Source: Promethearchaeota archaeon (GTDB taxonomy: Archaea; Asgardarchaeota; Lokiarchaeia; Sigynarchaeales; SOKP01). From it: 28,999 nt of DNA. The position numbers and the translations under genes were made by a program. Below, piece after piece: positions 1 to 28,999 of the stretch (the first letter of the stretch is position 1; each line of letters begins with the position of its first letter). The stretch is taken from NCBI GenBank assembly GCA_016839845.1, contig JAEOTL010000036.1:1-28999 (forward strand), in the 5' to 3' direction. The notes under the pieces are model-generated. The model ran no database searches, had not been told where the DNA came from, and saw only the letters and a program-made list of their open reading frames with translations.

Positions 1-615
1 AATATTCTCACCCAAGCCAATGATGTGAAGATGATCTGTGGATTTTTACCAGAATCACCTGGATTATACTCAAAATTAACTGCTAAAGAGTTCTTGGAAT
101 TCATTGGTGAGCTATATTATTTACCAAAAGCAATTATATCTGATCGTATTGATGAACTTCTTGATATATTCGACCTTGAGGGGCGAGAAAACGACTTACT
201 TGAAGGATATTCTCGTGGTATGAAGCAAAAAGTATGTTTGTGTGCGGCAATAATTCAGGATCCCAAGATTATTTTTTTGGATGAGCCTACGTCTAATCTA
301 GATCCTGCAGCAGCGAGAATGGTTAAGGACCTCATTTCTGATTTGGCTAAGAAAGCAGATAAAACAATTTTTATATGTACTCATCTGCTTGATGCGGCTG
401 AAGAACTCTGTGATATTATTGGAATTATCGACAAAGGAGAATTGAAATTACAAGGTAGCCCTAAAAAAATTATAGAATCACAAAATGCAAAAGACTTAGA
501 GGATGCCTATCTCAAAATTATGGGCGCAACTCATATCGAGGACTTATTATCCTGGCGCCAAAATGGTCATAATGATGAAAACCATAATAAGAAAGGAAAA
601 AAAAAAAGGAAGTGA
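1..615 (+). CDS. ABC transporter ATP-binding protein, 5'-truncated
   Basis: C-terminal about 205 residues of an ABC transporter ATPase. The frame is open from base 1, so the gene begins outside the window and its Walker A motif is not seen. Visible motifs: Q-loop region (lpEspGLYskLTakEfL), signature motif YSRGMKQK (an LSGGQ variant), Walker B IIFLDEP, D-loop SNLDP and H-switch histidine in ICTH. The tail is lysine-rich. The layout matches ABC-2 type exporter ATPases (CcmA/NatA/DrrA-like). The permease gene follows 18 bp downstream on the same strand, so the two are almost certainly co-transcribed and form one exporter. The substrate cannot be told from sequence. The first in-window ATG (position 31) is internal and not the true start. 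Confidence 0.93.
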   Translation, partial: NILTQANDVKMICGFLPESPGLYSKLTAKEFLEFIGELYYLPKAIISDRIDELLDIFDLEGRENDLLEGYSRGMKQKVCLCAAIIQDPKIIFLDEPTSNLDPAAARMVKDLISDLAKKADKTIFICTHLLDAAEELCDIIGIIDKGELKLQGSPKKIIESQNAKDLEDAYLKIMGATHIEDLLSWRQNGHNDENHNKKGKKKRK

Positions 616-633
616 TATAACACGGCTCTATGG

Positions 634-2235
634 ATGAAAATTGCTAAGAATGAAGTTAGGGTTAGAACCTCTAAATTTCGTAAAAATCGGTTAGCATTTT
701 TCTTAGTTTTATATTCTTTCCTTGCTTTTTGGGCATTCTTCCTATGTCCATTGATTTTTGACCAGTTTATGCCAACTTTAGCGGGGATGGAGGAAATTTC
801 CCAGTTTTTAATCCCCTCCATTGCGATGATTATTGAATACTTGATGATGATATTTTTCATAGCTATACTCATTTACCCCTTGAATAATATTTATCGTCAG
901 ACTGAGATAGGGTTTAAGGAAATTCTGTTGGCATCCCCAACAACTGCGGGTGATATCTTTTTGGGAGAATTTTTAGGAAAAATCCCAATACTCTTCTCTT
1001 ATGTCTTTACCCTTACTCCAATCTTCGTAAATATGCTGAACCCTATATTTAATCTGACATTTATACAGACTCTTGTTATTTATGGTTGTGTATTTGGTCT
1101 TGTATTTCTTGCAACCTTAATTGGTACTATAATAATGTGTTGGCTAGAACACAAGATTGCTCAGAGCGAGAAAGCACGAGATATTGCTAAAGCCCTGCTA
1201 ATGCTCCTATCAATTGGGATGGTCGCTCTTATCTACACTCTCCAGTTTGGTTTTCAATTCATAATGGAGAATTCAGAATTGAAAAATTATTTTATGTGGT
1301 ATCCCCCTTTATGGTTCTCAAATATAATCCTTTATACATTCTCTGCCATGTTATTAGATACCTATATCTTAAATATTTGGACAAGTTTAGCTCTTGCAAT
1401 TCTTGTACCTATGTTAATTTTATATATTTCCTATAAAAGAGCGGATAAATTCTACACACTTGAGGGTGGTGTTGAGAAAACTAGCTCAGTTATAGAAAAG
1501 GAGAATATTTTTTACAAGTTTAATAGACGAATTGTAGGTTCAAAATGGGAAGGGTTAGTTATCACCCAATTTAAAGAATTCTTTCGGAAGAAAGAAAATA
1601 TCACCAAATTCATATATTTGGGTGGTTTAACTTGCGTTTATGGATTAATTTTCTCATTTTCTATGAAAGGCGCTCCTAGTAATTTCTTATCGGGAGGATT
1701 TGTAATACTGATGGTAATGTTCATGGGGGGGATGCTCTATGGGCTTATGCTTGGGAGCTTCATCTTTGTAGGGAATAAAGACCTATTATGGGTGTATAAA
1801 CGGAGTCCAAGAAATATAAACGGTCTGATTTATTCCTACATTATAGCGATGATAATTGTCAATACAATACTAGCTCTGGGAGTAACAATATTCTTTACTA
1901 TCCTATTCGAATTTGATGCGGTTTATGTGGTTGTTTTCTTCATAGCTTATTTATCTTATGGTATAATGGTACTGATTGAGGCGATTGGCATACAAGGATT
2001 TAGTCCTGCATTCGAAGAGAAGGGAAAACATATGGGAATAAATATGTTTAAGCTTATGAGCATACAAATGGTTGTGTTCATGGGTTTTATATTCTTAATG
2101 GTTTGGTTGGAGGGAATATTACCTGAACTCACTGCTTGGAAATTGAACCCTACTATTTTTTTCATTTCCATACATTTTGTGATATCTCTTCCTTTATTCT
2201 TTATGGGTTTAAGGCACTTAAAGAAAATCGAATAG
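634..2235 (+). CDS. ABC-2 type transporter permease
   Basis: 533-residue polytopic membrane protein with about twelve predicted hydrophobic segments in two halves. Residues about 15-260 hold six, starting with a segment near residues 20-42. A polar stretch around 265-330 follows, then the second set. The polar N-terminus (MKIAKNEVRVRTSKFRKNRL) is typical of ABC-2 permeases. It follows the ATPase gene by 18 bp with a weak purine-rich stretch at 608-616, and should form the membrane channel of the same exporter. A T-rich tract follows the stop codon. No substrate-specific motif is recognised. Confidence 0.85.
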   Translation: MKIAKNEVRVRTSKFRKNRLAFFLVLYSFLAFWAFFLCPLIFDQFMPTLAGMEEISQFLIPSIAMIIEYLMMIFFIAILIYPLNNIYRQTEIGFKEILLASPTTAGDIFLGEFLGKIPILFSYVFTLTPIFVNMLNPIFNLTFIQTLVIYGCVFGLVFLATLIGTIIMCWLEHKIAQSEKARDIAKALLMLLSIGMVALIYTLQFGFQFIMENSELKNYFMWYPPLWFSNIILYTFSAMLLDTYILNIWTSLALAILVPMLILYISYKRADKFYTLEGGVEKTSSVIEKENIFYKFNRRIVGSKWEGLVITQFKEFFRKKENITKFIYLGGLTCVYGLIFSFSMKGAPSNFLSGGFVILMVMFMGGMLYGLMLGSFIFVGNKDLLWVYKRSPRNINGLIYSYIIAMIIVNTILALGVTIFFTILFEFDAVYVVVFFIAYLSYGIMVLIEAIGIQGFSPAFEEKGKHMGINMFKLMSIQMVVFMGFIFLMVWLEGILPELTAWKLNPTIFFISIHFVISLPLFFMGLRHLKKIE

Positions 2236-2236
2236 C

Positions 2237-2253
2237 TTTTTTTTCTTTTTTTA
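2237..2253 (+). terminator. T-rich transcription terminator of the ABC operon
   Basis: Two runs of T (8 and 7) separated by a C directly after the permease stop codon. Archaeal RNA polymerase terminates at such T tracts without needing a hairpin. Confidence 0.5.
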
Positions 2254-2287
2254 ATTAAAGAAAGATAAACTCAAAAAAAGAGCATAA

Positions 2288-2443
2288 TATGTTTTGGAAT
2301 ACGGTTCAGCATTAAAGATAGTAAGGGAAGGATTATCTATTAAGAAATCGAGTTGCTAAAATATTTTAGTGAAAAAGATATGTATAATATTTCTAAAACT
2401 CTTGGGGTAGATTTTGAAATACTTTTTAGTAAAGAAGATTAAA
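2288..2443 (+). pseudogene. Frameshifted small ORF remnant
   Basis: Two frames join into one protein-like peptide if a single base is restored near 2344. The first part (2288-2344) reads yvLEYGSALKIVREGLSIK. The second continues EIELLKYFSEKDMYNISKTL and ends LFSKED before TAA at 2441-2443. The second half looks helical with an HTH-like feel. A stop codon lies directly upstream (2285-2287), so the 5' part is missing or the start is the TTG at 2294. No family recognised. It could be chance, a decayed gene, or an intact small gene with an assembly indel. Confidence 0.25.
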
Positions 2444-2512
2444 TATCTATGACAAAAACATTTTCATAAAAAAACTATAAAAAAAAGGATAAGAATAAAA
2501 AAAGGATTAGAA

Positions 2513-3718
2513 TTAAGTTTTTAACAGTGCTTTTGCGTTAGTCTGCCATTCACTCACTTTCTTAGTAGAAATACCACTAATTTTTGAAGATAAGTCTTCT
2601 GGATCGGCATCAAGTAAGTCCTCAACGGTAGTAATCCCTTCCGTTTCTAGACTTTCTGCGGTGCCTTTCCCAATTCCCTTCACATCCATTAATGAAATAT
2701 TTGCTATATCGCCTGATTCTTCATACAAAGTTTCAATCTCAAAATCAACCCCTTTCTCATCGGGAAGTACTACTGTTTCAATGTCAGCAACGCCTGCTGA
2801 AGTTATGAAAAACTCACACTCATTTGGAGGAAGATCTGGTGCATCAACGATGACAGCCCTACGTTTCAATGAACTGTTAGATGAAAATCCCTTGGTCTTA
2901 AACATAACGCGAAAATGACATCCATGAGCCAGAATATTACCCCCAATAGCATCATTCGCGGAGAACATGCCCATCATCTTCGTAGCGACTTGATTGGTAA
3001 GCAATACCGCACAATTGTATGTTTCAGCAATTCGAGATAACCCATGAATCATATTGTTTAAGACTCCTTGCCTCACCGCAAGTTTTCCTATACCGACATA
3101 TTCCGTTCTCATAAGTGCCATTAAACTATCAACAATAATCAGCCGTACTCCCCGAGTCTTACATAGAGTTTCTGCCTTTTGGATCATCTGAGCTTGGTGA
3201 TCAGAAGAATAAATCCGAGCATGATAAATGTGAGACAGGGTTTCTTTAGGATTTAATCCAAATCGATTGGCAATCCGCTTAATTTTTTCTTTCGAGAAAG
3301 TATTTTCAGTATCGATATAGGCAACAGAGGCGTCTAGACCTCCACTTTTTACAGGAAGTTGACACGTCACTGAAATGGTGTGTGCTAGTGCGGTTTTCCC
3401 GGACTTAAAAGGCCCGTACACTTCGGTGAGTTTGCCCGTTTGAAATCCTCCCCCTAGTATCGTATTAAGCTCCGAGGAACCTGTGGTAATGTATTCTACG
3501 TTCTCATCGATCGTTTCTGCACTTACAAAATCTGTCATTCCTAACGCATTTCGAGCATTCCATATTAACTTTTTTGCCGTTTTATCTCCTAATCCATCAA
3601 TTTCGGCAACTATAGATCCGGGAGACATCGCTAATGCTTCTGCGGTGCTAATGCCATTATCTTGTAAAAGTTTTATCTGACGGGCATTGATACCTTTTAC
3701 TTGACTTAAATCCGCCAT
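2513..3718 (-). CDS. radA: DNA repair and recombination protein RadA with extra C-terminal HhH domain
   Basis: Archaeal RecA/Rad51 recombinase; it should form filaments on single-stranded DNA and drive ATP-dependent strand exchange. Residues about 1-60 are the N-terminal HhH domain (VKGI...DGLGDKTAKKL). FVSA at 64-67 fits the FxxA polymerisation motif. Walker A is GPFKSGKT (102-109), the YIDTE strand is at 134-138, Walker B LIIVD at 193-197, and the DNA-binding loop region GGNILAHGCHFRV follows at 259-271. The core ends with the usual VDAPDLPPNE strand near 291-300. Unusually, a second HhH domain (about 342-400, MDVKGIGKGTAESLETEGI) follows, making the protein 401 residues against the usual 320-350. 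A TATA-like element lies about 26 bp upstream of the ATG, which suggests a leaderless transcript; a GGTGAT motif also precedes the start. Confidence 0.92.
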   Translation of the reverse strand: MADLSQVKGINARQIKLLQDNGISTAEALAMSPGSIVAEIDGLGDKTAKKLIWNARNALGMTDFVSAETIDENVEYITTGSSELNTILGGGFQTGKLTEVYGPFKSGKTALAHTISVTCQLPVKSGGLDASVAYIDTENTFSKEKIKRIANRFGLNPKETLSHIYHARIYSSDHQAQMIQKAETLCKTRGVRLIIVDSLMALMRTEYVGIGKLAVRQGVLNNMIHGLSRIAETYNCAVLLTNQVATKMMGMFSANDAIGGNILAHGCHFRVMFKTKGFSSNSSLKRRAVIVDAPDLPPNECEFFITSAGVADIETVVLPDEKGVDFEIETLYEESGDIANISLMDVKGIGKGTAESLETEGITTVEDLLDADPEDLSSKISGISTKKVSEWQTNAKALLKT

Positions 3719-3739
3719 TCTTTTGTAACATCACCTACT

Positions 3740-3749
3740 ATATTTAATT
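3740..3749 (-). promoter_or_regulatory. radA TATA box
   Basis: Read on the minus strand: AATTAAATAT, centred about 26 bp before the radA ATG at 3718. This would start transcription at the start codon. A second TATA-like element (CTTTATATAG, 3775-3784) lies further upstream and would give a leader of about 35 nt. Confidence 0.45.
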
Positions 3750-3771
3750 AAGATTACATCAAGATTACACC
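3750..3771. repeat. 11-bp tandem repeat upstream of radA
   Basis: Two adjacent copies of AAGATTACAYC (10 of 11 bases identical), one helical turn each, lie directly upstream of the proximal radA TATA box on the side where archaeal activators or operators bind. Confidence 0.5.
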
Positions 3772-3785
3772 CTAACTATATAAAG

Positions 3786-3812
3786 AAAAAAAGATATTAC
3801 GGAAGAAAAAAA
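3786..3812 (-). promoter_or_regulatory. Poly-pyrimidine tract (minus) upstream of radA
   Basis: Two T runs of seven on the minus strand. They sit upstream of radA and downstream of nothing transcribed from the minus strand except the TPR gene ending at 3855, so the more natural role is a terminator for that TPR gene, placed just before the radA promoter. Confidence 0.4.
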
Positions 3813-3854
3813 GGTTGACATAAATATATTTAGTCTTAATTTGTTCGTGATTAT

Positions 3855-5909
3855 TTAATTAGCGATTTTTTTTAAAAAAACTTCCGATATTAGTGATTCG
3901 ATGGAGGGATTATCTTTTATTTCAAGAGTTTCATTTGTATGATAAGATCTGTTTAGAGGATCCCATATAGACTTATTGTTTTGTATGTGATCTGTAAATT
4001 GGCTTAATTTTTGTTTAGCACTATAGGTTTGTCCCTTAAACAAATAACAAACCGAGAAAGAGTCAATAGAATCCATAAGAATGGTGTAATCTCCAAATTT
4101 TGCCCGATCAAGCCCTTTAGAAAAAAGCTCTGAACTAAATGTATTAAAAGCGGTTAGGAAACTACCAACGACATCGTCCTCAAAAGACAATTCTTTGGAG
4201 AATGAGTAGGAGAAAATCGGAATACCTCCTTCCACAATGATTAATATCAATACAGGCACCTCGGGGGTTAATTCAGTCGGTTCTATAGAGCGTTTTCCCA
4301 ACATGCGATCCACCACACCGTCAATGGAAGCTAATTTCACTCGCTCCGACATTGGAGCATTCTCCATTTTAAATGTCTTCCAAACTTCTATTTGTTTTAG
4401 TAAATTATCATGTTCACTAGAAATTTTCATAGCTAACAGGTTGAGACCGTGTAGTTCAGCGATACGTTGAGATTGTGTCAATAATTTTTTCGCATCCTCG
4501 ATCTCCATTTGGATCAGAGCTAATTTCGCCTGTAACAATTTTGTTTCCGCTAACCATAAGTGAGAATGCTGTTTCTCCGCTATTTTATATAATCGCGTGA
4601 TTATAGGTTCTATTTTTTTTAACGTCTCTAAATCATTAGATGCGCTTAATTCTCCCAAAAAGAGATCACACAAGGAAATTAGAGCGAGTACAAATAATTG
4701 AGGTTCAATCATTTCATCTCCCGCTATTTTTAATAACAGTTTTTCAGCTTCCGTGAGGTTATAAGGTTCTTTACTTGTCTTCAAAACTAAAGCTTTTGCT
4801 ATTGAATATACATTAGCAAAAAATTTGTCTTCTGTTTGATCCGTAAGTTCCCTTAAACGAATTAAGTATCTTTGTGCATTTTCAAGAGATCTTGTATCTG
4901 TATTTAAGTATATAAGATGTAAAAGTGATAAACACTCCACTCTGAGATATCCAATCTTTCCAGAAAGTTTCAAGCATCTTTCAAGAGATTCGATAGCCAT
5001 ATTATAATCACCTTTCATTCTGTAATTAATCCCAATATACATTGAATTATATACGGCTAGATCCTCTAAGTTTTCTTGCTCTGAAAGTTCAACAGCTTGC
5101 TTAAAATATTCTAGAGCCTGATCTAATTCTCCTCTTATTTGGTAAACAGTTCCTAAAACTTCTAATGCATTAACTCTTTCTCGAATGCTAAATTCCTTTA
5201 CACTTAAACTCTTTCTGGAGTATCTTATGGCTTGATCAAGGTCCCCCATGGTATAATAAATTCTCCCACTTACACTAAGACCTGATGAAATACCGACTTG
5301 ATTATCTAATTCTTCGAAGAGCCATAAACACTTCATACTATGCTCTAGAGCAAGGTTTGGTTCTCCGATTTGATTATATATATGACTTATTGTCAGTAAG
5401 GTGTATGCAATATTAAGTTTTATCCCAATTTTTTCTCGTAAAGCAAGACAATGTTGTGCTTGCTCTAATGCTAAATTGTAATCACCTTTGAAATAATAAA
5501 TCCAAGCTTTCATGTTCAACAAACCTGCTTTCTTTCCAGAAAGATCTGATGATGATTTAGATTCAAGGGAATCAAGAAGTTTTTCTCCCTCAAGTGCAAA
5601 ACCAAGAGCTTCATCAAATCTTCCAACGAATACAATATAGGTTCGAAGAAGGAGAGCGTCAATAGATCTAGAAGTAATTCCTAAGTCCTGACTTATTTGG
5701 TAGGCATGTTCCCCCTCTGTTACAGCCTTATCATATTGTTGGAAAATTGCATATATTCTTCCTTTTAAAATATGTAGAGTTAATTGCTCCTCATCGGTGA
5801 GCCCTCCTTCCTTTTCCAAATTTTTAACTACTTCGAGGCACTCCATAAATTTATTTTCTTGCATTAACTGTCTTGCATGTAATAATTCTTCGGATTTCGA
5901 ATCGGGCAA
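3855..5909 (-). CDS. TPR-repeat protein with C-terminal longin/roadblock-like domain
   Basis: 684 residues. From about residue 10 to 420 there is a run of tetratricopeptide repeats with the typical helical pairs (for example GDYNLALEQAQHCLALREKI, GEPNLALEHSMKCLWLFEEL, GELDQALEYFKQAVELSEQ); a second helical array continues to about 500. The last about 140 residues form a separate alpha/beta domain beginning PVLILIIVEGGIPIFSYSF, with ...GSFLTAFNTFSSELF... and ...AKFGDYTILMD. This resembles longin/roadblock-like modules often found with TPR arrays or small GTPases in Asgard archaea; that assignment is from memory, not a search. Likely a scaffold or signalling protein. The frame opens at a TTG (5907-5909) immediately after a stop codon; the next Met is at residue 15. 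It stands alone as a transcription unit. Confidence 0.8.
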   Translation of the reverse strand: MPDSKSEELLHARQLMQENKFMECLEVVKNLEKEGGLTDEEQLTLHILKGRIYAIFQQYDKAVTEGEHAYQISQDLGITSRSIDALLLRTYIVFVGRFDEALGFALEGEKLLDSLESKSSSDLSGKKAGLLNMKAWIYYFKGDYNLALEQAQHCLALREKIGIKLNIAYTLLTISHIYNQIGEPNLALEHSMKCLWLFEELDNQVGISSGLSVSGRIYYTMGDLDQAIRYSRKSLSVKEFSIRERVNALEVLGTVYQIRGELDQALEYFKQAVELSEQENLEDLAVYNSMYIGINYRMKGDYNMAIESLERCLKLSGKIGYLRVECLSLLHLIYLNTDTRSLENAQRYLIRLRELTDQTEDKFFANVYSIAKALVLKTSKEPYNLTEAEKLLLKIAGDEMIEPQLFVLALISLCDLFLGELSASNDLETLKKIEPIITRLYKIAEKQHSHLWLAETKLLQAKLALIQMEIEDAKKLLTQSQRIAELHGLNLLAMKISSEHDNLLKQIEVWKTFKMENAPMSERVKLASIDGVVDRMLGKRSIEPTELTPEVPVLILIIVEGGIPIFSYSFSKELSFEDDVVGSFLTAFNTFSSELFSKGLDRAKFGDYTILMDSIDSFSVCYLFKGQTYSAKQKLSQFTDHIQNNKSIWDPLNRSYHTNETLEIKDNPSIESLISEVFLKKIAN

Positions 5910-6103
5910 GTTTGTTCAACTAAAGTTTAATTGTTAAAAGTTTTCTAAATTAAAAACTTGTAATTGATAAAAAAGAAGATAATTTTGCTTTTAAGGCTTT
6001 ATAGTAATAGAAAAAAAATATTTTAGTCTTACTTCTAAATTCATATTACCTATCGTTATTTTTAACATCTTTGTTACCAAGGTAGATAAAGACTTTTACA
6101 AAA

Positions 6104-6353
6104 TTATAATATAATTTTTTTCCCTTTAAGAGCATTTTTCAGAATAGTTTCTAGTGTCTTCAAGAAAGAGAAGCTTGAATCTTTCACCATACTAAAATAT
6201 CCACCATAAGCAATAAAACATATTGGCCATCATTTCTAGGTCTTTCTCAGAAAATTGTTTGTAACAGCTACTACATACTATCCCAAGATTAATCGCTGCT
6301 TGATATATCTGCGCTCTATCTACAATCTCCCTGTGACATATTCCACAGGACAC
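6104..6353 (-). pseudogene. Small CxxC zinc-binding protein, interrupted by one-base frameshift
   Basis: A short gene in the otherwise unexplained 520-bp gap. From a GTG at 6351-6353 the first frame reads MSCGICHREIVDRAQIYQAA, then INLGIVCSSC and ...EKDLEMMANMFY (47 residues), giving a C3/C6...C27/C30 zinc-knuckle pattern. Without correction it ends after CLWWIF (53 residues). Skipping one A/T at about 6212-6213 continues the protein as AYGGYFSMVKDSSFSFLKTL and ends ALKGKKIIL at TAA 6104-6106, total 82 residues. I recall similar small proteins (two CxxC pairs, then a YGGYF stretch) from Asgard genomes. It may be a decayed gene, an assembly indel or, less likely, a programmed frameshift. Confidence 0.6.
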
Positions 6354-6410
6354 CGAGTGACTTATTTTACTATCAGACTTTCCAATTATGATCGACTATT
6401 ACCATCAAGA

Positions 6411-6418
6411 TATTTAAA
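6411..6418 (-). promoter_or_regulatory. TATA box of the small CxxC gene
   Basis: Perfect TTTAAATA on the minus strand, just beyond the stop codon of the RadB-like gene, so the CxxC gene is its own transcription unit. Initiation about 25 bp downstream would leave a leader of about 33 nt before the GTG at 6353. Confidence 0.5.
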
Positions 6419-6431
6419 CAAAAAACGGAAA

Positions 6432-7148
6432 TTAGTGGAAAAAACGAAACCCATTTTCAGCAATATCGAAGGTAAACGAGACTTCTTTATTATTGCTTGC
6501 TAGTTTCATTGTTCGCCGTTCTGTAAAAAGTGATTTAGAAAGCGAAATATCTAACCCCTTTAATCTCCTATAGAGTTTAGAAAAAAAGGGGTAGTTCTGT
6601 TGGGATTCAAGGTTATAGGAAACTTCATGAATGAGGATCAAAGTAATTTTCTCTCGATAACAGCGAAAAATAAGAGGCGATACTACTAGGTCATAAAATT
6701 TATTTATAATATCGGCCCTTACTTTCACATCGGATATTCGAGAAAGTTTGTAGCGGAGATGATGAGAAATATTATCGATAACAATAAATTGCACATCAGG
6801 GGGAAGGAAATTATTAGAGAGTTGGTGTAATCCTTCAAGTTGACGATCATAAGTACCAAACATCCCTGTTCGAGGAGTTATGAATGTATTATTTATTATA
6901 TAGTCTAATTTTTTAGGTTGCTCCTTAAATAATGATTCCACTCTCTTTTTAGGAAATAGTTCACTGGCTTGAACCCATATACAACTACCCTCATAAGGAG
7001 TCGTTGAAGTAAGGAAATTACCAACTAAATATAACGATAGAGAAGTTTTCCCTGTCCCCGCTTCTCCTGAAATAGAAATTAACGCGTTCTTGTGAAAAAG
7101 TTCCCTAAAATTGTTCATCAATGATTGCTGAGCCATCATTTTAATCAT
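6432..7148 (-). CDS. RadB-like / RecA-superfamily ATPase
   Basis: 238-residue single-domain P-loop ATPase of the RecA/RadA class without an N-terminal HhH. Walker A is GEAGTGKT (28-35) and Walker B FIVID (121-125). The segment after Walker B (NISHHLRYKL...) and the closing strands (RRTMKLASN...FTFDIAENGFRFF) follow the RadA/RadB fold order. Size and architecture match archaeal RadB, a RadA paralogue thought to assist recombination, but similarity is distant and KaiC-like alternatives cannot be excluded. It overlaps the preceding gene by 8 bp (7141-7148), so it is translationally coupled to a small membrane protein and lies in an operon with an M50-like protease, an unusual setting for RadB. 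A second Met (residue 4) is an equally possible start. Confidence 0.72.
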   Translation of the reverse strand: MIKMMAQQSLMNNFRELFHKNALISISGEAGTGKTSLSLYLVGNFLTSTTPYEGSCIWVQASELFPKKRVESLFKEQPKKLDYIINNTFITPRTGMFGTYDRQLEGLHQLSNNFLPPDVQFIVIDNISHHLRYKLSRISDVKVRADIINKFYDLVVSPLIFRCYREKITLILIHEVSYNLESQQNYPFFSKLYRRLKGLDISLSKSLFTERRTMKLASNNKEVSFTFDIAENGFRFFH

Positions 7149-7431
7149 CTAAAAGAGAAAGTGCCTCCTGTTTCACTTTTTCAATATACTGCTCGTGCTC
7201 ATTATCGCTCTGTTCCTCACGCTTTCTGAGTTCTGAGTTGGAGGTATTAGTGAGTTGTTGAAGCATCATCAAGGTAATAAGATCATCCATAGAATTGTGA
7301 GGTTGAGCCCCTTTCCCTCGAAAAAGACCCGATACCCCTTTCCCCGATTTTCGTGATTTAACTAAAATATAGCCAGCAATAAAGATTCCAATCATAATAA
7401 CGGCATACATCGGATTCTGCTGATAGAACAT
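7141..7431 (-). CDS. Small single-TM protein of unknown function
   Basis: 96 residues: a short N-terminus, one hydrophobic segment at about residues 8-24 (MYAVIMIGIFIAGYILV), a basic stop-transfer stretch (KSRKSGKG), then a polar and acidic tail with helical propensity (EEQSDNEHEQYIEKVKQEAL). The positive-inside rule predicts a cytoplasmic tail. It lies between the M50-like protease gene (62-bp gap) and the RadB-like gene (8-bp overlap), so it could tether the ATPase to the membrane. No family recognised. Confidence 0.65.
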   Translation of the reverse strand: MFYQQNPMYAVIMIGIFIAGYILVKSRKSGKGVSGLFRGKGAQPHNSMDDLITLMMLQQLTNTSNSELRKREEQSDNEHEQYIEKVKQEALSLLDD

Positions 7432-7493
7432 GAAAAACCCGATAACCAGAACAATATAACAATATCCTTTTATTTTCTTTCACCATTTTTGCG

Positions 7494-8243
7494 CTATTTA
7501 AATGTGGAGGATTTATATCTCCTTCTTGAGAACCGTTTAAACTTTGTCCTATCTTGCTCTCTACCAAAACGCTTTAAAACGTTAGTAATAACCCACCGAA
7601 TCCCGATAAGTGAATACTTGAGAACAAAGTACCATGCAATAATGATAAAATAATAGAAAAATTCGATGGGAAACGAAATTTTAAATAGAATGACGACTCC
7701 CCAGCTCAATAAAATCGAGAGTGTTAAGAGGAATAGTTGATAGATTGAATGCCGTGGATCGTTGTCTAATCCTAATCTCATCAAGCGAAAATCAGGACCT
7801 GAGGGTGTGGAGGCGAGCAAGATCGCAAACGCTAAGAATCCTGCGATAATTCGATATACTGGATGGAATAACGAACTCAATGCAATAGTTAGGGAAAAAT
7901 AAATAATCCAGGTACCGATCAACACAGGACCGAGGCTTACTAATATCGATTGGAGGAATGTTTCTTGACGAGGACTCCTCAACTCAACAGCGCCATGCGG
8001 GGCGACTTCTCCGGTATACCCATTTCGAAATCGTACGAACATTCGTCCTGCGGGGACTCCCGTCAGAAGACATAACGCATAATGTGAAAGTTCATGAAAG
8101 AGTACACCGATATAATTCAAAATATTTATAATAAAATTAAAAGGACCGAGATCTCTTCTTATCACCAAGTTTTCAAGGAGGCACCCTAAGAACAATACCA
8201 CAGGAAATGCAACCAATGATACGATAAATAAATCTCCAACCAT
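7494..8243 (-). CDS. M50-like intramembrane zinc metalloprotease
   Basis: Polytopic membrane protein with the zinc-protease motif HELSH at residues 50-54 (counting from the ATG at 8243), followed by the glycine-containing stretch LTGVPAG. A TPSGPDF element at about 146-152 offers Asp151 as third zinc ligand, resembling the PSxxD element I recall from archaeal M50-type proteins. Hydrophobic segments flank both motifs, and the C-terminus is strongly basic. Expected role: cleavage of membrane-bound substrates within or near the bilayer. The frame is open 21 codons further to a TTG at 8306, but a strong TATA element at 8264-8273 sits 26 bp upstream of the ATG at 8243, so I choose 8243 (249 residues). 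First gene of an operon with the one-TM protein and RadB-like ATPase. Confidence 0.72.
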   Translation of the reverse strand: MVGDLFIVSLVAFPVVLFLGCLLENLVIRRDLGPFNFIINILNYIGVLFHELSHYALCLLTGVPAGRMFVRFRNGYTGEVAPHGAVELRSPRQETFLQSILVSLGPVLIGTWIIYFSLTIALSSLFHPVYRIIAGFLAFAILLASTPSGPDFRLMRLGLDNDPRHSIYQLFLLTLSILLSWGVVILFKISFPIEFFYYFIIIAWYFVLKYSLIGIRWVITNVLKRFGREQDRTKFKRFSRRRYKSSTFK

Positions 8244-8263
8244 GCATTGATGTTTGATCAAAC

Positions 8264-8280
8264 AAATATAAAGGAAAAAT
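8264..8280 (-). promoter_or_regulatory. Promoter (BRE/TATA) of the M50 operon
   Basis: Minus strand reads ATTTTTCCTTTATATTT. The same ATTTTTCCTTTAWATW string precedes the Hel308-like gene (20044-20060) and occurs in the duplicated copy at 21160-21176. TATA to ATG spacing (about 26 bp) predicts a leaderless transcript starting at 8243. Confidence 0.6.
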
Positions 8281-8777
8281 GTAAAAAGTGACGATGTAAC
8301 ATACAATCTTAAATTTTAAATAATCACATCTTCTTTTATTCTTAAACTGAAATTTGATGAATATAACATTTTAGAATATAAGGATTATATCACTCGATAC
8401 AATTCGTTTTGTTTATAAACATATATAAAGAAAAAATTTATCAACGTATAACCACGGAAAAAATAGAATTTTTTTTGCGTACTCTGAAGCTGCCTTATTC
8501 GAGGCGTAGATAATTAGAGTTAAATATCAAAATTTAAATAAGAAAATGCTTCGATAAGTGCTTTAGCATTGATTCCCAATTGAATCTTTTTTTTGATGAA
8601 TTTGCTGGCATCGACTTTTTAGTCAATGGAAACCCAAATGAAAAAAATCAGATGAATCATCAAAAACACAAATTTTGTTTTAAGAGTAGAAGCTCTTTAC
8701 TCTTCAAATTTGACTTTGAGGAAAAGGTTTAAAAGGCAAACTCCTACCCTTTATTTTTTTAGTGAATAATTTTTTTA
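8281..8777. other. About 500-bp intergenic region between divergent genes
   Basis: No intact gene, tRNA or clear RNA structure found. On the minus strand 8520-8615 reads as a protein-like end (VDASKFIKKKIQLGINAKAL, then IEAFSYLNFDI, stop). Adding one A to an A5 run at about 8616-8620 would extend it to a TTG. This may be a small-gene remnant, but support is weak. A short inverted repeat (GATTC...GAATC) followed by eight T lies at about 8571-8592. The rest is AT-rich spacer. Confidence 0.3.
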
Positions 8778-8787
8778 GTTAAATAAA
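8778..8787 (+). promoter_or_regulatory. Putative TATA box of the TFB gene
   Basis: GTTAAATAAA centred about 25 bp upstream of the ATG at 8807, matching the leaderless spacing of other first genes here. An alternative, GGTTTAAAAGG at 8726-8736, would give a leader of about 50 nt. Confidence 0.4.
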
Positions 8788-8806
8788 AAAATAGTGATCA
8801 GAAAAA

Positions 8807-10042
8807 ATGACCGTCGATAAAGGATCAATACCATTTGATCATACGAATTTAGAATGTGATCTATGTGGTTCAAATAACATTGCAGATACAGGGCAAGATT
8901 ATGTATGTAGGGATTGTGGTGTAGTACTTACTATACAGAAATTGCAATATGATCGTCCTTATAACGATGATATAATACAACATGCAACACGCTTTGGATC
9001 TACACAAATTGGAACCGCCAGAGAGCGATATATCTCACCAAATTCGTATCGATTAAAAAGGTTGAATAAGCATAACTCACAGCTAAATAGTCGAGAATAC
9101 AGTGAAAGAATGGCTTTTGCTGAAATAAAAAGAATTTTTGAAAGTCTGGGTCTAGGTGAGTCTATTAAGGAAATGGTTATGAAAAGATTCAAGGATATAC
9201 ATCCTAAGTTAATAGCCGGTTCTAAATTCAAAAATCCTGAGAAATTATCGGCGATCCTCACCTATTTAGTCCTAAAACTTGAAAACATAGCAATTAAACG
9301 GAAGGACATTTTGAAAAATTCAAAACTTTCAAAAGAAGAATTTAATAGCTTTATTTTCCAGGTACGAAAATTTCTACCAGAATATACAAGGAGGAATAGG
9401 CAAAATTATATCACACAGAAATTAATGGCAATTACTGAGCATTTCGGACTAGAGATGTCATTTTACTTTTTTTCTAAGAAAATTTTATATAAACTCTGGG
9501 AATGTATTAAAAATACTACTGATGATGTGATTGCTGGTTTGGTTACATCGATAACGACCCTTTGCGATTATAAAGATGAGGTGAACGTAAGTTCTATTTG
9601 TGATTTACTTAATATTAAAATGAGTACAATACAATTTCAAGTAAAGAAAAGAATCTTTGAAAGATTTAAAGTTCCTGGGTTTGTAAGTTTAGTACGTTCA
9701 TCTGATTTATTAAAAGGTTTCTTAAGAAAAGTGGGATTACTGGAAGGTGAGGAACTTAACGTGGGAGTCGTTCCACAGGAGAAACAGAAGAGTATAGTTA
9801 ATATTCAACTTGGGAAGGCGAGACAAATTTTTAATCCTCTAAATGATTACTATTTAATAGGAAGTTCAAGTGATAATGGGACAATTACTTTAGCTTATTT
9901 AGAAGTCCATAATAACGAATTCATTCCTGAATCTACTCCACGATCAAAAAGAAAAATGAGAAAAAAGGCAGATGTATTGTTTGATCTAACACTTGGTGAA
10001 TATTTTCCTAATAAAGGTCCTCCTCTAGTTAAAAAGGTATAA
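8807..10042 (+). CDS. Transcription initiation factor B (TFB/TFIIB-like) paralogue
   Basis: 411 residues. N-terminal zinc ribbon C17-x2-C20...C34-x2-C37 (CDLCGSNN...YVCRDCGVVL), then a linker with FGSTQIG that corresponds to the TFB B-reader/linker region (GTxIG). Two cyclin-like helical repeats follow, at about 95-195 and 200-310 (for example EKLSAILTYLVLKLENIAIK). TFBs recruit RNA polymerase to the TBP-TATA complex. The protein is divergent: the cyclin repeats lack several standard residues and there is a C-terminal extension of about 90 residues ending in a basic stretch (RSKRKMRKK) and an FP-containing tail. Typical archaeal TFB is about 300-320 residues. I read it as an alternative TFB rather than the main one. 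Monocistronic, followed by T tracts. Confidence 0.82.
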   Translation: MTVDKGSIPFDHTNLECDLCGSNNIADTGQDYVCRDCGVVLTIQKLQYDRPYNDDIIQHATRFGSTQIGTARERYISPNSYRLKRLNKHNSQLNSREYSERMAFAEIKRIFESLGLGESIKEMVMKRFKDIHPKLIAGSKFKNPEKLSAILTYLVLKLENIAIKRKDILKNSKLSKEEFNSFIFQVRKFLPEYTRRNRQNYITQKLMAITEHFGLEMSFYFFSKKILYKLWECIKNTTDDVIAGLVTSITTLCDYKDEVNVSSICDLLNIKMSTIQFQVKKRIFERFKVPGFVSLVRSSDLLKGFLRKVGLLEGEELNVGVVPQEKQKSIVNIQLGKARQIFNPLNDYYLIGSSSDNGTITLAYLEVHNNEFIPESTPRSKRKMRKKADVLFDLTLGEYFPNKGPPLVKKV

Positions 10043-10060
10043 CTATTTATTTAGAGGATC

Positions 10061-10095
10061 ACCTTTTTTTCTTTTCTTTTTTTAATTTTTTCTTT
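10061..10095 (+). terminator. T-tract terminator of the TFB gene
   Basis: Repeated T runs (7, 7 and 6) separated by single other bases, 20-50 bp after the TFB stop codon. Confidence 0.55.
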
Positions 10096-10102
10096 TAAAT
10101 AC
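10093..10102 (+). promoter_or_regulatory. TATA box of the toroid surface protein gene
   Basis: TTTTAAATAC, about 43 bp upstream of the ATG at 10141, giving a predicted leader of about 15-20 nt. It overlaps the end of the TFB terminator tract. Confidence 0.5.
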
Positions 10103-10140
10103 TTTGGTCTCATTTCAGTCTAAAACCTTTTGGAAAAGCG

Positions 10141-12726
10141 ATGAAAAAATATAAAATAGTTTCAATAATTTTTGGATTTCTTCTCTTTTTCGGAGCGATT
10201 TTAAGCCTCAACATGCTAAATAGAGACTTTCAAGCGAGATATTATCACATACAGGAAGATGTAAAACTGAAGTCAGCAGAGTCTACTTACCAAATCATAA
10301 ATGAAATATTTGAGAATAAAGCGAGTAGCTATGCAACCGAAGGATATTTCCCCCAGCTTTATGAATCTTCATTACAAGCAACCTATTATGGGCTTTCCAT
10401 ATTACAATCTCTCGGAAAGATTGATACTATCAATACATCGAAGATTACTAACTATATAATGAGCCATTATAATTCCAGTTCAGGGGTATTTATGGACGCT
10501 TATGCCTCTCGATATCTGGGTACAGATTTCTCTCAATCATATTATCCTTTATCTACGATACTTGAAGTACATTGCTATGCTTTACTATCATTATCATTTT
10601 TAGGGAAATTAGGTTTAATAAACACCGGTAAATCTATAGATTTCTTATGGAGTTGCTATAATCCCCTTACAAGTGGTTTTATCGGTCAACCCTATGATTC
10701 AAGTTTAGAAGATGAATTTAAAATCGCAACTATGGATAATACCTACTTTGCAATCACAACATTGGATCTATTAATGAGTAGCTGGAAAAGTTATCAGACT
10801 CAGCAAGACGAGTTAATTGCCTATATCAACACCCTTCAAAATACGACGCCTAGTGGCTGGCAGTATGGAGGGTTTTATAATGATAACACCGGTTCATTTG
10901 ATTCTCTTGGGTATTGGTTATTGGAGCCAAACTTACTCTCCTCGTATTATTGCATTAAAAGTCTAGAACTATTTGAGATGGTAAGTAGTATTAATAATGG
11001 TTCTTTTCATCAATTTGTTGATTCCCTCTATGATCCCTTAAGCTATACTTTTCGCATGTCAAAAGTAGATTTTGGTTATTTTGGAAATATTGTAGCAACC
11101 GCCATTGGACTTGAACTTTCGGAGATATTAGCCTATACTACGATAGATGAAACGATGACACTTAATTTTCTCTATACTCATCGAAATGGAGTAGGACTGT
11201 GGGATGGTTCGACGTTAATTCCCAAATATGAATTAATTGATACCTTTCAGGTACTCCGATCGATCTATAATATTGATAAAGTAGATTTTAATAGTAGTGA
11301 TACTCAACAAATTGTAACCAGCCTGCTTACTCATTTTTCGGGTTCTCCCACGTTTTCACTCATTCCACAGGAGTATACTACGATGGATCTTACCTATACG
11401 ATGATAAAATCTTTTAATCTCTTTAACCAAATTTCCGAACTTGATCTTCCTGCATTATATTCTGGTATTTGTGACGCCTACTATTATGATGATTATTTCT
11501 TAATTGACGGTTTTGTTTCCTATATTGCTGAACATGAGGGGAATACAGGATTCCGTTCATATCCCTTAACCTATTACAGTGAAGGTGATAAAACATATGT
11601 CGAGAGCATTGGATACCTTCTGTCACATAAAGCAACCTATCAAGCCCTAGATTCATTACTACGAATGTATAAGCTAGATGATTATGGGTTGACACATAAC
11701 TTATCACGATTGCTAAACCATATTATAAACACTCAATTTCTCAACGAGATGTATACAGACCAGAACGGGGGATTTCTTCCAATGATGGAATATGATTCTT
11801 TGCGAGCAGACCTGTTAAATAAGCATGTCTTCTTTGAGTATACGTTTTATGCCATAAAAACAATGGAGCTGTTAACTAATCACCTGCATATTGGAGATAT
11901 TACTTTTCTTAACTTCGATAGTGATGAGGTGGTTAACTATATCCTCCGACATACTGTAGAATCTTCAGACATGTTATATTTTCACCCACACCATAGTAAT
12001 GATATCGATATCATTTTACAAAATACCTATTATATGATTGATATCTTACAGACACTTGATGTGTATACCTTAAACGCCCAAAAGATAGAAAATTTCATTA
12101 CACACAATATTGACTATACTAACATCAAAAACATCTACTATTGCTATAAAATCAGCGAATTGTTAGATCTCAACTATAGGTTCAATGCAGAATTAGTTCA
12201 AGGGCTTATTCAAGCTATATATGATGACTCTCTTCATGAGATTTATATGACCACTTCTCGGGAGACCGTTAATCAAGAGATTATCTTATGGATATGTGAT
12301 ATGGCCACTAACGATCCATTACAAATTATTGTGGATTATGATGAACAGGTACTCTTAGGAACCTTTCTTTCGATCTCTGCCACGCTTTCTAACCTCGTTC
12401 TTTCGGAATTCGAGTATAATCTTTCCTTCCAGTTTAAATGTGCTCAACTCGGAGATTTTGTAATGAATAAAGAGGCTGATAATCAATTTTCACTTAGACT
12501 ACTTATTCCACAACGTGCTACGAATTATCCCACAATTGAAGGAAAAATAATTGCCTATGATACTGCACGGCAATTAGCAGAAACAACATTAATAATTAAT
12601 ACTGTATATAATCAGAAATATTATAAAGATGACATGAATGCTGCGGTGGTGTTATCTGTGCTTTTTCTTGGAGTACCGGGGGGTTTTGTCCTCATCTCAG
12701 GGAAGAAAATCAAAAAATTAACCTAA
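10141..12726 (+). CDS. Membrane-anchored extracellular alpha/alpha-toroid (prenyltransferase/squalene-cyclase-like) protein
   Basis: 861 residues. An N-terminal hydrophobic segment (about 6-24) acts as signal peptide or anchor, and a C-terminal hydrophobic segment (about 838-855) is followed by a basic tail (GKKIKKLT). Between them are many helical repeats of the prenyltransferase/squalene-oxidase type, with alternating QATYYGLSILQSLGKID-like helices and G/F-rich turns (SGVFMD, SGFIGQP, GWQYGGF, TGFRSYP, NGGFLPMME). The last about 120 residues before the anchor look beta-rich (LSNLVLSEFEYNLSFQFKC...), perhaps an Ig-like domain. No DxDD cyclase motif is evident, so an enzymatic role is doubtful; such toroids can also be binding modules. 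Predicted mostly outside the cell. It follows the TFB gene but has its own promoter. Confidence 0.72.
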   Translation: MKKYKIVSIIFGFLLFFGAILSLNMLNRDFQARYYHIQEDVKLKSAESTYQIINEIFENKASSYATEGYFPQLYESSLQATYYGLSILQSLGKIDTINTSKITNYIMSHYNSSSGVFMDAYASRYLGTDFSQSYYPLSTILEVHCYALLSLSFLGKLGLINTGKSIDFLWSCYNPLTSGFIGQPYDSSLEDEFKIATMDNTYFAITTLDLLMSSWKSYQTQQDELIAYINTLQNTTPSGWQYGGFYNDNTGSFDSLGYWLLEPNLLSSYYCIKSLELFEMVSSINNGSFHQFVDSLYDPLSYTFRMSKVDFGYFGNIVATAIGLELSEILAYTTIDETMTLNFLYTHRNGVGLWDGSTLIPKYELIDTFQVLRSIYNIDKVDFNSSDTQQIVTSLLTHFSGSPTFSLIPQEYTTMDLTYTMIKSFNLFNQISELDLPALYSGICDAYYYDDYFLIDGFVSYIAEHEGNTGFRSYPLTYYSEGDKTYVESIGYLLSHKATYQALDSLLRMYKLDDYGLTHNLSRLLNHIINTQFLNEMYTDQNGGFLPMMEYDSLRADLLNKHVFFEYTFYAIKTMELLTNHLHIGDITFLNFDSDEVVNYILRHTVESSDMLYFHPHHSNDIDIILQNTYYMIDILQTLDVYTLNAQKIENFITHNIDYTNIKNIYYCYKISELLDLNYRFNAELVQGLIQAIYDDSLHEIYMTTSRETVNQEIILWICDMATNDPLQIIVDYDEQVLLGTFLSISATLSNLVLSEFEYNLSFQFKCAQLGDFVMNKEADNQFSLRLLIPQRATNYPTIEGKIIAYDTARQLAETTLIINTVYNQKYYKDDMNAAVVLSVLFLGVPGGFVLISGKKIKKLT

Positions 12727-12745
12727 TCTAAAATTAAAATTTTTT

Positions 12746-12756
12746 CTTTAAATTTA
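12746..12756 (+). promoter_or_regulatory. TATA box of the Hef-like helicase operon
   Basis: CTTTAAATTTA centred 26 bp upstream of the ATG at 12777, predicting a leaderless transcript for the first gene of the operon. Confidence 0.55.
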
Positions 12757-12776
12757 TTTGTCGTTAGGTAAGATTA

Positions 12777-13385
12777 ATGGCTAGTCAAGAAAGAGTACAA
12801 TTACATAATATCACAACTAGTAAGTTTGTACGAAATATTACTCAAGTAGCGAAGATACTCGAGAAATTTAAAGATAACTTTGAAAAGAGGCTAAATTTCA
12901 CTAAGTTAGCCGGTTTTCTAAAGTTAACACCCTCAGAAGTAGATAAAATAATTGGGATACTTCTGAATTTTCAAGAGTTATTTAACACTACGTTTGATAA
13001 CTATAGTATGACCAAGAAAATAATCGATAACCAGCTATTTTTACTGGTGGAACCAAAACTCCTAAACAATTATATTCCCACTAAAATAAAACTTTCTTTG
13101 AGTGAGTGTAATCTTCTAAGCGATGTTACGTATATGTTTAAGTTTGTGAAGAGGGGAAAAGGATTCGATATAAAGAAAAATGGAACAGAGTTAATCAGTA
13201 ATATACAAGAGCTTTGGAAATATCACCCTTATTTTTTCGAACATAATGAGAATGGACTAATGTATCCCTCGGAATTTGGATTAAAACTTGGGGAATTGAT
13301 CCTCTCCTATAAAAAAAATGGGAAGTACTTCGAGTCAATATTTATTGATGATCATGAAATAATGGTGAATAACAATCAGCGATAG
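12777..13385 (+). CDS. Hypothetical protein, first gene of the Hef-like operon
   Basis: 202 residues, no TM segments, lysine-rich. Residues about 15-75 could form a helical, winged-helix-like module (KFVRNITQVAKILEKF...RLNFTKLAGFLKLTPSEVDK, then IIGILLNF); the remainder is mixed alpha/beta (LFLLVEPKLLNNYIP, LWKYHPYFFEHNENGLMYPS). No family recognised. The stop codon (TAG 13383-13385) overlaps the open frame of the Hef-like helicase by 17 bp, and the two frames differ by +1. It is therefore either coupled to, or ancestrally fused with, the helicase. A DNA-related accessory role is inferred from the wHTH-like region and position only. Confidence 0.68.
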   Translation: MASQERVQLHNITTSKFVRNITQVAKILEKFKDNFEKRLNFTKLAGFLKLTPSEVDKIIGILLNFQELFNTTFDNYSMTKKIIDNQLFLLVEPKLLNNYIPTKIKLSLSECNLLSDVTYMFKFVKRGKGFDIKKNGTELISNIQELWKYHPYFFEHNENGLMYPSEFGLKLGELILSYKKNGKYFESIFIDDHEIMVNNNQR

Positions 13386-15561
13386 TGAAAATCATATCCC
13401 CAGTCCAAAAATACCTTCTGAACAGATAGAATTTCGGCAGTATCAAGTAAAAATTGCGGAACAGTGTGTAAATAAAAATTCTTTAGTGGTATTACCGACA
13501 GGACTCGGAAAAACAATTATTGCAGTATTGACCGCACGTAAAATATTAGATCTCTATCCCGCAGATAGTAAAATAATAATCCTTGCCCCTACCCGTCCAT
13601 TAATCAATCAGCATTACGAAACCTTTATAAAATTTCTTCCTATTCCACAAGAAGAGTATGTCGTATTGACTGGAAAAGTTCTTCCCGAAGATAGAATTGG
13701 TCTTTTTAATACCCATCAGGTCTTGTTTTTTACCCCTCAAACTTTGCGCAACGACTTAGTAAATCGAAGATATACACTGGAGAATACCGCACTTACCATT
13801 TTTGATGAAGCTCATCATGGAACCGGTGATTATCCATACACAATGATTGCGGATGAGTATGTTGAGCAAAATCCCGATGGAACTATTTTAGCATTAACCG
13901 CCTCACCAGGATCTTCAAAAGATAAAATTACTATATTGTGTAAAAATCTGCATATTCCTTTAGAAAACATCCATATTCGGACCCGAAAGGATACCGATGT
14001 CAAAAGTTTCTTGAAACCGATGGATGTGTATAAAATCGGTGTAAACTTGACTAGTTTAATGGAGGAAGTCTATTCTCTCGTCCTTGCTTTATTAGAAGAA
14101 CGCCTTAAATATCTTTCTCAGCTTAACTTTCTCGATGTGAAAGGAGAAATATTGCATACCAAAATAATACGCAAAGATCTTCTGCGGTTAAATAAAGAGT
14201 TTGTGAGTATTGTTCAGAGTAGTGGTGATAAAACAGGAGTGTATAGCGCGTTATCTATAAATGCTCAAGCATTAATTCTTTATCATATGTTAGAATTAAT
14301 AGAGCAGCAAGGATTAGATGTCCTTTTAACTTATTTAGGAAAAGTGAATAATGATGCCCGTAAGAAAAATAGTTTAAAAGCAGTAAAAATCTTGGCAAGT
14401 GATGCTCGAATACGGAGAGTGTTTATCGAATTAAAGAAGAATCAAGATTATTCTCCTGAATACTTGATCCATCCGAAATATCAAGTGTTGGTTCAAGTAC
14501 TTCTAGAAGAATTACGTAATAATCCCAATTCGCGAATCTTAGTATTTGTCAAACTTCGAGATTCGGTGAAGAATATTGCAAAGAATCTTAAAGAAGTAAG
14601 TGGTATTAATCCCGTACGATTTGTAGGACAGGCGACAAAAGCCGCTGATGATAAAGGTCTTTCTCAAAAAAAGCAAATCGAGATTTTAGATCATTTTAGA
14701 GAAGGAGTTTATAATGTATTGGTCTCTACCAACGTAGGTGAAGAAGGAATTGATATCGCAGAATGTGACTTAGTGGTGTTTTATGATGTGGTTGCGTCAG
14801 AGATTCGATTAATCCAAAGAAAGGGGAGAACTGCGCGCCATCGGAAAGGTCGAGTGGTAATTTTGTATTGTAAAGGAACGCACGATGAAGTATATCTAAG
14901 AATAGCACTCAGTAAATTAAAGAAGATGAATATCAATCTTAAAAATCCCCAGCAATTAAAAGAGTCATATAAAGAAGCTTTTTTACCTGAGTATCTTCAA
15001 GGTGTTCAAGATGCTCAAGATGTTCAAGATATCAAGGAGAATTTGGAACCATTGAGCAATGATGGAAGATTAGAAAAACCAAAACTAAAACATCAATTGA
15101 AGCTGCAATCCTTTCTCACCCCTCACGAGTCCCCAGAGCAACCATCTGAGCCTGAAGAGGAAGTATTTGAAGTTAAAATCAGCAAACTTCTTCCCATGAA
15201 ATTTGGGATCCGGAAGAAATTGGTAAAAGATCAGATTAAATTTAGAATTGTAGACTCAGACCTTCACATCTTCATATATAATAAGGTGCTTATTCAAGTA
15301 TATAATCCGAAAGCTGTCATAGAAAATAAATCATTTATCTCGGAAGTCCAAGAACTTGCTGAATTATGTGAATTGTATATAGTGGTATTTGATTTTATCG
15401 ATCTTGATGAGGAGTATCCTGGAGAAAAATTATTTCTCAAGAAAAAGGTTACCGAAGTGAAAAATAAGGTTTCTTTTCAGATCATCCCTATAGAAAATGA
15501 AGAAGAACTCTATTTTATCGTTAAAAGTATTTTAGAAACAATTTCAATGGAGAGTCAATAA
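13369..15561 (+). CDS. hef: Hef/FANCM-like SF2 helicase with PIP box and degenerate C-terminal domain
   Basis: SF2 helicase related to archaeal Hef and eukaryotic FANCM, which remodel stalled replication forks. Motif I is PTGLGKT, motif II DEAH (107-110, counting from the GTG at 13486), motif III TAS (138-140) and motif VI QRKGRTARHR (from 444). The Hef-type N-terminus (IEFRQYQVKIAEQCVNKNSL) lies upstream of that GTG, so the GTG cannot be the real start. The frame opens at 13369 but holds only ATA/ATC as candidates. A linker with short QDAQDVQD repeats and a PIP-box match (QLKLQSFL, 15094-15117) leads to a C-terminal domain of about 130 residues at the position of Hef's ERCC4 nuclease. That domain lacks a recognisable ERKxxxD, having only IENK. 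Stop codon is 3 bp before the next gene. Confidence 0.85.
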   Translation: MTISDSENHIPSPKIPSEQIEFRQYQVKIAEQCVNKNSLVVLPTGLGKTIIAVLTARKILDLYPADSKIIILAPTRPLINQHYETFIKFLPIPQEEYVVLTGKVLPEDRIGLFNTHQVLFFTPQTLRNDLVNRRYTLENTALTIFDEAHHGTGDYPYTMIADEYVEQNPDGTILALTASPGSSKDKITILCKNLHIPLENIHIRTRKDTDVKSFLKPMDVYKIGVNLTSLMEEVYSLVLALLEERLKYLSQLNFLDVKGEILHTKIIRKDLLRLNKEFVSIVQSSGDKTGVYSALSINAQALILYHMLELIEQQGLDVLLTYLGKVNNDARKKNSLKAVKILASDARIRRVFIELKKNQDYSPEYLIHPKYQVLVQVLLEELRNNPNSRILVFVKLRDSVKNIAKNLKEVSGINPVRFVGQATKAADDKGLSQKKQIEILDHFREGVYNVLVSTNVGEEGIDIAECDLVVFYDVVASEIRLIQRKGRTARHRKGRVVILYCKGTHDEVYLRIALSKLKKMNINLKNPQQLKESYKEAFLPEYLQGVQDAQDVQDIKENLEPLSNDGRLEKPKLKHQLKLQSFLTPHESPEQPSEPEEEVFEVKISKLLPMKFGIRKKLVKDQIKFRIVDSDLHIFIYNKVLIQVYNPKAVIENKSFISEVQELAELCELYIVVFDFIDLDEEYPGEKLFLKKKVTEVKNKVSFQIIPIENEEELYFIVKSILETISMESQ

Positions 15562-15564
15562 GTA

Positions 15565-16083
15565 ATGGAACATGAAATGTGGAAAAAAGATACCAATCCC
15601 TATGTCATATTTACCTGTCGAAAATGTAAGCACTATATGTATGCAAAAACAACGCAAAAATCAAAAAAATGTCTCCGGTGTGGTCGACAGCATACGGTAT
15701 CATCAATTATCATTTCGGGAGAGATTGTGGAGGGAATGACAAAGGCAGTTGATTTGGTGAAGACCCGTCAAAATGAGTTAGCCATCAAAGAGTTGGGAAC
15801 GTTACCCGAATTTAGAGCTGCTGAGGATTTTACTGTTAAAGGTCAGCGTAACAATAGTATTAACTTTGAAGTAAGTAAGATTGATGATGATGCTATTTCA
15901 GGCAAATTTGAAAGAATGCTTCAAGAAATCTCTAGGTCATATACCGAATTTCCCTATTATGTCTTTGAAATTATGGCAGAAAACTTTGGCATTCCTCTTC
16001 CTGAACTAAAAGTATTAGTAAAAGTGTACCAGAAAAAAGGTATGTTCACTCGAAAGAACAGTTTATATCAGATACACCTTTAA
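15565..16083 (+). CDS. DUF1922-type zinc-ribbon protein
   Basis: 172 residues. Residues about 11-70 match the DUF1922 pattern: YVIFTCRKCKHYMYAK, with zinc ligands C18, C21, C36 and C39 (KKCLRCGR), followed by a strand and a helix (GMTKAVDLVKTRQNEL). The C-terminal about 60 residues look like a winged helix (RMLQEISRSYTEFPYYVFEI...GIPLPELKVLVKVYQKKGMF). DUF1922 stand-alone proteins are about 70 residues, so this is an extended form. It starts 3 bp after the Hef-like stop codon and surely shares its transcript, which suggests a nucleic-acid-binding partner of the helicase. Its end overlaps the convergent small gene by 4 bp. Confidence 0.78.
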   Translation: MEHEMWKKDTNPYVIFTCRKCKHYMYAKTTQKSKKCLRCGRQHTVSSIIISGEIVEGMTKAVDLVKTRQNELAIKELGTLPEFRAAEDFTVKGQRNNSINFEVSKIDDDAISGKFERMLQEISRSYTEFPYYVFEIMAENFGIPLPELKVLVKVYQKKGMFTRKNSLYQIHL

Positions 16084-16301
16084 CCTTTACTCCTTATATT
16101 ACCGCTAAATTCTTGTAAAAAAATAGTCTGATATAAAGAATCTCTTTTAGTGAAGGGTATTTTCTCGCTCCCGTCATAAATGAAATGCTCATCTTTGAGA
16201 AAAAATAGGGAAAATGGGATAATAACCTGTTTTGGATCAAAATTATCATCTTCAATAATTTCAACATTTACAAATTTTTTCTCAGGCGATTTTGAACTCA
16301 T
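16080..16301 (-). CDS. Small hypothetical protein
   Basis: 73 residues, mixed charged and aromatic (FVNVEIIEDDNFDPKQVIIP, FSLFFLKDEHFIYDG), no TM segment or motif recognised. Support for a real gene is a well-placed TATA box 26 bp before the ATG and a neat convergent end that overlaps the DUF1922 gene by only 4 bp. Confidence 0.55.
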   Translation of the reverse strand: MSSKSPEKKFVNVEIIEDDNFDPKQVIIPFSLFFLKDEHFIYDGSEKIPFTKRDSLYQTIFLQEFSGNIRSKG

Positions 16302-16321
16302 ACTAGCTCATCACATCAGGA

Positions 16322-16331
16322 CTATTTAAAA
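16322..16331 (-). promoter_or_regulatory. TATA box of the small gene at 16080-16301
   Basis: Minus strand TTTTAAATAG, centred about 26 bp upstream of the ATG at 16301; predicts a leaderless transcript. Confidence 0.5.
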
Positions 16332-16446
16332 GAAAAATAAAAATAGTTAATTAAAAATTGTATTGGTATAAAATTGAAGTTTTTACACAAGAGAATATAT
16401 ATTCATTCAACCTAAATGATCAACAAGTATCAAAAAAAATTAAAGT

Positions 16447-17193
16447 TTGAATTATTCGATGGACTCTATAGAAGAGGATTTTGAATATTTAGTGATTAAT
16501 TTCTTTTTAGAAAACCGAGGAAAAGCATTTACGATTGGAGCTTTAAGGAAAAGATTCGAAGGTTTTACTATTGACTCTCAAATAAAAGAATATAGTCGTT
16601 ATAACCTTCAAACAATTATAAAGAAACTAAGTGATTCAGGGAAAATTAAAATAATCCAGCATGATATGAAAACCCATTATTTTCTTCCAGAAATCTTCAA
16701 ATCGACTCAAACAGAAGGGAAAATTCAGTATTTTAATCCTGAAGTCTTCATTTCGGCTGAACAAGCCACAAAAAAAGCTAAAAAAAGGTTTTGTAAAAAT
16801 TGTAAAAAAGAAGTAGTAGCACTACATAGATATCAGAAAGGGCAAGATTCGGTGTGGTTTCCAATTCTCGCCTCCTTCACCTCGAAAAGCATTGAAGCAC
16901 GGGTAAATTCAGGATGGTTTTGCCCAAATTGCGGGGAAAGGTTAAATGTGTATAAAAGGGCACAAATTATAGGATATTTGAGTTGTGTAATTCTTACAGG
17001 TTTTTTAATTACATCTATTTATTTTACGGGAGGAGAAGTTCAATGGAGCATGTTCACGTTAGCCATATTCTTTTCTGTTGCCACCATTTTCTTGACGGTT
17101 AGGCAACTGATAAAGTCGATTTTAAAAAGAAGCGGAAGGAAGATTTTAGAAAAAATGAAAGATCTCCCAAGAGAGTCTTTAAGAGTAAAATAG
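16447..17193 (+). CDS. Winged-helix, zinc-ribbon, two-TM protein
   Basis: 248 residues from a TTG, or 244 from the ATG at 16459. Residues about 8-80 form a winged-helix-like module (YLVINFFLENRGKAFTIGAL...YNLQTIIKKLSDSGKIKIIQ). A split zinc ribbon follows, C116-x2-C119 and C159-x2-C162 (CKNC...CPNC). Two hydrophobic segments at about 173-193 and 199-219 form a hairpin, with a basic tail. The polar domains should be cytoplasmic, so this may be a membrane-tethered regulator or nucleic-acid-binding protein. No family name can be given. It stands alone; a TATA-like GAATATATATTC lies at 16393-16404. It converges with the next gene with a 2-bp gap. Confidence 0.72.
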   Translation: MNYSMDSIEEDFEYLVINFFLENRGKAFTIGALRKRFEGFTIDSQIKEYSRYNLQTIIKKLSDSGKIKIIQHDMKTHYFLPEIFKSTQTEGKIQYFNPEVFISAEQATKKAKKRFCKNCKKEVVALHRYQKGQDSVWFPILASFTSKSIEARVNSGWFCPNCGERLNVYKRAQIIGYLSCVILTGFLITSIYFTGGEVQWSMFTLAIFFSVATIFLTVRQLIKSILKRSGRKILEKMKDLPRESLRVK

Positions 17194-17195
17194 AA

Positions 17196-17471
17196 TTATT
17201 CTCTATTTTTATCTTGAAACTTTTTCAAATATAACTTCATAAAATATCGTTCACTTTCGGCAAATTCTAACTTCTGTTTCTTAGATAAATTTATACAATT
17301 TAATAAAATAGCATGAATTTTCTGCAATGTAATAAGATTTTCATCAGTGTGTTGTACTTCTTTATACTCGAGTTGATGATCGGGCTTAAGTCTTTGCTGA
17401 TCCTGACTCTTCGATTCTTCAGTATCGGTGTGACCATTGGAGTGGTAGGTTTTTTTAGTATCGCTGGTCAT
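17196..17471 (-). CDS. Small hypothetical protein downstream of the Hel308-like helicase
   Basis: 91 residues, very polar. The N-terminal half is low-complexity (TDTEESKSQDQQRLKPDHQL); the C-terminal half is helical and amphipathic (LQKIHAILLNCINLSKKQKL, EFAESERYFMKLYLKKFQDK). It starts 12 bp after the helicase stop codon on the same strand, so it is probably co-transcribed and may be an accessory peptide. No family recognised. Confidence 0.6.
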   Translation of the reverse strand: MTSDTKKTYHSNGHTDTEESKSQDQQRLKPDHQLEYKEVQHTDENLITLQKIHAILLNCINLSKKQKLEFAESERYFMKLYLKKFQDKNRE

Positions 17472-17483
17472 TGTTCTATAGTT

Positions 17484-20018
17484 CTATTTCTTTTTATCTG
17501 CTCCCTTAATAATTTTCTTACATAAATTTATCCCTAATCCTGTCTTCTGATTGAGCATATAGAGATTCTCCTTTTTTACTTGAGAGGCGGTATGATACCC
17601 CGCATCATATAAAATCCGTGCTCGTACTCTTGCAACATCACTCAATCGTAACACTAGGTCAAACAGTTCTTCACGAATACCGTAATGAATCCGTATCTTG
17701 AGAGTTTCTGCCATCTCGGCAACCTTGGTAAGCTTATCATATAAGTCCACTCCATGGGTACTTAAACTGCTGGCAATAATACCAATAAAATTTATTATCC
17801 TCTCTAGATTATCTCGTACTCCAAAGAGATCTCCAGCCATTATTTTATAGCGGTCTAGAATATGATCGATAGGCTCCTCATCGGTCCATTCAAGCACAGG
17901 TTCTAACATTTTATAATCCCGTACCTTAAATTCGGATTTTAGTACTTCATATGCTTCTTTTATAAGATCTTGGAACGTAGATAATTTCGCAGTTTCCAGT
18001 TTATATCGAATCATCACCCCTGAAGAGGGATAGAGATAGAGTCTTATTATGAGTTTCCCGAACTGAGAACATTTTATCGTACCATCACTGCTGCTTACAA
18101 TGAGTCCTTTTTCAAAGAGATAATTTATGATGTATTGATTTTTAATACTTTGAGGAATAACATCTTCTACATATTTCTGCACGTTCGAGTCGGGGAAATC
18201 TATTAAGTACAGTAAAAATGCTGTAATATGATTACAAAATTCAAAAGCAAACTCATTATCACCCGAAAAATTATCAGATATACCGTTTTTAAATCCGCAT
18301 GAACATTGAATTCCCAAGTCTATATCAAAATGGCAAGAATATACTCCAAACGTGGTTTTTATATAGCCGGATATAGTGGAATTGGTACATTTGATAATCT
18401 TTATCTCATGTTTTTGAGATCTTAATTCATTTACTTTTTTTGGATCTGAATGAAGTTTCAGTATATTTACAGGGGTGATTTCCTTAATCATGAGTAGTTG
18501 CTCAATAGGAATCTTCTGTTCTTTCATCTTGTGGGTAATAATGTACCAAAAATAAGTCTTCTCGAAGAATTCTTTTAGTTTTTCTAGAGTGATTTTTCCT
18601 TCCTCGAATATTCGTAGTAGTACCTGCTCTTTTAAGATGTGGATTTTGTTTAACCTAGATTGTAAATCGCTGTACCGTGGAATCATCGTATCTTTCATAT
18701 GAGGTGACGCAAAATAATTATCCTCAACCCATATTTTCTCATTAATATCCTTTACTAAAATTATTCCATGACCAACAGAATCTAACCCTGGTCTTCCTGC
18801 TCTTCCAAGGATCTGAAAAACTTCATTTGGAGAAAAGGATTTAAAATACGAAAATCCATCCCCGTTCTCATGATACCCCGTAAAATTCTTGATGTTATAT
18901 CCTGATGTAATATATTTCTTAAAATCGCGTAAAATAACAACTCGTGCAGGTGTGTTTATTCCTGCAGATAAAGTGGTTGTACAACATATAATTTTAATGA
19001 TTCGTTTTCGAAAGTTGTCTTCTATAGCCTTTCGTTCCCGAGCTTGTAATCCTGCATGATGAAATGCGATTCCATTACTTATAACTTTATGCAAATCACG
19101 ATTTGCCCCCTTAATCGAGGTTAATCTTTTCGATACCCCCTTACAGACCTTCAACTCAGATTCTTCCACAACCTTCTTTACAATCTCTTTTAAATTTTGA
19201 GCCGTTTGTTGTGCTGTTTTTCGCTTATTTAAAAATATTAAGACTTGTCCTTTATCGTCTAATACCTTCTTTACGATCCGTTTGATGGTTGAATCTTTAT
19301 TTTGAGTCACTTCAATTTTGTAATGTAAGGGTACTGGTCGCGTCTCCGACTCGATAAGCGTAGTTTGATTACCAAGTGAGGATAACCATGAATTAAAAAA
19401 GGTAGGATTTGCTATCGTAGCACTTAATCCGATGATCTGAGGATTATGGAGGAATTCATTTAAGCGAACGATTAGTGATTCTAACCGCGGACCTCGATCC
19501 GACTCTCCGATGATATGAATTTCATCGATAATGATAGTTGAGATTTCATAAATCCACTCTTTATCATTAAAATTGCGAATGATTGAATCCATTTTCTCAT
19601 AAGTGGTAACGATGATATCTGCTTTCTCTAGCTTTGAGTCATCCACATCATAATCACCAATTGATAGTTCAACCTTTACATCGTATCGAGCATAACTTTT
19701 CTTGAAATGAAAATATTTTTCGGTTGCTAATGCTTTAAAAGGTACTAAATAAATAGACTTCCCAAATTTTTGAAAGATGTTGTTCACGGCACATACTTCA
19801 CCGATAAGAGTTTTACCACTCCCAGAGGGAGTACATACCAAAAAAGATTTTCGAAAAAATAAGCCTTTTTGAATCGCTTCTTTTTGGATTTCTCGAAGCT
19901 GGAAAATTTTATTTTCTAACAACACTCGCAATATTCTCTTATCAGGAATATACTTAAAAATTTCTTTATCTTGGAGGGAATCTTTCGTGATTTTTCCGGT
20001 GAAATCTGTAAGACTCAT
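17484..20018 (-). CDS. Hel308/Ski2-like DNA helicase with inserted SWIM zinc finger
   Basis: 844 residues from the ATG at 20018. SF2 motifs: Walker A PSGSGKT (64-70), DEIH (165-168), SAT (199-201) and motif VI QILGRAGRPG (402-411), typical of Hel308/Ski2 helicases, which unwind lagging strands at stalled forks. In the middle, residues about 550-610 carry a SWIM-type zinc finger, CxC (572-574) and CxH (595-597), in place of uninterrupted winged-helix/ratchet sequence. A Hel308-like HhH end follows (VRARILYDAGYHTASQVKKE...). An upstream ATG (20033) would add five residues. I prefer 20018 because the TATA box is 29 bp upstream and a duplicated copy of this 5' end (21132-21134) keeps only this ATG. 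Confidence 0.85.
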   Translation of the reverse strand: MSLTDFTGKITKDSLQDKEIFKYIPDKRILRVLLENKIFQLREIQKEAIQKGLFFRKSFLVCTPSGSGKTLIGEVCAVNNIFQKFGKSIYLVPFKALATEKYFHFKKSYARYDVKVELSIGDYDVDDSKLEKADIIVTTYEKMDSIIRNFNDKEWIYEISTIIIDEIHIIGESDRGPRLESLIVRLNEFLHNPQIIGLSATIANPTFFNSWLSSLGNQTTLIESETRPVPLHYKIEVTQNKDSTIKRIVKKVLDDKGQVLIFLNKRKTAQQTAQNLKEIVKKVVEESELKVCKGVSKRLTSIKGANRDLHKVISNGIAFHHAGLQARERKAIEDNFRKRIIKIICCTTTLSAGINTPARVVILRDFKKYITSGYNIKNFTGYHENGDGFSYFKSFSPNEVFQILGRAGRPGLDSVGHGIILVKDINEKIWVEDNYFASPHMKDTMIPRYSDLQSRLNKIHILKEQVLLRIFEEGKITLEKLKEFFEKTYFWYIITHKMKEQKIPIEQLLMIKEITPVNILKLHSDPKKVNELRSQKHEIKIIKCTNSTISGYIKTTFGVYSCHFDIDLGIQCSCGFKNGISDNFSGDNEFAFEFCNHITAFLLYLIDFPDSNVQKYVEDVIPQSIKNQYIINYLFEKGLIVSSSDGTIKCSQFGKLIIRLYLYPSSGVMIRYKLETAKLSTFQDLIKEAYEVLKSEFKVRDYKMLEPVLEWTDEEPIDHILDRYKIMAGDLFGVRDNLERIINFIGIIASSLSTHGVDLYDKLTKVAEMAETLKIRIHYGIREELFDLVLRLSDVARVRARILYDAGYHTASQVKKENLYMLNQKTGLGINLCKKIIKGADKKK

Positions 20019-20084
20019 CGTACCATATAACATTGAGCTATATTAATTTAAAGGAAAAATCTGGAATAATCTGTTTGTTCATTT
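19997..20084. repeat. 88-bp direct repeat, copy A (helicase promoter and 5' end)
   Basis: Covers the first seven codons of the helicase gene, its start and its promoter. It pairs without gaps with copy B at 21113-21200 (constant offset 1116): two blocks of 27 and 21 identical bases and about 74 of 88 overall by hand count. The CPBP gene lies between the two copies. Confidence 0.85.
20044..20060 (-). promoter_or_regulatory. Promoter (BRE/TATA) of the Hel308-like gene
   Basis: Minus strand ATTTTTCCTTTAAATTA; near-identical to the M50 operon promoter at 8264-8280. Placement predicts a transcript starting at or within a few bases of the ATG at 20018. Confidence 0.6.
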
Positions 20085-20202
20085 GAATTTTTTTAAAGAT
20101 TGTGAACCATTAATTAAAATCTTCTTAGATTGAACCTAATTTATGGATTTATTAAGTTCCTTAAAAAAATCTGTGTAAGATAATAAAATGCATGTCAAGG
20201 GA

Positions 20203-21042
20203 TTAGAAATTCTTCTTGTGCCAATTAGTAATAAATTTTATCCAAAGGATTGTCAAGATGATAGGGATGAATTTTCCAAATAATAATATATATATGATCC
20301 TTATTTCTATTGATAGAGCTGGTATAAAAAGCCATAACCCATCAAGAGCATTGCTTAAATAATGTAAAATTATACTTGGTATGAGGGAATTTGTTTTTAT
20401 GACTAAATATCCCCAGAGTAATCCCATACCAACAGCCCAAATAACTTGTGCTGTTGTAAAAATAAACTGCTCATAATTGAACTCATGAAGCAAATTTGCA
20501 TAATGAACTACTCCAAAAAAAGCTGCGGAAATGAATAATGATTTCTTTTCAGAATAATGTGCCAATAATAAAGTTAATATAATCCCTCGAAACATTATTT
20601 CCTCAAATAATCCCGCATTAATATTTAGGAGCCAATATGATTGAGGAGGCACTATTCGAGAAGCATCGAAAACGTATTGACCATATATTAAAGATCCAAT
20701 AAGTTGAAAGATAACAAAAATAAAATAACAGCTCACAGTATAAAATAATATCCTTGAAAAGGGGCGATAACTAGTTACATGAATCCCCTCTAAATAATCA
20801 CTAAAAGTATCATATTTTTTAGGTAGCTTATAAGCAAATGGCACAATTAAAAAAACTAATGAGCACCAAAACAAACAGGTGATAATGATTTGCATGATCT
20901 GGTTGAAATTTTGATCGATAGACGGAATTAATAAAGAAACAGAGGCAGCAGCAACAACAATTGCTAAATTTGTGGCTATTAAAATAATGACTGATTTAAT
21001 GGGTTTGTCAGTTAGCATTTTTGAATGATATTGATTTTTCAT
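20203..21042 (-). CDS. CPBP family intramembrane glutamic endopeptidase
   Basis: 279 residues with seven to eight hydrophobic segments. The three CPBP (Rce1/Abi type) motifs are present: EEIMFR (ExxxR-type, catalytic glutamates), FFGVVHYAN (FxxxH) and ILHYLSNALDG (HxxxN). Family members cleave CAAX-like or other membrane substrates, and in bacteria are linked to bacteriocin immunity; substrate here is unknown. It has its own TATA box (minus strand CTTATATTATAT, 21058-21069) about 22 bp upstream of the ATG. The gene sits between two copies of an 88-bp repeat that duplicate the neighbouring helicase's 5' end, so it looks like a later insertion between two divergent genes. Confidence 0.85.
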   Translation of the reverse strand: MKNQYHSKMLTDKPIKSVIILIATNLAIVVAAASVSLLIPSIDQNFNQIMQIIITCLFWCSLVFLIVPFAYKLPKKYDTFSDYLEGIHVTSYRPFSRILFYTVSCYFIFVIFQLIGSLIYGQYVFDASRIVPPQSYWLLNINAGLFEEIMFRGIILTLLLAHYSEKKSLFISAAFFGVVHYANLLHEFNYEQFIFTTAQVIWAVGMGLLWGYLVIKTNSLIPSIILHYLSNALDGLWLFIPALSIEIRIIYILLFGKFIPIILTILWIKFITNWHKKNF

Positions 21043-21057
21043 TTAAAGAGTGTTGGA

Positions 21058-21069
21058 TATAATATAAGA
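21058..21069 (-). promoter_or_regulatory. TATA box of the CPBP gene
   Basis: Minus strand CTTATATTATAT, about 22 bp from the ATG at 21042; predicts a leaderless transcript. Confidence 0.45.
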
Positions 21070-21071
21070 TA

Positions 21072-21134
21072 TTAGGAGTCCATTTTTAAAATCCTATACT
21101 TTTTTATTTTTGCGGTGAAATCTGTAAGACTCAT
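21072..21134 (-). pseudogene. Duplicated 5' stub of the helicase gene
   Basis: In copy B the reading MSLTDFT of the helicase is retained from the ATG at 21132-21134, then diverges (AKIKKYRILKMDS) and stops at 21072-21074. It is a 20-codon stub produced by the repeat, most likely non-functional. A 9-bp inverted repeat (AGGAGTCCA at 21074-21082, TGGACTCCT at 21150-21158) brackets it. Confidence 0.6.
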
Positions 21135-21200
21135 CGTACTAAGTAAGATTGGACTCCTTTAATTTAAAGGAAAAATCTGAAATAAACTCTTTCTTAATTT
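21113..21200. repeat. 88-bp direct repeat, copy B
   Basis: Second copy of the helicase promoter and 5' end (see 19997-20084), on the far side of the CPBP gene and just upstream of the HhH membrane protein operon. The promoter string ATTTTTCCTTTAAATTA is intact at 21160-21176 (minus strand). Confidence 0.85.
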
Positions 21201-21204
21201 TTTC

Positions 21205-21215
21205 TTTATAAATAT
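21205..21215 (+). promoter_or_regulatory. TATA box of the HhH/VirB4-like operon
   Basis: TTTATAAATAT, centred about 30 bp upstream of the ATG at 21240 but only 15 bp from the ATG at 21225, favouring the downstream start and a leaderless transcript. Confidence 0.5.
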
Positions 21216-21239
21216 ATCTTTTGTATGGTGTTGATAGAG

Positions 21240-23261
21240 ATGACACTTGAAAAAGAACTAAAGCGTAAAAAAGAGAATCTTAAACATTTTTATCAGATGG
21301 CCCAAGAAGCATTAGATGCAAAAAACTTAGAGCAGGCAATAAAAATATCGGCAAAAGGGCTTGAAGAAGGAGATACGGAAGACGAAGAAGAATGGGCAGA
21401 TAAGTTTGATGAGGTAAACTCAACTCTAGAATCAGCACAAGAAAGTCAATCTATAAATACCACTATCTCACCAGAGGATATTACCATAATTAAGGGGGTT
21501 GGAGTTACTGTCGCCGAGAAATTAAAAGCAGCAGGTTTTCATACTATTAGAATGATTGCTGACGCTACTCTTCCACAGCTTACGCATGTTCCGGGAATCG
21601 GTCAGAAAACCGCCCAAAAAATATTAGAAGGGGTTCAAACCATCCTCTCCCGAAAAAGCCTTAACGATTTCCCTGAAGAAGTTCATACCAAAGAGACTCC
21701 ACCTCCTACAACCAGAGAAGAAGGTAATGATATTAAGACAATTGAGAACCCTCCCGTTCAAAAAGCCTCATTTCCATGGTTTGAGGATAAATTCAGGATC
21801 AAACGATTAGGACACTCCCGCAGAACAAAAACAGAACAGTATCAAGAATATATAACTGAAAAAATTGGTGATGACTCTGATTATACTTCAGAAAATTTAG
21901 AAGATGAATCAGATTACATCTCCCCCCAAGATTTTATTGAGAGTCCTCCTACTCAAACCCCACCAGTACCGGAAGCAGTAAATATTCTTAATAGACCGCA
22001 ATTATCCCAAGAGTCATATAGTGACAAGCTAGTGAGAAATAAGGCACAGCAATTAAATGTAGTACAAGAAGAATTACTACCCTCTGAGAAAAAATCGGTT
22101 ATTGAAGGAGTAATTCACACATTGCGCAAATTAAATTTTCACATCGTCGAAAGGGTACGATTATTAAAAGAGTTATCAATGAATAGTGACCTAATTGCCA
22201 TAAAAATAGTCCATGCCAATGAATTCTTAGATCTGGTTCTAATCCTTCCTATTAAACTCAATATGCTCAAAGGGCAGATTAAGATGTCAAACGATCAAAT
22301 CAAATACATCCCCTTAAATGATAAATTCAATGAGAATGGGTCTTCATTCCGAATTTTATTAGATTCTACTATTAATGATTTAGGAGAAGTATATACTGCA
22401 ATGCGAGATGATCTCGTCAATGAAGGAAAGCTTTTATCATATATTCGCTCTCACCTACAAGTGGCCATCTCTATTGAAAAATCACTCACCAAAAAGAACC
22501 TTTTCTTTCGAGCAGGTTCTCTTCAATATAAGATGTTCATTGAGCCGATAATGCTATGTAGTAATGAAGTTAAATTCTTAGAGAAAGTACTCCCCTTTCC
22601 TTATCTGAAAGATATCAATCTTCATGTGCTTAACGAGCTAAAATTTTCAGACTTTCTTGCATATCTGGGGCAAAAATATATATTTATCGAAGAACAAAGC
22701 AGTGAAAAAAGCCTATTGATTTCTTATGAAGATTCTTTTAATCAGTTCTTACAAAATGGAAAGAAATTATCTCTTCCCTTTATTGGATTTGGGGCGGTGC
22801 TACTTACATTGCTTTTATTTCAATCTTTCTCTATGTTGGAAATGGTAGTGAATATTGGTTATGCTTTGCTTGGGGTGTACCTTACCTCATTGGTCTATTT
22901 ATACATTAAATTTTTCAAGATTAAACTCGAAATACAGACCGATTTTGGAATCCCCTATCATCAGAAGCAAATACATATTGATGATACGGGATTAGCGCTA
23001 ATTAAGAATGAATTGCCTGCGGAAATGATGCATCAGTTTATTTATGAATGTTTTGGAAAACATTCCGATTCGAAATTTATCCATAAAATGGAAGAATCAC
23101 TTACAAAAGAAAAATTAGATAGAACGGTACCCTCTTCTCAAATCAAAAGTGAGCAAGGCTTCGAAGAAAGGGAAATCCAAGATGAGAACAAAAAGATGGG
23201 AGAGGACTTACAAGAAGACGATGAGATAATCCAAAAATATAGTTCATTTTTGGAGGGTTGA
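21240..23261 (+). CDS. Helix-hairpin-helix membrane protein (first gene of VirB4-like operon)
   Basis: 673 residues from the ATG at 21240 (678 from 21225). An N-terminal helical pair resembles one TPR or MIT unit (LKHFYQMAQEALDAKNLEQA). A tandem HhH pair of the Rad51-N/RuvA type follows at about 80-140 (IIKGVGVTVAEKLKAAGFHT, then HVPGIGQKTAQKILEGV). Next come a long acidic, proline-containing linker and a mixed domain (about 280-510). Two hydrophobic segments at about 515-570 form a hairpin, and a charged tail follows. HhH pairs usually bind DNA non-specifically or mediate protein contacts, so a membrane-anchored version suggests a link between DNA and envelope. It is coupled to the next gene through a TTGA/TGA overlap or a 5-bp gap, depending on which start is used. 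Confidence 0.75.
   Translation: MTLEKELKRKKENLKHFYQMAQEALDAKNLEQAIKISAKGLEEGDTEDEEEWADKFDEVNSTLESAQESQSINTTISPEDITIIKGVGVTVAEKLKAAGFHTIRMIADATLPQLTHVPGIGQKTAQKILEGVQTILSRKSLNDFPEEVHTKETPPPTTREEGNDIKTIENPPVQKASFPWFEDKFRIKRLGHSRRTKTEQYQEYITEKIGDDSDYTSENLEDESDYISPQDFIESPPTQTPPVPEAVNILNRPQLSQESYSDKLVRNKAQQLNVVQEELLPSEKKSVIEGVIHTLRKLNFHIVERVRLLKELSMNSDLIAIKIVHANEFLDLVLILPIKLNMLKGQIKMSNDQIKYIPLNDKFNENGSSFRILLDSTINDLGEVYTAMRDDLVNEGKLLSYIRSHLQVAISIEKSLTKKNLFFRAGSLQYKMFIEPIMLCSNEVKFLEKVLPFPYLKDINLHVLNELKFSDFLAYLGQKYIFIEEQSSEKSLLISYEDSFNQFLQNGKKLSLPFIGFGAVLLTLLLFQSFSMLEMVVNIGYALLGVYLTSLVYLYIKFFKIKLEIQTDFGIPYHQKQIHIDDTGLALIKNELPAEMMHQFIYECFGKHSDSKFIHKMEESLTKEKLDRTVPSSQIKSEQGFEEREIQDENKKMGEDLQEDDEIIQKYSSFLEG
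23252..23257 (+). promoter_or_regulatory. Shine-Dalgarno motif deciding the start at 23267
   Basis: GGAGGG lies 9 bp before the GTG at 23267-23269 but directly abuts the TTG at 23258, so the GTG is the better start. Confidence 0.55.
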
Positions 23262-23266
23262 ATACC

Positions 23267-23926
23267 GTGGAAAGATCACTCCCGTTTTATTTTAAGATAT
23301 TATTCTTAGTAGGGGCAACCGTACTGTTTGTCTCTTTATGTGTAGAGTGGTATATATTTCAGATGTTTGAAAACGGAATATTGACGGTATCGTGGAGTTA
23401 TAATATTTTTTTTGAATGGTCAACCGAATTTCCTTCAGGAATTACGGTTAATGAAAATTTTCGCCCTGAAAACTTAGAAATATCCCCTATATTAAATTTC
23501 CTTTTTATTGGTGTTTTATTTTTTACGCTCTATACCATTTTTTTTAAGGATTTAGAGCAATCTGAAGACATAACATCCCTCAGAAAATTCTCGTTTGGGT
23601 TTGTCTTCCTAATCGCATTACTATTATTTTATATTGTTGTTTTTCCTCTAATGTATTTAATTCCTCATAAGTTATATTTTCCCTCTTTGATAGATAATAA
23701 TCTTAACTTGGGGGTACGGATATCGTATGCTATTAGTTATGGCTATATTATACAACTCATTGGGTTTATACTCGTGTTTCCCTTTTCATTACATTATTAT
23801 CTTACTATAACCCAGTTTGCAAGGCAAGAAAACACCCCCGAAAAAAGGATTGCGGGTTATATCAAAAATGTTCAAGAATATATTGATCTTGATAAATATA
23901 TCGCAGAAGAGGAAGCAGTACCATGA
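23267..23926 (+). CDS. Four-TM protein of the VirB4-like operon
   Basis: 219 residues from the GTG at 23267 (an upstream TTG at 23258 overlaps the previous stop). Four hydrophobic segments: about 8-30 (ILFLVGATVLFVSLCVEWYI), 72-93 (PILNFLFIGVLFFTLYTIFF), 106-132 and 148-175. A short extracellular-type loop follows the first segment and a charged C-terminal tail follows the last. No motif or family recognised. It overlaps the next gene by 4 bp (ATGA), so translation is coupled. Probably an integral part of the same membrane complex as the HhH and VirB4-like proteins. Confidence 0.72.
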   Translation: MERSLPFYFKILFLVGATVLFVSLCVEWYIFQMFENGILTVSWSYNIFFEWSTEFPSGITVNENFRPENLEISPILNFLFIGVLFFTLYTIFFKDLEQSEDITSLRKFSFGFVFLIALLLFYIVVFPLMYLIPHKLYFPSLIDNNLNLGVRISYAISYGYIIQLIGFILVFPFSLHYYLTITQFARQENTPEKRIAGYIKNVQEYIDLDKYIAEEEAVP

Positions 23927-24789
23927 GTAATAGCGTATTAGATTTAAAATTAAAATCATTAATCAATGCCTGTAAAGCTTCAGGCAATTTCAAAAAACTA
24001 GCTGTGGTAGGATTTGTATTAACCAGTAATTTGGTTGATGAGATATCCATAAAATTAGGGATGCGTCCTCGGCGTAAGAAAGAACAGGAGAAGTTGTGTG
24101 AGTATCTTTTATTGGTAAATGAAGTATTTGAAAAAAATCTTCAAATCACCATCTTTCATTCTGATCTAATTGAATCTCTAAAAGAAGTGGAGTTCCTTTT
24201 TTTAAGAAGTCGTGGTAACCTTCCCTATGAATATATCAGGCAATTAATTACCATCTATTACGAATTACGAAAATTTGAAGTTCCCAATCTTCATAAAGGA
24301 ATGGTAGGTGAGGATCTATTCAACCACTCGAATATGGGAACTCTCAGTTATCTTTCCCGTGAGTCTAAATCCCGAAAAAGAAAAGAGGAAAATAAGTTTA
24401 AACCCATCTTAGAACACACGATTTCTCAAAAAGAGAAAAATATTCGAAACAAACTAAACCGAAAGTTAACTCAATCTGATTTAGAAATGGCAATTCATCT
24501 GCGAAAAATCAAAAATAGCTTAGAAAAGAAAGGAAAACAAAGAATCATGCTTAATGGGTCTCTTAAAGATAATCTATTGTATGAACAATCTCAGCATAAA
24601 TTAATTGGATACCTTCTCTTAGGTGTTGCTCTGCTTTCTGTATTGTTTGGGATAATACTTATTGGAGAGATATTTCTCCTTCCAGTCACATTAGAACCAC
24701 TAAACCAAGTGTTATTAATTTCATTTGGGTTTGCCTTTTTGTTTATCATTATCTATCGAAATTATTCGAAAAGAGGGAAAGTATCATAA
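23923..24789 (+). CDS. Basic helical protein with C-terminal two-TM hairpin
   Basis: 288 residues. Residues 1-220 are helical and strongly basic (RPRRKKEQEKL, SRESKSRKRKEENKFK, QKEKNIRNKLNRKL), with no Cys or catalytic motif. Two hydrophobic segments close the protein (about 225-246 and 256-276), followed by a basic tail (YRNYSKRGKVS). The soluble part should be cytoplasmic and its charge would suit contact with nucleic acid or lipid. It overlaps the upstream gene by 4 bp, and its stop codon (TAA 24787-24789) overlaps the proposed ATA start of the next gene. No family recognised. Confidence 0.72.
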   Translation: MSNSVLDLKLKSLINACKASGNFKKLAVVGFVLTSNLVDEISIKLGMRPRRKKEQEKLCEYLLLVNEVFEKNLQITIFHSDLIESLKEVEFLFLRSRGNLPYEYIRQLITIYYELRKFEVPNLHKGMVGEDLFNHSNMGTLSYLSRESKSRKRKEENKFKPILEHTISQKEKNIRNKLNRKLTQSDLEMAIHLRKIKNSLEKKGKQRIMLNGSLKDNLLYEQSQHKLIGYLLLGVALLSVLFGIILIGEIFLLPVTLEPLNQVLLISFGFAFLFIIIYRNYSKRGKVS

Positions 24790-27700
24790 GAACTAGTTAT
24801 ACTAAGAAGGCAGAGGATCAATCTCGTGAAAAAACTCGGGAGATCGTAATCGAAGAAAAAGACGGGAAACATTCACCACGAGAAGTTCCAAATATATGGC
24901 GGTTAAATCCTTCTTATATCCATACCAACAGTACCATGTCAATAGCACGGATTATTATCCTCAGTGGGTTGGGCACCCTCCTCATCGGTGCTACCTACCT
25001 TTTAGGTGGGTCTCTTCCCGTTTCGATAAGTATTGGTGTTTCGATTGTCATTGGGTTTATCATAGTATTTTATGATTATATACCACGTATTATCAATAGT
25101 TTTCAAAGTAAGATTGTTATCAACCCGTTTGAAGATCTACTCTCCTTTTGGGAGAAAAATGATCAAACTACTCTTTTTATCACCAATAGAAAAGAGCTAG
25201 TACACACCGGTCTTCAGATTTTTCGAGTAGAAGAAATTCCTGAAAACATCCATGCGTCGCTCAATTTATTTGTGAAATCACTCAGTGGATATAAAAACAT
25301 GGTGGAATTTACCTATCAAGTAGTTCAGACACCCTATACGTATTTAACACAATCTCCTGAGTCCCATAATACTCATGTTAAAACAATGGACTCTCGTTCC
25401 ACAAATATCTATTTTTGCGTATATTATACTCTCAAAGGATTTCTCACTCGTAATAAAATAAAGTCATTACAACAAAAAATGCGGTCTGTGGGAAATATTC
25501 TTCGCAATAATTTTATTGGAAATTTTCATCATTTTAAAATTACATTACTTTCGGGGGATACTTTATTTAATGCCTTGAGGACGTATTTTTTTAAAATCCC
25601 TGCACATTTACCTAGGGATGAAAGTGAATCCAGGGTAAAAAATACATTGTCTAGCAAATCCATGATGAAAGCTTCGTTTACGTGTTTTCTTATTGTTTTT
25701 ATTGATTATATATTGGTCGTTTTTTCAATTCCTCTTGTATATATCGTGCTTATTAATCTCATCTTGTTAACGTTAATTCTCTTCTTATGGTGGCGAGAGC
25801 TTCTTTCTATGGTAGGGAAGGGATCATTTCCTAAACATCCTTTTACTTCACTTAATCTCTTTCAAGGAACTACGTTCTTTCGATTTCGACACTATCCTGA
25901 TACAGTTTTCATGCATATTCATAACAAATTGGTAATTGGGGTGAAAATGTTTAACCTTGCTTTCTGCTTTCCCCCTGCATATTCTCGAACCGACAAGTTT
26001 ATTCAAGCACTCATGACTCAGAAAGTTTCTTTTGCGTATACTTGTATGAATACTCCTTTGTCCTTTGCTTCATTCTATAAAAAGGGGGAAAAATATCTCA
26101 ATCAAAACACAGATTTTGAGTTGTTTAACTCGAAATGGAGAATAAAGACAAAAATCGATGCACTTAATTGGTTGGCAATGCGTTCAGGAATGTGGAAGAC
26201 AATACTCACTATTTCTGTCCATGAATATGAAATAACAGAAGAGCTAAATAAAGGAAATATTACCACGATTGAAGAACGACTTGAGCAGAGAGCCGAAGTT
26301 CTACGTAGTGCGTTTAATATGAATTTTTTTAATTATGAGTTAGTCCGTTTAAGGGGTAGAAAATTAATTTCAGGGATGCGGTGCGAGATTGTGAAAAATT
26401 GTGAATATTCGTATAACGGTACCCGTTTGAATTATCTGTTGTTTCAAGGAAAAGGACTCTTACATCTTATTCAAATTGTTGATGAGCTGAAAAAAGGGAT
26501 TGAAACAAGAGTCGCTTCAGAATTCAATACACCATTACAATTGGAAAATTATATCACTTTAGGGCATACGGTCAATACCGAAGTATTAGAGGAAGAACTT
26601 CCCTTTGGATTCACAGAGGATCAAGTAAAAAACCTTTTAATTATGAATGGTTCTCTTACCAGTCGAGAATTATGTGCAATGAAAATAGTATCGGAGTTAA
26701 TTGGTAAAAAGATTCCATCCCTTATTTTTGATTTTCGAGGAACATGGTCCCGACTAATTCCCTCCTTTAAAGGTACACCCCATGAAAATGACTTTTTACA
26801 CCTTAAACTGGGAAGTGCTTTTACCTTAGATCCGCTAAAATCCGATATTCCCTATGATACCAATAATATTGAGTTCTTAAGCTACATGTTTGACGCCTAT
26901 GCCTTGTCGTTTAAAAAAAATCAGAATACAGTTGATATGATCCGAAACACCATCATGCGTAATCCTGAAATGGATCTATCCTCTTTGAACTTGGAACTTA
27001 TTAACCAAAATAAATGGGAGAAAAACCCAGCAAGCGACACACTTCTTGCCCTCTTTGGAGATTTTACTCAGCAGGATTTACCATACCTTCATTTGTCAAC
27101 CACAACCTCAGGACAAACGGGAACTATTACATTTAAAGATTTCATAACTAATGATAAAACAGTAATTATTGATCTTTCAGTAAGTAATGATTATCGAAAA
27201 CAAATTTTCTTTGCATTTTTAATTCTTTCTAAAATCATTCATTATCTTAATTTTTCAGGTGTATATCACCAGAAGGTGATAGTTATCCCCCATGCTGATA
27301 TAATGTTCGACAGCTTTTGGATAGATAAGCTCAGTGACTATGGAAAAATCAATAAGTTTCTAGACCCGCTGGTGGCAAAAGGATTTGGCTTACTGTTCTC
27401 TGCAAATCAGGCTCACTATTTGCATCATAATTTCATGTCTTTTTTTGATAACATTATCGCATTTAAAACAAAAGACAAACGAGACATTGCTGCAATCAGT
27501 AATATTATGGGACTTCAAGAATTGGAGGGAATCGGGTATTATTCTCGCTCTAGGAATCAAACCTATCAATTTCGATATTTAATGAGTATGAAAGATGATG
27601 AGGCGGTAGTCAAACGGGCAGATATATATCAACCTTTCCCAGTACAAATGGAATGGAGTCAAATAAAAAATAAACTCCCAATGGAAGAAAACGAATTATT

Positions 27701-28604
27701 TGATTATATGAACTCTCAAGGATATGATATAAGGGATACTGAGAAAAAAATACTAGAGCAAACCCGAAAAACCATTTTCCAAAAAGATTTAGGGATCTAT
27801 TCGGGTTTTATTGAGGAGGTCAAACATTTCTTAGAGGCTCTAAAAACAATCGATCCGGTGGGAAATTTATATGAAAAAAGAGTGAAAAAAGAGTTAAAGA
27901 ACTTTATCTTTCCCAGAGCATCTAAAATCTTTAAGGATAAAGCGGAGATTAAAAAGAGTAGGGACGAGATATTTAATATTTTGGTTAAATTTGGATATTT
28001 AGTTGAAGATCATCCCACCAGAGCAAGTGGTTCGGAATCTGTGAGAACTTCCTTCTCAGTAGGTTCTCACTATGATAAAGCTTTAGATGATGAGTTTGAT
28101 ACAAAACAGTCATATGAAATTGAATCGTTAGATTTTGAATCTTCTATTCCACAAAATCTCAGCAGAGAAGAAGGGCAATCAAGAGCATATATTATTAGAA
28201 GAAAAAGCCTTAAAAAAGCTCTTGCACGGGAATTTAGTAATTTTCTCTTTGAATTATTCAACATATATGAGTTTATTAATCGTGAAGAGTATAAAAACGC
28301 ATTAAAGGTTGAGCATAACCTGGTACGGAGGTTTCTTATTGAAGTTTATAAGCAATATTTTAATGCGAACTATTTAATCACCACAAAAGATCTTACTGAA
28401 TTTATAGAACACCTTGTGACTGATGCAAATATCCCCTTTACTACAAAAGAACTCATAGAATATGTAGAACGGTATCAAGTAGTTGATTTTGAACATTCTG
28501 ATTTAGAATCACTCGCAAATGAAGTTTACGAATTTATTTCAGTTTTTTTTGATAAGATTCAATTGTTTATGTATAAAAATGAGGAGGTCAATTATGAGCA
28601 TTGA
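24786..28604 (+). CDS. Large membrane-anchored VirB4/HerA-like protein with degenerate ATPase motifs
   Basis: 1222 residues from the ATG at 24936. The frame is open with a protein-like sequence (KKAEDQSREKTREIVIEEKD...PNIWRLNPSYIHTNST) back to the upstream stop codon, giving about 1272 residues if an ATA at 24786 starts it. Numbering from 24936: TM pair at about 4-45, second pair at 246-287, a VirB4-type middle region, then an ATPase-like domain from about 550. Its P-loop strand reads LIMNGSLTSREL (569-579) where G-x4-GKT is expected, so the lysine is lost. The following strand LIFDFRGTWSRLIPSF keeps the VirB4/HerA pattern. The Walker B site is IVIPHADIMFD without DE. A C-terminal helical extension of about 280 residues follows. 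It is probably a structural pseudo-ATPase. Confidence 0.72.
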   Translation: MRTSYTKKAEDQSREKTREIVIEEKDGKHSPREVPNIWRLNPSYIHTNSTMSIARIIILSGLGTLLIGATYLLGGSLPVSISIGVSIVIGFIIVFYDYIPRIINSFQSKIVINPFEDLLSFWEKNDQTTLFITNRKELVHTGLQIFRVEEIPENIHASLNLFVKSLSGYKNMVEFTYQVVQTPYTYLTQSPESHNTHVKTMDSRSTNIYFCVYYTLKGFLTRNKIKSLQQKMRSVGNILRNNFIGNFHHFKITLLSGDTLFNALRTYFFKIPAHLPRDESESRVKNTLSSKSMMKASFTCFLIVFIDYILVVFSIPLVYIVLINLILLTLILFLWWRELLSMVGKGSFPKHPFTSLNLFQGTTFFRFRHYPDTVFMHIHNKLVIGVKMFNLAFCFPPAYSRTDKFIQALMTQKVSFAYTCMNTPLSFASFYKKGEKYLNQNTDFELFNSKWRIKTKIDALNWLAMRSGMWKTILTISVHEYEITEELNKGNITTIEERLEQRAEVLRSAFNMNFFNYELVRLRGRKLISGMRCEIVKNCEYSYNGTRLNYLLFQGKGLLHLIQIVDELKKGIETRVASEFNTPLQLENYITLGHTVNTEVLEEELPFGFTEDQVKNLLIMNGSLTSRELCAMKIVSELIGKKIPSLIFDFRGTWSRLIPSFKGTPHENDFLHLKLGSAFTLDPLKSDIPYDTNNIEFLSYMFDAYALSFKKNQNTVDMIRNTIMRNPEMDLSSLNLELINQNKWEKNPASDTLLALFGDFTQQDLPYLHLSTTTSGQTGTITFKDFITNDKTVIIDLSVSNDYRKQIFFAFLILSKIIHYLNFSGVYHQKVIVIPHADIMFDSFWIDKLSDYGKINKFLDPLVAKGFGLLFSANQAHYLHHNFMSFFDNIIAFKTKDKRDIAAISNIMGLQELEGIGYYSRSRNQTYQFRYLMSMKDDEAVVKRADIYQPFPVQMEWSQIKNKLPMEENELFDYMNSQGYDIRDTEKKILEQTRKTIFQKDLGIYSGFIEEVKHFLEALKTIDPVGNLYEKRVKKELKNFIFPRASKIFKDKAEIKKSRDEIFNILVKFGYLVEDHPTRASGSESVRTSFSVGSHYDKALDDEFDTKQSYEIESLDFESSIPQNLSREEGQSRAYIIRRKSLKKALAREFSNFLFELFNIYEFINREEYKNALKVEHNLVRRFLIEVYKQYFNANYLITTKDLTEFIEHLVTDANIPFTTKELIEYVERYQVVDFEHSDLESLANEVYEFISVFFDKIQLFMYKNEEVNYEH
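28581..28587 (+). promoter_or_regulatory. Shine-Dalgarno motif deciding the start at 28594
   Basis: GAGGAGG lies 6 bp before the ATG at 28594, inside the end of the VirB4-like gene. It rejects the upstream in-frame ATG at 28519, which has no such motif. Confidence 0.65.
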
Positions 28605-28953
28605 TAAGGAGCGAAAAAAGCTTTTGATGGAAATGACTGAACAGATCTTACTAAATGAAAAGGAACTTGAATCATTAAAATTATTAATTAATGATTTGAG
28701 TATAGGAAAAATTGATCCAAAGCAATTAAAAATTGCGATCATTAAAAGCAGAGCAACAGCCCTAAGGCGAATTACTGATATTTTCCCTTTTTTTCACAAA
28801 AGAATAATAAACCAACAAGAGATTAATAACTTTGCATCTAAAGATAACAATTCTGAACTAATCCAAGAACTAGAAGAGAAAAACAAATTTCTCGAAGAGA
28901 TTGGAGAAAGAGTAAACAATATACTGGATAAATTGCAAGGTAAAATTGAATAA
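28594..28953 (+). CDS. Small coiled-coil protein, last gene of VirB4-like operon
   Basis: 119 residues, no Cys, no TM. Two predicted coiled-coil helices: residues about 5-35 (KERKKLLMEMTEQILLNEKE) and 88-119 (SELIQELEEKNKFLEEIGER). Between them is a basic helical stretch (KSRATALRRITDIFPFFHKR). It overlaps the VirB4-like gene by 11 bp, with a strong Shine-Dalgarno motif inside that gene, so it is translationally coupled. Likely a soluble partner or adaptor of the membrane complex. No family recognised. Confidence 0.68.
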   Translation: MSIDKERKKLLMEMTEQILLNEKELESLKLLINDLSIGKIDPKQLKIAIIKSRATALRRITDIFPFFHKRIINQQEINNFASKDNNSELIQELEEKNKFLEEIGERVNNILDKLQGKIE

Positions 28954-28980
28954 GCACGTTTTCTTCGTTCTTCTGCTTCC

Positions 28981-28996
28981 TATATAAAGGAAAAAT
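28981..28996 (+). promoter_or_regulatory. TATA-like element at window edge
   Basis: TATATAAAGGAAAAAT, the same string (in this orientation) as the promoters at 8264-8280 and 20044-20060. It may drive a gene beyond the window on the plus strand, or a minus-strand transcript antisense to the coiled-coil gene. The direction cannot be decided here. Confidence 0.35.
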
Positions 28997-28999
28997 TTC

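What the first reader, a model, noticed from the sequence alone, without database searches (positions are those of the whole stretch)
21240..28953. Candidate undescribed membrane system: HhH membrane protein, two small TM proteins, VirB4/HerA-like pseudo-ATPase and coiled-coil partner
Five plus-strand genes, each abutting or overlapping the next, four of them membrane proteins. The largest follows the VirB4/HerA fold order but has lost the Walker A lysine and the Walker B acidic pair; the first carries a tandem HhH, a DNA-binding-type module, next to a TM hairpin. VirB4/HerA-like motors with TM partners drive conjugation and the crenarchaeal Ced DNA-import system, so a derived DNA-handling or chromosome-tethering complex is a reasonable but unproven idea.
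Basis: partly seen in the sequence, partly recalled or inferred. Interest (0 to 1): 0.75.

Follow-up and report, generated by a model that had tools for sequence, protein, structure and literature searches.

The report
Dead conjugation motor paired with helicase
Many Asgard archaea keep a membrane protein built like the motor of bacterial conjugation but without the residues needed to burn ATP, usually encoded near an unusual DNA-repair helicase, which points to an undescribed membrane machine for handling or taking in DNA.

The parts
21240..23261 (+). g1: membrane protein with TPR-like N-terminus, RadA-type tandem HhH, disordered linker, alpha/beta domain, TM hairpin (ORF open from 21225)
   Evidence: upstream of g2 in 27 of 28 A-type loci
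21468..21662 (+). HhH module of g1 (residues 82-146 counted from 21225)
23258..23926 (+). g2: protein with four hydrophobic segments, start TTG
   Evidence: match in 40 of 227 Asgard genomes
23923..24789 (+). g3: soluble domain plus C-terminal TM hairpin
   Evidence: match in 41 of 227 Asgard genomes
24786..28604 (+). g4: membrane-anchored VirB4-like pseudo-ATPase (first ATG 24936; homologs start at 24786, here ATA)
26646..26669 (+). degenerate P-loop of g4 (residues 571-578 from ATG 24936; commonest residues in the family N-G-T-x-x-x-R-E)
27276..27299 (+). Walker B position of g4 without the acidic pair (residues 781-788)
28594..28953 (+). g5: small helical or coiled-coil protein (ORF open from 28519)
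   Evidence: next to g4 in 27 of 30 A-type loci
17484..20033 (-). linked Hel308-type helicase with SWIM-like zinc-finger motif, divergent from g1
18219..18305 (-). SWIM-like motif CxC...CxHxxA in the helicase (residues 577-605)
   Evidence: motif definition as in PMC6316741 (passages)

Best explanation
g4 is a VirB4-type protein that has lost ATP hydrolysis and was kept as a membrane-anchored platform or gate. Shown by computation: VirB4-like fold over N-terminal domains and ATPase core, two TM hairpins in the model, no Walker A in register in any sequence checked, fixed operon partners in Lokiarchaeia, and genomic pairing with a SWIM-type Hel308-like helicase. Inferred: g4 oligomerises at the cytoplasmic membrane face as VirB4 and HerA do, and holds or passes DNA; the linked helicase, an SF2 ATPase, supplies the motor that g4 no longer has; g1, with a RadA-type HhH, and the winged-helix-like part behind the g4 core bind DNA and help hand it to RadA; g2, g3 and g5 complete the membrane assembly. 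The most likely role is membrane-coupled homologous recombination, and within that the uptake of DNA for repair, as in the crenarchaeal Ced/Ted systems (about 0.4 for import itself).
Confidence: 0.6

Rival explanations
1. Membrane tether for chromosome or repair foci: the complex anchors DNA, RadA and helicase at the membrane during repair or segregation, and nothing crosses the membrane.
For: No channel or pilin recognised; HhH and winged-helix-like parts (weak); repair-gene neighbours.
Against: VirB4-type NTD plus core with TM hairpins is, elsewhere, part of envelope-crossing machines; small multi-TM genes sit near the core in L075, L077, L118, L120 and L121 (hydropathy).
Confidence: 0.3
2. 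g4 is still an NTPase using a non-canonical pocket.
For: R577 in 133 of 139 rows, E or D at 578 in 123, D599 and G602 in all 139; 14 of 30 distant homologs keep DD or DE at Walker B (strings).
Against: No Walker A in register in 134 Loki-type and 30 distant sequences, while HerA-like ATPases beside second-class loci keep it in 6 of 6 checked.
Confidence: 0.12
3. Defence against phages or plasmids, like SIR2-HerA, DUF4297-HerA or DndH systems.
For: HerA-type defence ATPases and DndH are among the best core matches. The HerA-like ATPase of a second-class locus (L030) matches PADLOC mad8 (E 1.4e-9) and HerA models (E 1.3e-5 and weaker); the giant proteins there read nuclease-like in part, by eye.
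Against: No PADLOC match for g1-g4, only E 0.02 for g5; stable setting beside a repair helicase; one g4 match in 7 of 12 genomes, 2-5 (fragments included) in the rest.
Confidence: 0.08
4. Decaying remnant of a conjugative element.
For: Lost catalytic residues.
Against: Long open frames, 41 invariant columns among 44 sequences, conserved order, loss shared across Asgard lineages.
Confidence: 0.02

Closest known systems
VirB4/TrwK of type IV secretion (R388; Thermoanaerobacter VirB4)
   Different: No Walker A; two TM hairpins inside the chain; a winged-helix-like part and helical C-terminus after the core; no other T4SS part recognised in the cluster.
CedB/CedD and the Ced/Ted DNA import systems
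   Same: VirB4/HerA-like proteins with TM segments and partial VirB4 NTDs (PMC11868833, passages), small TM partners, and neighbourhood with recombination genes in Ted (PMC9905601, passages).
   Different: A dead ATPase domain (that CedB and CedD are active was not checked here); partner helicase is Hel308-type; no recognised CedA channel or CedA1 pilin; Asgard archaea.
Rickettsia VirB4b
   Same: VirB4 paralogue with altered NTP-binding cleft, suggested to act as a gate (PMC2653234, passages).
   Different: There it is the second copy beside VirB4a, which lacks those changes; here the dead form is the conserved family and the partner is a helicase.
HerA of HerA-NurA
   Different: HerA is an active hexameric translocase paired with NurA (recalled, and PMC9905601 passages); here membrane-anchored and dead.
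Hel308
   Same: SF2 helicase; NCBIfam Hel308 model 337 bits, best stretch residues 31-509.
   Different: Below the family cut-off; carries CxC...CxH; a different gene from the canonical Hel308 of other Asgard genomes.
Sws1/Shu2 SWIM proteins
   Same: CxC...CxHxxA signature as given in PMC6316741 (passages), found in the window's helicase.
   Different: Here within a helicase; the xxA part is kept in only 10 of 22 Loki and 4 of 12 other linked helicases.

Membership tests
VirB4 (type IV secretion ATPase) | VirB4-type N-terminal domain plus RecA-like core | tested here: met
VirB4 (type IV secretion ATPase) | Walker A (GK[ST]) and Walker B for ATP hydrolysis | tested here: not met
VirB4 (type IV secretion ATPase) | co-encoded VirB6 channel, VirB2 pilin and other T4SS parts | tested here: inconclusive
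   no Pfam or NCBIfam match above cut-off for g2, g3, g5; folds of g2 and g3 not predicted
Ced/Ted DNA import system | VirB4/HerA-like ATPase CedB (TedB) that powers transfer | tested here: not met
   no Walker A in g4
Ced/Ted DNA import system | CedA/TedA channel with 6-7 TM segments | tested here: inconclusive
   g2 shows four hydrophobic segments; no fold test
Ced/Ted DNA import system | CedA1/TedC pilin | tested here: inconclusive
   looked for only by length and hydropathy; not searched by fold or profile
Ced/Ted DNA import system | neighbourhood with recombination or repair genes (seen in Ted) | tested here: met
Ced/Ted DNA import system | imports DNA, induced by DNA damage | not testable with these tools
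   needs experiment
HerA-NurA | NurA nuclease neighbour | tested here: not met
   no NurA among 20 window proteins scanned with Pfam; related loci not scanned for it
Hel308 helicase (for 17484-20033) | match above NCBIfam equivalog cut-off | tested here: not met
   337 against 1200 bits; a hard cut-off: only 1 of 14 control genomes and 0 of 11 Asgard genomes pass it
SWIM zinc finger (in the helicase) | CxC...CxHxxA signature | tested here: met
SWIM zinc finger (in the helicase) | Pfam SWIM profile match | tested here: not met
   not listed at E up to 1 for the window helicase

The most novel reading that the evidence does not exclude
Asgard archaea carry an ancestral DNA-uptake and recombination machine in which the conjugation ATPase became a catalytically dead membrane gate and a zinc-finger Hel308-type helicase took over as the motor that pulls in single-stranded DNA and passes it to RadA.
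Probability: 0.35. Interest if true: 0.92.

Novelty: new variant of a known kind. Interest (0 to 1): 0.78.

Why it matters
To my knowledge little is known of how Asgard archaea, the closest known prokaryotic relatives of eukaryotes, exchange and recombine DNA. A conserved module that joins a VirB4-like membrane protein to a Hel308-type helicase and RadA-type parts gives a concrete, testable candidate. It would also be an unusual evolutionary step: a translocase fold turned into a dead scaffold across lineages while another ATPase family supplies the power. My paper searches (in only 15 of 113 and 10 of 23 papers were listed) showed no paper whose title or abstract start describes it; the library holds open-licence papers only.

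Tried and rejected

Choices that affect counts. 'A-type' loci are those with a g3 or g5 neighbour, so the g3 and g5 counts are partly by definition; 20 of 53 loci are not A-type. In one search the lists were copied by me from the printed rows (outputs of 56 and 87 were cut at the bottom); cut-offs, mine, were about E 1e-30, about E 1e-40 and 465 bits. One helicase row below that (G136, 415.6 bits, N-terminal piece whose other half is on another contig) was kept and makes G136 count as linked. 'Linked type' is by score, not by motif in each row; G098 and G099 are borderline and count only among the 93. The core list also holds second-class g4 paralogues and fragments. The canonical list is limited to rows printed; in G185 the canonical gene is on the same contig, about 43 kb off.

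Full report
1. What is in the window. Five plus-strand genes lie head to tail. g1 starts at 21240 in the reading of its homologs (the ORF is open from 21225), g2 is 23258-23926, g3 23923-24789, g4 has its first ATG at 24936 and ends at 28604, g5 ends at 28953. The g4 frame is open upstream of its ATG, and that stretch aligns with the N-termini of proteins 71-75% identical, which begin at a Met where the window has ATA at 24786; with that start g3 and g4 overlap by 4 nt, as g1/g2 and g2/g3 do. Upstream, on the other strand, lie a Rce1-like protease (20203-21042) and a Hel308-type helicase (17484-20033).

2. Family and gene order. The g4 search gave 94 protein clusters including the window's own; the others are 32-81% identical, and those with organism names are Promethearchaeota-, Thorarchaeota- or Hodarchaeota-labelled MAGs and one marine sediment metagenome. 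A pattern scan of one genome per species found 53 loci, 51 titled Lokiarchaeota or Lokiarchaeia and 2 Hodarchaeum mangrovi. Among 33 loci with a g3 or g5 neighbour, 28 have more than 3.8 kb upstream and 27 of these have g1, g2 and g3; 30 have more than 500 bp downstream and 27 have g5 adjacent. The exception upstream is L015, where the N-terminal part of g1 runs in frame into g4. Across 227 Asgard genomes g2 has a match in 40 and g3 in 41.

4. The same protein in other Asgard lineages. A phylum-wide profile search reached distant hits, whose DNA I fetched. There the protein is often two genes, a TM/NTD protein of about 250-350 aa and a core of about 480-535 aa ending in a winged-helix-like part (weak Pfam matches below cut-off in L070 and L075), or a single protein of about 780 aa. 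Profile comparison: g4 with cores 99.9%, E 4.8e-36; g4 with the TM/NTD proteins 98.1%, E 9.6e-14. None of the 13 cores first aligned nor the 17 added later has GK[ST] at the P-loop; 28 of the 30 keep an Arg there instead (strings). The loss of Walker A is thus shared well beyond Lokiarchaeia; whether it happened once was not tested.

5. The helicase. In Lokiarchaeia the Hel308-type gene lies upstream and divergent in 20 of 25 A-type loci with more than 6.5 kb upstream. In L095-L111 it directly follows the core gene in 15 of 17; L102 ends before that place and L110 has no such gene there. In G087 and G089 it is divergent about 8.5 kb away, with a RadA paralogue between. A profile of ten linked helicases (A10) gives full-length matches that score above the canonical Hel308. 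Of 227 genomes 94 have a strong core, 93 the linked helicase type, 80 both. In 61 of the 80 they lie within 25 kb on one contig, in 2 farther, in 17 on different contigs; 14 genomes have only the core and 13 only the helicase. Fisher's test on presence gives p 2e-32, uncorrected for kinship. As a control, the canonical Hel308 is within 25 kb of the core in 0 of 27 genomes where both are listed; the linked type is in 22 of those 27.

6. What marks the linked helicase. It carries CxC...CxH: 21 of 22 Loki genes (the miss is a contig-edge fragment of 257 aa), 12 of 12 genes from other lineages, 0 of 6 canonical Hel308 proteins. This is the core of the SWIM signature CXC...CXHXXA of Sws1/Shu2, partners of RAD51 paralogues (PMC6316741, passages only). 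The window's helicase fits it fully; xxA is kept in 10 of 22 Loki and 4 of 12 other genes. Pfam's SWIM profile is not matched.

8. Mechanism. Shown by computation: fold, dead P-loop, membrane segments, operon, and linkage to a distinct helicase type and, in some lineages, to recombination genes. Inferred: oligomer at the membrane, DNA passage or holding, helicase as motor, hand-over to RadA. [quoted passage not shown] Ced and Ted show that archaea use VirB4-like proteins in DNA import for repair (PMC9905601, PMC11868833, passages). I favour membrane-linked recombination with DNA import as its likeliest form, and hold membrane tethering without transport as the main rival.

9. What it is not. 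It is not filed as a VirB4, CedB or HerA ATPase, since the Walker A test failed; it works like, or derives from, such a protein. It is not a recognised defence system, nor, by its conservation, a decaying gene.

Noticed in passing
L030 9692-15642, L031 2688-13758, L033 9494-20433, L038 9524-23256, L046 823-12000: Second class of g4 paralogues without g1-g3, next to a HerA-like ATPase with intact P-loop (DUF87 in L030 and L031) and, in four of these five loci, an acidic protein of 1466-1903 aa; a family F10 protein (TPR in L011) often precedes g4. The giant proteins differ; L033's has TFIIB repeats.
   Followed up: partly
L015 9023-12709: In-frame fusion of the N-terminal part of g1 (HhH) with g4 from about residue 326; deletion or assembly error.
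   Followed up: no
window 24786-24789: The start codon of g4 expected from homologs reads ATA and overlaps g3's stop TAA.
   Followed up: partly
window 20203-21042: Rce1/CPBP-like membrane protease between the helicase and g1; 19 of 22 related loci with that helicase have no gene of 200 aa or more between the two.
   Followed up: no
window 13486-15561 and 2513-3718: A Hef-type helicase and a RadA with a further HhH at its C-terminus lie upstream in the same window.
   Followed up: no
L021, L022, L040: g5-like gene displaced several kb downstream of g4 by inserted genes.
   Followed up: no
G001, G002, G008: In these three Lokiarchaeia genomes the linked helicase is by far the best Hel308 match (280-286 bits, next 110-118), while five of the other eight genomes searched have a better, unlinked Hel308 of over 500 bits.
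   Followed up: partly
L002, L005, L006, L020, L039, L047 and others: Two genes that read like GNAT acetyltransferases (F5, F7) follow g5 in many Loki loci; the window ends before that place. Label by eye, no Pfam run.
   Followed up: no
L075 6299-7189, L077 3007-6729: Genes that read like nitrogenase-type NifH (and in L077 NifD/K) homologs directly follow the pseudo-ATPase core in this lineage; label by eye.
   Followed up: no
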